A stretch of 64,000 nt of DNA from Clostridium sp. 1001271st1 H5 (GTDB lineage Bacteria; Bacillota; Clostridia; Lachnospirales; Lachnospiraceae): assembly GCF_005845215.1 (NCBI RefSeq), contig NZ_SPHO01000001.1:481146-545145 (forward strand). The letters run 5' to 3'. Below are positions 1-64,000 of the stretch, one piece after another. Within the stretch, counting starts at the first letter, position 1. Each line of letters opens with the position of its first letter. The position numbers were made by a program, and so were the translations under genes. The notes beneath the pieces are model-generated. The model was not told the DNA's origin and did not search any database. It saw nothing but the letters and a program-made list of their open reading frames with translations.

Positions 1-2
1 AG

Positions 3-1847
3 GCAAAGCGCCGGGAGCAGAGCAGTCTGGAGGATAAGACCACTACAGCCGTGGCCCTGGAGGTGTTTGAAAAATCCGCCACCTTTGAGGAGTCCATCCA
101 TATACTCATGGGATTTGTGGGCAACCGGTTCCGGCTGAACCGCATTGTCCTGTACATGAACGGGGAGGGAGCCCATGGGAAACAATCCGCATACCAGTGG
201 GCGGACGGCAGGACCGCATTCCTGTATGACCCTACGGACAGCTTCCGCAGGGAAGAATTTTACATCTGTTATCATCTATATGACGGGAACGGCATTGCTG
301 TCCTGAGGCGCAGGGAATATGGGACGTACAACACGGGCCTGAAGCGGATTCTGGACAGGGCCGGAGCTCAGACCATGCTGTCGGCAGGCATATTCATAGA
401 GGGCAGGTACAGCGGCATGATACTTCTGGTGAACACGGAGAAGGAGAGGGAGTGGAGCCAGTCTGAGTGCACGGCTGTCTCAGAGATGGCCCGCATCGTT
501 GCCTCGGGCATCAAGAACACATCCATGTTAATCGAAGCAAAGCAGGAGGCAGAGTATTACAGGAATCACGATGCCCTTACGGGCCTGATGCGGTATGACC
601 GGTTCAAGGAGTCATGCCAGCTGCTTATGGATGAAGGAAAAGAAGAGTATGTGCTGGTGGCCAGCGATATCAAGGGCTTTAAGTTTATCAACGAGGCCAT
701 CGGTTATACCCAGGGCGATAATATCCTGCGCATGTTTGGGGACATGCTGACCCAGAACGGTCTGGAGACCAACTGCTACACCCGCGTCAGCGCAGACCAG
801 TTCCTGAGCTTTGGCGCGTGCAGGAGGGGACGCAATGACTTTGTGAAACTGGTGCAGAGCCTGAACAATGAATTCTGCCGTATGGAGAATGAAATCTATT
901 CCAACATCAATCTGATGATTCGTTCGGGCATTTATTTTATCGAAAAGGACTGCCGGGAGATAGAGACTGCGGTGGACAGGGCCACCATTGCCAGAAAATC
1001 AGTGGACTACATCATCCGCTCCACCTCCGTGGTATTTAACGACGGTCCCTTTGACAGCAGCTACCGGGAAAATGAAATCATCAACCGCATGGAATACGCG
1101 CTGAAGCACGGGGAATTCAAGGTTTATCTGCAGCCCAAGGTGGGACTGGATGATTTGGGGTTTATCGGTGCAGAGGCCCTGGTGCGCTGGCAGCATGAGG
1201 ATGGAAGAATTTTCCCGCCGGGAGATTTCATTCCCTTGTTTGAAAAGAATGGTTTTATCACCCAGGTGGATACCTATGTATTTAAGACGGTCTGCTGCCA
1301 GCTGAGCCGATGGATGGAAGGGGGAGGGGAGCCCCTTCCCATATCCGTCAACCTATCAAGCGTGGACATTGCATCGGAGCAGCTGATACCCCAGATTCTG
1401 GAGATTACCCAGTTTTACGGCCTGGACCACAGATATCTGGAATTTGAACTGACGGAGACAGCCTTTCTCAGTGATTCCGCCCGCACCTTCCATGTGATGA
1501 AAACCCTGCAGGATGAGGGATTCACCACCTCTATCGATGACTTTGGGTCAGGTTACTCCATCATGAACATGATGGCTGACATTCCCACGGATGTGATTAA
1601 GCTGGACTGCGGTTTTGTCCAGTCCTGCACAAAGACAGGCAGGGGGAGAGAGTTCCTGGGCCAGCTCATCCAGATGACCAACAAGATGGGATTCACTTCT
1701 TTGTGCGAGGGAATTGAGACAAAGGAGGAGCTTAAGATGCTGCAGGAAATGGGCTGCGAGTCCGGCCAGGGCTATTATTTTTCAAGACCTTTGCCAATGA
1801 ATGTCTTTTTTGAAAAATTTTGCCGAAAAATGATTGACAAATCATAA
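3..1847 (+). CDS. GAF-GGDEF-EAL cyclic-di-GMP signalling protein (5' truncated by window edge)
   Basis: Likely a cyclic-di-GMP phosphodiesterase. The frame stays open to the first base of the window, so the true start lies upstream; the first visible GTG at 51 is internal. Counting from that GTG, a GAF-like sensory region covers about residues 1-180, a GGDEF-like domain about 190-335 and an EAL domain about 345-590. The diguanylate cyclase signature is replaced by SADQF, so cyclase activity is unlikely. The EAL domain keeps GAEALVRW, ELTET, IDDFGSGYS, DVIKLDCGF and EGIET, so hydrolase activity is plausible. The stop codon overlaps the promoter of the downstream tRNA gene. Confidence 0.9.
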   Translation, partial: AKRREQSSLEDKTTTAVALEVFEKSATFEESIHILMGFVGNRFRLNRIVLYMNGEGAHGKQSAYQWADGRTAFLYDPTDSFRREEFYICYHLYDGNGIAVLRRREYGTYNTGLKRILDRAGAQTMLSAGIFIEGRYSGMILLVNTEKEREWSQSECTAVSEMARIVASGIKNTSMLIEAKQEAEYYRNHDALTGLMRYDRFKESCQLLMDEGKEEYVLVASDIKGFKFINEAIGYTQGDNILRMFGDMLTQNGLETNCYTRVSADQFLSFGACRRGRNDFVKLVQSLNNEFCRMENEIYSNINLMIRSGIYFIEKDCREIETAVDRATIARKSVDYIIRSTSVVFNDGPFDSSYRENEIINRMEYALKHGEFKVYLQPKVGLDDLGFIGAEALVRWQHEDGRIFPPGDFIPLFEKNGFITQVDTYVFKTVCCQLSRWMEGGGEPLPISVNLSSVDIASEQLIPQILEITQFYGLDHRYLEFELTETAFLSDSARTFHVMKTLQDEGFTTSIDDFGSGYSIMNMMADIPTDVIKLDCGFVQSCTKTGRGREFLGQLIQMTNKMGFTSLCEGIETKEELKMLQEMGCESGQGYYFSRPLPMNVFFEKFCRKMIDKS

Positions 1848-1862
1848 ATCATCCTTTATAAT
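1834..1862 (+). promoter_or_regulatory. Consensus sigma-A promoter for tRNA-Leu
   Basis: TTGACA at 1834-1839 and TATAAT at 1857-1862 are separated by 17 nt, a perfect housekeeping promoter. The -35 box lies in the last codons of the preceding EAL gene. The expected start, near 1869, is about 24 nt upstream of the mature tRNA. Confidence 0.9.
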
Positions 1863-1892
1863 AACCTACGTTGCTTGCGAGAGCAGCGTAAC

Positions 1893-1976
1893 GCAGAAGT
1901 GGCGGAATTGGCAGACGCGCACGGTTCAGGTCCGTGTGGTAGTAATACCTTGTGGGTTCGACTCCCATCTTCTGCA
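1893..1976 (+). tRNA. tRNA-Leu (anticodon CAG)
   Basis: This 84-nt gene folds as a class II tRNA. The acceptor strands GCAGAAG (1893-1899) and CTTCTGC (1969-1975) pair, with discriminator A at 1976. The anticodon stem CACGG/CCGTG encloses loop TTCAGGT, giving anticodon CAG at 1927-1929. A long variable arm and a TTCGACT T-loop fit leucine. The 3' CCA is not encoded (CTGG follows), so it must be added after transcription. Confidence 0.95.
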
Positions 1977-1987
1977 CTGGTTCATGG

Positions 1988-2016
1988 AACAGGAAGCTGA
2001 ATGGCTTCCTGTTTTT
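1988..2016 (+). terminator. Intrinsic terminator of tRNA-Leu
   Basis: The 10-bp stem AACAGGAAGC (1988-1997) / GCTTCCTGTT (2004-2013) has a 6-nt loop and runs into a short T tract. Confidence 0.85.
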
Positions 2017-2095
2017 GCGTTCTCCGTTACTTTTCGGAGTATGACTGAATATGATGCATTTGCAACAGACAAATTCCACCATAAGAGGTAAAGTT

Positions 2096-2126
2096 TTGAT
2101 AGTAATTTAGTAGGAAATGGTATATA
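2096..2126 (+). promoter_or_regulatory. Possible promoter of the SUF operon
   Basis: TTGATA at 2096-2101 precedes an extended -10 (TGG then TATATA, 2118-2126). The spacer is long (19 nt), so the TGn extension would have to compensate. It is the best candidate in the roughly 175 bp between the tRNA terminator and sufC, where nothing else is visible. Confidence 0.4.
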
Positions 2127-2191
2127 CTGTAAGTTGTGGCTTAAAATAAGCAGTACAGTGTGTGAAAGAAAAGAAGAGAGGAAGGAACATC

Positions 2192-2929
2192 ATGCTTACT
2201 TTAGAGAATCTCTCCTTTGATGTGAATGATGAAAAAGGAGAAATAGGAATCATCAAAGATATAAGCTTTACAGTGGACGACGGTAAGTTTGTGGTCATAA
2301 CAGGCCCCAACGGCGGCGGTAAGTCCACCACGGCTAAATTAATCATGGGAATTGAACGCCCCACAGGAGGACGCATCCTCTTTGACGGGCAGGATATAAC
2401 AGATATGAGCATTACGGACAGGGCCAACCTGGGTATCAGCTTTGCGTTCCAGCAGCCGGTCCGTTTTAAGGGCGTGCAGGTAATTGATTTGCTCCGCCTG
2501 GCAGCCAGGAAGAAGCTGACGGTATCGGAGGCCTGTCAATACCTGTCCGAGGTGGGGCTCTGCGCCAAGGACTATATCAGCCGCGAGGTCAATGCCAGCC
2601 TGTCCGGCGGCGAGCTCAAGAGAATCGAGATTGCCACTGTCATTGCCAGGGCTTCCAGGCTTTCCGTGTTTGACGAGCCGGAGGCAGGCATTGATTTGTG
2701 GAGCTTCCAGAATCTGATTCAGGTGTTTGAGCGCATGAGGCAGAATACCAACGGCTCCATCCTGATTATATCCCACCAGGAGCGGATTCTCAACATTGCG
2801 GATGAGATTGTGGTGATTGCGGACGGCAAGGTAGTGAACCAGGGGACCAGGGATGAAATTATGCCGCAAATCATGGGCACTGCGTCCGCGGTGGATGCCT
2901 GCAGTAAATTTTATGAGACAGCGCAGTGA
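2192..2929 (+). CDS. sufC: SufC-type ABC ATPase for Fe-S cluster assembly
   Basis: Cytosolic ATPase subunit of a SUF-type Fe-S scaffold. At 245 aa it has the size of SufC. Walker A GPNGGGKST is at residues 36-44, the signature LSGGELKR is in the middle, and VFDEPEAGIDLW is Walker B with its following segment; no membrane segment is seen. ATG 2192 is chosen over an upstream in-frame GTG at 2162 because GAGGAAGG lies at a proper distance before it. The next gene, a SufB/SufD-like partner, starts 17 nt downstream. No sufS, sufU or third scaffold gene adjoins, matching the two-gene minimal SUF arrangement reported in anaerobes and archaea. Confidence 0.85.
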   Translation: MLTLENLSFDVNDEKGEIGIIKDISFTVDDGKFVVITGPNGGGKSTTAKLIMGIERPTGGRILFDGQDITDMSITDRANLGISFAFQQPVRFKGVQVIDLLRLAARKKLTVSEACQYLSEVGLCAKDYISREVNASLSGGELKRIEIATVIARASRLSVFDEPEAGIDLWSFQNLIQVFERMRQNTNGSILIISHQERILNIADEIVVIADGKVVNQGTRDEIMPQIMGTASAVDACSKFYETAQ

Positions 2930-2946
2930 GGGGAGGAGTGAGCGAT

Positions 2947-3867
2947 ATGGCAGACAGCATCCAGGAGAGAATATTAATGGAAGTGGCCGACCTTCACGGT
3001 GTTCCGGAGGGGGCCTATAATATAAGGGCCAACGGCCAGACAGCCGGCCGTAATACAACGGCCAATATAGACATTGTTACAAAGACAGATAAGCCGGGCA
3101 TTGACATACGAATCAAACCAGGCACCAGGAACGAGAGCATACACATTCCCGTGGTGGTCAGCGCCAGCGGATTAAAGGAAATGGTATATAACGATTTCTT
3201 TATCGGTGAGGATTCGGATGTGGTCATCGTGGCGGGCTGCGGTATCCATAACTGCGGGGACCAGGATTCAGAGCATGACGGAATCCACCGCTTTTTTGTG
3301 GGAAAGAACGCCAGGGTCAAATACGTGGAAAAGCACTACGGAGAGGGCGACGGCAACGGCAGGCGCATCCTGAATCCGGGCACAGAGGTCTACATGGAGG
3401 AAAACAGCTACATGGAGATGGAGATGGTCCAGATTGAGGGTGTGGACTCCACCAACAGGACCAATTCCGCGGAGCTGGCGGCAGGAGCCAAGCTCATTGT
3501 GCGTGAGCGTCTCCTGACCCATGGCAGCCAGAATGCAGAGAGTACTTACATTGTAAACCTGAACGGGGAGGATTCCAGCGCGGATGTGGTGTCCCGTTCT
3601 GTTGCAAAGGATACCTCCAGGCAGACCTTTAATTCCAAAATCGTGGGCAATGCCAAGTGCAGCGGACATACGGAGTGCGACGCCATCATCATGGACGATG
3701 CCAGGATATTGGCAATTCCCGGATTGATTGCCAACAACATTGACGCTGCCCTGATTCATGAGGCAGCCATAGGCAAGATTGCAGGGGAGCAGATTGTGAA
3801 GCTTATGACCCTGGGCCTTACGGAGGAAGAGGCGGAAGCCCAGATTGTCAATGGCTTCTTGAAATAG
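2947..3867 (+). CDS. sufB: SufB/SufD-family Fe-S scaffold protein
   Basis: Partner of the preceding ATPase, expected to form the scaffold on which Fe-S clusters are built. It has 306 aa, shorter than classical SufB (about 460), and shows the SufBD beta-helix style (IIVAGCGIHNCGDQDSEH region; VSRSVAKDTS; NAKCSGHTECDAIIMDD; PGLIANNIDAALIHEAAIGKI). The conserved HEAAIG near the C-terminus is typical of SufB/D. ATG 2947 follows an AGGGGAGG site; an earlier GTG at 2926 overlaps the end of sufC but is less well placed. It is the only B/D-type subunit here, so a homodimer with SufC is inferred. Confidence 0.82.
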   Translation: MADSIQERILMEVADLHGVPEGAYNIRANGQTAGRNTTANIDIVTKTDKPGIDIRIKPGTRNESIHIPVVVSASGLKEMVYNDFFIGEDSDVVIVAGCGIHNCGDQDSEHDGIHRFFVGKNARVKYVEKHYGEGDGNGRRILNPGTEVYMEENSYMEMEMVQIEGVDSTNRTNSAELAAGAKLIVRERLLTHGSQNAESTYIVNLNGEDSSADVVSRSVAKDTSRQTFNSKIVGNAKCSGHTECDAIIMDDARILAIPGLIANNIDAALIHEAAIGKIAGEQIVKLMTLGLTEEEAEAQIVNGFLK

Positions 3868-3900
3868 TCAGACAGAACAATCCAACATGCAAGAGAAGCT

Positions 3901-3923
3901 GCTGCGGCCCAACAGGCCGCAGC
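3901..3923 (+). other. Hairpin between sufB and nhaC
   Basis: The perfect 9-bp stem GCTGCGGCC/GGCCGCAGC has a 5-nt loop. No T tract follows, so it is not a classical terminator. It may stabilise or attenuate transcript between the SUF pair and the antiporter gene. Confidence 0.5.
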
Positions 3924-3991
3924 TTGCGTATGTACCGGCGCAGATGATGGGGCGGTACAGCAGCATTATTATGATACAGGGGGATAAAATC

Positions 3992-5287
3992 ATGGGGGAA
4001 AATCGTGAGGGAAGGGCTGCTGCCCTTCTGCCTATTCTGGTATTTCTGCTGATTTTCTTGGGCTCCGGGTTCATCACCGGGGATTTTTACAGCATGCCGG
4101 CCATTGTGGCCTTTTTGATTGCACTTTTAGCGGCCTTTGCGCAGAACCGGGAGCTGGGCTTTTCGGAAAAGATAAGGCTGGCCGCCCAGGGGGTAGGGGA
4201 TGAAAATATCATTACCATGTGCCTTATATTCCTGGCGGCAGGCGCCTTTACGGGAGCTGTGAAGGCAGCGGGCGGCGTGGATTCCACGGTTAACCTGGGG
4301 CTTTCCATCCTGCCTTCCAACGTGGCAGTGGCAGGGCTGTTTCTGATTGGGTGCTTTATCTCCATTTCCATGGGAACATCCGTTGGCACCATCACGGCCC
4401 TGGCGCCCATTGCAGTGGGAATCAGCCAGAAAACAGGGTTTTCCATGGCTGTCTGTGCAGGGGCCGTGGTGGGCGGGGCCATGTTCGGGGATAACCTGTC
4501 CATGATTAGCGATACCACCATAGCAGCGGTAAAGACACAGGGATGCGAGATGAAGGATAAGTTCAGGGAGAATTTCCTCATCGTGCTGCCGGCCGCCATT
4601 GTAACGGTTCTTTTGTTCCTGGTCCTGGGAAAGGATGCCTCGTTTCAGATGCAGGGCAGCCTTGATTACAACCTGTTCCGGGTGGTGCCCTATCTGGTGG
4701 TGCTCATTGGCGCGCTGGCAGGGGTGAACGTATTTCTGGTCCTCATGGCAGGCACGGTGCTGTCCCTGATAGCAGGAGTGGCCACGGGAGCCTTTGGACT
4801 GGGGGAAATGTTCACCCATGTGGGCCTGGGTGTGACAGGCATGTATGACATCACGGTGATATCTGTGATTGTGGCCTGCATCGTTGCCCTGGTAAAGGAG
4901 TACGGAGGCATTGCCTTTATCCTTTCGTTCATCAGGAAGAGAATCAGCGGGGAAAGGGGAGGGGAGCTTGGAATCGCTGCCCTGGCCCTGCTGGTGGATA
5001 TGTGCACGGCCAACAATACGGTGGCCATTGTCATGGCAGGCCCCATAGCAAAGGAAATCAGCGATGATTTCGGCGTGACGCCCCGGCGTTCCGCCTCCCT
5101 TCTGGACATGTTCAGCTCCATGGGACAGGGACTGATTCCTTACGGCGCGCAGCTTCTGGCGGCAGCCAGCCTCACAGGGCTGACGCCCTTTGAAATCATT
5201 CCCTATTGTTTTTATCCCATCCTCATGGGAGTCAGCGGGCTGATATTCATATTCATTAAAAAGAGACATGGAAAGGTACTGGTATGA
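3992..5287 (+). CDS. NhaC-family Na+/H+ antiporter
   Basis: Polytopic membrane protein of 431 aa with about 11-12 hydrophobic segments, consistent with NhaC-type sodium/proton exchange. Recognisable blocks are the small-residue stretch ISMGTSVGTITALAPIAVG, AVVGGAMFGDNLSMISDTT and the late DMCTANNTVAIVMAGPIAK plus FSSMGQGLIPYGAQLL. The start at 3992 is favoured by AGGGGG at 3978-3983; in-frame ATGs upstream run through an intergenic hairpin. It overlaps the next transporter gene by 4 nt (ATGA), implying translational coupling with a sodium-coupled symporter. The exchanged substrate could instead be an organic acid, as in MleN relatives. Confidence 0.82.
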   Translation: MGENREGRAAALLPILVFLLIFLGSGFITGDFYSMPAIVAFLIALLAAFAQNRELGFSEKIRLAAQGVGDENIITMCLIFLAAGAFTGAVKAAGGVDSTVNLGLSILPSNVAVAGLFLIGCFISISMGTSVGTITALAPIAVGISQKTGFSMAVCAGAVVGGAMFGDNLSMISDTTIAAVKTQGCEMKDKFRENFLIVLPAAIVTVLLFLVLGKDASFQMQGSLDYNLFRVVPYLVVLIGALAGVNVFLVLMAGTVLSLIAGVATGAFGLGEMFTHVGLGVTGMYDITVISVIVACIVALVKEYGGIAFILSFIRKRISGERGGELGIAALALLVDMCTANNTVAIVMAGPIAKEISDDFGVTPRRSASLLDMFSSMGQGLIPYGAQLLAAASLTGLTPFEIIPYCFYPILMGVSGLIFIFIKKRHGKVLV

Positions 5288-6612
5288 AGACAAAAAATCA
5301 ATGGGCAAGTAAACTTGGATTTATTATGGCAACCGCCGGGGCTGCCATAGGACTGGGGAACCTGTGGAAGTTCCCCTATCTCATGGGACGCAACGGAGGG
5401 GCTTCCTTTCTGGTGGTATACTTATTTTTCATCTGCATCCTGGGCGTGCCGGTGATGATGCTGGAGATGTCCCTGGGCAGAAAGACCCGGCACGACCCTG
5501 TGCAGGCATACGGGGATATCCATCCCAATGCCAGGATAGCCGGGGTATTCGGAGTGGCGGCAGCCTTTCTGATTCTGTCCTATTACAGCGTTATCGGGGG
5601 CTGGATTATTAAGTATATTGTGAGTTATGGAACCACCTTCCACGCCCCGGAGGATTTTACGGCGTTTATCAGCGCCCCGGTGGAGCCGGTGTTCTGGCAT
5701 TTCCTGTTCCTGTTTATGACAACGGCTGTCTGTTATCACGGCATCAGCGGCATTGAGAATGTCAGCCGAATCATGATGCCCCTGCTTTTCCTGCTGCTGA
5801 TTGTAATTATTGTGAGGAGCGTAACCCTGCCGGATGCTGCCCTGGGCCTTAAGTTCATCTTCATTCCCAGCAGCGCGGCCTTTAACATGAAGGCGGTCAG
5901 CGCGGCCCTGGGGCAGGTGTTCTACTCCCTGAGCCTTTGTATGGGAATCACCATTACCTACGGAAGCTATCTGGGGGATAAGGAAGACATACCCAGAAGC
6001 TGCGCCAGCGTGGCGGGACTTGACACCATCATTGCGGTGATGGCAGGCATAGCCATATTTCCGGCCGTGTTTTCCTTTGGACTGGAGCCGGGACAGGGAC
6101 CCGGCCTTATATTCGGCACGCTTCCCAAAGTATTTTCCTCTATTAAAGGGGGGACGTTCTTTGCAATCCTGTTTTTTGCACTGGTGCTGTTTGCTGCTGT
6201 GACCAGCGCCATTGCCCTGTTGGAGGTGGTGGTTTCCTTCGCAGTGGACAGCCTTAAGTGGACCAGGAAAAAGGCTACGGTCATCCTGGGTGTCCTGATT
6301 TTCCTGACAGGGGTGCCCAGCGCCCTGTCCTTCGGTGTTCTGGGGGATGTGACCGTACTGAATTACAGTGTGTTTGATTTTGTGGGAATGGTTACGGACA
6401 ACATCCTCCTTCCATTTGGGGGCCTGGCCATGTGCTATTTCATTGGATGGAAATGGAATCCCCAGTATCTGGTGGATGAAGTGGAGAAAAACGGAGTCAC
6501 CTTCAGGCTTAAAAAGCTTTGGATATTCTGTATACGGTTCCTCACCCCAATTCTGGTGGCAGTTGTCACCCTGACTGGATTTGCCAGTATTTATTCTATT
6601 GTGCGCGGATAG
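5284..6612 (+). CDS. Neurotransmitter:sodium symporter (NSS) family transporter
   Basis: Sodium-coupled amino-acid importer of the LeuT/MhsT/TnaT family, 442 aa. The N-terminal family signature is clear: WASKLGFIMATAGAAIGLGN, then LWKFPYLMGRNGGASF and LGVPVMMLEMSLGR. About 11 membrane helices are expected, typical of bacterial members. The substrate cannot be read from sequence; aromatic or branched amino acids are common. Coupled start with the upstream NhaC gene suggests joint control of sodium flux. Confidence 0.88.
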   Translation: MKTKNQWASKLGFIMATAGAAIGLGNLWKFPYLMGRNGGASFLVVYLFFICILGVPVMMLEMSLGRKTRHDPVQAYGDIHPNARIAGVFGVAAAFLILSYYSVIGGWIIKYIVSYGTTFHAPEDFTAFISAPVEPVFWHFLFLFMTTAVCYHGISGIENVSRIMMPLLFLLLIVIIVRSVTLPDAALGLKFIFIPSSAAFNMKAVSAALGQVFYSLSLCMGITITYGSYLGDKEDIPRSCASVAGLDTIIAVMAGIAIFPAVFSFGLEPGQGPGLIFGTLPKVFSSIKGGTFFAILFFALVLFAAVTSAIALLEVVVSFAVDSLKWTRKKATVILGVLIFLTGVPSALSFGVLGDVTVLNYSVFDFVGMVTDNILLPFGGLAMCYFIGWKWNPQYLVDEVEKNGVTFRLKKLWIFCIRFLTPILVAVVTLTGFASIYSIVRG

Positions 6613-6645
6613 GAATACATATATGGGTAGAGGAGGTGCGCCCAT

Positions 6646-8397
6646 ATGGAGAATCAGAAACGGGAAAATCTGCTGAACCTGGCCCTGGATGCCACGGAGG
6701 AGGAACGGCTGAAATCAGTGAACCTGAATGTGGGGTATGACCCTGAGGAGAAAACCTGGGAGCTTATTGTCAGGTACAATGGTTCCCTTGCGTCCCTCCG
6801 GGACACAGGCATACGGGTGGATGAACTGGCGGCGGGATATGCGGTCCTGGTAGTGCCGGAGAGTCTTATGGAACAGGTCAGCAGCATGGAGGAAATTGTA
6901 TACATTGAGAAACCAAAGAGGCTGTTCTTTGCCAGCAACATGGCAAGGGCAGCCTCCTGTCTGAGTACGATTCAGACCAGCACCGGGGCAGGGGCCGGCG
7001 GGGCGGGAGCAGGCGTCATAAGCGGCCTGGAGTCCGGCCTTACGGGAAGGGGCGTGCTGGTGGCGGTTATTGACTCCGGCATTGATTACTTTCATCCGGA
7101 TTTCAGGAACCCGGACGGGACCACCCGCATCGGCCTGCTGGCAGACCAGGACAGGGACCGTATTTACACCAGGGAGGAAATCAATGCAGCCCTAGAAACC
7201 GGAAGCCGGTCCTCTGCCCTGGCCCTGGTTCCCTCCACAGACCCCAGCGGACACGGCACAGCAGTGGCGGCCATAGCGGCCGGCAACGGCAGGGAGGGGA
7301 ACGGCGTATACCGGGGGGTTGCCTATGAGAGCGAGATTATGGTGGTGAAATTGGGAACGCCCCTGACGGACAGCTTTCCGCGGACCACCCAGCTGATGAA
7401 GGCCCTGGATTTGGTGGTACGGCGGGCCCTGGACATGAACCGGCCCCTGGCCGTAAATCTGAGCTTTGGAAATACCTACGGCTCCCACGACGGGACCAGT
7501 CTGCTGGAAACATTCATTGACGACATGTCAAACATTGGGAGGAACGTCATTGTGGCCGGCACGGGAAATGAGGGAACCGGGGCAGGGCACAGGGCAGGCA
7601 GGCTGGTTATGGGACAGGAGGAAAATGCGGAGCTGTCCATTGCACCTTATGAGACAGGGATGGGGGTACAGCTGTGGAAGTCCTATGTGGACCAGTTTTC
7701 CATCCGTCTGATTACGCCCTCAGGGGAGATGATAGGGCCCATTGACAGCCGCCTGGGGCCCCAGACGCTGCGTTACGGCGGAACACAGATACTGATTTAT
7801 TATGGTAAGCCCAGTCCCTTCAGCCGGGCCCAGGAGGTATACTTTGATTTCCTGCCTGTCAGGGATTATCTGGACAGCGGAATATGGACCTTCCGCCTGA
7901 CGCCGGAGCGGATTGTGACCGGACAGTACGATATGTGGCTGCCTTCCAGGGGAATCCTGAACCCGTCCACCCGTTTCTTAAGGCCGGTGCCGGAAACCAC
8001 CCTGACCATTCCCTCCACTGCGGCCAATGTGATATCCGTGGGAGCCTACGATGACTCCTACCGCGCCTATGCGGATTTTTCCGGACGCGGCTTCACCCGC
8101 CAGACAGGGCAGGTAAAGCCGGATTTGGCAGCTCCGGGAGTGGATATTGTCACAGCCAGAAGGGGCGGCGGATACGAGGCGGTGACAGGGACCTCCTTTG
8201 CGGCCCCCTTTGTCACGGGCAGCGCGGCCCTGCTGATGCAGTGGGGCATTCTGCAGGGAAACGACCCCTTTCTTTACGGCGAGAAGGTAAAGGCGTATTT
8301 TACCAGAGGCGCCAGGCATCTGCCGGGGTATGATGTGTGGCCCAATGAAAGGCTGGGGTACGGCACCCTGTGCGTGAGGGACAGTCTGCCGGTGTAG
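6646..8397 (+). CDS. Csp-like subtilisin-family serine protease (S8)
   Basis: A 583-aa subtilase resembling the clostridial Csp proteases. Residues 1-100 look like a prodomain. The catalytic triad is intact: Asp143 in VAVIDSGID, His203 in SGHGTAVAA and Ser517 in GTSFAAPFVTG. A long insertion between the His and Ser blocks fits the Csp jelly-roll domain. No signal peptide is seen, as in Csp proteins, which act in the spore or at the sporulating cell. AGGAGGTG precedes ATG 6646. A role in spore germination is inferred from family only; no germination genes lie nearby. Confidence 0.82.
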   Translation: MENQKRENLLNLALDATEEERLKSVNLNVGYDPEEKTWELIVRYNGSLASLRDTGIRVDELAAGYAVLVVPESLMEQVSSMEEIVYIEKPKRLFFASNMARAASCLSTIQTSTGAGAGGAGAGVISGLESGLTGRGVLVAVIDSGIDYFHPDFRNPDGTTRIGLLADQDRDRIYTREEINAALETGSRSSALALVPSTDPSGHGTAVAAIAAGNGREGNGVYRGVAYESEIMVVKLGTPLTDSFPRTTQLMKALDLVVRRALDMNRPLAVNLSFGNTYGSHDGTSLLETFIDDMSNIGRNVIVAGTGNEGTGAGHRAGRLVMGQEENAELSIAPYETGMGVQLWKSYVDQFSIRLITPSGEMIGPIDSRLGPQTLRYGGTQILIYYGKPSPFSRAQEVYFDFLPVRDYLDSGIWTFRLTPERIVTGQYDMWLPSRGILNPSTRFLRPVPETTLTIPSTAANVISVGAYDDSYRAYADFSGRGFTRQTGQVKPDLAAPGVDIVTARRGGGYEAVTGTSFAAPFVTGSAALLMQWGILQGNDPFLYGEKVKAYFTRGARHLPGYDVWPNERLGYGTLCVRDSLPV

Positions 8398-8460
8398 GGC
8401 ATTGCTTCTATGACCTGTGACACATCCACTAGGAAATAGTTAGAATTTATGATATAATGT

Positions 8461-8498
8461 GAGCATTAGGCAGCTGTTTACAGGCCTGATGCTCTTTT
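8461..8498 (+). terminator. Terminator after the Csp-like gene
   Basis: The 11-bp stem GAGCATTAGGC/GCCTGATGCTC (one G-T pair) carries an internal CTGT/ACAG pairing and ends in TTTT. A TATAAT lies just upstream (8453-8458), so a transcript from there would begin inside the hairpin. Confidence 0.8.
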
Positions 8499-8574
8499 GC
8501 TTACGCAATATTTGAAATTTTTGTAGTAAAAACATGAATCCGACAATATAATAATAGAGATAGGGAGTGGATGG

Positions 8575-9585
8575 ATGAATATCAGGGAGTCACTGGAGGC
8601 ATTGGAAGAATCGTACATGAGTCCCTTTGCGTCCCTTAGCAGCAGGACCAGGGGACGGGACAAGCCGGAGGAACTGTGCGATATGCGGCCTGAGTACCAG
8701 CGGGACAGGGACCGCATCCTGCACTCCAAGGCATTCCGGCGGCTGAAGCACAAGACCCAGGTGTTCCTGGCGCCTGAGGGGGACCACTACAGAACCAGGC
8801 TTACCCATACCCTGGAGGTGTCCCAGATTGCCCGCACCATTGCCAAGACCCTGCGGCTCAACGAAAGCCTGACAGAGGCCATTGCCCTGGGCCATGACCT
8901 GGGCCATACGCCCTTTGGCCATTCCGGCGAATACATACTGAATCAGATATGCGAGGACGGCTTTACCCACTATGAGCAGAGCGTGCGCATTGTGGAGGTG
9001 CTGGAAAAGGACGGGAAGGGACTGAACCTGACCTGGGAGGTACGGGACGGCATACGCAACCACAGGACCTCCGGCCACCCATCCACCCTGGAGGGCTCTA
9101 TTGTCCGGCTGTCGGATAAGATTGCCTATATCAACCACGACATAGACGACGCCATCCGCGCCAGGATGTTCACGGAGCATGAGCTGCCCAGGGTGTATAC
9201 CGATGTGCTGGGCCACAGTGTCCGGGAACGGCTCAACAACATGATTCACGACATCATACTGAACAGCATGGACAAACCGGCCATCACCATGTCGGAGGGA
9301 ATGGAGGAGGCCATGCAGGGCCTGCGCAAATGGATGTTTGACAATGTGTACAAGAATGATATACCCAAGGCAGAGGAGGGAAAGGCCCAGAACATGATTA
9401 CCCAGCTCTATGAGTACTATATGGGGCATGTGGATAAGCTGCCGGTGGAGTATGTGCTTCTTATGGTCAATAAGGGGGAGAAGAAGTCCCGGGTGGTGTG
9501 CGATTACATTGCCGGTATGAGCGACATCTATGCCATTGACCAGTTTGAGGAATTATTTGTTCCGAAGCGGTGGAACGTGTACTGA
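8575..9585 (+). CDS. dgt: dGTP triphosphohydrolase (dGTPase), HD superfamily
   Basis: Hydrolyses dGTP to deoxyguanosine and triphosphate, influencing dNTP pools. The 336-aa protein has the family start (RGRDKPEELCDMRPEYQRDR) and the HD metal site: His of TRLTHTLEVSQIAR, and HD plus two further His in ALGHDLGHTPFGHSGE. Length fits the short Gram-positive class. AGGGAGTGG lies before the ATG. It sits directly upstream of dnaG, in keeping with a replication-related group. The 98 bp to dnaG contain a GC-rich inverted repeat without a T tract. Confidence 0.9.
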   Translation: MNIRESLEALEESYMSPFASLSSRTRGRDKPEELCDMRPEYQRDRDRILHSKAFRRLKHKTQVFLAPEGDHYRTRLTHTLEVSQIARTIAKTLRLNESLTEAIALGHDLGHTPFGHSGEYILNQICEDGFTHYEQSVRIVEVLEKDGKGLNLTWEVRDGIRNHRTSGHPSTLEGSIVRLSDKIAYINHDIDDAIRARMFTEHELPRVYTDVLGHSVRERLNNMIHDIILNSMDKPAITMSEGMEEAMQGLRKWMFDNVYKNDIPKAEEGKAQNMITQLYEYYMGHVDKLPVEYVLLMVNKGEKKSRVVCDYIAGMSDIYAIDQFEELFVPKRWNVY

Positions 9586-9683
9586 CGGGCCGGACCGGCC
9601 GGTTCCGGGCCGCGGCGGGCTGGGGTTAAACAGCCTGTGCCGTAAAGATACACATTATAAAGATACAGAAGGGAGATTATTGC

Positions 9684-11585
9684 ATGTACTATCCCGATGA
9701 AGTCATAGAAGAAGTGAGAATGAAGAATGACATCGTGGACGTGATTTCAGGATACGTGAAACTGCAGAAAAAGGGGGCCAACTACTTTGGTCTGTGCCCC
9801 TTCCACAATGAGAAGTCCCCGTCCTTTTCCGTATCGCCGGGGAAGCAGATGTATTACTGCTTTGGATGCGGGGCAGGTGGGAATGTCATCACCTTTCTGA
9901 TGGAATATGAAAATTTTACCTTCCAGGAGGCGCTCCAGTCCCTGGCGGACAGGTCCGGAGTGAACCTGCCAAAGATGGAGTACAGCCGCGAAGCACGGGA
10001 GCAGGCGGAGCTGAGGGCCAGGCTTTTAGAGGTGAACAAGCTGGCTGCCAACTATTTCTATTATCAGATGAAACAGCCCCAGGGCAAGCCGGCCTATGAT
10101 TATTTCCACCTCAAAAGAGGTTTGGCGGATGAAACCATGGTCCGCTTCGGACTGGGATATTCCAATAAGACCAGCGATGATTTGTACCGCTACCTGAAAG
10201 GAAAGGGCTACGAGGACAGTTTCCTCAAGGACACCGGCCTGGTGACGCTGGAGGAGCGGGGAGGAAGGGACAAGTTCTGGAACCGCGTCATGTTCCCCAT
10301 TATGGATGTGAACAACCGTGTCATTGGCTTTGGGGGCCGCGTCATGGGAGACGGGGAGCCAAAATACCTGAATTCCCCGGAGACAAAGCTGTTTGACAAG
10401 AGCCGCAACCTATACGGCCTGAATTATGCCAGGCTTTCCAGGGAAGGCTATCTATTGATTTGCGAAGGCTACCTGGACGTCATATCCCTGCACCAGGCAG
10501 GCTTTACCAATGCAGTGGCGTCCCTGGGCACTGCCTTTACCAGCCAGCACGCCAATGTGCTGAAACGGTATACGGACCAGGTAATCCTTACCTATGACAG
10601 CGACGGGGCCGGGGTGAAGGCGGCGCTGAGAGCCATTCCCATTTTAAAGGAAGTGGGGATGTCCATCAAGGTGCTGAACATGAAGCCCTATAAGGACCCG
10701 GACGAGTTTATCAAGAACATGGGGGCGGATGCATTCCGCCAGAGGATTAAGGAGGCTAAGAACAGCTTCCTCTTTGAGGTGGATGTGCTGCGGAGGGGAT
10801 ATGAGATGGATGACCCGGAGCAGAAGACCAGGTTTTATCAGGAGACGGCAAGGAAGCTGCTTCAGTTTGGCGAGGCCCTGGAGAGGGAAAACTATCTCCA
10901 GGCAGTGGCCAGGGAGCAGATGATTCCGGCGGATGAGCTGCGAGGCCTGGTAAACCGCATGGGCATGTCCATGGGCCTTAAGGCCGGCGAGAGCCTGAGC
11001 CATTCCGGCCGCGTGGTATCAAAGGATGCAGAGGAAGAGGGATACAGCCAGGAGACAGGCCGTTTTGCCGGCCATGGACACCAGGAGGACGGGGGAAACG
11101 GATACCCAGGAGGCGGATATTCCGGAAACGGGCTTTCGGGCAGCCGCAAACCCAGGCGGCCGGATAAGGAGGATGGAATCCGCCGTTCCCAGAGACTGCT
11201 TCTGACCTGGCTCATAGAGACACCGGCCCTGTTTGAGAAGATAGAGGGCATCATAACAGCAGATGATTTTGTGGAGGATTTGTATCATCAGGTGGCACAG
11301 ATGGTATTTGACGGACACAGGGAGGGAAAATTAAACCCAGCAGCCATACTCAGCCGGTTTATCAATGATGAGGACCAGTACAAGGAGGTGGCGGCCCTGT
11401 TTAATGCCAGTTTAAAGGAATCCCTGAACAATGAAGAACAAAAGAAGGCATTTTCGGAGACTGTGATGAAGGTCAGGAAGAACAGCCTGGATGTGGCCAG
11501 CCGCAATGCAAAGGATATAACCCAGTTACAGGAGATTATAAGGCAGCAGGCAGCCCTGAAGCAGCTGCACATCTCCCTGGATTAA
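9684..11585 (+). CDS. dnaG: DNA primase DnaG
   Basis: Synthesises RNA primers at the replication fork. The 633-aa protein has the CHC2 zinc ribbon (Cys38, His41, Cys59, Cys62), the RNA-polymerase-like core with FGGRVMGDGEPKYLNSPET, and a TOPRIM fold (CEGYLDVISLHQAG; TYDSDGAG). A glycine-rich, low-complexity linker (about residues 455-495) precedes the C-terminal helicase-interaction domain. GAAGGGAG precedes ATG 9684. rpoD follows after about 30 nt, reproducing the conserved primase-sigma operon. Confidence 0.97.
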   Translation: MYYPDEVIEEVRMKNDIVDVISGYVKLQKKGANYFGLCPFHNEKSPSFSVSPGKQMYYCFGCGAGGNVITFLMEYENFTFQEALQSLADRSGVNLPKMEYSREAREQAELRARLLEVNKLAANYFYYQMKQPQGKPAYDYFHLKRGLADETMVRFGLGYSNKTSDDLYRYLKGKGYEDSFLKDTGLVTLEERGGRDKFWNRVMFPIMDVNNRVIGFGGRVMGDGEPKYLNSPETKLFDKSRNLYGLNYARLSREGYLLICEGYLDVISLHQAGFTNAVASLGTAFTSQHANVLKRYTDQVILTYDSDGAGVKAALRAIPILKEVGMSIKVLNMKPYKDPDEFIKNMGADAFRQRIKEAKNSFLFEVDVLRRGYEMDDPEQKTRFYQETARKLLQFGEALERENYLQAVAREQMIPADELRGLVNRMGMSMGLKAGESLSHSGRVVSKDAEEEGYSQETGRFAGHGHQEDGGNGYPGGGYSGNGLSGSRKPRRPDKEDGIRRSQRLLLTWLIETPALFEKIEGIITADDFVEDLYHQVAQMVFDGHREGKLNPAAILSRFINDEDQYKEVAALFNASLKESLNNEEQKKAFSETVMKVRKNSLDVASRNAKDITQLQEIIRQQAALKQLHISLD

Positions 11586-11615
11586 CAGCATTTCATAGGA
11601 AGGATGGACCAAGTT

Positions 11616-12740
11616 ATGGAAGGGACGGACGTGTTTGAGGAGAAACTGGCAGGACTTCTGGAGGAAGCCAAGAAAAAGAAAAACGTATTGGAATACCAGG
11701 AGGTCATGGATTATTTTGGTCAGGAACCGCCGGCAGCACAGCAGTTGGACAGGCTGTTTGAGTTCCTGGACCAGAATAAGGTGGATGTCATCCGCATGGG
11801 GATAGAGGAAGAGCTGGACCCGGACCTTTTCATCGAGGAGGAGATGGAGCTGGATGAAGAGGAAGAAATCGATGTGGAGCACCTGGATCTGTCGGTTCCC
11901 GAGGGCGTCAGCCTGGAGGACCCTGTGCGTATGTATCTGAAGGAGATTGGTAAGATTCCCCTTCTGGGCATGGAGGATGAGGTGGAGCTGGCCAAGAAGA
12001 TGGAGCTGGGCGACCCGGAGGCCAGGAAGCGCCTGGCAGAGTCCAACCTGCGCCTGGTGGTCAGCATTGCCAAGCGGTATGTGGGCAGGGGAATGCAGTT
12101 TTTAGACCTGATTCAGGAAGGAAACCTTGGGCTCATCAAGGCAGTGGAGAAATTTGACTATACCAAGGGGTATAAGTTCAGTACCTACGCCACCTGGTGG
12201 ATTCGCCAGGCCATCACCAGGGCCATTGCGGACCAGGCCAGGACCATACGGATTCCGGTTCACATGGTGGAGACCATCAACCGTCTGGTGCGCACCTCAC
12301 GCCAGCTGCTGCAGGAGCTGGGCAGGGAGCCCACCACGGAGGAGATAGCAGCCAGAGTGGACCTGCCGGTGGAACGGGTATCTGAAATTATGAAGATGTC
12401 CCAGGAGCCTGTGTCCCTGGAGACGCCTATCGGCGAGGAGGAGGACAGCCATCTGGGAGATTTCATACAGGACGACAATGTGCTGGTGCCCCAGGATGCG
12501 GCAGCCTTTACCCTTCTTCACGAACAGCTGATGGAAGTGCTGCTGACCCTGACGGAGCGGGAGCAGAAGGTGCTGCGCCTCCGGTTCGGCCTGGACGACG
12601 GACGTCCCAGGACGCTGGAGGAGGTGGGAAAGCAGTTTAGTGTCACCAGGGAGCGTATACGCCAGATAGAGGCAAAGGCCCTGCGCAAACTGCGCCATCC
12701 CAGCAGAAGTAAAAAGTTAAAGGATTATCTGGATGAATAG
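11616..12740 (+). CDS. rpoD: Primary sigma factor RpoD (sigma-A)
   Basis: Housekeeping sigma factor directing RNA polymerase to TTGACA/TATAAT promoters such as those found across this window. The product is about 374 aa, the short Firmicutes form. An acidic N-terminal region is followed by region 1.2 ([11 protein letters not shown]), region 2 ([20 protein letters not shown] and [17 protein letters not shown]) and the region 4 helix-turn-helix ([18 protein letters not shown]). ATG 11616 is preferred to ATG 11604, which would directly abut the AGGAAGG site. Its end overlaps the trmK start by 8 nt. Confidence 0.96.
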
Positions 12741-13557
12741 TGATAAGTTAGAGACAAGAGATAAAAAAGAACAGGCGGGAACCGTGAAGCTGTCGGCCCG
12801 TCTTTTGACCGTTGCCGGCTTTGTGCATCAGGGAAGCTCCATTGCCGATGTGGGCACGGACCATGGATATATACCCGTGTACCTGGCACAGACAGGGCGG
12901 ATTGCCTCTGCCCTGGCCATGGATGTAAGACCCGGTCCCCTGGAGCGAGCCCGGGCCCATATAAGGGAATATGAAGCCTGGGCGCAGAAACAGGGAAAGA
13001 GCAAAGAAAATACGGACCAGGAGAGGAAGGACTGCGGCTCACGGACGGTCTGTCCTATCCGCACAAGGCTCAGCGACGGCCTGAAAGAGCTTAAGCCCGG
13101 AGAGGCTGACACGGTTATCATAGCGGGCATGGGAGGGGAACTGATAATGAAAATCCTGGACCAGGGGCGCCATGTGTGGGACAGCGTAAACCATTACGTT
13201 CTCTCGCCCCAGTCGGATTTGGATAAGGTAAGGCGTTATCTGGCAGGCCATGGATTTGCCATTGAGGACGAAGCCATGGTAAAGGACGAGGGAAAATATT
13301 ATACGGTGATGAGCGTGAAAAGGGGCTTTATGGAGTATGAAAGCCAGGCCCATTACCTTTACGGCAGGATACTGATTGGCAAAAAGGACGGGACCCTGAG
13401 GGAATACCTGGGCAGGGAGAAGGCCAGGATTGAGAAAATCCTGGAATCCCTGCAGGAGACAGATGGGATTTCCGAGACAGAAGCCAGGGCAGGGGCCAGA
13501 AAAAGCAGGCAGGAGGAACTGGCCTGGATTAAGGAGGCACAAGATGAAATGCAGTGA
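12733..13557 (+). CDS. trmK: tRNA (adenine22-N1)-methyltransferase TrmK
   Basis: SAM-dependent enzyme methylating A22 of some tRNAs, 274 aa. The SAM-binding motif is [16 protein letters not shown] near residues 36-51, followed by [22 protein letters not shown] and YVLSPQSD are later family blocks. A charged insert at about residues 80-100 is longer than in typical members. It overlaps rpoD at its start and the Nif3-like gene at its end, so all are probably one transcript; trmK next to nif3 is common in Firmicutes. Confidence 0.88.
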
Positions 13558-14353
13558 AATCATGGAGGTTTGCAGGAAACTGGCGCCCGAGGACTGCGCC
13601 TGTGACTGGGATAATCCCGGTCTTCTGGCGGGCAGGAGCGATAAGGATGTAAAGAAGATATACATTGCCCTGGACGCAACGGACAAGGTGGTGGAGGAGG
13701 CCGTGGCTTGGGGTGCGGACATGCTGCTGACCCATCATCCCCTGATATTTAAGGCCATCAAAAAGGTAAATGACCAGAACTTCATCACCAGAAGGCTGGT
13801 GAAGCTGATACAGGCAGATATTTCCTGTTATGCCATGCATACCAACTTTGATGCGGCTCCGGGCTGTATGGCTGATTTGGCCGCAGAGCGGCTGGGCCTG
13901 ACGGACTGCATACCGTTAGAGAACCTGGGGGAAATGGATGGACCGGAGGGCACTGTTTCTTACGGCATCGGCAAGAACGGATTCCTGAGGGAGGAAGTGA
14001 CTGTAAGGGAGCTGGCGTCCCGTGTCAAGGATGTGTTCGGCCTTCCCTTTGCCCTTGTATACGGGGAAAGCCTAATGGAGCAGCGGATTTCCCGTGTATC
14101 CGTATGCCCCGGCGCAGGGGGGAGCGAGATTGAGGGAGCTCTGGCCTGGGGGGCCCAGGTCCTTGTGACAGGGGATATCAGCCACCACCAGGGGATAGAC
14201 GCGGCAGCCAGGGGCATGGCCATTATCGACGGAGGCCACTACGGCCTGGAGCATATTTTTATCCCCTATATGGCAGAGTTTCTCAGGAAGAATCTGGGGA
14301 ACCAGGTGGAACTGGAGCAGGCGCCGCCCCAATGGCCTGCCATGATTGTGTGA
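13544..14353 (+). CDS. Nif3-like dinuclear metal-centre protein (YqfO family)
   Basis: Cytosolic NIF3 family protein of 269 aa with two metal-binding halves. The metal-site motifs LLTHHPLIFK and YAMHTNFDAAPGC lie in the first half, and GDISHHQGIDAA plus IDGGHYGLEH in the second. Its biochemical role is not settled in the family (GTP cyclohydrolase I type 2 is a common but doubtful label). ATG 13544 is chosen because AAGGAGG precedes it; it overlaps trmK by 14 nt. Confidence 0.88.
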   Translation: MKCSEIMEVCRKLAPEDCACDWDNPGLLAGRSDKDVKKIYIALDATDKVVEEAVAWGADMLLTHHPLIFKAIKKVNDQNFITRRLVKLIQADISCYAMHTNFDAAPGCMADLAAERLGLTDCIPLENLGEMDGPEGTVSYGIGKNGFLREEVTVRELASRVKDVFGLPFALVYGESLMEQRISRVSVCPGAGGSEIEGALAWGAQVLVTGDISHHQGIDAAARGMAIIDGGHYGLEHIFIPYMAEFLRKNLGNQVELEQAPPQWPAMIV

Positions 14354-14393
14354 CCGGAGAAACAGATTCTGTAAATTGAGGGAGGTAGATGGA

Positions 14394-16046
14394 ATGGCAC
14401 TGGTTAAGATAAACGGCATCACAAAGGAATACCCGGAGGGCGCCACCTGGCTGGAGGCGGCCCGGGAACACCAGAAGGAGTATGAATACGATATCCTGCT
14501 GGTGCGGGTAAACGGAAAGCTCCAGGAGCTGCATAAGCAGGTGAAGGACTGTGAGCTTTCCTTTGTCACTGCAAAGGATAAGCCGGGCATGTCTGCCTAT
14601 CAGAGGAGCGCGTCCCTTATGATGCTGAAGGCGTTCTACAGCGTTGCAGGCGCCGGCAATGTGGAAAAGCTGATGATTGACTTTTCCATCGGCAGGGGAT
14701 TTTTCGTGGAGGCCAGGGGAAACTTTGTTCTGGACCAGGAATTCCTGGATGCGGTAAAGGCCAAGATGAGGGAGTATGTGGAACGGAAGATTCCCATCAT
14801 GAAGCGCAGCGTGTCCACAGATGACGCCATTGAGCTGTTTGAGAAGCTGGGTATGTATGACAAGGCCAGGCTGTTCCGTTACCGCATGGTATCCAGGGTC
14901 AATATCTACAGCATTGACGGGTTTGAGGACTACTACTACGGGTATATGGTCCAGAATACAGGCTACATCAAGCATTTTGACCTGATTCCTTACCACTACG
15001 GATTTGTGATGGTAATGCCTGACCGGAATACGCCGGACATTCTTCACCGGTTTACGCCCAGCGATAAGCTGTTTGCCACCCTGGCTGAATCCACTGAATG
15101 GGGCAGGCGCATGGACCTGGAGACGGTGGGCGCCCTGAACGACAGGATTGCAAAGGGGGATATGTCCCACCTGATTCTGATACAGGAAGCGCTTCAGGAG
15201 AAGAAGATTGCAGAGATAGCAGCCCAGATATCGGCCAGGAAGAACGCCCGCTTTGTGATGATAGCAGGACCCTCATCATCCGGCAAAACCACATTTTCCC
15301 ACCGCCTGTCGGTCCAGCTGGAGGCCATTGGCCTAAAGCCCCATCCCATTGCAGTGGATAACTATTTTGTAAACCGGGTGGACAGTCCAAGGGATGAACA
15401 CGGCAATTACAACTATGAGATTCTGGAATGCCTGGACGTGGAGCTGTTTAACCGGGACATGACCGGTCTTCTGGAAGGAAGGCGGGTGGAGCTTCCCTAC
15501 TATAACTTTAAAAAGGGAATCAGGGAGTATAAGGGAAACTTCCTTCAGCTGGGGGAGGGAGATATTCTGGTTATAGAGGGAATCCACTGCCTGAATGACC
15601 GGCTCTCCTACACCCTTCCGGCCGACAGTAAATTCAAGATATACATCAGCGCGCTGACCCAGCTCAACATCGACGAACACAACCGCATACCCACCACCGA
15701 CGGACGTCTCCTGAGACGGATGGTGCGGGACGCCAGGACAAGAGGTTCCTCGGCGCAGGAAACCATACGCATGTGGCCCTCGGTGCGCAAGGGCGAGGAG
15801 GAGAACATCTTTCCCTTCCAGGAGGAGGCGGACGCCATGTTCAATTCCGCCCTGGTCTATGAGCTGGCAGTGCTGAAGCAGTACGCCCAGCCCCTGCTCT
15901 TTGCCATTCCTAAGGACAGTGAGGAATGGCTGGAGGCTAAACGGCTCCTTAAATTCCTGGACTATTTTATCGGTGTCAGCAGCGAGGACATACCCAAGAA
16001 TTCCATCCTCAGGGAGTTCATAGGCGGGAGCTGTCTGAACGTATGA
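14394..16046 (+). CDS. Nucleoside kinase with N-terminal TGS-like domain (uridine kinase family)
   Basis: A 550-aa protein joining a TGS/threonyl-tRNA-synthetase-like N-terminus (about 1-250) to a uridine kinase/phosphoribulokinase domain. The P-loop is IAGPSSSGKTTF with Lys298; HPIAVDNYFVNR, YYNFKKG and LVIEGIHCLND follow, as in Udk. Such fusions are frequent in Firmicutes and are annotated as nucleoside kinases; the role of the tRNA-synthetase-like part is unknown. GGGAGGT precedes ATG 14394. It is the last gene of the dnaG-rpoD run and is closed by a strong terminator. Confidence 0.85.
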   Translation: MALVKINGITKEYPEGATWLEAAREHQKEYEYDILLVRVNGKLQELHKQVKDCELSFVTAKDKPGMSAYQRSASLMMLKAFYSVAGAGNVEKLMIDFSIGRGFFVEARGNFVLDQEFLDAVKAKMREYVERKIPIMKRSVSTDDAIELFEKLGMYDKARLFRYRMVSRVNIYSIDGFEDYYYGYMVQNTGYIKHFDLIPYHYGFVMVMPDRNTPDILHRFTPSDKLFATLAESTEWGRRMDLETVGALNDRIAKGDMSHLILIQEALQEKKIAEIAAQISARKNARFVMIAGPSSSGKTTFSHRLSVQLEAIGLKPHPIAVDNYFVNRVDSPRDEHGNYNYEILECLDVELFNRDMTGLLEGRRVELPYYNFKKGIREYKGNFLQLGEGDILVIEGIHCLNDRLSYTLPADSKFKIYISALTQLNIDEHNRIPTTDGRLLRRMVRDARTRGSSAQETIRMWPSVRKGEEENIFPFQEEADAMFNSALVYELAVLKQYAQPLLFAIPKDSEEWLEAKRLLKFLDYFIGVSSEDIPKNSILREFIGGSCLNV

Positions 16047-16075
16047 TGGCCGCACAGGCGGCATTGAGATGAGAC

Positions 16076-16119
16076 AGACCGTTTCCTTACAGTACTGCAT
16101 GGGAAACGGTCTTTTTTTT
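16076..16119 (+). terminator. Terminator ending the dnaG-rpoD gene run
   Basis: The perfect 11-bp stem AGACCGTTTCC/GGAAACGGTCT with a 15-nt loop is followed by eight T residues. Confidence 0.95.
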
Positions 16120-16194
16120 GTGCTGATTTCTGCGGTATTTTCTGTTTTTATTTCATGAGGGAAAGATTTTAAAAGAAAAGGGAATGAGAGTGAA

Positions 16195-16224
16195 TGTACA
16201 ACACACTGGTCCAAAGTATATAAT
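16195..16224 (+). promoter_or_regulatory. Promoter of the TRAP operon
   Basis: TGTACA at 16195-16200 and TATAAT at 16219-16224 are 18 nt apart, about 70 bp before dctP. The -10 is perfect; the -35 matches four of six. Confidence 0.6.
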
Positions 16225-16296
16225 AAGGGCATAAAAGACAAGGAAACAAACATCCGGTGGCGGTGCCACCCAGGATAAGAATCAGGAGGGGAAGAA

Positions 16297-17325
16297 ATGA
16301 AAAAGGTACTGGCATTACTGGTAAGCTGCACATTGGCCTTATCCCTGGCAGGCTGCGGCGGCCAGGCGGACAGCAGCCAGACGGCAGACGGCAGCGGCAA
16401 AAAGGTCCGTATCATGATTGGCTATGAGAACAATCCGGGGGAACCCATTGACCTGGCCTGCCATGAGTGGAAGGAGCTGGTGGAGGAACAGAGCGGGGGA
16501 ACCATGAGGGTGGACCTGTATCCTTCCAGCCAGCTGGGAAGCAAGGACAATATCATTGACCAGGCCGTCAACGGCGACTGTGTGGTCACCCTGGCCAACG
16601 GACCTTTTTTCCAGGACAGGGGAATCCAGGATTTTGGAGTTCTCTTTGCTCCCTACCTGTTTGAGGGGTGGGAGGACCTGGAAAAGGTGGTGGACAGCAG
16701 CTGGTTTGCAGGCAAGGCAGAGGAGCTGGAGCAGAATGTGGGCTTAAAGATACTGACCACATGGAGATACGGAATCCGCCATACCATCACTAAGAAGCCG
16801 GTGAACGCGGTCAGCGATTTAAAAGGCAGGAAAATCCGCGTACCCAACCAGACCATACTGATAAAGGTATTTGAGTCGCTGGGAGCAACGCCCACGCCCA
16901 TGGCCATGAGCGACATCTATACGGCCCTGCAGCAGGGAACCATAGACGGGGCTGAAAATCCCCTTCCGGTTATTTTAAACGGCGCCTATCAGGAGGTGGC
17001 CAAGAACCTGGTGCTGGACGCCCACACATACGACATGACCTGCTGGATTATGGGAGCAGATTTCTTCCATACGCTGACAGAGGAACAGCAGAAGATTCTG
17101 ATGGAATGCGGCGACCAGGCCGGAGTATTCAACAGTGAACAGTTAGAGAAAGCGGACGAGGAAGCGCTGGAAGCATTAAAGGCAGCAGGTGTGACCGTAA
17201 GCGAGCTGACGCCAGAGGATTTTAAGGCAGCAGGCCAGTCATTTTATGAGGACCCGCAGATTAAGGCCATGTGGTCAGAGGGACTGATTGAAGAAATGAA
17301 GGCCATTATTGGCAGGCAGGATTAA
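16297..17325 (+). CDS. dctP: TRAP transporter substrate-binding protein (DctP)
   Basis: Extracytoplasmic solute receptor, 342 aa, anchored as a lipoprotein: the signal peptide ends in SLAGC with Cys20. Family blocks include VDLYPSSQLGSKDNIIDQAVNGD, GIRHTITKKPVNAVSDLKG with the DLKGRKIRVP segment that contacts carboxylate, and GTIDGAENPL. Ligand is probably a small organic acid, possibly a sugar acid given the hexuronate locus 10 kb away. First gene of a P-Q-M operon. Confidence 0.92.
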   Translation: MKKVLALLVSCTLALSLAGCGGQADSSQTADGSGKKVRIMIGYENNPGEPIDLACHEWKELVEEQSGGTMRVDLYPSSQLGSKDNIIDQAVNGDCVVTLANGPFFQDRGIQDFGVLFAPYLFEGWEDLEKVVDSSWFAGKAEELEQNVGLKILTTWRYGIRHTITKKPVNAVSDLKGRKIRVPNQTILIKVFESLGATPTPMAMSDIYTALQQGTIDGAENPLPVILNGAYQEVAKNLVLDAHTYDMTCWIMGADFFHTLTEEQQKILMECGDQAGVFNSEQLEKADEEALEALKAAGVTVSELTPEDFKAAGQSFYEDPQIKAMWSEGLIEEMKAIIGRQD

Positions 17326-17351
17326 ATGTACGGGGAAAGGGGTAAGTAAAT

Positions 17352-17843
17352 ATGAAATCAGATAATAAGATAAAGAACCTGCTTTGCAACGCGGATGTGC
17401 TGGCAGCCTGCGGGGCCCTGGTGCTTCTGGTGGGAATCACCTTCTTTGGGGTCATAATGCGCTATTGCCTGGGAGACCCATTTGTATGGCAGGAGGAAGT
17501 GCAGCTGGCCCTTATCATCTGGGTGGTGTTCCTGGGAGGCAGGTATGCCTTTGTATGCGGGAACCATGCTGCCATTGACGTGATAGTGGAAATATTCCCG
17601 GAAAAGCTTCAGAAAATACTGAGCGTGTTCATTGCAGCGGCAGCAGTCATCATCCTCTGCTATGTGGGATATCAGGGAGTCCGCTATATTATGCAGATGG
17701 TCCGCTATGACCGTGTGACCAACATTCTGAAGATTCCCTACAGCCTTATCTATGCGCCGCTGCCCATAGGGTGCCTTACCATGGCGGTGCAGGTATGCCT
17801 GAATACATACAGGGACTTAACCGGAAAAAGGGAGGAAGCGTAA
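17352..17843 (+). CDS. dctQ: TRAP transporter small permease (DctQ)
   Basis: 163 aa with four hydrophobic segments, the size and topology of the TRAP small subunit. The FVWQEEVQLALIIWVVFLGG block and the following YAFVCGNHAAIDV are typical. It ends at 17843, directly abutting the DctM start, so translation is probably coupled. Confidence 0.92.
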   Translation: MKSDNKIKNLLCNADVLAACGALVLLVGITFFGVIMRYCLGDPFVWQEEVQLALIIWVVFLGGRYAFVCGNHAAIDVIVEIFPEKLQKILSVFIAAAAVIILCYVGYQGVRYIMQMVRYDRVTNILKIPYSLIYAPLPIGCLTMAVQVCLNTYRDLTGKREEA

Positions 17844-19136
17844 ATGATGGAGACAAGTATTATCATGATATCGACTGCAGTTCTGCTGGTGCTGCTGTTT
17901 CTGAAGGTTCCGGTGTTTATCTCCATCCTTTCCGGTTCCATGGCTTATTTTTACCTGACAGGAGGCCCTTTTACAAAGATACTGGGCCAGAGGGTCCTGG
18001 CAGGCGTGGAGAGTATTCCTCTTCTGGCTATCCCGTTTTTTATCTGCGCAGGGGTGTTCATGAACTACTCCGGCGTGACCAAGCGTGTTATGGGATTCTG
18101 TAATGTAATGACCGGGCGCATGACCGGCGGTCTGGCCCAGGTAAATGTACTTCTGTCCACTCTGATGGGCGGCCTGTCGGGAAGCAATCTGGCAGACGCA
18201 GCCATGGAGGCAAAGATGCTGGTGCCTGAGATGGAGCATCACGGCTATTCCAGGCAGTTCTCAACCGTGGTGACAGCCATGTCATCCATGATTACGCCTT
18301 TGATTCCTCCGGGAATTGCCATGATTCTTTACGGCTCCATTGCCAATCTTTCCATTGGCAAGCTGTTTATTGCAGGAATCGGTCCCGGCGTGCTTCTGTG
18401 CGTTGCAATGATGATTCTGGTGCACTTCATTTCCAGGAAAAGGGGCTATGTACCCATGCGCACCGAGCGTCTGACCATGAAGCAGGCAGCCCCTGAGATT
18501 GCCAGCGCCTTTCTCCCTCTGTGCCTTCCTGTTATCATCATCGGCGGCATCCGTATGGGAATTTTTACCCCTACAGAGGCAGGAGCAGTGGCCATTGTCT
18601 ATTCCCTGATTCTGGGGGTGGTGTATAAGGAACTGAAGCTTAAGGATATCCGCACAGGCCTTAAGGAAACCGTGGCAACCACGGCATCCATCATGCTGAT
18701 TGTGGGCGGCGCCTCCGCCTTTGCCTGGATTCTCACCAGGGAGCAGATTCCCCAGCAGTTTACGGCCCTGGTGCTGGGAACCATCAACAATAAATACCTG
18801 TTCCTCTTTGTCATTATCCTGTTCCTCATCGTGGTGGGCATGTTCATTGAGGGAAATGCAGCCCTCATTGTGCTGGTTCCCCTTCTGGCCCCGGTGGCCG
18901 AGGCTTACGGCATCGACCCCATCCATTTTGCCATGGTCTACATCTTCACAATGGCCTGCGGCGGCGTGACACCGCCCATGGGTGCTCTGATATTCGTCAC
19001 CTGCGGCATCACCAGGTGTAAGATAAAGGAGTTCATCAAGGAGTCCATTCCCTTCTATGTCATGCTGTTCATCTGCATGCTGCTGATGGCCTATGTGCCA
19101 ATGTTCTCCACCGGGCTGGTGAATCTGTTCTATTAA
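17844..19136 (+). CDS. dctM: TRAP transporter large permease (DctM)
   Basis: 430-aa polytopic subunit that carries substrate together with sodium or protons. Twelve or so membrane segments and family motifs LSGSNLADAAMEAKM, MITPLIPPGIAMILYG, FTPTEAGAVAIVYS and MACGGVTPPMGALIF are present. It starts immediately after the dctQ stop. Third and last gene of the TRAP operon; a hairpin follows. Confidence 0.94.
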   Translation: MMETSIIMISTAVLLVLLFLKVPVFISILSGSMAYFYLTGGPFTKILGQRVLAGVESIPLLAIPFFICAGVFMNYSGVTKRVMGFCNVMTGRMTGGLAQVNVLLSTLMGGLSGSNLADAAMEAKMLVPEMEHHGYSRQFSTVVTAMSSMITPLIPPGIAMILYGSIANLSIGKLFIAGIGPGVLLCVAMMILVHFISRKRGYVPMRTERLTMKQAAPEIASAFLPLCLPVIIIGGIRMGIFTPTEAGAVAIVYSLILGVVYKELKLKDIRTGLKETVATTASIMLIVGGASAFAWILTREQIPQQFTALVLGTINNKYLFLFVIILFLIVVGMFIEGNAALIVLVPLLAPVAEAYGIDPIHFAMVYIFTMACGGVTPPMGALIFVTCGITRCKIKEFIKESIPFYVMLFICMLLMAYVPMFSTGLVNLFY

Positions 19137-19158
19137 AACAGGATTACATATCCAGGGA

Positions 19159-19195
19159 AGGCTGCCGGACAGAGTATGTTCCGGCAGCCTTGTCT
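19159..19195 (+). terminator. Terminator after the TRAP operon
   Basis: The perfect 11-bp stem AGGCTGCCGGA/TCCGGCAGCCT with a 10-nt loop is followed by a T-rich but interrupted tail (TGTCTT). Confidence 0.75.
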
Positions 19196-19252
19196 TATCC
19201 GGGTGAATGGATGCCTTTCATATTAACTTCGCTGTCTATTCATACACTTTTC

Positions 19253-19261
19253 TGGTATAAT
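19253..19261 (+). promoter_or_regulatory. Extended -10 promoter of the sensing triad
   Basis: TGG followed by TATAAT (19256-19261) forms an extended -10 about 30 bp before the binding-protein gene. No good -35 is visible, which suits the extended type or an activated promoter. Confidence 0.55.
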
Positions 19262-19291
19262 AGGATTCAAATGAGACAGGGGCAGTGATAT

Positions 19292-20284
19292 ATGAGAAAG
19301 AAAATGATTGCGGCGTGCTTTGCAGTGATGCTTGCATGCCTTTTATGGCTGGTAAAGGACAGATGGTTTGTTCCGGCTGTACAGGAGACAGAGCATGAGG
19401 GCCTGCGGGTGGGATTATCCCAGGCAGAGCCCCTTACTCCCTGGAAGACAGCTCAGATTAAGAGCTTTAAGGAGGCGGCCAGGCGGAGAGGGGCACAGCT
19501 GATTTACCATGCGCCGGAGGAGGAGAGCCTGGAGTGGCAGATTGAGGATATATACAGGCTTCTGGATTCGGGCATTGATTACCTTATCCTGATTCCCAGC
19601 GCCAGGAAGGGCTATGACCAGGTGCTTCTGGAGGCCAGGCAGAGGGGAGTGCCGGTGATACTGGCAGAGCAGGATGTGGAGATGGAGCCGGAGTATGACC
19701 GGGAAGATTACGTTCTGGGCTATGTTGCTTCGGATTACTATGCAGAGGGAGAGCTGTGCGCGGATATACTGGCCCGGCATTTCGGCATTGAGCCTTGCCA
19801 TACCATGGTTATTCAGGGAGAAAAAACCTCGGCCATGGATTGGGAACGGTACATGGGCTTCATGCACGGCATAAGGGAGCACTCCAACCTGTATATTTCC
19901 AAACGTGTGGAGAGCAGCGGCAACCGGCTCACGGCCCAGAAGGTGACGGAGTCCGTCATTGCCGACCAGGACATTGATTTTAATGCGGTATTTGCCCAGA
20001 GCGATGAGGACGGTCTGGGGGTCCTTCAGGCCCTTAAGCTGGCGGGCATGGAACCGGGCAGGGACGTGGTCATTGTGTCTATCGGCGGCATACAGGATGT
20101 GTTTAAGGCCATTATTGCCCGGGAGTACCTGGCCACGGTAAAAAGCAGTCCGGAATACGGGGATGCGGTATTTGACATCATAAACAGGCACCGGAGGGGA
20201 GAAAAGCCGGACCGCCAGACCATGGTAAAGCACCGGGAATACACCGTGGATAATGCGGAGGAATTGTTTGAAGATGCGTATTAG
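19292..20284 (+). CDS. Sugar-type periplasmic binding protein of a sensory triad
   Basis: 330-aa protein with one N-terminal hydrophobic segment (about 5-22) and a RbsB/LacI-like binding fold. Typical blocks are QIKSFKEAARRRGAQLIYHA, DIYRLLDSGIDYLILIPSA and the hinge GVPVILAEQDVEMEPEYD. There is no clear lipobox, so it is probably membrane-tethered. No ABC permease adjoins. It overlaps the histidine kinase gene by 11 nt, so it likely presents a ligand to that kinase rather than serving transport. Confidence 0.8.
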   Translation: MRKKMIAACFAVMLACLLWLVKDRWFVPAVQETEHEGLRVGLSQAEPLTPWKTAQIKSFKEAARRRGAQLIYHAPEEESLEWQIEDIYRLLDSGIDYLILIPSARKGYDQVLLEARQRGVPVILAEQDVEMEPEYDREDYVLGYVASDYYAEGELCADILARHFGIEPCHTMVIQGEKTSAMDWERYMGFMHGIREHSNLYISKRVESSGNRLTAQKVTESVIADQDIDFNAVFAQSDEDGLGVLQALKLAGMEPGRDVVIVSIGGIQDVFKAIIAREYLATVKSSPEYGDAVFDIINRHRRGEKPDRQTMVKHREYTVDNAEELFEDAY

Positions 20285-22136
20285 GGAAACCATAAAGGCA
20301 TATCTGAATAAAGGGACAGGTTTTGGGGCCTGCCGGAACCTGGGAGTACGTCTTATGTTAAAGGAGAAGATGATACTTTCTTTTGCTGCTTCCTCCACAG
20401 GCATTGTCATTCTTACCGGCGCCCTTCACTACTACATGACCTCATCCAGAATCCTTAAGGAGGCAGAGGCCACCACGGTCCAGATGGTGGGCAATGCCTG
20501 CCAGGACATCAATGAACTGTTCCTCCAGACCTATCAGGTCTGTTCCGCCATGAACGACAATATCAGTATGCAGAAGCTTATACGGCGCCAGTTCCGTTCC
20601 ATAAAGGAGATGTATTCCTACGATTTGGAGGGAAGCATGGAACTGATGGTGCTTCCCTCCTATAACCGGGACATTTTCGGCGTATATGTGCTGGGGGACA
20701 ATGGGGGACGTTATAAGAGCAATTCATCATCCTTCCTGGTGTCGGACCCCAGGGACACGGACTGGTACCGCATCATCCATGCCACGGGACAGGCCCAGTG
20801 GTTTCCGCCCCATGAAAATTCCTATGTGGTCAGCACGCCATACACATCCTATGTATCCATGGGAATTCCATTCATTGACAAGGCCACGGGACGGACCAAG
20901 GGGGTGGTCCTGGCGGATATTGACTCCGACAAGCTGTCAGACATTGCAGCCAGGGCGGTCAGCGGCACAGGGGATGTGTTTCTGATGGATGAACGGAACC
21001 GGATTATGAACCTGACAGCAGGAGAAGGACCCTGGAAGGACCGGGAGGGAGTTGAGAAGGCGCGCCGGATGGTGGAGGACAATTTAAGTGAAATACCGGA
21101 ATACGGCGTGTCCCATGTGCTGAAGGACAAGAGGCAGCTGGTGGTCTACCAGACCCTGAACCAGACGGACTGGAAAATCGTGGGCGTCATACCAAAGGCA
21201 TCCATTACCCGGTCCGTGGAATATATCAAGGTGCTCATGATTATGCTTCTGGCCCTGGCAGCGGCCATATCCATGATACTGTCCGAGAGGGTGGCTGATT
21301 CAGTTACCAGACCCCTGTTTACGCTGGTAAAAGCCATGGAACAGGTGTGCTCCGGCAACCTGGATACATCGGTTGAGACAGAGCGGAGGGATGAAATCGG
21401 GGTGCTGTATGATTCCTTTAACCATATGACCGGTGAGATGAAGAACCTGATTGACGCCATATACCGGGAACAGGAGAAGCTGAGGCGGGAGGAGCTAAAG
21501 GCCCTGCAGGCTCAGATTAATCCCCACTTCCTGTACAACACCCTGGATTCCATTATCTGGTCCCTGAGGATGCAGCAGGTGGAGGAGAGCATTGAGATGC
21601 TGACAGCCCTGACAGACTTTTTCAAGATAAGCCTCAGCAAGGGGCGTGACATCATCACCGTGGAGGAAGAGGTAAAGCACATAAAGAGCTATCTGAGCAT
21701 CCAGCACCGGCGGTATCAGGAGAAATTCGACTATGACATCAATGTGGACCCCTCCGTGCTGTCATGCAGGACGCCCAAGCTTATATTGCAGCCAGTGGTG
21801 GAGAATGCCATTTACCACGGAATCAAGCCCATGGAGGAGAAAGGGTATATTTATATCCATATTTTCCCGCAGGAAGGGGATGTCATATTACAGGTGCAGG
21901 ATACGGGCCTGGGCATGGATGAGGACGCCTGCAGACGTCTGAACCAGGAGCTGGATACCATATCCTCGGACCAGCAGGGCACCGGCTATGGGGTGCGCAA
22001 TGTGAACGACAAGATTAAGATAGTATACGGCAGGAAATATGGGGTGTCCATAGAGTCAGCCAGGGGCGAGGGGACCGTGGTGACCCTGCGGATTGGGAAA
22101 AAGGGGGAGGCGTCAGATGAGAGCAATTATCTGTGA
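20274..22136 (+). CDS. YesM-type sensor histidine kinase
   Basis: 620-aa membrane kinase. A first transmembrane segment (about 30-50) leads to an extracellular Cache-like sensor, then a second helix (about 320-340), a HAMP linker and a HisKA_7TM-less His_kinase domain. The phospho-accepting His418 lies in AQINPHFLYNTLDSI; N-box VVENAIYHGIKP and G-boxes DTGLGMD and GTGYGVRNVNDK bind ATP. ATG 20274 follows GGAGGA; in-frame ATG 20253 lacks a good site. Its partner regulator overlaps its end by 20 nt. Confidence 0.9.
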   Translation: MRIRETIKAYLNKGTGFGACRNLGVRLMLKEKMILSFAASSTGIVILTGALHYYMTSSRILKEAEATTVQMVGNACQDINELFLQTYQVCSAMNDNISMQKLIRRQFRSIKEMYSYDLEGSMELMVLPSYNRDIFGVYVLGDNGGRYKSNSSSFLVSDPRDTDWYRIIHATGQAQWFPPHENSYVVSTPYTSYVSMGIPFIDKATGRTKGVVLADIDSDKLSDIAARAVSGTGDVFLMDERNRIMNLTAGEGPWKDREGVEKARRMVEDNLSEIPEYGVSHVLKDKRQLVVYQTLNQTDWKIVGVIPKASITRSVEYIKVLMIMLLALAAAISMILSERVADSVTRPLFTLVKAMEQVCSGNLDTSVETERRDEIGVLYDSFNHMTGEMKNLIDAIYREQEKLRREELKALQAQINPHFLYNTLDSIIWSLRMQQVEESIEMLTALTDFFKISLSKGRDIITVEEEVKHIKSYLSIQHRRYQEKFDYDINVDPSVLSCRTPKLILQPVVENAIYHGIKPMEEKGYIYIHIFPQEGDVILQVQDTGLGMDEDACRRLNQELDTISSDQQGTGYGVRNVNDKIKIVYGRKYGVSIESARGEGTVVTLRIGKKGEASDESNYL

Positions 22137-23643
22137 TGACGATGAGATTATATTAAAGGGTTTGTGCAGCGTCATTGACTGGGCATCCCTGGGCATAGAG
22201 CTGGTGGGAACAGCCGGTAACGGAAAGGAAGGTCTGGCGCTGCTCAGGGAACAGCGGCCGGAGCTTCTCATGACAGACATCCGAATGCCCCATGTGGACG
22301 GACTGCAGCTCATAGAGGAAGGGAAGAGGCTGAATCCGGGCCTCATGGCAATCGTGTTCAGCGGTTATGATGATTTTGAATATGCCAGAAGGGCCCTTAA
22401 GCTGGGAGTCCAGGATTATCTCACCAAGCCCATCAACATGGAGGAGCTGACCCATCTTGCCTCAGACTGCGTCAGGCGGTATGACGAGGCTAAAAAGGAT
22501 TCCTTTGAGGACAGGGAAGATTTACTGCGCAAGCTGCTGATGTACGAGGTAAGCGACAGCGGTCCGTTAATGGAGATGGAGCATGACCACTGCATGGTCC
22601 TTATCTTTGAATCCCAGGACAAGGGCGGGCTTATGGCAGCAGCGGCAGGCCATATGAGGGAACAGGGCGCCTATGTTCTGATGCAGAGGGAGAACCGCTG
22701 TGAAATAGCAGTGATTGCCCCCACCAGGATGACGGTGGAAATGCGGGCAGGTCTCTATCTAAGCCGTACCAGGCAGATGTTTTCAGAGCAGGGCCTGAGC
22801 CTGACCAGTGCCCAGAGCAATGTGCTGCGGGGTATCCGGCTGCTGGACCAATGTTATCAGGAGGCGCATGAGGCCCTGAAATTAAAATACATCAGAGGGG
22901 ATAACCAGAATCTGCGCTTTCAGGATATCAAAGGGGAGGGAAAGGAGAATGACCCGTCGCCCATACTGGATATCGACCTTATCACCCCGGTAAAAAGCGG
23001 CAATGTGAAACTGCTGGAAAAGCGCATGGGAGAGCTGGAGGCGCTGCTTATGCAGACAGGGATGGATTCTTATATCTATATGCAGTTCATGGTCAGCAGC
23101 CTGTACAGCGCGGTCCTTAAGGAACTGGGAAATGCAGGCATAAGCCCGGAGCTGGTGTTTGAGAATCCGGTGGAGGAGTATAAGAAACTGATTGGGTGCG
23201 AGACCATTGGAAAGGCCATCCGGGTGCTGGGGGAGAACCTGAGGCGTATCTGCGAGTATGCGGGCAGCCAGAAATCCGGCGCATATTCCAGGCCGGTGGT
23301 AAAGGCGCTGGGCTATATGGAGGAATGCTACAGCAGTCCCGCCCTGTCCCTGGAGGATGCGGCCGCAGCCGCCGGTCTGAGCAGCGCCAGGTTCAGCACC
23401 TCCTTTAAGAGCGAGACAGGGGTGTCCTTTACGGATTACCTTCTGAAGCTGCGCATGGAAAAGGCAAAGGAGCTGATGCGGGACCCCAACCGCAAGATTT
23501 ATGAGATTGCCATGATGACCGGTTACAGCAACATTCCCTATTTCAGCACTGCCTTTAAGAAATACACAGGCTGCCCGCCGTCGGAATACAGGGAAAAGCA
23601 GCAGGGTTCCTCTGGACAAACCCGTGATTCTGTGTTAGACTAA
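22117..23643 (+). CDS. YesN-type response regulator with AraC DNA-binding domain
   Basis: 508 aa. The receiver domain (about 1-120) has the acidic pair Asp8/Asp9, phospho-acceptor Asp54 in LMTDIRMP and YLTKPIN. A long middle region follows, then an AraC helix-turn-helix pair (about 400-500: LEDAAAAAGLSSARFSTSFK; IYEIAMMTGYSNIPYFSTAF). It is coupled to the upstream kinase. The adjacent TRAP operon is the obvious candidate target, but no operator was identified. The end of this gene carries the rnpB promoter. Confidence 0.9.
   Translation: MRAIICDDDEIILKGLCSVIDWASLGIELVGTAGNGKEGLALLREQRPELLMTDIRMPHVDGLQLIEEGKRLNPGLMAIVFSGYDDFEYARRALKLGVQDYLTKPINMEELTHLASDCVRRYDEAKKDSFEDREDLLRKLLMYEVSDSGPLMEMEHDHCMVLIFESQDKGGLMAAAAGHMREQGAYVLMQRENRCEIAVIAPTRMTVEMRAGLYLSRTRQMFSEQGLSLTSAQSNVLRGIRLLDQCYQEAHEALKLKYIRGDNQNLRFQDIKGEGKENDPSPILDIDLITPVKSGNVKLLEKRMGELEALLMQTGMDSYIYMQFMVSSLYSAVLKELGNAGISPELVFENPVEEYKKLIGCETIGKAIRVLGENLRRICEYAGSQKSGAYSRPVVKALGYMEECYSSPALSLEDAAAAAGLSSARFSTSFKSETGVSFTDYLLKLRMEKAKELMRDPNRKIYEIAMMTGYSNIPYFSTAFKKYTGCPPSEYREKQQGSSGQTRDSVLD
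23613..23641 (+). promoter_or_regulatory. rnpB promoter inside the end of the response-regulator gene
   Basis: TGGACA (23613-23618), a 17-nt spacer and TAGACT (23636-23641) place the start near 23649, exactly where the RNase P RNA begins. The whole promoter lies in the last coding codons of the upstream gene. Confidence 0.7.
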
Positions 23644-23650
23644 TACACGT

Positions 23651-24008
23651 TGTGAGTAGGACAGATGGCCGCTGCCGCGATACCGCAAGGCCGCGGGAGA
23701 GGAAAGTCCGGGCTTCACAGGGCAGGGTGCCAGATAACGTCTGGCGGAGGCGACTCCAGGGACAGTGCAACAGAAATGTACCGCCTTTCAGGCTTCGGCC
23801 TAAAAGGTAAGGGTGGAAGGGCAGTGTAAGAGACTACCGCCCGTCTGGTAACAGGCGGGGCACATGTAAACCCCACTCGAAGCAAGACCGAACAGGAAGC
23901 ATATGGCTGCCCGTCAGCTTCCGGGTAGGTTGCTTGAGGCTGCCGGCGACGGCAGTCCTAGATAGATGGCCATCCAATGACATAACCCGGCTTATCGTCC
24001 TGCTCACA
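23651..24008 (+). ncRNA. rnpB: RNase P RNA (class A)
   Basis: Catalytic RNA that matures tRNA 5' ends. The conserved core GAGGAAAGTCCGGGCT is at about 23698-23713, followed by ACAGAAA, AGAGACTACCGCC, the GGTTGCTTGAGGCT segment and AACCCGGCTTAT near the 3' end. Terminal helix P1 is visible: GTGAGTAGGAC (23652-23662) pairs with GTCCTGCTCAC (23997-24007), with one G-U pair. About 358 nt, as expected for bacterial type A. The mature ends are set from P1 and may differ by a few nt. Confidence 0.96.
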
Positions 24009-24035
24009 TACATTGTTTGGACATGAGGAAAGAGA

Positions 24036-24067
24036 AGATTATGGGAGAGAATCCTGTAATCTTTTTT
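24036..24067 (+). terminator. Terminator of rnpB
   Basis: The 11-bp stem AGATTATGGGA/TCCTGTAATCT (two G-U pairs) with a GAGAA loop is followed by six T residues. Confidence 0.9.
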
Positions 24068-24179
24068 GCATTTAGAATATGTTTTTATGAAAAGGAAACG
24101 AATGAATAGAAACAGTATTCGGAAAATCCGATTAATTGATAGTTAATTGACAAACAATATTGATAATTTTCTGATTATA

Positions 24180-24208
24180 TTGACATTCCCCATATAAGGC
24201 ATTATGAT
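24180..24208 (+). promoter_or_regulatory. Strong promoter of the 125-aa unknown gene
   Basis: TTGACA at 24180-24185, 17 nt, then TATGAT at 24203-24208, with a start near 24215. A second TTGACA at 24147 has no matching -10. Confidence 0.85.
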
Positions 24209-24253
24209 TAATATAAGACAAATAAAAAGGCATTTTGAAAAGGGGGTTTTTAG

Positions 24254-24631
24254 ATGGCGCAGACGGATCCTTTACTGTTACTGGATAACGGCACGCTGGC
24301 CTACATCATTGGTAATGGTGATTACCGCTTTACCAACATTAAATTTGAGGAGGCCAGGGCAATCATCGACATGAAAGGGGAATCAGATGTGGTGCGGGTG
24401 TTTGCTAATCCTGATTTGGAGCACAGCATGTATGAATATCTGGGAATCGAACATGGCAATTTCCAATACATGCCTGTAAGGTCCATGAAGATTGGGCAGG
24501 ATGCCATTGCATTCAAGCTTTATATCACCCCTACGGGAACGCAGCCCATTGTACTGGGAGATGATGGGCAGCAGGCCAAGAAAATCAAAAATATGTATAT
24601 ATACTGTCAGCATGTGGTGCGTCTCAAATAG
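24254..24631 (+). CDS. Small protein of unknown function, weak DUF1874-like pattern
   Basis: 125-aa soluble protein not firmly recognised. AAAAGGGGG precedes ATG 24254. It is monocistronic, with its own near-consensus promoter and a strong terminator, so it is a real and probably well-expressed gene. By eye its order of features (short beta start, G-Y-R-F, I-x-x-E-E-A-R, a helix ending in YEYLGI, then MKIGQDAIAFKLYITPTG) resembles the DUF1874/B116 family, which includes viral cA4 ring nucleases. The family's catalytic His position appears to read FANPD here, so enzymatic activity would not be expected. This similarity is tentative. Confidence 0.6.
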   Translation: MAQTDPLLLLDNGTLAYIIGNGDYRFTNIKFEEARAIIDMKGESDVVRVFANPDLEHSMYEYLGIEHGNFQYMPVRSMKIGQDAIAFKLYITPTGTQPIVLGDDGQQAKKIKNMYIYCQHVVRLK

Positions 24632-24659
24632 AGGATGAGGCAGGCTGAAAGAGCAGCAG

Positions 24660-24706
24660 GACCGTTGTACAGAGGGAGATGAATCCCGTTGTGCAGCGGT
24701 CTTTTT
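24660..24706 (+). terminator. Terminator of the 125-aa unknown gene
   Basis: The 12-bp stem GACCGTTGTACA/TGTGCAGCGGTC (two G-U pairs) contains an inner GGGA/TCCC pairing and ends in TTTTT. Confidence 0.92.
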
Positions 24707-24833
24707 GTCCTTTATACGCAAGTGCGGTAAAAAATACAAAAACATTCAGAAAATAATCATAAGTTTTTAAGAATTGGACGGTATAATAGACACAGCTTAT
24801 ACCGGGAGAATGATGGGAAAGGAGGAACAGGGA

Positions 24834-25877
24834 ATGGAGCAGAAAAAGATGAACTGGAAGGAAATGTCCATAGGGCTCTGTCTGGTGGCTGCCCTGGCCT
24901 GGTTAACCTTCCATGTGCTGCTGGGCAGTCACTCCGTCCAGACCCTGGGCAGTACATTCATGAGGGCGGATATCCGGTTTGTATGCCTGGGTTTTGCCTG
25001 CATGTTCCTCTTTGTCAATTGTGAGGCGGCCAATATCAGGCTTTTAATGAGGACCTTCCGGAAAAAGGTTCCCTACTGGCGGTCCCTGTCCTATGCATTT
25101 GCGGATTTTTACTTCAGCGCCATTACTCCTTCTGCCACAGGGGGACAGCCCATGCAGCTTTACTATATGGTGAGGGATGGCTTTGGAGCTGCCCACAGTT
25201 CATTTTCCCTTCTGGCCACGGCCGCGGCGTATCAGATGACGGTGCTGGTTTACGGGTGCATCATGATTGGAACCAATCTGACCTTTGTCATGGGACAGGG
25301 CAGAATCATAAGGCTGCTTCTGATTTTCGGGGTGCTGGTAAATGGATTCTGTTCAGGCCTTATCCTGTTAATCATCCTCAACGGCCTTCTGGCGGAGAAA
25401 ACAATGCTGTTTATGGTGGGAGGGCTGTGCAGGACTGGAATCATTAAGAACAGGAAGAGGGCGGTGCAGAAGGTGGAGGGCCTGATTGACGAGTACAGCA
25501 GGGGAGGCGCCTACCTGCGGCAGTATCCCCTGGTGGTGGTCAGGATGTTCATACATGGAGCCCTTCAGCTGACTGCCCTTTATATGGTGCCGTACTGTGC
25601 CTGCCGGGCCCTGGGCATATCCGCGGCAGCAGAACAATTCCTGGCTCTCCAGGCCATATTGAGCCTGGCGGTAACAGCAGTTCCCCTTCCCGGCTCCGTG
25701 GGGGCTTCAGAGGGCGGTTTCCTTGCGCTGTACCGCACCCTTTTGGGGGCAGGACAGAGCTTTTCCGTGATGCTCTTAAGCCGTGGAATCAGCTTTTACG
25801 CAATGCTCTGCGTCAGCGGTCTGGTGACTGCCTTTCTGCAGTTTGCAAGAAGGGGAAAGGCTGCTTCCGCAGTATGA
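24834..25877 (+). CDS. Flippase-like integral membrane protein (lysyl-PG synthase TM / UPF0104 family)
   Basis: 347 aa with about eight hydrophobic segments, matching the UPF0104 family (TIGR00374-like) that includes the membrane part of MprF. Family blocks are YAFADFYFSAITPSATGGQP with QLYYMVRDG, and the late LPGSVGASEGGFLALYRTL. There is no aminoacyl-transfer domain, so a lipid-flipping or lipid-linked role is inferred only from relatives. ATG 24834 is chosen because GGAGG lies 8 nt before it; a TATAAT at 24782-24787 is the likely -10. Confidence 0.82.
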   Translation: MEQKKMNWKEMSIGLCLVAALAWLTFHVLLGSHSVQTLGSTFMRADIRFVCLGFACMFLFVNCEAANIRLLMRTFRKKVPYWRSLSYAFADFYFSAITPSATGGQPMQLYYMVRDGFGAAHSSFSLLATAAAYQMTVLVYGCIMIGTNLTFVMGQGRIIRLLLIFGVLVNGFCSGLILLIILNGLLAEKTMLFMVGGLCRTGIIKNRKRAVQKVEGLIDEYSRGGAYLRQYPLVVVRMFIHGALQLTALYMVPYCACRALGISAAAEQFLALQAILSLAVTAVPLPGSVGASEGGFLALYRTLLGAGQSFSVMLLSRGISFYAMLCVSGLVTAFLQFARRGKAASAV

Positions 25878-25898
25878 AGACACAGGCGGAAATCAAAA

Positions 25899-25934
25899 AC
25901 AGGGGACTGCCCGATACCATGGGCAGTTCCCTGT
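25899..25934 (-). terminator. Terminator of the uxaC operon
   Basis: The 14-bp stem ACAGGGGACTGCCC/GGGCAGTTCCCTGT (one G-T pair) is followed, on the minus strand, by TTTTGATTT. It lies between convergent genes but has a T tract only for the minus strand. Confidence 0.88.
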
Positions 25935-25954
25935 GCTGTTATCAAAGATAATAT

Positions 25955-27370
25955 TTAGTTCACTTCATCCAGCTTAAATCCGAAATATTTCACGGAGTTG
26001 TTGTAGCAGATACCCTTTATGATTTCCTCCAGGGCCGTCATGTCAGCGGGATACTCGCCGTTTTCTACCCAGCCGCCAATCAGGCTGCAGAGGATGCGGC
26101 GGAAGTACTCATGCCTGGTGTAGGACAGGAAACTTCTGGAGTCTGTCAGCATACCGATGAAGTTGCCCAGGCATCCTAAGTTGGCCAGGGATGTCATCTG
26201 CTCGGTCATGCCAATCTTGTGGTCATTGAACCACCATGCGGAGCCCTGCTGAATCTTGCCCGGGAATTTCTCCTGGAAGCAGCCGATAATGGTTCCGATG
26301 GAAGCGTTGTCGTTGGGATTCAGGGAGTACAGGATGGTCTTTGGAATCTCGTTGTTGGTGCTCAGTGCATTTAAGAAATCAGCCATCTGCGCACTTGGAG
26401 CATAGTTGTTGATACAGTCAAATCCGGTATCAGCTCCCAGCTTCTCGAACATGTAGCCATTGTTGTCCCTCTTGCAGCCATAATGAATCTGCATAATCCA
26501 TCCCATGGCATTGTACTCCCGGGCAACGAACAGCATAAAGGCTGTCTTGAACTTCAGCTCCTCTTCCTTGGATACGGTCTCGCCCTTTAACCCCTTGGCA
26601 AGGATGGCGTCCACCTCAGCGTCAGTGGCAGGCGCGTACATTACGTACTCCAGAGCATGGTCGGATACGCAGCATCCCATGGATGTAAAGAATGCCATGC
26701 GCTTCTTAAGGGCTTCCTTTAAGGACGCAAAATCAGTAATCTGGACGCCGCTGACCTGGGAGAGCTGCGCCATGTAAGCGCCAAAGGTTGGCTTCTCAAC
26801 GTTCATAGCCTTGTCAGGTCTCCAGGCCGGAAGCACCTGTACGTCGAAGGTGTCATCCTCTGCAATCTTCTTATGCCATTCCAGGGAGTCCACCGGGTCG
26901 TCCGTGGTGCAAATCAGGGTCACGCCTGACTGCTTTATCAGGTTGCGGACGGTCATGGAATCCTCCTGCAGCCTGGAGTTGCACAGGTTCCATACCTCCT
27001 CCGCAGTATCGCCGTTTAAGTAGCCCTGGTATCCGAAATACTTTCTCAGCTCCAGATGGCTCCAGTGGTACAGCGGGTTGCCGATGAGCTTTGGCAGGGT
27101 CTCAGCCCAGGCCTGGAATTTTTCCCTGTCCGTGCTGTCGCCGGTTACATACTTTTCGTCCACGCCGTTGGAACGCATCTGACGCCATTTGTAATGGTCG
27201 CCGCCCAGCCATACCTGGGTGATGGTGTCAAACTTGCGGTCCTCATAGATTTCCTGGGGATTGATGTGACAGTGATAGTCCAGTATCGGCATATTCTCTG
27301 CAAAATCATGGTACAGTGTCCTGGCCATATCCGTTGATAATAAGAAATCCTTGTCCATAAATTGTTTCAT
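25955..27370 (-). CDS. uxaC: Glucuronate (uronate) isomerase
   Basis: Converts D-glucuronate to fructuronate and D-galacturonate to tagaturonate, the entry step of hexuronate breakdown. It is 471 aa, the normal length. The amidohydrolase-like metal site DYHCHINPQEI (His33, His35) is near the N-terminus; later blocks are VWLGGDHYKWRQMRSNG, QIHYGC and SRSFLSYTRHEYFRR. TAAGGAGGAA precedes the ATG. It lies 22 nt downstream of the LacI-type repressor gene on the same strand, so both are probably one transcript under autoregulation. Confidence 0.95.
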   Translation of the reverse strand: MKQFMDKDFLLSTDMARTLYHDFAENMPILDYHCHINPQEIYEDRKFDTITQVWLGGDHYKWRQMRSNGVDEKYVTGDSTDREKFQAWAETLPKLIGNPLYHWSHLELRKYFGYQGYLNGDTAEEVWNLCNSRLQEDSMTVRNLIKQSGVTLICTTDDPVDSLEWHKKIAEDDTFDVQVLPAWRPDKAMNVEKPTFGAYMAQLSQVSGVQITDFASLKEALKKRMAFFTSMGCCVSDHALEYVMYAPATDAEVDAILAKGLKGETVSKEEELKFKTAFMLFVAREYNAMGWIMQIHYGCKRDNNGYMFEKLGADTGFDCINNYAPSAQMADFLNALSTNNEIPKTILYSLNPNDNASIGTIIGCFQEKFPGKIQQGSAWWFNDHKIGMTEQMTSLANLGCLGNFIGMLTDSRSFLSYTRHEYFRRILCSLIGGWVENGEYPADMTALEEIIKGICYNNSVKYFGFKLDEVN

Positions 27371-27392
27371 GTGTGATATTCCTCCTTAAGAA

Positions 27393-28394
27393 TTAAAAAT
27401 TTGTGGTTTTCCTTTTTATTAAATCAGAGGCGATTGTGGTCCTGCTGGGCACATTAACACCGCTGAAAACCCCCATAAGAGTGTTGATGGTGGTGGTGCA
27501 GAGTGCTTCCACCTTGCTGTCAATGGATGTAATCTCCGGGTCCGTACACCGGGCCAGCAGGGAGTTGTTATAACCGATAATGCTCAGCTCATCGGGAATG
27601 GAGATGCCGGCTGTGTGGGCATATTTCACAGCGCCCACGGCCAGGGAATCATCGGAGGTGACCACTGCATCGAATTCCAATCCCTCGTTACGAAGGGACA
27701 GCAGCAGGTCCCTGGCGGCCTCTATATCCTTGGGACACTGGCGGATGAGTTCGCTGCAGGGCGCAATACCCTTTTCCTTCAGGGCGTCCTTGTATCCCTC
27801 CAGTTTATTGACTCCGCTGTAGGAATAGCTGGTGTACACATACAGGATACGCCTGCGTCCCGAGGAGAGCAGCTGGCTGACAGCGCCGTACACGGCCGCG
27901 CGGTCGTCGCAGACCGTGCTGTAGATATTCTCACCTTCCAGAAAGCCGTTGACCAGCATGATGGGAAGGTCGGAAGCAGCCTCAATGATATAGGCGTTAT
28001 CCTTGGCCCGCATCTCCACAAACTTGGAACCGGCCAGGATGATGGCATCCACCCGCTTGGAACGCAGCAAATCAAAATACTTCTGCTTGGCGTCCAGGTC
28101 ATAGCCGGTGCAGCAGAGGATGGCGTCGTAACCGTGGGAGCGGAGTCCGCGTTCCAGATAGTAAATGGCGCCCGCCAGGTATGGGTCCGACGAATCGGAA
28201 CACATGATTCCGATGGTCTGCATGGTATTCAGTCCCAGGCCTCTGGCGAACACATTAGGAGTATAACCCAACTCGTCCATAACTTTCAAGACCTTTTCTC
28301 TGGTCTTTTCACTGACATTGGGATTTCCATTGAGTACTCTGGACACAGTGGCGATGGATACCCCCGCATGTTCAGAAACATCATATATATTCAT
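27393..28394 (-). CDS. LacI-family repressor of the hexuronate locus
   Basis: 333 aa. The N-terminal helix-turn-helix reads NIYDVSEHAGVSIATVSRVL followed by NGNPNVSEKTREKV, and a periplasmic-binding-type effector domain makes up the rest. It is transcribed away from uxaA and upstream of uxaC. TGTAAGCGCTTACA, a typical LacI-type symmetric site, lies just before its own gene and a near-identical site lies before uxaA, so it probably represses both directions. The effector is likely a hexuronate or pathway intermediate; it may act like UxuR/ExuR or KdgR despite a different family. Confidence 0.9.
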   Translation of the reverse strand: MNIYDVSEHAGVSIATVSRVLNGNPNVSEKTREKVLKVMDELGYTPNVFARGLGLNTMQTIGIMCSDSSDPYLAGAIYYLERGLRSHGYDAILCCTGYDLDAKQKYFDLLRSKRVDAIILAGSKFVEMRAKDNAYIIEAASDLPIMLVNGFLEGENIYSTVCDDRAAVYGAVSQLLSSGRRRILYVYTSYSYSGVNKLEGYKDALKEKGIAPCSELIRQCPKDIEAARDLLLSLRNEGLEFDAVVTSDDSLAVGAVKYAHTAGISIPDELSIIGYNNSLLARCTDPEITSIDSKVEALCTTTINTLMGVFSGVNVPSRTTIASDLIKRKTTNF

Positions 28395-28411
28395 AAACTA
28401 ACCTCACATTC

Positions 28412-28425
28412 TGTAAGCGCTTACA
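28412..28425. promoter_or_regulatory. LacI-type operator near uxaC/repressor promoter
   Basis: A perfect 14-bp palindrome TGTAAGCGCTTACA. It lies just downstream of the minus-strand -10 (28436-28441), covering about +4 to +17 of that transcript, a classic repression position. Confidence 0.88.
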
Positions 28426-28435
28426 AGCTAAGTAC

Positions 28436-28464
28436 ATTATACATATTCCGCGTAGATAATGCAA
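28436..28464 (-). promoter_or_regulatory. Promoter of repressor-uxaC transcript
   Basis: Read on the minus strand: TTGCAT (28464-28459), 17 nt, TATAAT (28441-28436). Start expected near 28429. Confidence 0.8.
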
Positions 28465-28482
28465 TACTTTTCTATTTTTTTA

Positions 28483-28511
28483 TTGACTTCTGACCGGAAA
28501 ATGAGTAGAAT
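28483..28511 (+). promoter_or_regulatory. uxaA promoter
   Basis: TTGACT (28483-28488), 17 nt, TAGAAT (28506-28511). Start expected near 28518, inside the adjoining operator. Confidence 0.82.
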
Positions 28512-28513
28512 AA

Positions 28514-28529
28514 TTGTAAGCACTTACAA
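28514..28529. promoter_or_regulatory. LacI-type operator near uxaA promoter
   Basis: TTGTAAGCACTTACAA is symmetric except for the central CA pair and shares the TGTAAGC half with the operator at 28412. It begins 3 nt after the uxaA -10 and so covers the transcription start. Confidence 0.87.
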
Positions 28530-28600
28530 AAATAAACCACGAAACAGCATACCAGAACAGGCACGCAGAATCAAAGAAAACAAAGATGATAGGAGAATGA

Positions 28601-30088
28601 ATGGCCATGCAGGATATTGTAAAAATTCATGAAAACGACAATGTAGCGGTTGCGCTGCGTCCCCTTGCAAAGGGTGAGACAATGGGTAAGGCAGGTGCAG
28701 AGGTCTGCCTCCGGGAGGATATACCCCAGGGACACAAGTTTGCCTTAAGGCCCATAAAGGCCGGGGAGGAAGTGGTGAAGTACGGCTTCCGAATCGGTTA
28801 CGCGAAAGAGGACATAGAAGCAGGAGCCTGGGTCCATGTCCACAATGTGAAGACGGCCCTGGGAGACGTGCTTACTTATGATTATAATCCCCAGGAAAAT
28901 GATGTGGCTCCTACGGAACACGCATATTTTGAGGGGTACCGCAGGCCGGACGGAAAGGCAGGCATCCGCAACGAGATATGGATTATCCCCACGGTAGGCT
29001 GTGTCAACTCCATTGCCAAGGCTCTTGAGAGCCAGGCCAGACAGCTGGTGGGCGGCAATGTGGAGGATGTGATTGCATTTCCCCATCCCTACGGATGTTC
29101 CCAGATGGGGGACGACCAGGAGAACACCAGAAAGGTGCTGGCGGACATGATTCACCATCCCAACGCCGGCGGCGTGCTGGTGCTTGGACTGGGGTGCGAG
29201 AACAGCAATATTCCAGTGCTCATGGACTATATCGGAGCGTACGACGAGGACCGCGTGAAGTTCCTTCAGTGTCAGGATGTGGAGGATGAGATGGAGACTG
29301 CCATGGGCCTTCTTAAGGAGCTGGCAGCCTATGCAGGCGCATTTTCCAGGGAAAAGATAGATGCCAGCGAGCTCATCATCGGTATGAAGTGCGGCGGCTC
29401 CGACGGACTGTCCGGCATCACGGCCAATCCCGTGGTAGGCGCGTTTTCCGATTTGCTGGTAAGCAAGGGCGGAACCACCATTCTGACGGAGGTGCCTGAG
29501 ATGTTCGGTGCGGAAACCCTTCTCATGAACCGCTGCGCCACTCCGGAGCTGTTTGAGAAGACCGTTGACCTGATTAATAATTTTAAGAATTATTTTACCA
29601 GCCACAACCAGACCATCTATGAAAACCCTTCCCCAGGCAATAAAAAGGGAGGCATCTCCACCCTGGAGGACAAGTCCCTGGGGTGTACCCAGAAGTCGGG
29701 AAGCGCCCTTGTCAGGGGAGTGCTGGAATACGGCGAGCCGGTGAAGGTAAAGGGTCTGAACCTTTTAAGCGCCCCTGGCAATGACCTGGTGGCCTCCACG
29801 GCACTGGCTGTGTCGGGCGCCCACATCGTGCTCTTTACAACCGGAAGGGGAACCCCCTTTGCATCACCGGTTCCTACGGTCAAGATATCCAGCAACTCCA
29901 GACTTGCCGGCCATAAGGATAACTGGATTGACTTTAACGCAGGCCGCATGGTGGAGGATATGACCAAGGAAGAGCTGGCAGAGGAGCTGCTTAACTATGT
30001 GCTGTCTGTTGCGTCCGGCAGGAAGGTCAAGTCAGAGGAGGCCGGATTCCATGATATGGCTATTTTCAAACAAGGTGTGACTCTGTAG
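28601..30088 (+). CDS. uxaA: Altronate dehydratase
   Basis: Dehydrates D-altronate to 2-keto-3-deoxygluconate (KDG). The 495-aa protein joins an N-terminal SAF domain (about 1-95; VHVHNVKT) to the UxaA C-terminal domain (EGYRRPDGKAGIRNEIWIIP; HPYGCSQMGDD; LGLGCENSNIP; MKCGGSDGLSGITANP). AGGAGA precedes two candidate starts, ATG 28601 and ATG 28607; they differ by two residues. It is divergent from the repressor-uxaC unit with operators on both sides. The intermediate oxidoreductase uxaB is not in the window. Confidence 0.94.
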   Translation: MAMQDIVKIHENDNVAVALRPLAKGETMGKAGAEVCLREDIPQGHKFALRPIKAGEEVVKYGFRIGYAKEDIEAGAWVHVHNVKTALGDVLTYDYNPQENDVAPTEHAYFEGYRRPDGKAGIRNEIWIIPTVGCVNSIAKALESQARQLVGGNVEDVIAFPHPYGCSQMGDDQENTRKVLADMIHHPNAGGVLVLGLGCENSNIPVLMDYIGAYDEDRVKFLQCQDVEDEMETAMGLLKELAAYAGAFSREKIDASELIIGMKCGGSDGLSGITANPVVGAFSDLLVSKGGTTILTEVPEMFGAETLLMNRCATPELFEKTVDLINNFKNYFTSHNQTIYENPSPGNKKGGISTLEDKSLGCTQKSGSALVRGVLEYGEPVKVKGLNLLSAPGNDLVASTALAVSGAHIVLFTTGRGTPFASPVPTVKISSNSRLAGHKDNWIDFNAGRMVEDMTKEELAEELLNYVLSVASGRKVKSEEAGFHDMAIFKQGVTL

Positions 30089-30104
30089 GAAAAACAGTGT
30101 GCAT

Positions 30105-30128
30105 GTGACCATTAAATGGTACTTTTTT
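30105..30128 (+). terminator. Probable terminator after uxaA
   Basis: A short stem around ACCAT/ATGGT (loop TAA, flanked by GT/AC with a bulge) leads into seven T residues. The stem is weak, so efficiency is uncertain. Confidence 0.5.
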
Positions 30129-30143
30129 TCATGTAAATTCTTC

Positions 30144-30172
30144 TTGCATCTCCTGCCGGTCTGAGGTATACT
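30144..30172 (+). promoter_or_regulatory. Promoter of the IclR regulator
   Basis: TTGCAT (30144-30149), 17 nt, TATACT (30167-30172). An imperfect palindrome ATATCGTATATACGGATAT (30182-30200) overlaps the expected start, and a copy of the eda operator half-site, ATATGCGAAT, is at 30208-30217. Autoregulation is inferred. Confidence 0.75.
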
Positions 30173-30236
30173 GAGTATTAGATATCGTATATACGGATAT
30201 GAGATGTATATGCGAATGATTGAGCAGGAGGTGTCC

Positions 30237-30998
30237 ATGAAACTAAACAGAACCACGCTGCGCACCGTGGAGATACTGAAACTGGTGTCAAAAAAACCGG
30301 ACGGCATTACCCTGGATGAGATATGCGCAAAGCTGGACATGCCTAAGACCAGCGCTTACGATATTGTGACCACCCTGGTACAGACCGGCATGATTCATGT
30401 GGCAAGGGAGCAGAAGCAGAGATATACCATCGGCCTGACAGCCTACCGGATTGGAATCAATTATACGAACAACCTGGATTTCATCAGCACCATTGACCCG
30501 GTGCTCAAGGCCTTTGCCAGGGAGGTGGGGAAAACTGTGTTCTTTGGAGTCCGTTCCGACGATTCCATTGTATATATCTGCAAGTTTGAACCGGAGAACC
30601 CCATCATTACCACGGCCACCGTGGGAACCAAGAATCCCATTTACTGCACATCCCTGGGAAAGGCCATAATGGCCTACACCGAGGAAGAGGACCGGGACGG
30701 TGTATTGTCCCGCATCAGCTTTAAGAAACACACGGACAGGACAATCTGCACCCGGGAAGCATTTGAGAAAGAGCTGGAGTTTGTGCGGGAAAAGGGATAC
30801 GCCTTTGATGCCAGGGAACTGGAAGAACACATGGAATGTGTAGGAGCACCCGTATTTGGGCAGGATGGTAATGTAATGGGAGCCATCAGCGTCTCCAGTC
30901 TGTATAAACCCACAGAGGATTATGACGCCCTGGGACGCCTGGTAAGCGACAAGGGCGCCCAGCTGTCACGGCTGTTGGGATATATAAGGCATGTATAG
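30237..30998 (+). CDS. IclR-family transcriptional regulator (KdgR-like)
   Basis: 253 aa. A winged helix-turn-helix at about residues 1-65 (RTVEILKLVSKKPDGITLDE; MPKTSAYDIVTTL) precedes the IclR effector domain (TVGTKNPIYCTSLGKAIMAY; YAFDARELEEHMECVGAPVF). ATG 30237 follows AGGAGG with 5 nt spacing. Lying between uxaA and eda, it probably senses KDG or a related acid and acts on eda-kdgK, before which a 16-bp palindrome sharing a half-site with its own leader is found. Confidence 0.9.
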   Translation: MKLNRTTLRTVEILKLVSKKPDGITLDEICAKLDMPKTSAYDIVTTLVQTGMIHVAREQKQRYTIGLTAYRIGINYTNNLDFISTIDPVLKAFAREVGKTVFFGVRSDDSIVYICKFEPENPIITTATVGTKNPIYCTSLGKAIMAYTEEEDRDGVLSRISFKKHTDRTICTREAFEKELEFVREKGYAFDARELEEHMECVGAPVFGQDGNVMGAISVSSLYKPTEDYDALGRLVSDKGAQLSRLLGYIRHV

Positions 30999-31031
30999 GA
31001 AAATAAACTTATATTTTTACCAGTTTTGCTG

Positions 31032-31060
31032 TTGACAAATCATGAGACAGCGATTAGAAT
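31032..31060 (+). promoter_or_regulatory. eda-kdgK promoter
   Basis: TTGACA (31032-31037), 17 nt, TAGAAT (31055-31060), with a start near 31067. Confidence 0.85.
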
Positions 31061-31090
31061 TTAAGTATACAAATCGTAATTATGAAACCG

Positions 31091-31106
31091 ATTCGCATAT
31101 GCGAAT
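31091..31106. promoter_or_regulatory. Palindromic operator in the eda leader
   Basis: ATTCGCATATGCGAAT is a perfect 16-bp palindrome lying about +24 to +40 of the eda transcript, just before the ribosome site. Its ATATGCGAAT half recurs exactly in the iclR leader, so it is the likely IclR-regulator site. Confidence 0.75.
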
Positions 31107-31127
31107 TTAAAGAGAAGGAGAATGAAG

Positions 31128-31778
31128 ATGAAGAAAGAACAAGTTTTAGCAAGAATGAAAGAAGACTGTCTGGTTGCTGTTGTTCGCGCAAAGAACTATG
31201 AGCAGGGTGAGAAGGTAGTTGACGCCATCATTGCAGGCGGAATCAACTTCATCGAGCTTACCATGACCATGGATGACGGAGACCCGGTTGGCTTCATCAA
31301 ACTGATGGCTGAGAAGTATAAAGGCAATGACAAGATTGTAATCGGCGCAGGTACCGTACTGGATCCTGAGACAGCAAGAGCCTGCATTCTGGCCGGCGCC
31401 AACTACATTGTAAGCCCGGGCCTTAACGTAGATACCATCCGTCTGTGCAACCGCTACAGAGTTCCCATGCTGCCAGGCGTCATGACCCCAACCGAGGCCA
31501 TTACCGCTATGGAAGCCGGCTGTGACATCATCAAGATTTTCCCAGGCAATATTGTGGGACCGGCAGCTATCAGCTCCTTCAAGGGACCCCTTCCTCAGGG
31601 TGAGTTCATGCCGTCCGGCGGCGTTGACGTTGACAATGTTGACAAGTGGATTAAGGCCGGCGCTTACGCAGTCGGAACAGGAAGCAGCCTGACAAAGGGC
31701 GCCAAGACAGGTGACTTTGCAGCCGTTACAGCCAAGGCACAGGAGTTCGTTGCAGCAGTTGCAGCAGCAAGGGCATAG
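31128..31778 (+). CDS. eda: KDPG/KHG aldolase
   Basis: Cleaves 2-keto-3-deoxy-6-phosphogluconate to pyruvate and glyceraldehyde-3-phosphate. The 216-aa class I aldolase has the Schiff-base Lys136 in CDIIKIFPG and the general acid/base Glu43 in GGINFIELTM; IGAGTVLD, SPGLN and PGVMTPTEA are family blocks. ATG 31128 is chosen over ATG 31122, which would sit 1 nt from AAGGAG. Codon choice here and in kdgK (more GTT, CTT, GTA) differs from neighbours, suggesting high expression. Confidence 0.95.
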   Translation: MKKEQVLARMKEDCLVAVVRAKNYEQGEKVVDAIIAGGINFIELTMTMDDGDPVGFIKLMAEKYKGNDKIVIGAGTVLDPETARACILAGANYIVSPGLNVDTIRLCNRYRVPMLPGVMTPTEAITAMEAGCDIIKIFPGNIVGPAAISSFKGPLPQGEFMPSGGVDVDNVDKWIKAGAYAVGTGSSLTKGAKTGDFAAVTAKAQEFVAAVAAARA

Positions 31779-31850
31779 ATTAAACCGTACCGTAAGCATC
31801 ATTTCATATATCATGTAAGAAGAGATTAGAGATTAAAGGAGAATCATACA

Positions 31851-32882
31851 ATGGCAAAGATTGTTACCATGGGCGAAATCATGTTAAGATTATCCACCCC
31901 AAACAATGAGAAGTTCATCCAGGCAGACGAGTTCGACATCAACTACGGCGGCGGCGAGGCAAACGTGGCAGTTTCTCTTGCAAACTACGGCCATGAGGCT
32001 GAATTCATCACCGCAGTGCCGGCTAACCCCATTGGAGAGTGCGCAGTGGCTGCACTGAGAAAGTATAATGTGGGTACAAAGCACATTGCCAGAAGCGGCG
32101 AGAGACTGGGCATCTACTTCCTGGAGACAGGCTCTGCCATGAGGGCTTCCAACGTTGTTTACGACCGTGCCCACAGCTCCATCTCCACAGCAACAGCTGA
32201 CCAGTTTAACTTTGATGAAATTTTTGCAGATGCTGACTGGTTCCACTTTACCGGAATCACACCAGCTGTCAGCGATGCGGCCATCGAACTCACCGAGGCA
32301 GCATTAAAGGCAGCCAAGGCACACAATGTGACTGTGTCTGTTGACTTAAACTTCCGTAAGAAACTGTGGTCCTCTGAAAAGGCACAGAAGGTCATGACCA
32401 ATCTGATGCAGTACGTGGATGTATGCATTGGCAACGAAGAAGATGCAGAGAAGGTTCTGGGCTTCAAGCCGGGCAACACCGATGTTACCTCCGGAGAGCT
32501 GGAGCTGGCCGGATATGTTGACATTTTCAACCAGATGGCTGACAAGTTCGGCTTTAAGTACATCATCAGCTCCCTGCGCGAGAGCCACAGCGCTTCCGAC
32601 AACGGCTGGTCCGCATGCATCATGGATGGAAAGACACGTGAGTTCTATCACTCCAGAAAGTACCACATTACACCAATCGTTGACCGTGTAGGCGGCGGCG
32701 ACTCCTTTGCAGCAGGTTTAATCTGCGGCCTGGTGGACGGCAAGGACATGAAGGCAGCCCTGGAGTATGCAGTAGCTGCATCCGCATTAAAGCACACCAT
32801 TCCCGGAGACTTCAACCTGGTGACCAGGGCAGATGTTGAGAATCTGGCCGGCGGCGACGGTTCAGGCCGTGTTCAGAGATAG
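31851..32882 (+). CDS. kdgK: 2-Keto-3-deoxygluconate kinase (PfkB family)
   Basis: Phosphorylates KDG for the adjacent aldolase. The 343-aa ribokinase-fold protein has the N-terminal GGGEANVAVSLANYG substrate region and the C-terminal PfkB signature DRVGGGDSFAAGLICGL with the catalytic Asp. TAAAGGAGAA precedes ATG 31851. It follows eda by 72 nt without a terminator and should be cotranscribed. Confidence 0.9.
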   Translation: MAKIVTMGEIMLRLSTPNNEKFIQADEFDINYGGGEANVAVSLANYGHEAEFITAVPANPIGECAVAALRKYNVGTKHIARSGERLGIYFLETGSAMRASNVVYDRAHSSISTATADQFNFDEIFADADWFHFTGITPAVSDAAIELTEAALKAAKAHNVTVSVDLNFRKKLWSSEKAQKVMTNLMQYVDVCIGNEEDAEKVLGFKPGNTDVTSGELELAGYVDIFNQMADKFGFKYIISSLRESHSASDNGWSACIMDGKTREFYHSRKYHITPIVDRVGGGDSFAAGLICGLVDGKDMKAALEYAVAASALKHTIPGDFNLVTRADVENLAGGDGSGRVQR

Positions 32883-32910
32883 ACCAGGATATTGACAATC
32901 AGACAATCAG

Positions 32911-32948
32911 AGACGGCTAATCCTTTTCAGAGGTATTAGCCGTTTCTT
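32911..32948 (+). terminator. Partial terminator between the two PfkB kinase genes
   Basis: The stem ACGGCTAAT/ATTAGCCGT (9 bp, loop 13 nt) is followed by TTCTTA. It lies between kdgK and the second kinase and may reduce, not block, read-through. Confidence 0.7.
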
Positions 32949-32980
32949 ATATGGTTTCTTATATGAAAAGGAGATATGAT

Positions 32981-34015
32981 ATGGTAGAGACAAACGGCAG
33001 GAATTTCGACCTTCTTACACTGGGACAGGTGCTTCTCAGGCTTTCACCCCCGGATAACGAGCGTCTGTCCAGAGGCGACACCTTTGTCAAGCAGGTGGGC
33101 GGGGCAGAACTGAACGTGGCAGTGGGGGCTGCCCTTCTGGGACTTCACACAGGCGTTATATCCAAACTTCCGGCCCATGATATAGGAAGCTTTATGAAAG
33201 GCAAGATTCGTTCCTTCGGGGTCAGCGACGACTTCTTCATGTATGACCAGTCCCCCGCAGCCAGGGTTGGCATCTACTACTATGAGAACGGTGCTTATCC
33301 CAGAAAGCCAAAAGTGATTTATGACCGCAACCACAGCTCCTTTTTTTCGCTGGATATTGATGAGATACCGGAGGAGGTTTACACGGCTTCCAAATGTTTC
33401 CATACCACAGGCATCACCCTGGCTTTAAATGAAGAAATCCGCGAGACTACCATAGAGATGATTAAGCGGTTCAAGGCAGCGGGCACCCTGGTATCCTTTG
33501 ACGTGAATTTCAGGGGAAATCTGTGGACCGGGGACCAGGCCAGGGAATGTATCCTGCGAATCCTTCCCTATGTGGACATTTTCTTCTGTTCCGAGGACAC
33601 GGCCAGGCTTACCTTCTTAAAGACAGGAACAGCCCGGGAGATGATGAAGAGCTTTACCGAGGAATACCCCATCTCCATCGTGGCTTCCACCCAGAGAATC
33701 GTCCACAGTCCCAAGCGCCATACCTTTGGTTCCCTGATATACGATGCTGCCAAGGATGAATACTTTGAGGAGGAGCCATACCGGGATATCGAGGTGGTGG
33801 ACCGGATTGGCAGCGGCGACGCCTATATATCCGGGGCCCTTTACGGACTGCTCAGCTCGGGCGGTGACTGCGCCAGGGCAGTAGCCTTCGGCAATGCCAC
33901 GGCTGCTGTGAAAAATACCATTCCCGGCGACCTTCCGTCCTCCAACCTGGAAGAGATAGAAACCATTATCCGGGCCCACAACCAGGCTGGCCCCCAGAGT
34001 GAAATGGCTCGGTAA
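32981..34015 (+). CDS. Second PfkB-family sugar kinase, KDG-kinase paralogue
   Basis: 344 aa with the same fold as kdgK (LLRLSPPDNERL; GGAELNVAVGAALLG; DRIGSGDAYISGALYGLL with catalytic Asp). It is clearly diverged from its neighbour, so it probably uses another sugar acid or is a duplicated KDG kinase with different regulation. ATG 32981 follows AAAAGGAG with 7 nt spacing; an upstream in-frame ATG at 32951 lies in the hairpin region. Confidence 0.85.
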   Translation: MVETNGRNFDLLTLGQVLLRLSPPDNERLSRGDTFVKQVGGAELNVAVGAALLGLHTGVISKLPAHDIGSFMKGKIRSFGVSDDFFMYDQSPAARVGIYYYENGAYPRKPKVIYDRNHSSFFSLDIDEIPEEVYTASKCFHTTGITLALNEEIRETTIEMIKRFKAAGTLVSFDVNFRGNLWTGDQARECILRILPYVDIFFCSEDTARLTFLKTGTAREMMKSFTEEYPISIVASTQRIVHSPKRHTFGSLIYDAAKDEYFEEEPYRDIEVVDRIGSGDAYISGALYGLLSSGGDCARAVAFGNATAAVKNTIPGDLPSSNLEEIETIIRAHNQAGPQSEMAR

Positions 34016-34109
34016 AGACCCGGCAAAGATTAAGAAGGATTTGTGTAAACATTTTGTAATATTCGTCATAAGGTTCATTCTAAATTCAGAATTATTAAGA
34101 AATCCTTTA

Positions 34110-34138
34110 TTGGATATGGACGGTAAATGATATATACT
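34110..34138 (+). promoter_or_regulatory. Promoter of the lipoprotein gene
   Basis: TTGGAT (34110-34115), 17 nt, TATACT (34133-34138). The leader carries a 10-bp direct repeat CTTCCGGCGG at 34162 and 34180. Confidence 0.75.
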
Positions 34139-34213
34139 TCTCATACAGACATAACAAGTGCCTTCCGGCGGACTGGCGTCTTCCGGCGGGCCGATGAAAA
34201 GGAGAAGATTATA

Positions 34214-34930
34214 TTGAGAAAATATCATTTATATGCAGTAGGGATTTGTGCAGCCATAGCCCTGGGTGCAGCAGGCTGCTCGGCAAGCGTCAACGCCGAG
34301 ACAACCACCGGCAGTTCCGTGGCAGCTGAAGAGACTAAGGAAGAAACCATTGTGAATGACACCACGGTAGTGGAATCAGTCACCGGAGCCATTGAGAGCA
34401 TGGAGGAGAGCCAGCCTGAGATACCACAGTCCATCCGGATATACGGACCAGTGACAAAGCTGGAGGATGGCAGGCTTTCCATTGACAATCAGTCCGGCAT
34501 GAGCACCAGCGGTGAAATCATTCTCAACGTGGCTGACGATATGACCTATATCCTGGATGCCATGACAGGATTCCCGGCAGCCCTGGAGGATATGAAGGAC
34601 GGGGATACCATTTACGCCTACATAGGGCCGGCCATGACCATGAGCCTTCCGCCCATGACCAATGCCACTATGATTTTCACCAATCTCCCGGCAGATGCCA
34701 AGGCGCCTGATTATGTGGAGGTCAAGTCCATGGTTACGGACGCGTCCACGTCCAAATCCGTGCTGACAGCAGCGGACGGAACCGAGTACACCCTGGCGGA
34801 CGACTGCAACATTTTCCCCTATCTTACCAGGAACATCGTGACCCTGGATGACCTGACCCAGGGGAGGAAATGCGTGGTCTGGTCAGATGATGAGAACACA
34901 GCTTCCAAGATTATGTTATTTGCAGAATAA
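34214..34930 (+). CDS. Small secreted lipoprotein of unknown function
   Basis: 238 aa, not assigned to a named family. The TTG start at 34214 is chosen because AAAAGGAG lies 9 nt before it and it gives a clean signal peptide with lipobox LGAAGC (Cys22); no well-placed ATG exists. After a Ser/Thr/Glu-rich linker (about 25-75), the mature part has two similar beta-rich halves, with GPVTKLEDGRLSIDNQ and EYTLADDCNIFPYLTRNIVTL-type stretches. It is monocistronic, between its own promoter and a bidirectional terminator. Confidence 0.75.
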   Translation: MRKYHLYAVGICAAIALGAAGCSASVNAETTTGSSVAAEETKEETIVNDTTVVESVTGAIESMEESQPEIPQSIRIYGPVTKLEDGRLSIDNQSGMSTSGEIILNVADDMTYILDAMTGFPAALEDMKDGDTIYAYIGPAMTMSLPPMTNATMIFTNLPADAKAPDYVEVKSMVTDASTSKSVLTAADGTEYTLADDCNIFPYLTRNIVTLDDLTQGRKCVVWSDDENTASKIMLFAE

Positions 34931-34962
34931 TTAAAATCCCGCCGGAACAGCGGCAGGACAGG

Positions 34963-35012
34963 AAAAGGGCTGACGCCCGGCATATGAATCAAGCCGGGCA
35001 TCAGCCCTTTTA
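34963..35012. terminator. Bidirectional terminator between lipoprotein and ABC operon
   Basis: The 18-bp stem AAAGGGCTGACGCCCGGC/GCCGGGCATCAGCCCTTT has one mismatch, an 11-nt loop and T-rich tails in both directions. It serves both convergent units. Confidence 0.92.
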
Positions 35013-35019
35013 TTCCGGT

Positions 35020-35793
35020 CTAATTTCCGCATTCAATGCTGATTTCATTGAACTTTTCCAGAATGTCGTCAATACAGAGCGCCTGTTTTTCCTTATCTTC
35101 TTTGTCTACCACGGCGCGGCCCTGATGCATCATCAGGAGGCGGTCCCCATACTCCACGGCGTAGCGCAGGTTATGGGTGACCATGATGGTGGTCAGCTTC
35201 TTCTCCTTTACAATCTTTCCGGTCAGTTCCATGATAGTCTCAGCCGTCTTGGGGTCCAGGGCAGCAGTGTGCTCGTCTAAAATCAGAAACTCAATGGGAG
35301 TCATGGTGGACATGAGAAGAGCCATGGCCTGGCGCTGCCCGCCGGAGAGGACGCCCACCTTCACATCCATTTTATCCTCCAGGCCCAGCCCAAGGGAGCG
35401 GAGGGATTCGCGGTAATATTCCAGCCTTTGCCGGTTGGTTCCCGGTCTCAGGTTGAAGGCCTTTCCCTTGTTGTCAGCCAGGGACATGTTCTCCAGTATG
35501 GTCATGGTAGGACAGGTGCCCATGGCCGGATTCTGATAAACGCGTCCTATACGGCGCTGACGCTTGTATTCAGGAATCCGGGTGATATCCTTTCCTCCGA
35601 TTATGATTTGTCCCTCGTCCAGGGGGATGCTGCCGCAGATAATGTTTAAAAGGGATGTCTTGCCGGAGCCGTTGCTTCCCACCACGGACACGAACTGATG
35701 GTCCTTTATGGTCAGGCTGAAATCCTCAAACAGGCACATTTCATTGACTGTACCGGCATTGTAATATTTATTGATATGCTTCAGCTCAAGCAT
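35020..35793 (-). CDS. ABC transporter ATPase (tryptophan-type importer)
   Basis: 257-aa ATPase with Walker A GSNGSGKTSLL, signature LSGGQRQAMALLM and Walker B FLILDEHTAALDP. It belongs to the three-gene importers with a PF04392-type binding protein. It overlaps the permease gene by 8 nt. The tryptophan T-box at the head of the operon points to tryptophan or a precursor as substrate. Confidence 0.9.
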   Translation of the reverse strand: MLELKHINKYYNAGTVNEMCLFEDFSLTIKDHQFVSVVGSNGSGKTSLLNIICGSIPLDEGQIIIGGKDITRIPEYKRQRRIGRVYQNPAMGTCPTMTILENMSLADNKGKAFNLRPGTNRQRLEYYRESLRSLGLGLEDKMDVKVGVLSGGQRQAMALLMSTMTPIEFLILDEHTAALDPKTAETIMELTGKIVKEKKLTTIMVTHNLRYAVEYGDRLLMMHQGRAVVDKEDKEKQALCIDDILEKFNEISIECGN

Positions 35794-36718
35794 GGCTCTT
35801 CACCTTCTTTCCCCTGGAGGAGCTTGCCACCAGGATGATAAGGAACAGGACGGATGTAATCAGCTTTAAGTCCGATGCTGTCACCGGGAAGGACACTGTG
35901 ATGCTTCCAAAGGTAAGCCTTAAATCGCCCAGGAGCAGGGCCAGGGATACACAGGCCTTGTAGATAATGGAACCAATGATAACGGCCGTGGTGGACTTCA
36001 CAAAGCCGAAGCGTTTGAACAGCTGAGTGCCTATGATGACATTGGCCAGGCCGATGACAATGGTGCCGGTGCCGGTGGAAATTTCAAAAAATCCCTTCTG
36101 CTGGCAGTACACGCTGCCTGCCAGGGCGGCAAAACCATTGGCAATGGCCAGGCCGATGATTTTCACCATGCCCTTGTCCTTGGCCAGGGAGGTGACCAGC
36201 AGGTCATTGTCGCCCACGGCCCGGAGAAGATAGCCGGACCGGGTTTTCAGGTAAGCGTCCAGGAGCAGCTTGCAGATGAGGACAATTACCAGAAGGATGA
36301 TGGTCACGGTGCAGGGTTTAAGGGCCTGGGGAATAATGCGCTCCAGCCAGGGATTGCTGAAAATGGTGTCCTTGCTGAAAATAGGCAGGTTGGATTTGCC
36401 CGCCACCCTTAGGTTAATGGAGTAGAGGGCGGTCATGACAATGATTCCCGACAGCAGGTCGCGGACCTTCAGCTTGACATGGATGAGTCCGGTGACGCAG
36501 CCGGCCAGGGCTCCCAAAAGAAAGGAGAGGGGAAGGGCTGCAGCCGGGTGGATAAAACCACCTGCTATGCCGGTAGCGGTAAAGGCGGCTCCCAGAGGGA
36601 AGGTCCCGTCCACGGACAGGTCCGGAAAATCCAGAATCCGGTAGGTGATGTATACGCCCAGGGCCATGATGGCGTACACCAGGCCTTCTTCAAAGATACC
36701 TAAAATAATCGTTGTCAT
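35786..36718 (-). CDS. ABC transporter permease (tryptophan-type importer)
   Basis: 310-aa membrane protein of the branched-chain-type permease family (BPD_transp_2) with about eight helices. VDGTFPLGAAFTATGIAGG and LANVIIGTQLFKRFGF blocks are typical. CTGGAGGA precedes ATG at 36718. Middle gene of the T-box-controlled operon. Confidence 0.9.
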   Translation of the reverse strand: MTTIILGIFEEGLVYAIMALGVYITYRILDFPDLSVDGTFPLGAAFTATGIAGGFIHPAAALPLSFLLGALAGCVTGLIHVKLKVRDLLSGIIVMTALYSINLRVAGKSNLPIFSKDTIFSNPWLERIIPQALKPCTVTIILLVIVLICKLLLDAYLKTRSGYLLRAVGDNDLLVTSLAKDKGMVKIIGLAIANGFAALAGSVYCQQKGFFEISTGTGTIVIGLANVIIGTQLFKRFGFVKSTTAVIIGSIIYKACVSLALLLGDLRLTFGSITVSFPVTASDLKLITSVLFLIILVASSSRGKKVKSHA

Positions 36719-36748
36719 GATGTTCCTCCAGATAATGGTGATAGGGCT

Positions 36749-37885
36749 TTACTGGGCAATCTCAGTGAACAGCCCGGCTGCATTTTTTGTCAAATCTTCC
36801 GGCAGAGTGATGCCCAGATTCCCGGCTACCTGCGTATTGCCGTAGAAGGCGGCTTCCTTGATGGTTTCGTAGTTCATCTCACTGGCTTTTTTCTCGCCCC
36901 GCAGCACCTGGGCAGCCATCCTGCCTGTCTGCTTGCCCAGTTCAATGTAGTCCAGTCCCATAGCGGCCAGACAGCCAATCTTCACCTGCTCAATCTCACT
37001 GCCGAATACAGGAATATTCTTGGCAGCTGCCTTATCCAGGATAACGGGAAGAGAGGCAACCACCGTGTTGTCGGTCAGGTTGGTGATACAGTCCACCTTG
37101 CTTATGAGGGTATCGGCAGCCAGGGCAATGTCGGCGGAAGAGGAGATGCCTGTGTCCACGATTTCAAAACCATACTGGGGCGCCAGCGCTTTGTACTCTG
37201 CAATGGCGGATTCGGAATTCACTTCGCTGGTGGTGTACATGATGCCGATATGTTTGGCCTCCGGAAGAATCTCCCGAATCATCTTGAGCTGGGCCTCCAC
37301 AGGCAGCTTATCACTGGTGCCTGTAATCTCGCCTACCGGAGTACCGTCTGCATTGGCCAGCTCTGCGGCCACCGGGTCGGTTACAGCGGTGAAAATAACC
37401 GGGATGCCGGATTTTTTGGCCACGCCGTATTCTGCCTGTGCCATGGGGGTGGCAATGCCGCACATCAGGTCCACGCCCTTGCCGGCAAAATTTGTTGCAA
37501 TCTGGCTGGCCGTACCGCCGTCTGCCTGGGAATTATCATAAAGCACAATCAGGTTTTTGCCCTCCTCGATTCCTTCCTCTGCCAGCCCGGCCATGAAGCC
37601 TTCCCGGCAGTTGTCCAGGGAGCCGTGCTCAGCAAACTGTCCCACGCCAATGGTGTAGGAGGAGCCGTCAGAAGAGACTGTGCTGCCGGAGGATGGGTCT
37701 GCGGAGGATGGAGCTGCGGAGGAACCGTCAGCCGGTGTGTCCTGGGCGGTCTTGCCTTCGGTTCCGGCCTGGGCGTCAGTTTCTGAGGGCCGGGCCTCAG
37801 TGGTATTCTGGGAAGTTGTGACACAGCCTGTTAAAAGGGATGCGCTTAAGGCTGCAGCTAAAAGCATTGCAATTGTTTTTTTCAT
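36749..37885 (-). CDS. trpX: ABC transporter substrate-binding lipoprotein (TrpX-like)
   Basis: 378-aa lipoprotein: signal peptide MKKTIAMLLAAALSASLLTGC with lipid-modified Cys21, then a long Ala/Ser/Pro/Thr linker and a PF04392-type binding domain (IGVGQFAEHGSLDNCREGFM; PVIFTAVTDPVAAEL; SEIEQVKIGCLAAMG). The start at 37885 follows AGGAGGAAAC; an in-frame extension to 38005 runs into the T-box terminator and is not used. First gene of the operon after the leader. Confidence 0.92.
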   Translation of the reverse strand: MKKTIAMLLAAALSASLLTGCVTTSQNTTEARPSETDAQAGTEGKTAQDTPADGSSAAPSSADPSSGSTVSSDGSSYTIGVGQFAEHGSLDNCREGFMAGLAEEGIEEGKNLIVLYDNSQADGGTASQIATNFAGKGVDLMCGIATPMAQAEYGVAKKSGIPVIFTAVTDPVAAELANADGTPVGEITGTSDKLPVEAQLKMIREILPEAKHIGIMYTTSEVNSESAIAEYKALAPQYGFEIVDTGISSSADIALAADTLISKVDCITNLTDNTVVASLPVILDKAAAKNIPVFGSEIEQVKIGCLAAMGLDYIELGKQTGRMAAQVLRGEKKASEMNYETIKEAAFYGNTQVAGNLGITLPEDLTKNAAGLFTEIAQ

Positions 37886-37987
37886 AATTTTGTTTCCTCC
37901 TGTTTTCAACATTCTATTTGGATGATAAAAAAGCCGTTGGATAAGGGACTTCCTGTGATAGGGCTGCCGTTTAAATAAGGACGGAAT

Positions 37988-38264
37988 AAAAAAAGTCCCA
38001 ATCATAGCTTATGCTACGATTGAGACGAATGAAATCCGCGGTGCCACTCAAATTGACTAAAAAGTCCACTTTACACATACCAACATATGCGCCGCATGTA
38101 TAACGGTTGCGGAATCCGTCGGTCCCTACAGATACTGTAATCCTTCAAGACCGCCCTCAAAAGTCCATTCAGCTGCCAGCCCTATACCGCAATCCCACCG
38201 CCTGCGGCTCTCTGTGTTAACGCTTTGATAGCTTACTCCTCTTTCTCTGCGGTTTATTTTATTA
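37988..38264 (-). ncRNA. T-box leader, tryptophan specificity (UGG specifier)
   Basis: tRNA-sensing leader controlling the downstream importer. On the minus strand it shows the Stem I AGAGAGCC-type motif, the sequence CTGAATGGAC with UGG specifier at 38167-38165, and the conserved T-box GAGTGGCACCGCGG at about 38049-38036. A 14-bp terminator stem GTCTCAATCGTAGC/GCTATGATTGGGAC (38026-37995) is followed by seven T residues. Uncharged tRNA-Trp should favour the antiterminator and switch on trpX expression. Confidence 0.95.
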
Positions 38265-38270
38265 ACCCGT

Positions 38271-38299
38271 ATCTTAATACAATAAAATAGATTTGTCAA
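38271..38299 (-). promoter_or_regulatory. Promoter of the T-box leader
   Basis: On the minus strand: TTGACA (38299-38294), 17 nt, TAAGAT (38276-38271). The start, near 38264, gives a leader of about 275 nt. Confidence 0.78.
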
Positions 38300-38435
38300 G
38301 AGTGTTTTGAAAATTCATATAAAGTCATGTAATGTCGCACAAAAGTGTAAAAGAACTTTTATTGATTGATGAAATGTGGTAGACTGTAGGTGTGAAAAGG
38401 AATGGTTTGCATTCAAAAACAAGGAGGAACGTTCC

Positions 38436-38948
38436 ATGAGCCGGTTACTTGTGGTGGTGGATATGCAGAAGGATTTTGTAGACGGGGCTTTGGGAAGCCC
38501 TGAGGCCCAGGCCATTGTCCCTCATGTGCTGGATAAGGTAAGGGCATACCGGGATGCAGGGGAAGAGGTGGTATTTACCCTGGATACACATTTTGAAGAT
38601 TATATGGATACCATGGAAGGAAAGAAGCTTCCCGTTGTCCATTGTGTCAAGGGCACGCCGGGCTGGGAGCTGGTACCGGGGCTTAAGGATGAACCGGGCA
38701 TCCGCTTTGAGAAGCATACCTTTGGAAGCAGGGAACTGGCGGATTATGTGGCCCGGGGGAAGTATGACTTTGTGGAACTCATCGGCCTGTGTACGGATAT
38801 CTGTGTCATATCCAATGCCATGCTGATTAAGGCGGCGGTTCCCGATACCTCCATACAGGTGGACAGGGCCTGCTGTGCAGGGGTGACTCCCCGGAGCCAC
38901 GACAATGCCCTCAGCGCCATGGGGATGTGCCATATAGACATAGTATAG
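38436..38948 (+). CDS. Isochorismatase-family cysteine hydrolase (nicotinamidase-like)
   Basis: 170-aa cytosolic hydrolase. The presumed catalytic triad is Asp9 in VVDMQKDF, Lys93 in FEKHTFGS and Cys123 in GLCTDICVISNAM. Length and CTDICV motif fit a small amidase such as nicotinamidase; the substrate cannot be decided. AAGGAGGA precedes ATG 38436; an upstream in-frame ATG at 38376 is unsupported. It is followed by a cytidylate-kinase-like gene after 17 nt. Confidence 0.88.
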   Translation: MSRLLVVVDMQKDFVDGALGSPEAQAIVPHVLDKVRAYRDAGEEVVFTLDTHFEDYMDTMEGKKLPVVHCVKGTPGWELVPGLKDEPGIRFEKHTFGSRELADYVARGKYDFVELIGLCTDICVISNAMLIKAAVPDTSIQVDRACCAGVTPRSHDNALSAMGMCHIDIV

Positions 38949-38965
38949 TAAGGGGGATATTCATT

Positions 38966-39601
38966 ATGAATGACAAGCATTTTGTAATTACCATTGAGCG
39001 CCAGTACGGCAGCGGCGGCCGGCTGACAGGCAAACGCCTGGCCGAGGAACTGGGCATTCATTTTTACGATGAAGAGATACTTAAGATGACCTCTGAGACC
39101 AGCGCCATAGGCGAACAGTATTTCAGGCTGGCTGACGAAAAGGCAGGAAACAACCTGCTGTACCGCATTGTGACCAGTATGAAGCCTGAGCTGACAGAGC
39201 CGGATAAGGCCGGCCCCAACATCACATCGCCGGAGAACCTGTTCCGTTTCCAGTCGTCTGTCATCCGCAGGCTGGCGGCCTCTGAAACCTGCATCATCGT
39301 AGGCCGCTGCGGCAACTATGTGCTCCAGGACCAGATGGATAATCTGGTGCGCATCTTTGTGTATGCGGATACGGTCACCAGAATCCGCAGGGTCATGGAT
39401 GTGGATAAGGTGGATGAGGCGGAAGCCCTCCGCAGGATGAGGCGGATTGACAAGGAGAGGACAGAGTATCACCGCTATTTTACCGGCAGGGAGTGGATGG
39501 ATATGGAGAATTACGACCTACCCATCAATGCCAGCCGGATTGATTATGACCAGATGATTCAGCTGATAAAAGACTATCTGAAGCTCAAAGGCTTCCTGTA
39601 A
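38966..39601 (+). CDS. Cytidylate-kinase-like family protein
   Basis: 211 aa, Pfam Cytidylate_kin2 type. The N-terminal nucleotide loop is IERQYGSGGRLTGKRLAEEL, a CMK-like P-loop, with VGRCGNYVL and RVMDVDKVDEAEALRRMRRID downstream. Such small proteins occur beside transporters or regulators in Lachnospiraceae; their phosphate acceptor is unknown. Probably cotranscribed with the hydrolase before it and the ZIP gene after it. Confidence 0.82.
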   Translation: MNDKHFVITIERQYGSGGRLTGKRLAEELGIHFYDEEILKMTSETSAIGEQYFRLADEKAGNNLLYRIVTSMKPELTEPDKAGPNITSPENLFRFQSSVIRRLAASETCIIVGRCGNYVLQDQMDNLVRIFVYADTVTRIRRVMDVDKVDEAEALRRMRRIDKERTEYHRYFTGREWMDMENYDLPINASRIDYDQMIQLIKDYLKLKGFL

Positions 39602-39642
39602 AAAGGAGGACCGGGCTCAGGAAATGACAGAGGTGTATTGAG

Positions 39643-40419
39643 ATGAGCAGTATATTTGCGGGAATCATGATTCCCTTTATCGGGACAACGGCAGGGGCGG
39701 CCTGTGTGTTTTTTCTGAAAAATGCATTGAGGCCCAGTGTCCAGAAGGCATTTCTGGGATTTGCATCAGGGGTTATGGTGGCGGCTTCGGTCTGGTCCCT
39801 GCTGATTCCGTCCATGGATATGAGCAGCCATATGGGCAAGCTGGCGTTCATACCGGCCGGTGCGGGCTTTCTCCTGGGGATTGGTTTCCTGCTTCTTCTG
39901 GATGAAATCATACCGCATCTGCATATTGACACAGACCAGCCGGAGGGACCAGCGAGCAGCTGGAAAAAGAGCACCATGCTGGTGCTGGCAGTAACTCTCC
40001 ACAATATACCGGAGGGAATGGCAGTGGGCGTTGCATTTGCAGGTCTTCTGTCACAGAACGGCACCATCACCATGGCAGGGGCCCTGGCCTTGTCCGTGGG
40101 TATCGCCATACAGAATTTCCCGGAGGGAGCCATTATATCCCTGCCCCTTAAGGAGGCTGCCGGGAAAGGAAAGGCCTTTGTCTACGGTATGCTGTCAGGG
40201 GTGGTGGAGCCCATAGGCGCTGTCCTTATGCTGGTGCTGGCCGAGTTTTTGGGCCCGGTTCTTCCGTATTTCCTGTCCTTTGCAGCAGGCGCCATGATAT
40301 ATGTGGTAGTGGAGGAGTTGATTCCGGAGTCCGCAGAGGGCGAACACTCCAATGTGGCAACCATTGGATTTGCCGTTGGATTTGTGGTGATGATGATACT
40401 GGATGTGGCGCTGGGGTAG
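39643..40419 (+). CDS. ZIP-family metal transporter
   Basis: 258-aa membrane protein of the ZIP/ZupT type with eight helices. The metal-path motifs TLHNIPEGMAVG (helix IV) and IGIAIQNFPEGAII-like IAIQNFPEGA (helix V) are intact; a short His segment HLHIDTD lies in the loop. Likely imports zinc, iron or manganese. AGAGGTG precedes ATG 39643. Confidence 0.9.
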   Translation: MSSIFAGIMIPFIGTTAGAACVFFLKNALRPSVQKAFLGFASGVMVAASVWSLLIPSMDMSSHMGKLAFIPAGAGFLLGIGFLLLLDEIIPHLHIDTDQPEGPASSWKKSTMLVLAVTLHNIPEGMAVGVAFAGLLSQNGTITMAGALALSVGIAIQNFPEGAIISLPLKEAAGKGKAFVYGMLSGVVEPIGAVLMLVLAEFLGPVLPYFLSFAAGAMIYVVVEELIPESAEGEHSNVATIGFAVGFVVMMILDVALG

Positions 40420-40547
40420 GACGTGTCAGAGTGTGCTTTACGGCCGGTGCGGGTTTTACTGTTTGCCTGGTTTTGGGCAGCAGTAAATGAAACTCCGGGG
40501 AGAGAAAGAACGGAACATATAGGAGATGCAGAAGAGGAAATCCTGTC

Positions 40548-40576
40548 TTGACATGGGTTTCCTTTTTTGCTATAGT
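40548..40576 (+). promoter_or_regulatory. Strong promoter without a downstream annotated gene
   Basis: TTGACA (40548-40553), 17 nt, TATAGT (40571-40576). The expected start is near 40583. No convincing reading frame follows for about 270 bp; two hairpins do. Confidence 0.75.
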
Positions 40577-40582
40577 AAGTTT

Positions 40583-40690
40583 ACTTCTGCCGGATATATT
40601 CGGATATTCCGGCAATCTGCTGCATTCCGGTATGCAGACCAAGGTTACTATTCTATCCGGCCGTTTCGGCTGATGAAATCACATGTAAAC
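40583..40690 (+). ncRNA. Candidate structured small RNA
   Basis: From the predicted start at 40583 the sequence folds into two successive hairpins: GCCGGA(T)ATAT / ATATTCCGGC with loop TCGG (40589-40613) and CTGCAT/ATGCAG with loop TCCGGT (40620-40637). A weaker GCCG/CGGC hairpin follows at about 40660. No terminator was recognised, so the 3' end is only nominal; it could instead be the long 5' leader of the coiled-coil gene. A 12-codon frame with a ribosome-site-like AGGAG begins at 40723. Confidence 0.35.
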
Positions 40691-40794
40691 GTATGTTCAG
40701 AATTACACAGGAGAGACAGGTGATGCCTATAAGAAGATGCCAATGGCAGCGGAGCCAATGAGGCTGCAAATGGGGCTGCGAACAGAGATACATA

Positions 40795-40823
40795 TTGAAC
40801 CGGACCTGGAAAATGATTATAAT
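40795..40823 (+). promoter_or_regulatory. Promoter of the KLxx-repeat gene
   Basis: TTGAAC (40795-40800), 17 nt, TATAAT (40818-40823), close to the coding start. Confidence 0.72.
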
Positions 40824-40849
40824 AAAAAGAAAGAGGGAGGTTGAAATCG

Positions 40850-41374
40850 TTGAATCATGAAGAGTTATTATCAGCCATATCCTGTATGCTGGATGAGAAG
40901 CTGGAGACTAAGCTGGAAGAGAAGCTGGAAACGAAGCTGAATCAGAAACTGGATGAGAAACTGGATGAAAAATTGGAAAAACTGGAAAAGAAGCTGGAAA
41001 TTAAGCTGGAAGAAAAGCTGGAGCAAAAGCTGGAGCAAAAACTGGACCAGAAACTGGATGAAAAACTGGATGTAAAACTGGCGCCAATCAGTGCAGACCT
41101 TACTATACTGAAGGAACAGGTTCTCTCGCTGACAGAGAGAATGGACCGTGTAGAAGCGGACGTGACAGATATCAGGGAGAAGCAGGAGCAGACAGCCGGA
41201 ATCATTGAAAACCAGCTCATACCCAATATTAAGCTTCTGGCTGAGAACTATGTGCCTGCTGCCAAAAGGTATCAGGAGTCAGAACAGAAGCAGGCCGCCA
41301 TGGAGAACGACATCAAGCTCCTTAAAATCGTGGTGGCGGACCACAGCACAAAGTTTTGCGAGATGGCAAAGTAA
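40850..41374 (+). CDS. Coiled-coil protein with KLxx tetrapeptide repeats
   Basis: 174-aa soluble, highly charged protein, function unknown. TTG 40850 lies 10 nt after GGGAGG; TTG 40841 is in frame but too close. Residues about 17-77 are 16 consecutive K-L units with mostly four-residue period (EKLE, TKLE, QKLD and so on) and one three-residue phase break. The remainder (about 80-174) looks like an ordinary coiled coil with LTERMDRVEADVTDIREKQE. Comparable proteins occur near phage and cell-surface genes; no such context here. Ends at a strong bidirectional terminator. Confidence 0.75.
   Translation: MNHEELLSAISCMLDEKLETKLEEKLETKLNQKLDEKLDEKLEKLEKKLEIKLEEKLEQKLEQKLDQKLDEKLDVKLAPISADLTILKEQVLSLTERMDRVEADVTDIREKQEQTAGIIENQLIPNIKLLAENYVPAAKRYQESEQKQAAMENDIKLLKIVVADHSTKFCEMAK
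40898..41080 (+). repeat. In-frame 12-bp repeats encoding KLxx
   Basis: 183 bp built of degenerate 12-bp units beginning AAGCTG or AAACTG (16 copies of the Lys-Leu pair). The copies differ in the other codons, so the array is old or under selection, but it could still change length by slippage or recombination. Confidence 0.9.
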
Positions 41375-41383
41375 CAGAAGAAC

Positions 41384-41430
41384 AAAAACCGCCTCCATCC
41401 CTGTTTCATTCCGGGATGGATGCGGTTTTG
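41384..41430. terminator. Bidirectional terminator between coiled-coil gene and aroA
   Basis: The 17-bp stem AAAACCGCCTCCATCCC/GGGATGGATGCGGTTTT with one mismatch has T tracts on both sides. It closes both convergent genes. Confidence 0.92.
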
Positions 41431-41431
41431 C

Positions 41432-42712
41432 CTATTCCTGGGTCAGCCTTTTTAAATCGCTGTAAAAGCCGGGATAGGATATATTGACACAGTCAGCGTC
41501 CTTTATCTCTGTAATGCCCTCTGCACACAGTGCGGTGACTGCAAAGGTCATGGCAATACGGTGGTCCCCTCGGCTGTCAATGACAGCTCCGCGGAGAGGA
41601 TGGCCGCCCCGGATAATCATACCGTCCTCTGTCTCTGTTACATCGGCTCCCATGGCTGACAGGCCCTGGACCATGACCGCAATCCGGTTGGATTCCTTGA
41701 CCTTCAGCTCCCCTGCATCCCGGATAACGGTCTCTCCCTCTGCAAAGCAGGCCATGGCGGCAATGACGGGCAGTTCATCAATCAGGGCAGGTATGACGGC
41801 GCCGCCTATAACGGTTCCGTGAAGACTGCCGTGGCGTACAAGGATATCAGCGGTTGGTTCCCCTGTTCCCCTGCTGACGTTCAAACACTCAATATCCGCG
41901 CCCATATCACGGCATACACGCAGAATTCCGTCTCTGGTGGGATTGATGCCCACATTGCGTATCAGTATCTCCGAGCCGGGCACCATAAGGCCTCCGGCGA
42001 TGAAATAGGCAGCGGAGGAAATATCTCCCGGCACCATGACCTGATTGCCATGAAGCTCCCGGGCAGGCTTTATGACAGCCGTGGTTCCTTCCGTGGATAC
42101 CTCAGCGCCAAAGAGCCGCAGCATCAGTTCTGAGTGATTTCTGGAGACATATGGTTCAGTTACGCTGGTGGGGCTGTCTGCATATAAACCAGCCAGTAAA
42201 ATGGCGGATTTGACCTGGGCGGATGCCACCCTGGAATCATAGCGGATGCCGTGGACCTGACGTCCTCTGATGAGCAGGGGAGCGCATCCATTGCCCCTTA
42301 CGCTGGTGATGTCGGCGCCCATCATGGAAAGAGGGTCCATGATACGCTTCATGGGACGCCGGCAGATGGACTCGTCCCCAGTCAGGGTGACGTCAAAGTC
42401 CTGGGCGCAGAGGATGCCGGATATGAGACGGGTGGTGGTGCCGCTGTTCCCGCAGTCCAGGACATCCTGCGGCCCCTTGAGTCCGTGCATCCCGCGGCCG
42501 CGGACCAGTACCCGGCCGCCTTTATTTTCTATGGCAATGCCCATTTTTTCAAAACATGCAATGGTGGACAGGCAGTCCGCCCCCTGGAGAAAATTGTGTA
42601 TCTCCGTAAGTCCGTCCGCAATGGAGCCGAACATGACGGCCCGGTGGGAGATGGATTTGTCTCCGGGAACCCTGACTTCGCCCTTTAAATGGGATGCTCT
42701 TTTAAATTCCAT
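41432..42712 (-). CDS. aroA: 3-Phosphoshikimate 1-carboxyvinyltransferase (EPSP synthase)
   Basis: Sixth shikimate-pathway step. The 426-aa protein has GEVRVPGDKSISHRAVMFGS at the N-terminus, GNSGTTTRLISGIL, and ELKVKESNRIAV near residue 340; all substrate-contacting blocks look intact. It is last in the minus-strand order aroF, tyrA, aroA, following tyrA by 28 nt. Confidence 0.96.
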   Translation of the reverse strand: MEFKRASHLKGEVRVPGDKSISHRAVMFGSIADGLTEIHNFLQGADCLSTIACFEKMGIAIENKGGRVLVRGRGMHGLKGPQDVLDCGNSGTTTRLISGILCAQDFDVTLTGDESICRRPMKRIMDPLSMMGADITSVRGNGCAPLLIRGRQVHGIRYDSRVASAQVKSAILLAGLYADSPTSVTEPYVSRNHSELMLRLFGAEVSTEGTTAVIKPARELHGNQVMVPGDISSAAYFIAGGLMVPGSEILIRNVGINPTRDGILRVCRDMGADIECLNVSRGTGEPTADILVRHGSLHGTVIGGAVIPALIDELPVIAAMACFAEGETVIRDAGELKVKESNRIAVMVQGLSAMGADVTETEDGMIIRGGHPLRGAVIDSRGDHRIAMTFAVTALCAEGITEIKDADCVNISYPGFYSDLKRLTQE

Positions 42713-42740
42713 AATCTGTTACCTAACCTTTCTATCCGGA

Positions 42741-43874
42741 TTACATACGGAACATCTCGTATTTGTATTTGTCCAGCCTCTGCCATGCGGCTTCCATGGA
42801 TGCCTCGTCATAGAAGGCAATTTTCAATGCGCCCTCGCCGCGTTCGCGGTTGTTGTTGATACCGATATTCTTAATGCTGATGCCCTTGGCAGCCAGAATC
42901 ACGGATATGGTGGAAATGGCGCCCACCTCATCGCTTACATCCACCGTGAATTCATAGGATGGCTCCACAGAACCTTTGGCCCTGTCTGTAATGGAATTGC
43001 GGTAATCCCGTGAGGTTTCAAAGAGCCTGTAGATATCCTGGCCCTTATGTTCCCTGATTTCCTCCAGCACCTTATTCAGGGACGCAATGTATGCTTCCAG
43101 GATGTCTGATATGGGGGCAACATTGGTCATACAGATTTGCTCCCACATCTCAGGGGAGGAGGAGGCAATCCGGGTGATATCCTTAAAACCGCCTGCAGCC
43201 ACCTGCTTCATGGTTCCGTCAGCAGTGTCGTGGTCCTTAATCAGGTTCACAAGGCTGGAAGCCACCAGATGAGGGAGATGGCTGATGGCGGCCACCACCT
43301 TGTCGTGTTCCCTGTAATCCAGGACAAGGGGAATGGCTCCGATGGTCTCCGCCACCGCCACGATACGTCCGGCATTGGGACTCAGTCCCTCCTTGCTGGA
43401 AGGGTCCGTCCCCTCAGGAGGAGTGACGATGTAGTAGGCATTTTCCAGCAGATGGTCCGTGGAGTTTTCATAGCCGGTCTTTTCCGAGCCGGCCATGGGA
43501 TGACCGCCCACAAAGCAGTATTCCAGACCCTGCCGCCTGATTTCCTCATGGATGCCGCATTTTGTGCTGCCCACGTCCGTAATCAGGGCTCCCTGCTTCA
43601 GGTAAGGCCGTATGGCGGAAAGATAGCCGGCATTGTACTCCACCGGAGTGCAGAGGAATATCAGGTCACATTCCCTCAGGTTCTCATCAATCCCATCCAG
43701 AATCACATCCACGATTCCCTCTTCCCGGGCCTGTTCCAGCCTGGAACGGGAGCGCATATAGGCCATGATACGGATATCCGGCCGTGTTTTCTTGATGGCC
43801 CGGGCAATGGAGCCGCCTATAAGCCCCAGTCCGATGAATGCGATGGTGGAATCAGTCATGGTCATTTTTTCCAT
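42741..43874 (-). CDS. tyrA: Prephenate dehydrogenase with C-terminal ACT domain
   Basis: Oxidative decarboxylation of prephenate for tyrosine. The 377-aa protein has the NAD fold IGLGLIGGSIARAI, the catalytic-region HPMAGSEKTGYENS and AAISHLPHLVASSL, and an ACT domain at about 300-370 likely sensing tyrosine. AGGAGGAG lies 8 nt before ATG at 43874. Middle gene of the aromatic cluster. Confidence 0.95.
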   Translation of the reverse strand: MEKMTMTDSTIAFIGLGLIGGSIARAIKKTRPDIRIMAYMRSRSRLEQAREEGIVDVILDGIDENLRECDLIFLCTPVEYNAGYLSAIRPYLKQGALITDVGSTKCGIHEEIRRQGLEYCFVGGHPMAGSEKTGYENSTDHLLENAYYIVTPPEGTDPSSKEGLSPNAGRIVAVAETIGAIPLVLDYREHDKVVAAISHLPHLVASSLVNLIKDHDTADGTMKQVAAGGFKDITRIASSSPEMWEQICMTNVAPISDILEAYIASLNKVLEEIREHKGQDIYRLFETSRDYRNSITDRAKGSVEPSYEFTVDVSDEVGAISTISVILAAKGISIKNIGINNNRERGEGALKIAFYDEASMEAAWQRLDKYKYEMFRM

Positions 43875-43973
43875 AATGGTATCTCCTCCTGTAAATGCGG
43901 GGACCGGATGCGCCGGATTTAATATATCATCAAAGGATGCCGTGAAAGCAGGGGATGCGCACCGGGCATATGT

Positions 43974-43999
43974 AAAAGCACTCCCTGAAACGAGAGTGC
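43974..43999 (-). terminator. Short hairpin with T tract between aroF and tyrA
   Basis: On the minus strand GCACTC/GAGTGC (6 bp, 10-nt loop) is followed by TTTTACA. It is weak and may give partial attenuation only. Confidence 0.45.
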
Positions 44000-44011
44000 C
44001 GCAATGTTTGG

Positions 44012-45034
44012 TTACCGTGCCTCAAAGGTCCGGCCGGACAGCTCTGCATATGGAGCCAAATCCCTCATCAGCTGCTCAAAGGCGTCAAAGGTCAGGGACT
44101 GGGGACCATCAGACAGCGCCTTGGCAGGGCAGGGGTGTACTTCAATCATAAGGCCGTCCGCACCCACTGCAATGGCTGCCTTTGCCAGAGGCTCCACATA
44201 AGCCCTGACGCCTGTGGCGTGGCTGGGGTCCACAATGATGGGCAGATGGCTCTTCCGGCGGATGACAGGAACAGCACTGATGTCCAGGGTATTTCTGGTG
44301 GAAGTCTCGTAAGTGCGGATGCCCCGTTCGCACAGGACGATGTTGGGGTTGCCCTCAGAGATAATGTACTCAGCTGCATTGAGCCACTCGTCAATGGTAG
44401 CACACAATCCGCGTTTTAACAATACGGGAATGCCGGATTTGCCAGCCTCCTTTAACAGCTCGAAGTTCTGCATGTTCCTGGCCCCAATCTGGAGCATATC
44501 CACATAGTTCACGGCCGATTCAATGGCATGGGCGCTGGTGACTTCGCAGATTACATTCAGTCCCGTGGCTTCCCTGGCAGCCTTCATGTATTTGAGTCCT
44601 TCCTCCTCCAGGCCCTGGAAGGAGTAGGGGGATGTGCGGGGCTTGTAGGCGCCGCCCCGCAGGAAGGTGGCTCCTGCCTTTTTCACGGCGTATGCGGTTT
44701 CCATCAGCTGGTCCTGGGATTCAATGGCGCAGGGGCCTGCCATCACCGTCATGGTGCCGGGGCCGATATGGGTGTTGCCCACGGGAATCACAGAGTCCTC
44801 GGGATGGAATTTTTTATTGACCAGTTTATAGGACTCCGTGACGGCGACTACCTTGTCAACGCCTTCGCTGATTTCAATGTTGGTGTCCAAAAGCCTGGTC
44901 TTGTCGCCCACGACACCTACGATGGTTACCTGGGAACCTTTGGAGAGATGGGCTGTGAGTCCCTTGGATTCAATGAGGCTTGTTACCTTTTTGACTGCTT
45001 CCTCAGAAGCATTGGGTTTCATGATGATAATCAT
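44012..45034 (-). CDS. aroF: 3-Deoxy-7-phosphoheptulonate (DAHP) synthase, type I-beta
   Basis: First shikimate-pathway step. The 340-aa protein has the N-terminal ferredoxin-like regulatory domain (about 1-75) typical of the AroF/AroG(B)-like class, then VMAGPCAIESQDQL, FLRGGAYKPRTSPYSFQG, IGARNMQNFELLK, LKRGLCATIDEWL and VDPSHATG. The extension usually mediates feedback control by tyrosine or phenylalanine. Heads the minus-strand aromatic cluster. Confidence 0.94.
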   Translation of the reverse strand: MIIIMKPNASEEAVKKVTSLIESKGLTAHLSKGSQVTIVGVVGDKTRLLDTNIEISEGVDKVVAVTESYKLVNKKFHPEDSVIPVGNTHIGPGTMTVMAGPCAIESQDQLMETAYAVKKAGATFLRGGAYKPRTSPYSFQGLEEEGLKYMKAAREATGLNVICEVTSAHAIESAVNYVDMLQIGARNMQNFELLKEAGKSGIPVLLKRGLCATIDEWLNAAEYIISEGNPNIVLCERGIRTYETSTRNTLDISAVPVIRRKSHLPIIVDPSHATGVRAYVEPLAKAAIAVGADGLMIEVHPCPAKALSDGPQSLTFDAFEQLMRDLAPYAELSGRTFEAR

Positions 45035-45121
45035 AATTCAGTACTCCTTATGCGAATTTATAAATACTAAAATTGTATGGACCATGGTTTTAATTCTTCA
45101 GAATGATTCATATGCAGTAAT

Positions 45122-45150
45122 AGTGTAAGCGACTCTGTGGGAAATGTCAA
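45122..45150 (-). promoter_or_regulatory. aroF promoter
   Basis: On the minus strand: TTGACA (45150-45145), 17 nt, TACACT (45127-45122). Start near 45115, giving an 80-nt leader with no T-box or leader peptide seen. Confidence 0.7.
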
Positions 45151-45280
45151 TACTTTATCACGTTAAACTTTTACGCTTTTAAGTGCGGATGAATCATTCC
45201 TGAACAACAAAGGATGCTTAATCCACCGGGTGCTGTCATATGATAGATAACAAATACAAAGTCAGAACAGGAATTATGAG

Positions 45281-45766
45281 ATGCTAAAAGAAGTGGGATA
45301 TCACCGCGAAGCCGTGCTGCAGTATGCAAAGCGGTGGGCAAAGGGGAGGAATCCGCGGTATTTGGATTTCGAACATATGGGAGGGGACTGCACCAATTTT
45401 GCGTCCCAGTGTATTTATGCCGGAAGCGGCGTTATGAACTATACCCCGACCATGGGGTGGTATTACAGCAGCGGTTCCAACCGGAGTCCCAGCTGGACCG
45501 GGGTCGGGTATCTTTACAATTTCCTCACAGGAAATAAATCAGTGGGCCCCTATGGGGCGGAGACCGGTAAAGGAGGCGTGGAGCCGGGTGACATTGTGCA
45601 GCTGGGCAATAAGAACGGATATTACCACAGCCCTGTGATTGTTGACGTGGCCGGGGATGAGATTCTGGTTGCAGCCCACAGTTACGATGCATACATGCGG
45701 CCTCTGGATTCTTATATTTATGAAAAGGTCCGCTTTCTACATATACAGGGTGTACGCAATTGGTAA
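45281..45766 (+). CDS. Amidase_6-like protein
   Basis: 161 aa matching the putative amidase domain family (PF12671): YHREAVLQYAKRWAKGRNPR, then GGDCTNFASQCIYAGSG with the likely catalytic Cys, and YYHSPVIVDV with the His. It lacks a signal peptide or membrane segment, unlike many wall-associated relatives. AGGA lies 8 nt before ATG 45281. The cell-wall amidase role is inferred from family. Confidence 0.82.
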   Translation: MLKEVGYHREAVLQYAKRWAKGRNPRYLDFEHMGGDCTNFASQCIYAGSGVMNYTPTMGWYYSSGSNRSPSWTGVGYLYNFLTGNKSVGPYGAETGKGGVEPGDIVQLGNKNGYYHSPVIVDVAGDEILVAAHSYDAYMRPLDSYIYEKVRFLHIQGVRNW

Positions 45767-45786
45767 ATCAATGGCAGAAAAACTTC

Positions 45787-45814
45787 TTGACAGAATAGAA
45801 ATATATGGTAAAAT
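45787..45814 (+). promoter_or_regulatory. Promoter of the hydrogenase-rubrerythrin gene
   Basis: TTGACA (45787-45792), 16 nt, and an extended -10 (TGG then TAAAAT, 45809-45814), start near 45821. Confidence 0.8.
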
Positions 45815-45819
45815 AAAAA

Positions 45820-45834
45820 TAATAATGATTATTG
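45820..45834. promoter_or_regulatory. Fur/PerR-like 7-1-7 box over the transcription start
   Basis: TAATAAT-G-ATTATTG keeps 11 of 14 positions of the Fur (TGATAAT-N-ATTATCA) or PerR (TTATAAT-N-ATTATAA) consensus. It overlaps the predicted start of a gene encoding peroxide-scavenging rubrerythrin. The AT-rich setting weakens the match. Confidence 0.45.
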
Positions 45835-45873
45835 TTATCGATAAACTATGCTTTATTACTTCAGGAGGTTCAA

Positions 45874-47922
45874 ATGAATCATTTACCAATGAATGTGCGC
45901 GTACCCATTGAGAAAGACAATCCGTCCATATGCAGGGACGAAAGCCTTTGTATTAAATGCGGCCAGTGCAGGGATATCTGTACGGACTATATAGGAGTCC
46001 ACAAAACCTACAGGCTGGAGCAGACAGGAGGCCGGGCAGTCTGTATCAACTGCGGCCAGTGCGCCAATGTCTGTCCCGTGTCCAGCATTACGGAAACATA
46101 TGAGTACCAGGATGTAAAGGCAGCGGTTTCCGACCCGGAGAAGATTGTGATTTTCAGCACCTCTCCCTCTGTAAGGGTTGCACTGGGAGAAGAATTTGAC
46201 ATGGAGGACGGAAGCTTTGTCCAGGGAAAGATGGTGGCGCTTCTCAGGAGGCTGGGAGCCTCCTATGTGCTTGATACCAATTTCGCAGCGGATTTGACCA
46301 TTGTGGAGGAGGCCAGCGAGCTGATTGAGCGGATAACAAAGAAAAACAGGCCTCTGCCCCAGTTTACAAGCTGCTGCCCGTCCTGGGTTAAGTATGTGGA
46401 GACCTACTATCCGGACATGACGCCCCACCTGTCCACTGCCAAAAGTCCCATTGGAATGCAGGGACCTACCATTAAAACATATTTTGCCAAAAAGATGGGC
46501 ATTGACCCCGCCAGTATCGTGAATGTGGCCGTCACTCCCTGCGCTGCCAAGAAATTTGAAATCCGGCGGGAAGAAATGAATGCAGCTGCCAGGTATCTGG
46601 GCATTGAAGGCATGCGGGACATGGACTATGTAATTACCACCAGAGAACTGGCAAAGTGGGCAAAGGAGGAAAACATTGATTTTGCCGCACTGGAGGATTC
46701 TTCCTTTGACCGTCTGATGGGCGAGGCCAGCGGGGCCGGGGTTATCTTCGGCAATACAGGGGGTGTCATGGAGGCGGCACTGCGCACCGCCTATGCATAC
46801 ATCACCGGGGAGAAAGCGCCCTCATCCCTTTTCCGGCTGGAACCGGTGCGGGGAATGGAGGATGTGAAAGAGGCGCAGCTGACCATAAACGGACTGGTAC
46901 TAAACATAGCGGTCATCTACGGCACTAAGGCAGCCTCAAAGTTCCTGGACAGGATGAAGGAGGGGGACAAAGAATATCATTTCATCGAAGTGATGACCTG
47001 TCCCGGAGGATGCATCGGAGGAGGCGGACAGCCAAAGGGTACCTTGTTAAAGGGCGATGAGCTGCGCAGGAAACGGATTGAGGGCCTTTACCGGAAGGAT
47101 GGGGAGATGGAGCTCCGCACAAGCCATGAAAACCGGGAAATCATAGAACTCTATAAAGAATTTTACCAGAAACCATTAAGCAGTCTGGCGGAACAGATGC
47201 TGCACACCGCATATAGAGACAGAAGTGAGGATTTAGGAGGAAAGAATATGAACAGTTCAGTAAAATACCGCTGTACAATCTGCGGATATATTCACGAAGG
47301 AGAGCTTCCGGAAGGATTTACCTGCCCCGTATGCCGTCAGCCGGCTTCCGTATTTGAGAAGCTGGAGGAAAAGGCAGAGAATCCGGGCAGCAGATATGCA
47401 GGCACAAAGACAGAGAAAAACCTGATGGAAGGATTTGCAGGGGAAAGCCAGGCCAGAAACAAGTATACATATTTTGCAATGGTTGCCCAGAGGGAAGGAT
47501 ATGACCAGCTGGCGGAAATCTTCTTAAAGACAGCCAGAAATGAGCAGGAGCATGCAAGGCTCTGGTTCGAGGCACTGGGACATATGGGCACCACGGCCCA
47601 GAACCTGCTTGCAGCCGCAGAGGGAGAGAATTACGAATGGACTGACATGTACGACCGCTTTGCAAAGGACGCAGACGAGGAGGGATTTCCTGAGATGGCA
47701 GAGCTTTTCAGGAGAGTGGGAGCCATTGAGAAGTCCCATGAGGAGCGCTACCGCCGGCTGCTTCACAACGTGGAGATGCAGCAGGTCTTTGAGAAAGCGG
47801 AGGAAACCATGTGGGAGTGCCGTATCTGCGGACATCTGGTAATAGGAAAGAAGGCGCCGGAGGTATGTCCGGTATGCAAATACGCCCAGAGCTATTTTGA
47901 ATTGAGAAAAGAGAATTATTGA
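45874..47922 (+). CDS. [FeFe]-hydrogenase fused in frame to rubredoxin-rubrerythrin
   Basis: Continuous 682-aa frame. Residues 1-70 carry two [4Fe-4S] motifs (Cys26/29/32/36 and Cys57/60/63/67). The H-cluster domain has TSCCPSW (Cys167/168), TPCAAKKFE (Cys223; TPC rather than the usual MPC) and [16 protein letters not shown] (Cys376/380), so it looks catalytic. The hydrogenase ends naturally at about 450 (MLHTAYRDR). Residues 459-682 are a rubredoxin-like site (Cys467/470/484/487), a rubrerythrin di-iron domain ([26 protein letters not shown]) and a C-terminal rubredoxin. AGGAGG precedes ATG 45874. An internal start at 47248 could yield rubrerythrin alone. Likely role: hydrogen or electron handling linked to peroxide reduction. 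Confidence 0.9.
47235..47250 (+). promoter_or_regulatory. Internal Shine-Dalgarno and start codon within the fusion gene
   Basis: AGGAGG (47235-47240) lies 7 nt before in-frame ATG 47248. Its own codons encode the LGGKN linker between hydrogenase and rubrerythrin, so the ribosome site is translated when the fusion is made. Confidence 0.8.
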
Positions 47923-48015
47923 TTTGGAAACCAGGCAGAATTCCTTTATTTAAAAGGAAAAGCAGATATTCCTCCGGAAAGCTCAAAAGAATGTTGTGCA
48001 AATCATATAAAATGC

Positions 48016-48044
48016 TTGAAAAATTCTGAAAAATTTAGTAAAAT
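48016..48044 (+). promoter_or_regulatory. Promoter of the EF-G-like gene
   Basis: TTGAAA (48016-48021), 17 nt, TAAAAT (48039-48044), about 41 bp before the coding start. Confidence 0.75.
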
Positions 48045-48084
48045 ATACGCATAGGCTTAAATTTAATGAACAGGAGGGAAGTTT

Positions 48085-50181
48085 ATGAACGTATATGGAA
48101 CTGAACAAATCCGCAACGTTGTATTACTTGGACATGGAGGCGCTGGTAAGACAACCGTTGCGGAAGCATTGGCGCTGCTGACTGGTGTTACAAAACGTAT
48201 GGGCAAGGTGCCGGACGGAAACACCATCAGCGATTATGACAAGGAAGAAATCAAGAGACAGTTTTCTATCTCCACAACCCTGATTCCTCTGGAATATGAG
48301 GGAGAGGACGGGCCAATTAAGATTAACCTTCTGGATACGCCGGGATTTTTTGATTTTGTAGGAGAGGTTGAGGAGGCCATCAGTGTTGCCGATGCAGCCA
48401 TTATTGTTGTCAACTGTAAGGCAGGTATTGAACCTGGTACAGAAAGGGCATGGGAGATGTGCGAGAAGTACAACCTGCCCAGGCTGATTTTCGTCACAAA
48501 TATGGACGATGACCATGCCAGCTATCGTGAGCTTGTGGTTAAGCTGGAAACTAAGTTCGGACGTAAGATTGCTCCGTTCCAGTTGCCAATCCGTGAGAAT
48601 GAAAAGTTCGTAGGTTTCGTCAATGTGGTAAAGATGGGCGGACGCCGTTTCACTAATTTAAGTGATTATGAAGAGTGCGAGATTCCGGATTATGTCCAGA
48701 AGAACCTGACTATTGCCAGGGATGCCCTTATCGAGGCTGTTGCCGAGACCAGTGAAGAATATATGGAACGTTATTTCCTGGGAGAGGAGTTTACCCAGGA
48801 GGAGATTTCCACAGCGCTTAGAACCCATGTAATTGAGGGGGACATCGTACCTGTCATGATGGGTTCCGGCATTAACTGCCAGGGCTTTAAGGTTCTGCTG
48901 CAGGCCATTGACAAATACTTCCCGTCACCTGACCATTTTGAGTGTATCGGCGTGGATGTTTCCACCGGCGAGCGCTTTACAGCCAAGTACAACGACGATG
49001 TATCCCTGTCCGCAAGAGTGTTTAAGACCATTGTGGACCCATTCATCGGCAAGTATTCACTGATGAAAATCTGTACCGGAACCCTTAAGGGCGACACGGT
49101 TGTGTACAATGTAAACAAGGATGCTGAGGAAAAGATTGGCAAGCTCTACATCCTGCGGGGCAAGGACCAGATTGAGGTTCAGGAGCTGAGGGCAGGCGAT
49201 ATCGGTGCCGTTGCAAAGCTGACCGTGACCCAGACAGGCGATACCATGGCCGTGCGCACAGCACCCATCGTATACCATAAGCCCCAGACCTCCACTCCAT
49301 ACACATACATGGCATATAAGGCCGTGAACAAGGGCGAGGATGATAAGGTATCCACAGCACTGGCCAAGATGATGGAAGAAGACCTGACTCTTAAGGTGGT
49401 CAATGACGCTGAGAACCGTCAGGCCCTGTTATACGGTATCGGCGACCAGCAGCTGGATGTGGTAATCAGCAAGCTGCAGAGCCGCTATAAGGTTGATGTG
49501 ACCTTAAGCCAGCCTAAGTTCGCATTCCGCGAGACCCTGCGCAAGAAAGTAAAGGTACAGGGCAAGCACAAGAAACAGTCCGGCGGTCACGGACAGTATG
49601 GTGACGTTATTATGGAGTTTGAGCCATCAGGCGATTTGGAGACGCCATATGTATTTGAGGAAAAGGTATTCGGCGGTTCCGTACCCAGGAACTATTTCCC
49701 TGCTGTTGAAAAGGGACTGCAGGAATGCGTCTTAAAGGGCCCGGTGGCAGGTTATCCGGTGGTAGGCTTAAAGGCTACACTTTTAGATGGTTCTTATCAT
49801 CCGGTGGATTCCTCGGAGATGGCATTTAAGATGGCTACCATCCTTGCCTTCAAGCAGGGCTTCATGGAAGCCAATCCAGTGCTTCTGGAACCCATTGCCT
49901 CCCTTAAGGTCACTGTTCCGGATAAGTTTACCGGTGATGTCATGGGCGACTTAAACCGCAGAAGAGGCCGCGTGCTGGGCATGAATTCCAACCACAACGG
50001 CAAGCAGGTCATTGAGGCTGATATCCCTATGTCCGAGCTCTTTGGATATAATACGGACCTGCGTTCCATGACAGGCGGTCTGGGCGATTATTCCTATGAA
50101 TTCAGCCGCTATGAGCAGGCTCCCGGTGATGTGCAGAAGCGCGAGATAGAGGCCAGGGCCGCGGCTAAGGACGGCGAATAA
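48085..50181 (+). CDS. EF-G-like translational GTPase (second EF-G paralogue)
   Basis: 698 aa with the domain order of elongation factor G. The P-loop is LGHGGAGKTT (about 15-24), where canonical EF-G has AHIDAGKTT, and G3 is LLDTPGFFDFV. The G4 position reads VTNMDDD (residues 137-143) instead of VNKMD, which is unusual. Late blocks GDVMGDLNRRRGRVLGM and TGGLGDYSYEFSRYE are EF-G-like. It is not next to rpsL/rpsG/tuf, so it is a paralogue, not the main EF-G; function may be in ribosome recycling or stress. Own promoter and terminator. Confidence 0.85.
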   Translation: MNVYGTEQIRNVVLLGHGGAGKTTVAEALALLTGVTKRMGKVPDGNTISDYDKEEIKRQFSISTTLIPLEYEGEDGPIKINLLDTPGFFDFVGEVEEAISVADAAIIVVNCKAGIEPGTERAWEMCEKYNLPRLIFVTNMDDDHASYRELVVKLETKFGRKIAPFQLPIRENEKFVGFVNVVKMGGRRFTNLSDYEECEIPDYVQKNLTIARDALIEAVAETSEEYMERYFLGEEFTQEEISTALRTHVIEGDIVPVMMGSGINCQGFKVLLQAIDKYFPSPDHFECIGVDVSTGERFTAKYNDDVSLSARVFKTIVDPFIGKYSLMKICTGTLKGDTVVYNVNKDAEEKIGKLYILRGKDQIEVQELRAGDIGAVAKLTVTQTGDTMAVRTAPIVYHKPQTSTPYTYMAYKAVNKGEDDKVSTALAKMMEEDLTLKVVNDAENRQALLYGIGDQQLDVVISKLQSRYKVDVTLSQPKFAFRETLRKKVKVQGKHKKQSGGHGQYGDVIMEFEPSGDLETPYVFEEKVFGGSVPRNYFPAVEKGLQECVLKGPVAGYPVVGLKATLLDGSYHPVDSSEMAFKMATILAFKQGFMEANPVLLEPIASLKVTVPDKFTGDVMGDLNRRRGRVLGMNSNHNGKQVIEADIPMSELFGYNTDLRSMTGGLGDYSYEFSRYEQAPGDVQKREIEARAAAKDGE

Positions 50182-50192
50182 AATTAAATATC

Positions 50193-50225
50193 ACAGCTGC
50201 CCGGGTTATTTTGGGCAGCTGTTTC
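50193..50225 (+). terminator. Terminator of the EF-G-like gene
   Basis: The perfect 10-bp stem ACAGCTGCCC/GGGCAGCTGT with a 10-nt loop is followed by TTTCC. Confidence 0.82.
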
Positions 50226-50317
50226 CATGCATGTTTCCCGGAAAATGTGGCAAATTAAATATTATATCAAAAATAGTTAAAAATGTTGCAAATGTCACAG
50301 AAAAACAGGAATAGTTA

Positions 50318-50326
50318 TGATATAGT
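50318..50326 (+). promoter_or_regulatory. Extended -10 promoter of the rubredoxin gene
   Basis: TGA followed by TATAGT (50321-50326) makes an extended -10; no good -35 is present. About 66 bp before the start codon. Confidence 0.5.
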
Positions 50327-50392
50327 AATGACATCAAAGGAAATGATTCAAAACCAAGATAAATAATGTGTTAATTCAAGGAGGAAATGATA

Positions 50393-50557
50393 ATGAAGAA
50401 ATATTTATGCGACCCATGCGGATGGATATATGACCCGGAGATAGGCGACCCGGACGGCGGGATTGAGCCTGGAACTGCATTTGAGGATATTCCGGATGAC
50501 TGGGTTTGTCCTATCTGCGGAGTTGGAAAAGATATGTTTTCTGTTATAGAAGAATAA
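50393..50557 (+). CDS. Rubredoxin
   Basis: 54-aa one-electron carrier. Iron is bound by Cys6 and Cys9 (CDPCGW) and Cys39 and Cys42 (CPICGVGKD); [12 protein letters not shown] and AFEDIPDDW are characteristic. AAGGAGG lies 8 nt before ATG 50393. It can be expected to donate electrons to rubrerythrin-type peroxidases, of which one is encoded 3 kb upstream. Bounded by its own promoter and a strong terminator. Confidence 0.97.
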
Positions 50558-50567
50558 GGTGCAGGCC

Positions 50568-50608
50568 GGCGCTTCTTCCCTCATAAAACCTGGGAAGAGG
50601 CGCCTTTT
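50568..50608 (+). terminator. Terminator of the rubredoxin gene
   Basis: The 13-bp stem GGCGCTTCTTCCC/GGGAAGAGGCGCC (one G-T pair) with an 11-nt loop is followed by TTTTATTT. Confidence 0.93.
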
Positions 50609-50622
50609 ATTTGATTTACCCC

Positions 50623-50651
50623 TTGTGTATCATCTGGAAAGAGTTTACAAT
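50623..50651 (+). promoter_or_regulatory. Promoter of the large GGDEF-EAL gene
   Basis: TTGTGT (50623-50628), 17 nt, TACAAT (50646-50651), directly after the rubredoxin terminator. Confidence 0.65.
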
Positions 50652-50690
50652 AAGGGAAGAGCGTTCAAATACTGTAAAGAGGATTTTTTA

Positions 50691-53246
50691 ATGATGGAAG
50701 AACAGCAAAACTTATTTAAGGATACATTCCTGGCAGCTGTTTTGGACCAGATGAACACCAATTTCTATATAACGGATGCAGAAACGGATGAAATCCTTTA
50801 TATGAATAAGGCCATGAAGGAAACCTTCGGACTCAAGGCGCCTGAAGGCTGCATTTGCTGGAGGGTACTTCAAAAGGATATGGATGAGAGATGCCCTTAC
50901 TGCAGAATCAGGCAGCTGGAACAGATGGAGGATGATAAAGTCTGCGTCTGGCGTGAGACGAATTCCCTGACCGGCAGGAAATACAGGAATTATGACAGCC
51001 TGATTCAGTGGAAGGGAAAGGTATATCATGTCCAGAATTCTGTGGACATGACAGAATATGACCTGATTTCAGAGACAGCCCGCACCGATGAGCTGACACG
51101 GATGTTAAACCGGCGGGGAGGAAGCGAACGTCTCATCGAGGCGCTGAATCAGGGCGGCCGTGAGAATCAGATAGTGACCGTGGTGCTGTATGATATCAAT
51201 GAGCTGAAATCAGTCAATGATAAATACGGACACAGCGAAGGGGACAGGCTGCTCCGGTATGTGGCCTCCATTGCCAAAGAGTGTCTTGGCAGGATGGACT
51301 TTATGTACCGTCTCAGCGGCGACGAGTTTGTTATGGTATTTTACGGACGTGACATAAAGGCGGCGGACGAAAGCATGAGGCGGTTTCTGAACAGGGCCAG
51401 GCAGGAACGAAGCCACCTGACTCAGGCGTACGATGTCTCCTTCAGCTATGGAATCACGGAAGTCTATCCCGGGGATATGGGCTCTGTGGAGGATATTATT
51501 TCCAGGGCTGATGAGCAGATGTACATACAAAAGAGGGGCTACCACATAAAACGGGCGAAGCGCAGGCTTGCAGAGGAATCCGGGGACAAGGATGAAACCT
51601 TTGAATATGACGGCGGACGCCTTTGCGAAGCACTGTCCGCCAGTACGGACGATTATATTTTTGTGGGAAATATGAAGACCGGGGTGTTCCGGTATCCCCA
51701 GGCCATGGTGGAGGAGTTCGGCCTGCCGGGCCAGGTGGTCAGGGAGGCGGCTGCCTTTTGGGGACAGCTGATTCATCCCCACGATGAGGCATATTTTTTA
51801 GAGAGCAATCAGAGCATTGCAGACGGAAGGGAAGAGTATCATAACATAGAGTACCGGGCCAGGAATGTGAGGCAGGAATGGGTATGGCTGCGGTGCAGGG
51901 GCAAGATGCTCAGGGATGAGAACGGGCAGCCGGAGTTATTTGCAGGCATGATCAGCAACCTGGGCAAGAAAAACCAGATTGACCATATGACCGGCCTTTA
52001 CAACAAATACGAATTTGAGGGAAATATCAAGAAATACCTGGTAGACCGCAAATGCATGGATACCATTGGCCTTATGGTTCTGGACATGGATTCCTTTAAG
52101 AATATCAATGACCTGTATGACCGGTCTTTTGGGGACGAGGTTCTTCGGATTACGGCCCAAAAGGTGGCGTCCATGCTGCCACACAATGCCATGCTCTACC
52201 GGCTGGACGGTGACGAGTTCGGCATCCTCCTTCTGGGCGGGGATGCAAAGGCAGCGTTGCAGATATTTGACAAGCTGCAGCAGAATTTCTGTAAGCAGCA
52301 GGAGTATGGCGGAAGGAAGTATTTCTGCACCCTGTCGGCCGGATATGCTTCTTATCCGGAGGATGGAAGCAATTATCTGGAACTCTTTAAACGCGCCAAC
52401 TATTCCCTGGAATATTCCAAGATTATGGGAAAGAACCGGATGACCGTATTTTCCAGGGATATCCTGGCCAGCAGAGAACGGCGCCTGGAGCTGATGGAGC
52501 TTCTGCGGGAGAGCGTGGAGCGTGGATTTGCCGGGTTTTCCATCCAATATCAGCCCCAGGTGGAAACCCTGACAGGCAGGCTCCGCGGGGCCGAGGCACT
52601 GGCCAGATGGCACTGCGCCAAGTACGGGGATGTGTCTCCGGGTGAGTTCATCCCATTGATGGAGCAGAGCGGCCTGATTATTCCTCTGGGACAGTGGATA
52701 CTGCGCCATGCCATGGTCCAGTGCCTGGAATGGAGCCGTTTGAGGCCGGATTTCCATATCAGTGTGAATCTGTCCTATATCCAGCTTACCCAGGGGGATT
52801 TTATATCCTGCCTCAGCGCAGCTTTGAAGGAAATCAATCTGGCGCCGTCCGGGCTTATCATGGAACTGACCGAAACATACCTGGCTAAGGCGGAGGAGGA
52901 TACCCTCCGCATGATTGCTCAGATGAAGGAACTTGGGGTAAAGATTGCCATGGATGATTTCGGAGTGGGGTATTCTTCCCTGTTTTCATTAAAAAACATC
53001 CCGGTGGATGTGGTGAAGATTGACAAAGGATTTGTAAAGGGAATCACCTCAGACCTTTTTAATGCCACATTTATCCGCTCCATCACAGACCTGTGCCACG
53101 ATGTGGGCAGGAAGGTGTGTCTGGAGGGAGTGGAGACAAGAGAGGAGTATGAGGCTGTAAGGGAGCTGGGAATGGAGTATATACAGGGATTTTATTTTGG
53201 GCGCCCCATGAGCGCCCGGCAGATTGAAAAAACATTAAAGGAATAG
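50691..53246 (+). CDS. PAS-GGDEF-PAS-GGDEF-EAL cyclic-di-GMP enzyme
   Basis: 851-aa soluble protein (no membrane segment seen). In order: PAS-like (about 10-130), GGDEF with RLSGDEFVMVF, PAS-like (about 305-430), a second GGDEF with RLDGDEFGILLLGG, and EAL (about 600-845: GAEALARW, ELTETYLAKA, MDDFGVGYSS, DVVKIDKGF, EGVETREE). The first cyclase motif (SGDEF) is of a functional type; the second (DGDEF) is less certain. The EAL set is intact, so both synthesis and breakdown are possible. ATG 50691 lies 7 nt after AAAGAGGA. Its last 12 nt overlap the 3' end of the Crp/Fnr-type gene on the other strand. Confidence 0.93.
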   Translation: MMEEQQNLFKDTFLAAVLDQMNTNFYITDAETDEILYMNKAMKETFGLKAPEGCICWRVLQKDMDERCPYCRIRQLEQMEDDKVCVWRETNSLTGRKYRNYDSLIQWKGKVYHVQNSVDMTEYDLISETARTDELTRMLNRRGGSERLIEALNQGGRENQIVTVVLYDINELKSVNDKYGHSEGDRLLRYVASIAKECLGRMDFMYRLSGDEFVMVFYGRDIKAADESMRRFLNRARQERSHLTQAYDVSFSYGITEVYPGDMGSVEDIISRADEQMYIQKRGYHIKRAKRRLAEESGDKDETFEYDGGRLCEALSASTDDYIFVGNMKTGVFRYPQAMVEEFGLPGQVVREAAAFWGQLIHPHDEAYFLESNQSIADGREEYHNIEYRARNVRQEWVWLRCRGKMLRDENGQPELFAGMISNLGKKNQIDHMTGLYNKYEFEGNIKKYLVDRKCMDTIGLMVLDMDSFKNINDLYDRSFGDEVLRITAQKVASMLPHNAMLYRLDGDEFGILLLGGDAKAALQIFDKLQQNFCKQQEYGGRKYFCTLSAGYASYPEDGSNYLELFKRANYSLEYSKIMGKNRMTVFSRDILASRERRLELMELLRESVERGFAGFSIQYQPQVETLTGRLRGAEALARWHCAKYGDVSPGEFIPLMEQSGLIIPLGQWILRHAMVQCLEWSRLRPDFHISVNLSYIQLTQGDFISCLSAALKEINLAPSGLIMELTETYLAKAEEDTLRMIAQMKELGVKIAMDDFGVGYSSLFSLKNIPVDVVKIDKGFVKGITSDLFNATFIRSITDLCHDVGRKVCLEGVETREEYEAVRELGMEYIQGFYFGRPMSARQIEKTLKE

Positions 53247-53885
53247 GCGGACACAGCGCTTGTCCATCTCAATCAGGCCTTCCTCCTTCATACGTTTCAG
53301 TTCCCTGGTCATGGCACTGCGGTCAATGGAAAGGTAATCGGCCAGGTCCACCATGGTAAAGGGCAGACTGAAGGAGGAGGCCTTGGTCTGGGCGGCCAGC
53401 TGCATAAAGTAGCATATGAGTTTTTCCCGGATGGTGCGCTGGGACAGGACTTCCACCCTGCGGCTCAGGTTTAGGGCCCGCTCCGAAATCAGGTCCAGCA
53501 GATTCTGGGTCAGCTGGTGGTGGTGGGAGCAGGACTTGGTGCAGGGAGAGCTGATAGTGGCGTAGCGGATGAAAAGGATGTCACAGGGGGTGTCGCAGAC
53601 AACGCTGATACCTGCATGTTCGCTGCCTTCGCAGGACAGAAGGTGGCCGAAGATGTCCTGGGGGCCCAGGCGTTCCAGAATGGTCCTGGCTCCGTTGTAT
53701 TCGTAGCGGACCACCGAGGCGCTGCCCTTCCCTATGATGCCGATTTCATGGAAACCTTCATCGTAATCACATATGGTCTCCCCTGCCTTGAACTGTTTTG
53801 TCCTTCCATCCAGGCAGCTGAGAAGTTTTTTATATTCGTCAATGGAAATGTCTTTAAATAGGTTTTTCTGAAAATATTCTGTCAT
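53235..53885 (-). CDS. Crp/Fnr-family transcriptional regulator
   Basis: 216 aa: cyclic-nucleotide-like sensor barrel (about 15-125), dimer helix, and a winged helix with LADYLSIDRSAMTRELKRM. Several cysteines (SCEGSEH, VVCDTPCD, SPCTKSCSHHH) are present in the sensor part, as in many clostridial relatives; whether they bind a cofactor is unknown. It is convergent with, and overlaps by 12 nt, the large GGDEF-EAL gene. Two palindromes lie over its own promoter, so autoregulation is likely. Confidence 0.9.
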   Translation of the reverse strand: MTEYFQKNLFKDISIDEYKKLLSCLDGRTKQFKAGETICDYDEGFHEIGIIGKGSASVVRYEYNGARTILERLGPQDIFGHLLSCEGSEHAGISVVCDTPCDILFIRYATISSPCTKSCSHHHQLTQNLLDLISERALNLSRRVEVLSQRTIREKLICYFMQLAAQTKASSFSLPFTMVDLADYLSIDRSAMTRELKRMKEEGLIEMDKRCVRLFL

Positions 53886-53913
53886 GTTTCTTTTACCCTA
53901 CTATCTTTTATGG

Positions 53914-53932
53914 TATGATATTTAATATCATA
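53914..53932. promoter_or_regulatory. 9-1-9 inverted repeat over the Crp/Fnr gene -10
   Basis: TATGATATT-T-AATATCATA is a perfect inverted repeat that contains the minus-strand -10 (TATGAT). Confidence 0.7.
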
Positions 53933-53955
53933 ATACTTTTTTGTTGCAATTGCAA
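53927..53955 (-). promoter_or_regulatory. Promoter of the Crp/Fnr-family gene
   Basis: On the minus strand: TTGCAA (53955-53950), 17 nt, TATGAT (53932-53927). Confidence 0.7.
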
Positions 53956-53957
53956 CA
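53942..53957. promoter_or_regulatory. Palindromic operator, candidate Crp/Fnr site
   Basis: TGTTGCAATTGCAACA is a perfect 16-bp palindrome over the -35 of the minus-strand promoter, about 95 bp upstream of the CPBP gene. Binding would repress the regulator gene and could affect the divergent gene. Confidence 0.78.
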
Positions 53958-54051
53958 CTAAAAAGGACTGTCCCCGGCAGTTCCTGCACAGTACAGTATG
54001 GCGGCAGAACCAGAGCAGTACTGTATAAGTTCCGATAAAGGAGACTGGATA

Positions 54052-55143
54052 TTGCCTATGATATACGATAACGAAAACCGGGAAAAGGCCTGGGGGCCGG
54101 ACCCGCAGATACAGGACCCTTACGGGCCGGATTCCCAGCAGGCAGCAGCTATGGAGCGGCGCCAGAGAAAGCAGTTTTCACATGTGGGGCTGGCGGCGGC
54201 AGCTTTCATGCTGCTCACCCTGGCCGCCCAGGTGGTGGCCATACTTTTGGTGGGGCTGCTTAATTCCCTGCTGGGGGATTTCATTGATTTTTACGGATTT
54301 ACGGGGCGGATGCTTATGTCGTCCCTGCCCATGTACCTGGTGGCCTTTCCGGCGGTGGCCGGACTGCTTCAGCTGGTGCCGAAGTGCGGTTCGCCTCAGA
54401 AGGAACAGTGGGGATTCGGCAGATTTGCGGCTTTCTTTGTCATTGCAATGGGAATCGGTCTGGCGGGAAACATTCTGGGCAGGCTGGTCGGGATTTTACA
54501 GCCCTCAGGGCCGGATTCCGCAGAGCTGGACCAGCTGATCCGCAATTCCAACGTATGGGTCAATCTGCTGACAACGGTTATTATGGCCCCTGTGGTGGAG
54601 GAGCTTTTTTTCAGGAAGCTGGTCATGGACCGTCTGCTGGGATACGGCCAGAAGGCAGCCGTCATCATGTCCGGCCTTATGTTCGGCATGGCCCACGGCA
54701 ATTTTTCACAGTTCTTTTATGCCTTTGGCATAGGGCTTCTATGGGCCTATGTGTATGCAAAGACGGGAAAGGTGGGATACACCATTGGGTTCCATATGCT
54801 GTTTAACCTGTTAGGCGGCGTTATCACGGTGGAGCTGTCAAAGGGAGCCCAGGGACTGACCAGAGGGCCGTGGATGATACGGCAGATAGAGCATATCCTG
54901 GGAGTTGATATGGGGTGGCTGGTTACTGCAGGCTCCTCCATCCTGATACTTGCATATCTGTTTTTTATGCTGGCCTGCCTTATTGCCGCCATCACCCTTA
55001 TCATTGTGTACCGCCGGCAGATTACCTTCCATCCGGGACAATGGCCCCTGGGAAAGGGCAGGGCATTTAAGACAGCCTTTCTCAATATAGGGATGATTGT
55101 GTATTTTATCATATGCATCGGCCTGTTTATATTAAATTGGTGA
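54052..55143 (+). CDS. CPBP-family intramembrane metalloprotease
   Basis: 363-aa polytopic protein of the CAAX/Abi family. The conserved site is intact: APVVEELFFRKLVMDRL (EExxxR), GMAHGNFSQFFYAFG (FxxxH-type) and YTIGFHMLFNLLGG (HxxxN). The N-terminal 40 residues are soluble and Pro/Gln-rich. TTG 54052 lies 8 nt after AAAGGAG; ATG 54058 is the alternative (361 aa). Substrate unknown; relatives act in bacteriocin immunity or signalling. Confidence 0.88.
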   Translation: MPMIYDNENREKAWGPDPQIQDPYGPDSQQAAAMERRQRKQFSHVGLAAAAFMLLTLAAQVVAILLVGLLNSLLGDFIDFYGFTGRMLMSSLPMYLVAFPAVAGLLQLVPKCGSPQKEQWGFGRFAAFFVIAMGIGLAGNILGRLVGILQPSGPDSAELDQLIRNSNVWVNLLTTVIMAPVVEELFFRKLVMDRLLGYGQKAAVIMSGLMFGMAHGNFSQFFYAFGIGLLWAYVYAKTGKVGYTIGFHMLFNLLGGVITVELSKGAQGLTRGPWMIRQIEHILGVDMGWLVTAGSSILILAYLFFMLACLIAAITLIIVYRRQITFHPGQWPLGKGRAFKTAFLNIGMIVYFIICIGLFILNW

Positions 55144-55252
55144 TTTACACGGATGCTTTGATGTGATAAAGTATTAGCATGTGACAGCGACGGACATGGC
55201 AGGGTCAACATAGACCACAACGCAAAAGCTGTGGCAACTACAATAAAAATGC

Positions 55253-55281
55253 TGGACAAATCAAATATTTTGTTTTATAGT
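55253..55281 (+). promoter_or_regulatory. Promoter of the aconitase-citrate synthase operon
   Basis: TGGACA (55253-55258), 17 nt, TATAGT (55276-55281), about 80 bp before the aconitase start. Confidence 0.72.
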
Positions 55282-55363
55282 AATAACCAACGAATGTAAG
55301 GGGGCAGGCGGAAATCCACAGCCTAGCCCTTTTTCATAAAATCAGACACCAGGAGGTAATGAA

Positions 55364-57667
55364 ATGGTATCATTGTATGACAGCGGTATTTATCTGGTTA
55401 ACGGCACTGAAATTGTACCGGAATCAGAGAGCGGAAAGGTAAAGGCACTGACCGGCAGGGATGCAGACCAGGCATCTGCCAGGAAAGGGACCATTGCCTA
55501 CTCCATTCTGGAGGCCCACAACACATCCGGTAACATGGAACATCTGAAGCTGCGGTTTGACAGCATGGCATCCCACGACATCACCTTCGTGGGTATTGTA
55601 CAGACAGCCAAGGCTTCCGGCATGGAGAAGTTCCCCATTCCTTATGTATTGACCAATTGCCACAACACCCTTTGTGCGGTAGGCGGGACCATCAACGAGG
55701 ATGACCACATGTTCGGCCTGTCCGCAGCGAAGAAATACGGGGGAATCTATGTTCCACCACATATTGCGGTCATTCATCAGTACATGAGGGAGATGATGGC
55801 AGGCTGCGGCAGGATGATTCTTGGCTCCGACAGCCATACCCGTTACGGAGCCCTGGGAACCATGGCCATAGGCGAAGGCGGCGGCGAGCTGGTAAAGCAG
55901 CTTCTGAGGGATACATATGACGTGGCATATCCGGGCGTTATCGCAGTTTATCTGGACGGAGCCCCGCAGCCGGGAACCGGTCCCCAGGATATTGCCCTGG
56001 CTATCATTGGAGCTGTGTTTAAGAACGGATATGTAAAGAATAAGGTAATGGAGTTCGTGGGCCCCGGCGTGGCTTCCATGACAACGGATTACCGCAACGG
56101 CGTGGATGTTATGACCACGGAGACCACCTGCCTTTCCTCCATATGGAAGACGGACCAGGATACCAGGGCCTATCTGGCCAAACACCACAGGGAGGACGAT
56201 TATAAGGAGCTGGCTCCCGCGGATGTGGCTTACTATGACGGCTGCGTATATGTGGACCTTTCCACGGTAAAGCCCATGATAGCCCTTCCCTTCCACCCCA
56301 GCAATACATACGAGATTGATGACCTGAAGGCCAATCTGGACGACATACTGGGCATGGTGGAGTCAGAAGCAGCCAAGGTATCGGGCGGCAAGGCGTCCTT
56401 TACTCTGAGGGATAAAATTGAAGGGGGACAGCTCATGGTGCAGCAGGCAGTCATTGCAGGCTGTGCAGGAGGCACCTATTCCAACGTGATGGAAGCAGCC
56501 CGTGTATTAAAGGGAAAGAACTGCGGCTGCGACGAATTCTCCCTGGCAGTATATCCGTCTTCACAGCCTGTTTTTGCTGACCTGGTGAAGAAGGGGGCTG
56601 TGTCCGACCTGATGGACGCAGGCGCCATCATACGGACTGCCTTCTGCGGACCCTGCTTCGGCGCAGGCGATACGCCGTGCAACAACGGTCTCAGTATCCG
56701 CCATACCACCAGGAATTTCCCCAACAGGGAAGGCTCCAAACCAGGCAACGGCCAGATGGCTGCTGTTGCCCTGATGGATGCGCGTTCCATTGCCGCCACA
56801 GCGGCCAACGGAGGAAAGCTTACCTCCGCATGGGAGCTGGATGGCTGGGACAGTGTGCCTGAGTATGAATTCGACGGCATTTCCTATAAGAACCGTGTAT
56901 ACATGGGATACAACAAAGGCGACATGGAAAAGGAACTGGTCTATGGACCGAATATTAAGGACTGGCCGGAGATGAGTCCGCTGGCAGACAATATCCTCCT
57001 GAAGGTATGTTCCAAAATCATGGACCCTGTGACCACCACGGATGAGCTGATTCCTTCCGGCGAAACCTCCTCCTACCGTTCCAACCCGCTGGGACTGGCA
57101 GAATTCACCCTGTCCAGAAGGGACCCGGAGTATGTGGGAAGGGCCAAGGAGGTGGATAAACTGGAAAAGGCCAGGACAAAGGAAGGCGCGGCAAAGGAGC
57201 TGGAGCTGGAGCCTGTTCTGGAAAAACTGTTTGACGCCATTCACGGCATTGAGGGAAATGAAAATGTGACGGTCCAGGATACGGAAGTGGGCGGCATGAT
57301 TTACGCGGTGAAGCCCGGCGACGGCTCGGCCAGGGAGCAGGCAGCCAGCTGCCAGAGAGTCATCGGCGGCCTGGCCAATATCTGCAGGGAGTACGCCACC
57401 AAGCGTTACCGTTCCAATGTGATGAACTGGGGCATGGTTCCCTTCCAGATGGAGGAAGAGCCCTGCTTCGAGGTGGGGGATTATATCTATGTTCCGGGCA
57501 TCAGGAAGGCCCTGGACGGCGATTTAAAGAATATCAAGGCTTATGTGCTGGGAAAAGAGGGCGGCAGCATAAGGACCCTGGATTTATATATTGCGGATAT
57601 GACGGCTGAGGAACGGGAAATCGTTAAGGCCGGATGCCTGATTAATTATAACAGGGGCAGACACTGA
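55364..57667 (+). CDS. acn: Aconitate hydratase (aconitase)
   Basis: Interconverts citrate and isocitrate using a [4Fe-4S] cluster. The 767-aa protein has cluster ligands in [10 protein letters not shown] and [11 protein letters not shown], the block [21 protein letters not shown] and RNFPNREG. It follows a variant clostridial branch, somewhat shorter than AcnA of about 890 aa. AGGAGGT precedes ATG 55364. Cotranscribed with citrate synthase 30 nt downstream, supplying 2-oxoglutarate for glutamate; isocitrate dehydrogenase is not in the window. Confidence 0.93.
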
Positions 57668-57697
57668 TGGGGATGTTTGAGAAAGGAGTATAGGCAC

Positions 57698-59038
57698 ATG
57701 GTTAAGGAAAGTTTTCTTGCACAGTTCTATGGGAAGTCGCAGAATTACACGGATATCCCTAATAAATGGTATAAAGAGTACAATGTAAAGAAGGGCCTCA
57801 GGAATGAGGACGGAACCGGCGTGCGGATAGGCCTTACCAGGGTGGCCGACGTTGTGGGATATGAGGAAGCAGAAGGCGGAATCAAGGCTATCCCCGGACG
57901 GCTTCTCTACCGGGGCGTGGATGTCCTGGACCTGGTAAAGGGAAAAGGGGAAAGCCATTTCGGATATGAGGAGACCTGCTTCCTTCTGCTGTTCGGATAT
58001 CTGCCAAAGAAGGCTGAACTGGAGAAATTCTGCAATGTGGTGAGACACTGCTATACCATTCCGGATGAGTTCGTGGAAATGAACCTGCTGCGTCTTCCGG
58101 GAAAGAATCTTATGAATAAGCTTCAGGATGCAGTGCTTACCCTGTATAATTATGACGACGACCCGGATAATATTGATGTGTACCAGACTCTGGTCAAGGG
58201 CGTCAACCTTTTGGCTAAACTTCCTTCCATCGCCTGCTATGCTTACCAGAGCAAGGTACATTATTATGACAGGGAAAGCCTGTTTATCCATTATGCAAAT
58301 CCGGAGTACTCCATAGCCGAGAACTTCTTAAGCCTGCTGAGAAAGGACCAGAAATTTACGTCCAAGGAAGCAAACCTTTTGGATACCATACTCATGCTTC
58401 ATGCGGACCACGGCGGCGGCAACAACTCCACCTTTACCAATGTGGTGATTGCATCCACCGGCACTGACATTTATTCTACTGTAAGCGGCGGTATCGGTTC
58501 CCTTAAGGGTCCGCGCCACGGCGGCGCCAATATTAAGGTGGCGGAGATGATGGACGCCGTGCTTGCGGAAACCGGAGGCTATGATGCAGACGACAAGAAA
58601 ATCCGCCAGGCAGTGGAGAAGCTGATGGCCGGGGAGCTCTATGACCGTTCCGGCCTTGTATATGGCTTTGGACATGCGGTTTACACGGTGTCCGACCCGC
58701 GTGCAGAGGTTTTGAGGGCCTGCTGCATGGAGGTGGCCAAGGAGCAGAAGCATACAAAAGAGCTGGATTTCTACATGCGTTTTGAGCGTATTGCCAAGGA
58801 AGTCATGGAAGAAATCAAGGGCAAGGCCCTTCCTACCAATGTGGATTTCTACAGCGGGTTTGCATACGGCATGCTGCGGATTCCAAGGGATTTGTACACC
58901 CCTTTGTTTGTGTGCAGCCGCGTTGTGGGCTGGGTGGCCCACAATATAGAGAACAAGTTGTATGACGGCCGTATCATGCGTCCTGCAACCAAGTATGTAG
59001 GCGACAATATGGATTATGTGCCTATGTCGGAGAGATAG
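57698..59038 (+). CDS. Citrate synthase
   Basis: Condenses acetyl-CoA and oxaloacetate. The 446-aa protein has the active-site blocks LHADHGGGNNSTFTNVV, GPRHGGANIKV (where many enzymes have GPLHGGAN) and NVDFYSGFAYGMLRIP, plus the late YGFGHAVY. AAAGGAG lies 10 nt before ATG 57698. Second gene of the acn operon and closed by a strong terminator. Could be a 2-methylcitrate synthase, but the aconitase neighbour favours citrate. Confidence 0.93.
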   Translation: MVKESFLAQFYGKSQNYTDIPNKWYKEYNVKKGLRNEDGTGVRIGLTRVADVVGYEEAEGGIKAIPGRLLYRGVDVLDLVKGKGESHFGYEETCFLLLFGYLPKKAELEKFCNVVRHCYTIPDEFVEMNLLRLPGKNLMNKLQDAVLTLYNYDDDPDNIDVYQTLVKGVNLLAKLPSIACYAYQSKVHYYDRESLFIHYANPEYSIAENFLSLLRKDQKFTSKEANLLDTILMLHADHGGGNNSTFTNVVIASTGTDIYSTVSGGIGSLKGPRHGGANIKVAEMMDAVLAETGGYDADDKKIRQAVEKLMAGELYDRSGLVYGFGHAVYTVSDPRAEVLRACCMEVAKEQKHTKELDFYMRFERIAKEVMEEIKGKALPTNVDFYSGFAYGMLRIPRDLYTPLFVCSRVVGWVAHNIENKLYDGRIMRPATKYVGDNMDYVPMSER

Positions 59039-59084
59039 GATGCCCGGTACTGCCATTCCGGTTTCCTGATACATGTGAATATGT

Positions 59085-59130
59085 AAAAAGACCTGATGCA
59101 GCCATTATGCGGCGTGTATCAGGTCTTTTT
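59085..59130. terminator. Bidirectional terminator between citrate synthase and helicase
   Basis: The 16-bp stem AAAAAGACCTGATGCA/TGTATCAGGTCTTTTT (one G-T pair) has a 14-nt loop and poly-T tails in both directions. Confidence 0.94.
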
Positions 59131-59151
59131 GCCTTAAAGGAAAAGAAGCGC

Positions 59152-62100
59152 TTACATGAAATCAAAGAGGCTCAGCTGCTTCATTCCGCTGCCGGGAACC
59201 TGGGCCTTTTCACTGCGGCAGGCCTCTTTGGGAAGCTCCTCCAGGAACAGGGAGGGTTCCTCGGAGGTGGTGAGAAGCAATTCGTCCCTGGCCCTTGTCA
59301 TGCCCACATACATAAGGCGCCGTTCCTCCTCCAGGTCCACTGTTCCCTTGCCGGTTTTCAGGGGAAGGATTCCCTGTTTTAAGCCATAGAGGAAGATTAC
59401 CGGGAATTCCAGCCCCTTGGAGGCATGCAGGGTCATAAGGGTCACTGCATCGGAGGGGCAGGAGTCCTGGCCGCTCCGCCTCAGGTCGTGTGCCTGTCCG
59501 AAGACCAGTGTGTTAAGCATATCCTCCATGGTCTTGTGAAAATAGGACATGCACACAAAGGTGTCCATGGACTTGTCTGTGCCCAGTCCCAGGCATGAAA
59601 TCCAGTCCTCCAGAAGCTTCCAGGGCCTGTCCTTTTTTAGCCTGGGCAGGAAAGCTTCTGCCAGACCTCTGTAATCAGCGGAAGGGGAAATGCGTTTTCT
59701 GCAGAGCCGCAGCGTATCGCCATCCATTCCGGACGGCTTAAGCAGGGCGCTGAAAAAGGAGATGGTACCCTGGACAGCCGGATTGTCCAGATAATCCTCC
59801 CTTCCCGCCACCACGTAAGGGATTCCTTCTTTTTGCAGGCATTGTTCCAGCAGGCGGGCCTGATGATTGGTGCGGTAGAGGATGGCTATGTCTGCAAAGC
59901 TTCTGGCTGTGTCCCCCGGGCCGGGTGTCTGGCTGTGGGCGTCCAGCATATCGATGCCGCCCACCATGCGGTTGATTTCCTTGGCAATGAAGATGGACTC
60001 CGACAGGCTGGTTTCCGCTGTCACCAGCCGCACCGGACAGCCATGGGGGCGGACAGCCCCAAGTCTGCGTTCACCGCCCGGATTGCGGGAAATGAGGGGA
60101 AGGGCGGCAGAGAGTATCTCCGGCGTGGAGCGGTAACCCGTGGAAAGCCGTATGGTGCTGGTTCCCGGGAAATCCTGTTCCAGAAGGTTAAAGCACTGGC
60201 TGTCGGAACCGCGGAAACCATAAATGGACTGGTCCGGGTCGCCGATGACAAAAAGTTCCCGTCCGCCCTTATTCCACGCCTTGATAAGCCGGTACTGGAC
60301 CGGATTTATGTCCTGGAATTCATCCACCAGCAGGTAGGAAAAATGCTGTTTCCTGTATTCTGCTTTCTGCTCCTGCTCAAGGAGCTGCAGCATGTTGAGC
60401 AGCAGGTCGTCAAAGTCCATAAGCTTCCGGCTGTCCAGGGCCTCCTTGTACCTGGCCTCTGCTTCCGGCGTCAGAGTAAAGGCGGATTCCTGCATTGTAT
60501 GTTCCGGCATGCCAGCAGAGCCTTCCCCAGGGGACAGCCCTGCCTTGTGCAGTGATATGGCTGTGAGAAACTGCCTGGACGTACAGGCCAGTTCCAGGCT
60601 GGCTATGGTTTCCTCTGCGCATTCCTCTGCCTGGCCCTGGTCTGCCAGGGACAGCTCCATCCCGGCCTGGGCCAGCAGCCGGTAGCAGAGGGAATGGAAG
60701 GTGCCCACCTGCATCTGGTTCAGGCTGCGCTTGCCGGGCAGTGCCTGGCGGATTCTCTGGGTCAGCTCCTGCGCTGCCTTGTTGGTAAAGGTCACGGCTG
60801 TAATCTCAGAAGGCTTTACACCACGCTCTCCAATGAGATGTTCAATACGCGATACCAGTGTTTTTGTCTTGCCGGCTCCGGGACCGGCTATGACGGCTGT
60901 TACCGGCGATACGGATTCCACTGCCTGCTGCTGGTCCTGGTTCAGCACAGGGGCGGCCGCAGAAACAGTCAGTATGCTTGAGACGGCTGTTTCACGGGAG
61001 GAAGCTGTGTCTGCATTTGGCAGTCCGTTTATATCATCCTGCAAATCCCGGATTATTGCGCCGGGTTGGTTCTGGACCGCTGAAACGGATTGGATTTGGC
61101 CCGCTGTTTCCTGTAAATCCGGAGCCGCTGTCTCAAAGGTCATACACAGCTGCCCCTCCACATTGTCAAGCTCGGCTGACTGGAACAGCCGCATGGTCCC
61201 GTATTCGCCGTCATAGCCGGGTCTCCACTGGACCCTGCCGTCCCTGAGATGACGTATGCCCTCTGCTGTCAGGGAACCGGCCACATGGCGGATGTCCTCC
61301 AGGGGGGCCTGGCGCAGGATATAAAATTCATTGCCCAGCTCCTCCAGCAGGTGCTCATACTGCCTGGAAACCTTTACGCTGGACGGAGAGGAACCCACGG
61401 AAGAAGCAATGACCTCCCCAAGGGGCACCAGGTTCTCAAAGGGACGTCCCTGGGGCAGCAGAAAGTCCTCGTCCCGGTCAGCCAGCTGCTCTATCCGGTG
61501 CAGCACTCCCGTGGTCAGCTTCCTGCCGCAGACAGGGCATATGCCGTTATATGCTCTGGCCTGGGAGGGACTGAGGCAGAGATGGCATTTGCGGTGGCCG
61601 TCAAAGTGATATTTTCCCTCTTCAGGAAAGAATTCAATGGTGCCTTTAAGCCCCTCGCCCCTTTGTATGGCGCCGTAGAGCCCTGCATAGGACATGGGAA
61701 TGTCAAAAAGGCTGGCCTCCCTGCCCAGCTTGGCAGGGGAGTGGGCGTCAGAGTTGGAGATGAGCTGGAAGGAATCCAGGGCGGACAGCCTCCAGTTCAT
61801 GGCCGGGTCCGAGGACAGTCCTGTCTCCAGGGCATGAATCTGGGGCGTCAGCTCCTCATAGCACTCTTCAATGGTATCAAAACCGGAAAATGCCCCGAAC
61901 AGTGAAAAATGCGGGGTCCAGATGTGGGCCGGAACATAGATGGCATCCGGGCATGCCTCCAGTGTTATGGCCAAAAGGTCGTGACAGTCCAGCCCAAGGA
62001 TGGGGCGTCCGTCCGAATGTATGTTGCCGATGGCTTCCAGCCGCCTGGAAAGGACTTCGGCCGCTTCCAGGCTGGGCAGGAGGATAAGGCTGTGTACCTT

Positions 62101-62403
62101 GCGCACACGGCCGTTTTTCTTGTAAATGGAGCTGATTTCCCCGCTGATGACAAAGCGGGGACGGCTCTGGCCCGGTATGGACGGGCGCTGTAAGGAATAT
62201 TCCTTTTTAAGTATATAAAGTCCCGGCTCGGCAGGCTCCAGCTTTTCAGCCAGCTCCGCCCTCCAGGCCGGATGCGTGAAGTCTCCCGTGCCCAGGATGT
62301 TAATTCCCTTTTTACCCGCCCATAAGTCCAGGTGCTCCGGCGTAAGTTCCTTGCTGGTTGCCCTGGAGTAGCGGGAGTGGATATGTAAATCACCAATGTA
62401 CAT
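59152..62403 (-). CDS. PHP-domain / UvrD-type helicase fusion
   Basis: 1083 aa. The N-terminal PHP domain (about 1-260) has an intact metal set: His7 and His9 (DLHIHS), Asp41, Glu89, His104, His160, Asp219 and His221 (SNSDAHSP). A four-Cys zinc ribbon (Cys273/276/289/292) follows, then an acidic, low-complexity linker (about 420-485). The helicase part has Walker A AGPGAGKTKT (Lys512), DEFQDINP, VIGDPDQSIYGFRGSD, TLHASKGLEFPVIF and RRLMYVGMTRARDELLL, all intact. Role in DNA repair is inferred; the PHP domain could be a nuclease or phosphoesterase. GCAGGTG precedes ATG at 62403. Confidence 0.93.
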   Translation of the reverse strand: MYIGDLHIHSRYSRATSKELTPEHLDLWAGKKGINILGTGDFTHPAWRAELAEKLEPAEPGLYILKKEYSLQRPSIPGQSRPRFVISGEISSIYKKNGRVRKVHSLILLPSLEAAEVLSRRLEAIGNIHSDGRPILGLDCHDLLAITLEACPDAIYVPAHIWTPHFSLFGAFSGFDTIEECYEELTPQIHALETGLSSDPAMNWRLSALDSFQLISNSDAHSPAKLGREASLFDIPMSYAGLYGAIQRGEGLKGTIEFFPEEGKYHFDGHRKCHLCLSPSQARAYNGICPVCGRKLTTGVLHRIEQLADRDEDFLLPQGRPFENLVPLGEVIASSVGSSPSSVKVSRQYEHLLEELGNEFYILRQAPLEDIRHVAGSLTAEGIRHLRDGRVQWRPGYDGEYGTMRLFQSAELDNVEGQLCMTFETAAPDLQETAGQIQSVSAVQNQPGAIIRDLQDDINGLPNADTASSRETAVSSILTVSAAAPVLNQDQQQAVESVSPVTAVIAGPGAGKTKTLVSRIEHLIGERGVKPSEITAVTFTNKAAQELTQRIRQALPGKRSLNQMQVGTFHSLCYRLLAQAGMELSLADQGQAEECAEETIASLELACTSRQFLTAISLHKAGLSPGEGSAGMPEHTMQESAFTLTPEAEARYKEALDSRKLMDFDDLLLNMLQLLEQEQKAEYRKQHFSYLLVDEFQDINPVQYRLIKAWNKGGRELFVIGDPDQSIYGFRGSDSQCFNLLEQDFPGTSTIRLSTGYRSTPEILSAALPLISRNPGGERRLGAVRPHGCPVRLVTAETSLSESIFIAKEINRMVGGIDMLDAHSQTPGPGDTARSFADIAILYRTNHQARLLEQCLQKEGIPYVVAGREDYLDNPAVQGTISFFSALLKPSGMDGDTLRLCRKRISPSADYRGLAEAFLPRLKKDRPWKLLEDWISCLGLGTDKSMDTFVCMSYFHKTMEDMLNTLVFGQAHDLRRSGQDSCPSDAVTLMTLHASKGLEFPVIFLYGLKQGILPLKTGKGTVDLEEERRLMYVGMTRARDELLLTTSEEPSLFLEELPKEACRSEKAQVPGSGMKQLSLFDFM

Positions 62404-62481
62404 TGCGATGCACCTGCTTTCCTTTGATAGTATTATTATAAAGGATTCATCCTAAAAAGAAAGCGGTTTTTTCTGCCATCA

Positions 62482-63180
62482 TCAATTGGACAGTCCCTCC
62501 ACTGCATCCACGGGCAGGGAAATTGCGACTGCATGTTCGCCGGTTTCCTTCATCACGGTCTCACATATGGCCTTTAGTATGGGATGTCTCAGGTCGGTGG
62601 GAGTCAGAATCAGCAGTATGGCTTTTTCCTGGGAAAGGGTCAGGCCAAACAGCTTTTTGCTGGCATCGGTGCCTATTTCCCTGGCTTTTATCAGGGTGCC
62701 GCCCTGGCAGCCAGCTTTTCTGGCAGCCTCCATGACCGGCGTGGCCAGGTCGGTGTGGATAACGGAAGCAATCAATTCATAGGAATGGGCATTTGCCATG
62801 GGGATATCCTCCTTGTGTTCTGCGGTATCGTTATTTTTGGCATCCTGGTCTCTGTGCCGGCTCAGGATGTCCATGGCGGCGAGACTGATGCCTGTAAGGG
62901 ACAGGGTGAACGCGATGCCGTGGCCAGGCTTGTAGAATTCCATTTCCCTGCCAAGGGCATGGAGCAGACGGTCTGCACCGGACTGGGTTGACAGGCCCAG
63001 GACCAGGTCCTTTTCAGGCTCATCCAGCCCCAGACAGTCCATGACGGCCGAGCTGGCTGTACCGTGTCCCCTGACTGCCAGCAGTATTTCATGGTTGTAT
63101 GTATGGAATATGGAAGCTGCCCTGTTACCGGCTCCCCGGTTTACGATGGCGGCTGCCAGCTTTATGCTGTTATGGCTCAT
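62482..63180 (-). CDS. Tandem PII-like regulatory protein
   Basis: 232-aa soluble protein built of two PII-like halves. The second (about 130-232) is clearer: AARKAGCQGGTLIKAREIG, FGLTLSQEKAILLILTP and AVAISLPVDAVEGLS. The first (about 1-115) keeps VRGHGTASSAVMDCLGL and EKDLVLGL. It overlaps the start side of the DUF1538 gene by 11 nt, so the two are coupled. By analogy with GlnK-AmtB, it probably regulates the membrane protein according to a nucleotide or metabolite; the ligand is unknown. Confidence 0.8.
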   Translation of the reverse strand: MSHNSIKLAAAIVNRGAGNRAASIFHTYNHEILLAVRGHGTASSAVMDCLGLDEPEKDLVLGLSTQSGADRLLHALGREMEFYKPGHGIAFTLSLTGISLAAMDILSRHRDQDAKNNDTAEHKEDIPMANAHSYELIASVIHTDLATPVMEAARKAGCQGGTLIKAREIGTDASKKLFGLTLSQEKAILLILTPTDLRHPILKAICETVMKETGEHAVAISLPVDAVEGLSN

Positions 63181-64000
63181 AAGGCTCCTCCTCTAAATTT
63201 ATAAATTCCTGGTTCATATCCACCACAGGATGTCTGGAGACAGCTTTTTCCCTGCGGGTCTTCAGCTCATAAAACAGGCCGATGAGCTGGATGATGATGA
63301 GAGGTGTCATGGCTACCATGGCCACGATGCCAAAGGCATCGGTCAGGATATTGCCGCCCAGGGCTTCGCAGGCGCCCATGCACAGGGGAAGAAGAAAGGT
63401 GGCTGTCATGGGACCGGATGCAACTCCTCCTGAGTCAAAGGCAATGGAGGTGAAGACCGGGGGGACCACGAAGGAAAGACCCAGGGCCAGGGCATAGCCG
63501 GGAAGAAGGAAGGCCATGAGAGGCAGCCCTGTGATGACCCGGAACAGGGATAGCCCCAGTGACAGGGCCATGCCGATGGACAGTCCGGTCATCATGGTCT
63601 TCTCGGATATGCTGCCGCCGGTTACATCCGCCACCTGCTTGTTCAGTACCTGTACGGCAGGCTCTGCCTTGACAATGTAAAAACCGATGAGCATGGCCAC
63701 AGGCACCAGTATCCAGCGATAGGGAAGGGACGCCATCTGTTTTCCAAGATAGCTTCCTGCGGGCATGAAGCCCACGTTTACACCTGTGAGAAACAGGGTC
63801 AGCCCGATATAGGAATACAGCATTCCCACCAGAATCTTTACTACCTGGCGTTTGCGCATTTTCAGGAAAAACACCTGAAAGAGCAGGAAAAATGCCAGGA
63901 TGGGGAACAGGGCCGTAAATACCTCCATTGCATATTCGGGCAGTTCGCTCTGGAAAGCCAGCCACAGGTCCTGGGAATTGCTGATGGAAGGAATGGTCAT
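63170..64000 (-). CDS. DUF1538 membrane protein (may extend past window edge)
   Basis: At least 276 aa with seven or so hydrophobic segments and DUF1538 blocks (ILVGMLYSYIGLTLFLTGVNVG; GFYIVKAEPAVQVLNKQV; SFVVPPVFTSIAFDSGGVAS). An ATG falls exactly at the window end, so the start is unverified and the gene could be longer. A two-subunit DUF1538 protein (UmpAB) has been reported as a cation/proton antiporter; transport is therefore plausible. Coupled to the PII-like gene downstream. Confidence 0.8.
   Translation of the reverse strand: MTIPSISNSQDLWLAFQSELPEYAMEVFTALFPILAFFLLFQVFFLKMRKRQVVKILVGMLYSYIGLTLFLTGVNVGFMPAGSYLGKQMASLPYRWILVPVAMLIGFYIVKAEPAVQVLNKQVADVTGGSISEKTMMTGLSIGMALSLGLSLFRVITGLPLMAFLLPGYALALGLSFVVPPVFTSIAFDSGGVASGPMTATFLLPLCMGACEALGGNILTDAFGIVAMVAMTPLIIIQLIGLFYELKTRREKAVSRHPVVDMNQEFINLEEEPYEP

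Follow-up and report, generated by a model that had tools for sequence, protein, structure and literature searches.

The hydR gene and its junction

The 64,000-nucleotide stretch of Clostridium sp. 1001271st1 H5 analysed here (the window) carries on its forward strand, at 45874..47922 (stop included), a single open frame of 682 codons plus TGA. This gene, hydR, encodes a 682-aa [FeFe] hydrogenase-rubrerythrin fusion according to its translation, its Pfam and NCBIfam domains and its fused relatives. A first-pass annotation had described a hydrogenase frame running stop-free into a rubredoxin-rubrerythrin, and the 682 uninterrupted codons bear this out. Pfam places Fe_hyd_lg_C at residues 90-384, Fe_hyd_SSU at 395-450 and Rubrerythrin at 515-630, together with two RUBY_RBDX rubredoxin-like stretches. 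The hydrogenase part (residues 1-450; 45874..47223, forward strand) comprises two 4Fe-4S (F-cluster) sites readable in the translation, the H-cluster domain and the small-subunit domain. It belongs to group A (TIGR02512, 473.5 bits vs. a cut-off of 405.95), contains the H-cluster motifs L1, L2 and L3 when read against the motifs quoted in excerpts of PMC11926857, and finds its best PDB match in 8a6t_A; HydF scores above its cut-off in the same genome. The rubrerythrin part, read from an in-frame ATG as the nested frame rbr (47248..47922, forward strand), would give a 224-aa rubredoxin-rubrerythrin-rubredoxin protein. It exceeds the cut-off of NF045767 RuberyRbr (253.5 vs. 200 bits), can be aligned over its diiron domain and C-terminal rubredoxin with two solved structures (9fj2, 1b71), and was compared with 41 free homologues. 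No further close copy of the module was found in the genome, other matches being 34-60% identical over parts. Judged by sequence, a diiron domain and two rubredoxin centres share one chain with the hydrogenase.

The hydrogenase part closes with LHTAYRDR, and the frame continues through the linker SEDLGGKN (47224..47247, forward strand). Within this linker, AGGAGG at 47235..47240 (forward strand) forms a Shine-Dalgarno (SD) motif with a duplex energy of -10.2 kcal/mol, 7 nt before the ATG at 47248-47250, just as the first reading of the sequence had it; the stops reported then for both other frames (TGA 47226, TAG 47234) are likewise present. The main start of hydR is preceded by the same motif, AGGAGG, at 45863..45868 (forward strand). 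The linker reads as a translated ribosome-binding site, an assignment based on its letters, on the codon and phase tests described below and on the matching intergenic site of a free rbr gene.

Immediately upstream of hydR lies an ORF of 161 aa with a lone Amidase_6 domain (45281-45766). Between the two, the Fur/PerR-like palindrome AATAATGATTATTGTTATC (45821..45839, forward strand) represents a candidate operator, matching 16 of 19 positions of the Fur consensus, a score reached in 0 of 200 shuffles. Similar palindromes occur in L009, L149, L011 and L015, and since most distant fused relatives are without one, a PerR operator is only a side point here.

Distribution and origin of the fusion

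A full-length fused match occurs in three of 61 surveyed genomes (the own genome, G035 with 89% and G019 with 72% identity; broken pieces in G010 were left out); the other 16 genomes from the window's genus show no such match. The nearest hydrogenases of these congeners are 71-74% identical. Those of G007, G008 and G012 have no fusion partner, and that of G015 precedes a rubredoxin and another kind of rubrerythrin-type domain. Also within the genus, L013:1432-3519 encodes a hydrogenase-rubredoxin followed by a different rubrerythrin-type domain without the C-terminal rubredoxin, and its junction is a long Ala/Ser-rich linker without a start. The elongation-factor-like gene adjoining hydR was not found in the ~1.5-kb flanks of the congeners' hydrogenases. 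At the level of the family, the fusion is found in at least 17 of 397 genomes, the own genome and G462 (L161) included and the ORFs of G583 (675 aa) and G600 (962 aa) left out of the count. Among the matches at E 1e-30 or better from 391 genomes of the class, no fusion other than the own one was seen, and there was no fusion among the loci examined (30 requested) in a sample of 398 genomes of the phylum; neither the class-sample matches listed nor these phylum-sample loci contain a C. perfringens hydR.

The initial statement that hydrogenase-rubrerythrin fusions are known from clostridia is correct for HydR of C. perfringens, but too narrow, as the fusion also appears in records titled Spirochaetales and Parasutterella and on a plasmid of Cetobacterium. 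The record titles of named fused relatives comprise Lachnospiraceae, Oscillospiraceae, Spirochaetales and Parasutterella, and the fusion was moreover found on plasmids of Paraclostridium bifermentans and Cetobacterium somerae (L206, L207, L208). L150, a fused relative from another genome of the same family (G461), is identical over its last 600 residues to L038, whose record is titled Hespellia sp. A horizontal spread of hydR appears likely.

Some of these relatives deserve mention in their own right. The plasmid-borne genes L206 and L207, both in complete circular records, are annotated only as rubrerythrin; if the predicted second product is made, such entries would mean that nested proteins go unseen in automatic annotation. 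L208 has its hydrogenase and small-subunit parts in separate frames, with the rubrerythrin part and the internal start intact. L161 has an in-frame stop, real or erroneous, within its hydrogenase part and keeps the internal start and SD; only the final stretch of the hydrogenase is left in its fused ORF, which is counted among the 28 and 29 fusions considered below.

In the hydrogenase tree, 27 of the 41 members of one supported clade are fused, amid unfused members and others with different tails, and at least eight changes are required (L058, cut by a contig end, is labelled unfused). In the rubrerythrin tree, from which L208, L082 and modules below 170 aa were left out, hydrogenase-fused, other-fused and free modules are interleaved, with at least nine gains or losses of the hydrogenase label. 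The fusion therefore happened, or was undone, many times, and, judging by the changes in the rubrerythrin phylogeny, many of the fusions may be recent enough to allow some relic effect. Among Bacilli, the junction of the fused L052 aligns with those of L066 and L069, in which hydrogenase and rubrerythrin are adjacent separate genes (85% mean column identity; these are metagenome assemblies). A one-base gap in L052 relative to the other two puts the hydrogenase stop out of frame, and the GAAGGAAGG ribosome site becomes linker. Further small indels in the spacer imply that the in-frame join took more than one change, and the exact fusion event is not captured in these loci because the hydrogenase of L052 shares only 48-51% identity with its counterparts in L066 and L069. 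Moreover, L021, a free rubrerythrin gene from the same order as the window, carries TTAGGAGG upstream of its ATG as an ordinary ribosome site between genes. Taken together, the comparisons support the view that the rubrerythrin half was formerly a separate gene, which would have been fused with its own ribosome-binding site. The first-pass annotation had proposed a two-gene operon fused with its second ribosome site kept. Of this proposal, the fusion of the rubrerythrin and the reading of its site as linker stand (L021, Bacilli loci); a single relic of one recent event does not, as the site is kept in 28 fused ORFs and two plasmid genes and partners changed repeatedly.

Conservation of the internal start

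Among 477 internal in-frame ATGs of 46 window ORFs, 19, including that at 47248, have an SD energy of -10.2 kcal/mol or lower, and 60 have one of -8 or lower. Significance of the site in the single sequence was rejected, since these 19 ATGs, itself included, are as strong or stronger; two ATGs inside hydR, at 47107 and 47695, even score a better SD, and 43% of the synonymous recodings of the window linker match the one observed. Across relatives, all 28 distinct fused ORFs (own included; identical sequences were collapsed before counting) have an in-frame start with an SD of -6 or lower at the boundary, 25 of them of -8 or lower and three with weak sites (L050, L046 and L049, -6.5 to -7.3), although the joining stretch varies from 13 to 43 residues. 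By comparison, 44 of 483 other internal ATGs of these ORFs reach -8 (Mann-Whitney p 4e-17, with related rows). The 29 hydrogenase fusions with an N-terminal rubredoxin (the 28 ORFs plus two plasmid genes, minus L052, which is without this rubredoxin) all have an ATG within 12 codons of the first Cys, 26 with strong SDs, and their median SD is -10.2 vs. -10.7 in free rbr genes, where the ATG is present in 39 of 41. When 30 aligned fusions were scanned column by column, the junction Met residues fell into three columns with 29 ATGs, 26 of which have strong SDs; for the next internal Met columns, this holds at 11/21, 7/28, 5/28 and 5/9 ATGs, and only the main start is comparable to the junction columns in SD strength. 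The p-values overstate the effect because the sequences are related. The internal site is thus ordinary in the single sequence, but lies beyond chance by its conservation.

The choice of codons at the site was compared with the same residues elsewhere in the same ORFs. Lys-Gly is written AAAGGA in 14 of 14 cases at the site vs. 15 of 47 elsewhere (Fisher p 3e-6, again with related rows), Leu-Gly-Gly is written TTAGGAGG in 7/7 vs. 0/6, and in ferredoxin-type fusions Lys-Glu is AAGGAG in 8/8 vs. 7/51. The GGAG core is split into codons as GGA-G in 23 of 29 hydrogenase fusions; in 20 of 22 ferredoxin-type and in all four glutamate-synthase-type fusions, it stands at a similar distance but is read G-GAG. 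The same bases thus stand in different codon phases and give different amino acids, and therefore it is the nucleotides rather than the residues that were kept. The actual SD has a mean of -10.4 vs. -8.3 expected from the peptide by synonymous recoding, with only 12 of 28 rows ranking among the top 20% of their recodings, and GAGG persists in the linkers of L155 and L161, where none of the six codons preceding Met specifies Gly or Lys. In predicted mRNA structures, opening the junction ATG costs less energy than opening any other internal ATG in 26 of 30 fused genes (median 3.5 vs. 10.5 kcal/mol), and low predicted structure at the junction is kept even in GC-rich genes, e.g., L044.

Other fusion partners served as natural controls. 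The same rubrerythrin module also stands behind ferredoxin-like, glutamate-synthase-like and flavin-reductase domains (Pfam on examples, the rest sorted by similarity; 19 rubrerythrin ORFs without N-terminal rubredoxin were set aside). All 24 ferredoxin-like fusions have an internal ATG at the rubrerythrin start, 23 of them strong (e.g., L131, L119, L124 and L164); in the ferredoxin-type L107, Met is present with an SD of -7.6. One ferredoxin-like fusion, L072, stems from a record titled Methanomethylophilaceae archaeon. Among the glutamate-synthase-like fusions (L141, L144, L146, L116 and L096), four of five keep the ATG with AAGGAG before it, L096 being the one without internal start. An internal ATG was found in none of the ten flavin-reductase fusions (L081, L085, L087, L094, L137, L138, L139, L145, L173 and L174; the Pfam domain was shown for L173, L139 and L094, the rest assigned by similarity), nor in any of five hydrogenases with other rubredoxin-bearing tails, one of which (L079) has GTG with a very strong SD. 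This frame, L079:3959-6019, joins the hydrogenase to a rubredoxin-helical-rubredoxin protein ("helical" being a guess from the sequence), and AAGGAGG before the in-frame GTG could be another translated ribosome site. A strong SD-like stretch occurs, by chance or otherwise, in 3 of 17 controls without Met (L137, L174 and L079). The median opening energy in the three no-Met groups is 12.1, 14.5 and 9.0 kcal/mol vs. 3.5-4.5 in groups with Met; the no-Met ferredoxin-type group of this comparison (11 rows) consists of the ten flavin-reductase rows and the misassigned L107.

Readings of the internal start and known systems

We consider it probable, with a probability of about 0.7, that hydR yields free rubrerythrin in the cell alongside the fused HydR. 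A second, free product from ATG 47248 had been suggested at the outset, and as a prediction it is probable in light of the conserved SD, the codon bias and the low predicted structure. The internal ribosome site probably still works; its occurrence in all hydrogenase-rubrerythrin ORFs compared and in two other fusion types makes it a conserved feature, more than one recent relic. In the fused enzyme, the hydrogenase half would oxidise H2, and the electrons would reach the diiron site by way of its 4Fe-4S clusters and the rubredoxins and there reduce H2O2, as shown for the C. perfringens relative. With the rubrerythrin gene fused in frame, own ribosome-binding site included, and the internal site under selection, ribosomes would also start at 47248 and give a free 224-aa rubrerythrin. 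Such free subunits could pair with the fused one, setting the subunit ratio in mixed dimers, and could keep peroxide reduction going once the oxygen-sensitive hydrogenase has failed. The fusion, its internal site and the conservation, codon bias and low predicted structure of this site are observed; in vivo initiation, the proportion of the two products and this role of the free form are inferences of ours.

An alternative option is an inert relic, i.e., the rubrerythrin was fused recently and repeatedly, and its ribosome site, with little or no initiation, has not yet been lost. A module that often changed partners (at least nine changes on the rubrerythrin tree and at least eight on the hydrogenase tree), the Bacilli loci, where a small indel is enough to fuse, and the flavin-reductase fusions without a start would all be in line with this; we nevertheless regard it as unlikely. 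L010, L153 and L155 group together with support in both trees and therefore probably share one fusion, but they keep the SD although the linker has changed (26-29 residues to the first Cys), and even the SD letters were replaced with the SD kept (AAAGGAA in L010, AAAGGAA in L153, CGAGGAA in L155). In addition, synonymous codons are chosen in favour of the SD, and weak predicted structure persists even in the GC-rich L044. It is improbable, and clearly more so than a relic, that the SD-like stretch merely slows the ribosome between domains for folding, without initiation: the site does lie at a joint whose two sides each occur as proteins of their own, but it is accompanied by an ATG in 29 of 29 hydrogenase fusions with N-terminal rubredoxin, near the starts of free rubrerythrins, and by low structure over the start, and no ATG is present at the comparable domain boundary of the flavin-reductase fusions.

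We give even less weight to a constraint on the peptide only, in which the protein requires a basic linker with glycine and a final Met, and the SD arises as a side effect. The peptide alone indeed predicts a fair SD (mean -8.3), but the codon choice, the two codon phases of the same nucleotides and the GAGG of L155 and L161, whose linkers have neither Gly nor Lys in the last six codons before Met, speak against it. Finally, one base can make or break such a fusion, which leaves an assembly or sequencing error at the junction of two normal genes to be considered. This is extremely improbable: alignment of the junction in relatives, as the first-pass annotation had advised, gave the same fused frame in 27 other distinct ORFs (the hydrogenase part of L161 being interrupted), the frame is also fused in the plasmid genes of complete circular records (L206, L207), and error at the window junction is unlikely because L009, from another genus and with 89% identity, has the same open junction with the last 18 nt before the ATG identical.

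The two-product reading of hydR may reach beyond this gene. It is somewhat favoured, in our view, that the rubrerythrin fusions represent a general "translated intergenic region" device, in which the module was repeatedly fused behind hydrogenase, dicluster ferredoxin-like and glutamate-synthase-like donors with its own ribosome site, and selection keeps the site working, so that tethered and free peroxidase are made in a set ratio, an arrangement given up in the flavin-reductase fusions. If both proteins are indeed made from hydR, the recently characterised HydR would be a two-product gene at least in these lineages, and studies at the level of the cell or of the purified protein that assume one polypeptide would need a second look. 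The loci would also offer a natural series for the subunit ratio in gene fusions, with separate genes, small-indel fusion, kept internal start and lost internal start.

This kind of fusion enzyme is already known as HydR. CperHydR of C. perfringens is an H2-dependent H2O2 reductase with a strong bias to H2 uptake, and a CpII-like bias is linked to Thr and Ala in the L2 motif, according to excerpts of PMC11926857. The window gene likewise joins HydA and rubrerythrin in a single chain and, like CperHydR, has two 4Fe-4S sites, the H-cluster motifs, two rubredoxin centres and a diiron domain in its sequence; TPC-x-A in the L2 motif is common to both (TPCAAKKFE in the window, TPCTAKKFE in CperHydR). 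From this identical composition we infer the H2-to-peroxide reaction for the window's enzyme, and hydR would accordingly encode an H2-dependent H2O2 reductase. The passages of PMC11926857 on purified CperHydR mention neither a short product nor truncation or cleavage, and no internal start is mentioned in the excerpts of this source. The predicted 224-aa product would resemble the free rubredoxin-rubrerythrin-rubredoxin proteins of Clostridia, in which Met stands 4-5 codons before the first Cys, as against 8 codons in the window, with the same kind of ribosome site; unlike rbr in the window, these are separate genes with an intergenic site.

For an internal start in rubrerythrin no report was found in the open-licence literature, and the nearest known mechanism would be that of the dual-start genes CcmM, CheA, IF2 (infB) and SsaQ, which have in-frame internal starts according to excerpts of PMC11005335. 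As in these, a single gene would yield a long protein plus a shorter version begun at an internal start in the same frame: hydR has an in-frame internal start codon with a ribosome site, and this site is conserved and appears selected, with approximate significance, as the rows are related. Both products are documented for CcmM, CheA, infB and SsaQ, whereas the second product of hydR is predicted. Unlike in these four genes, the internal site of hydR seems to be the former intergenic site of the fused gene.
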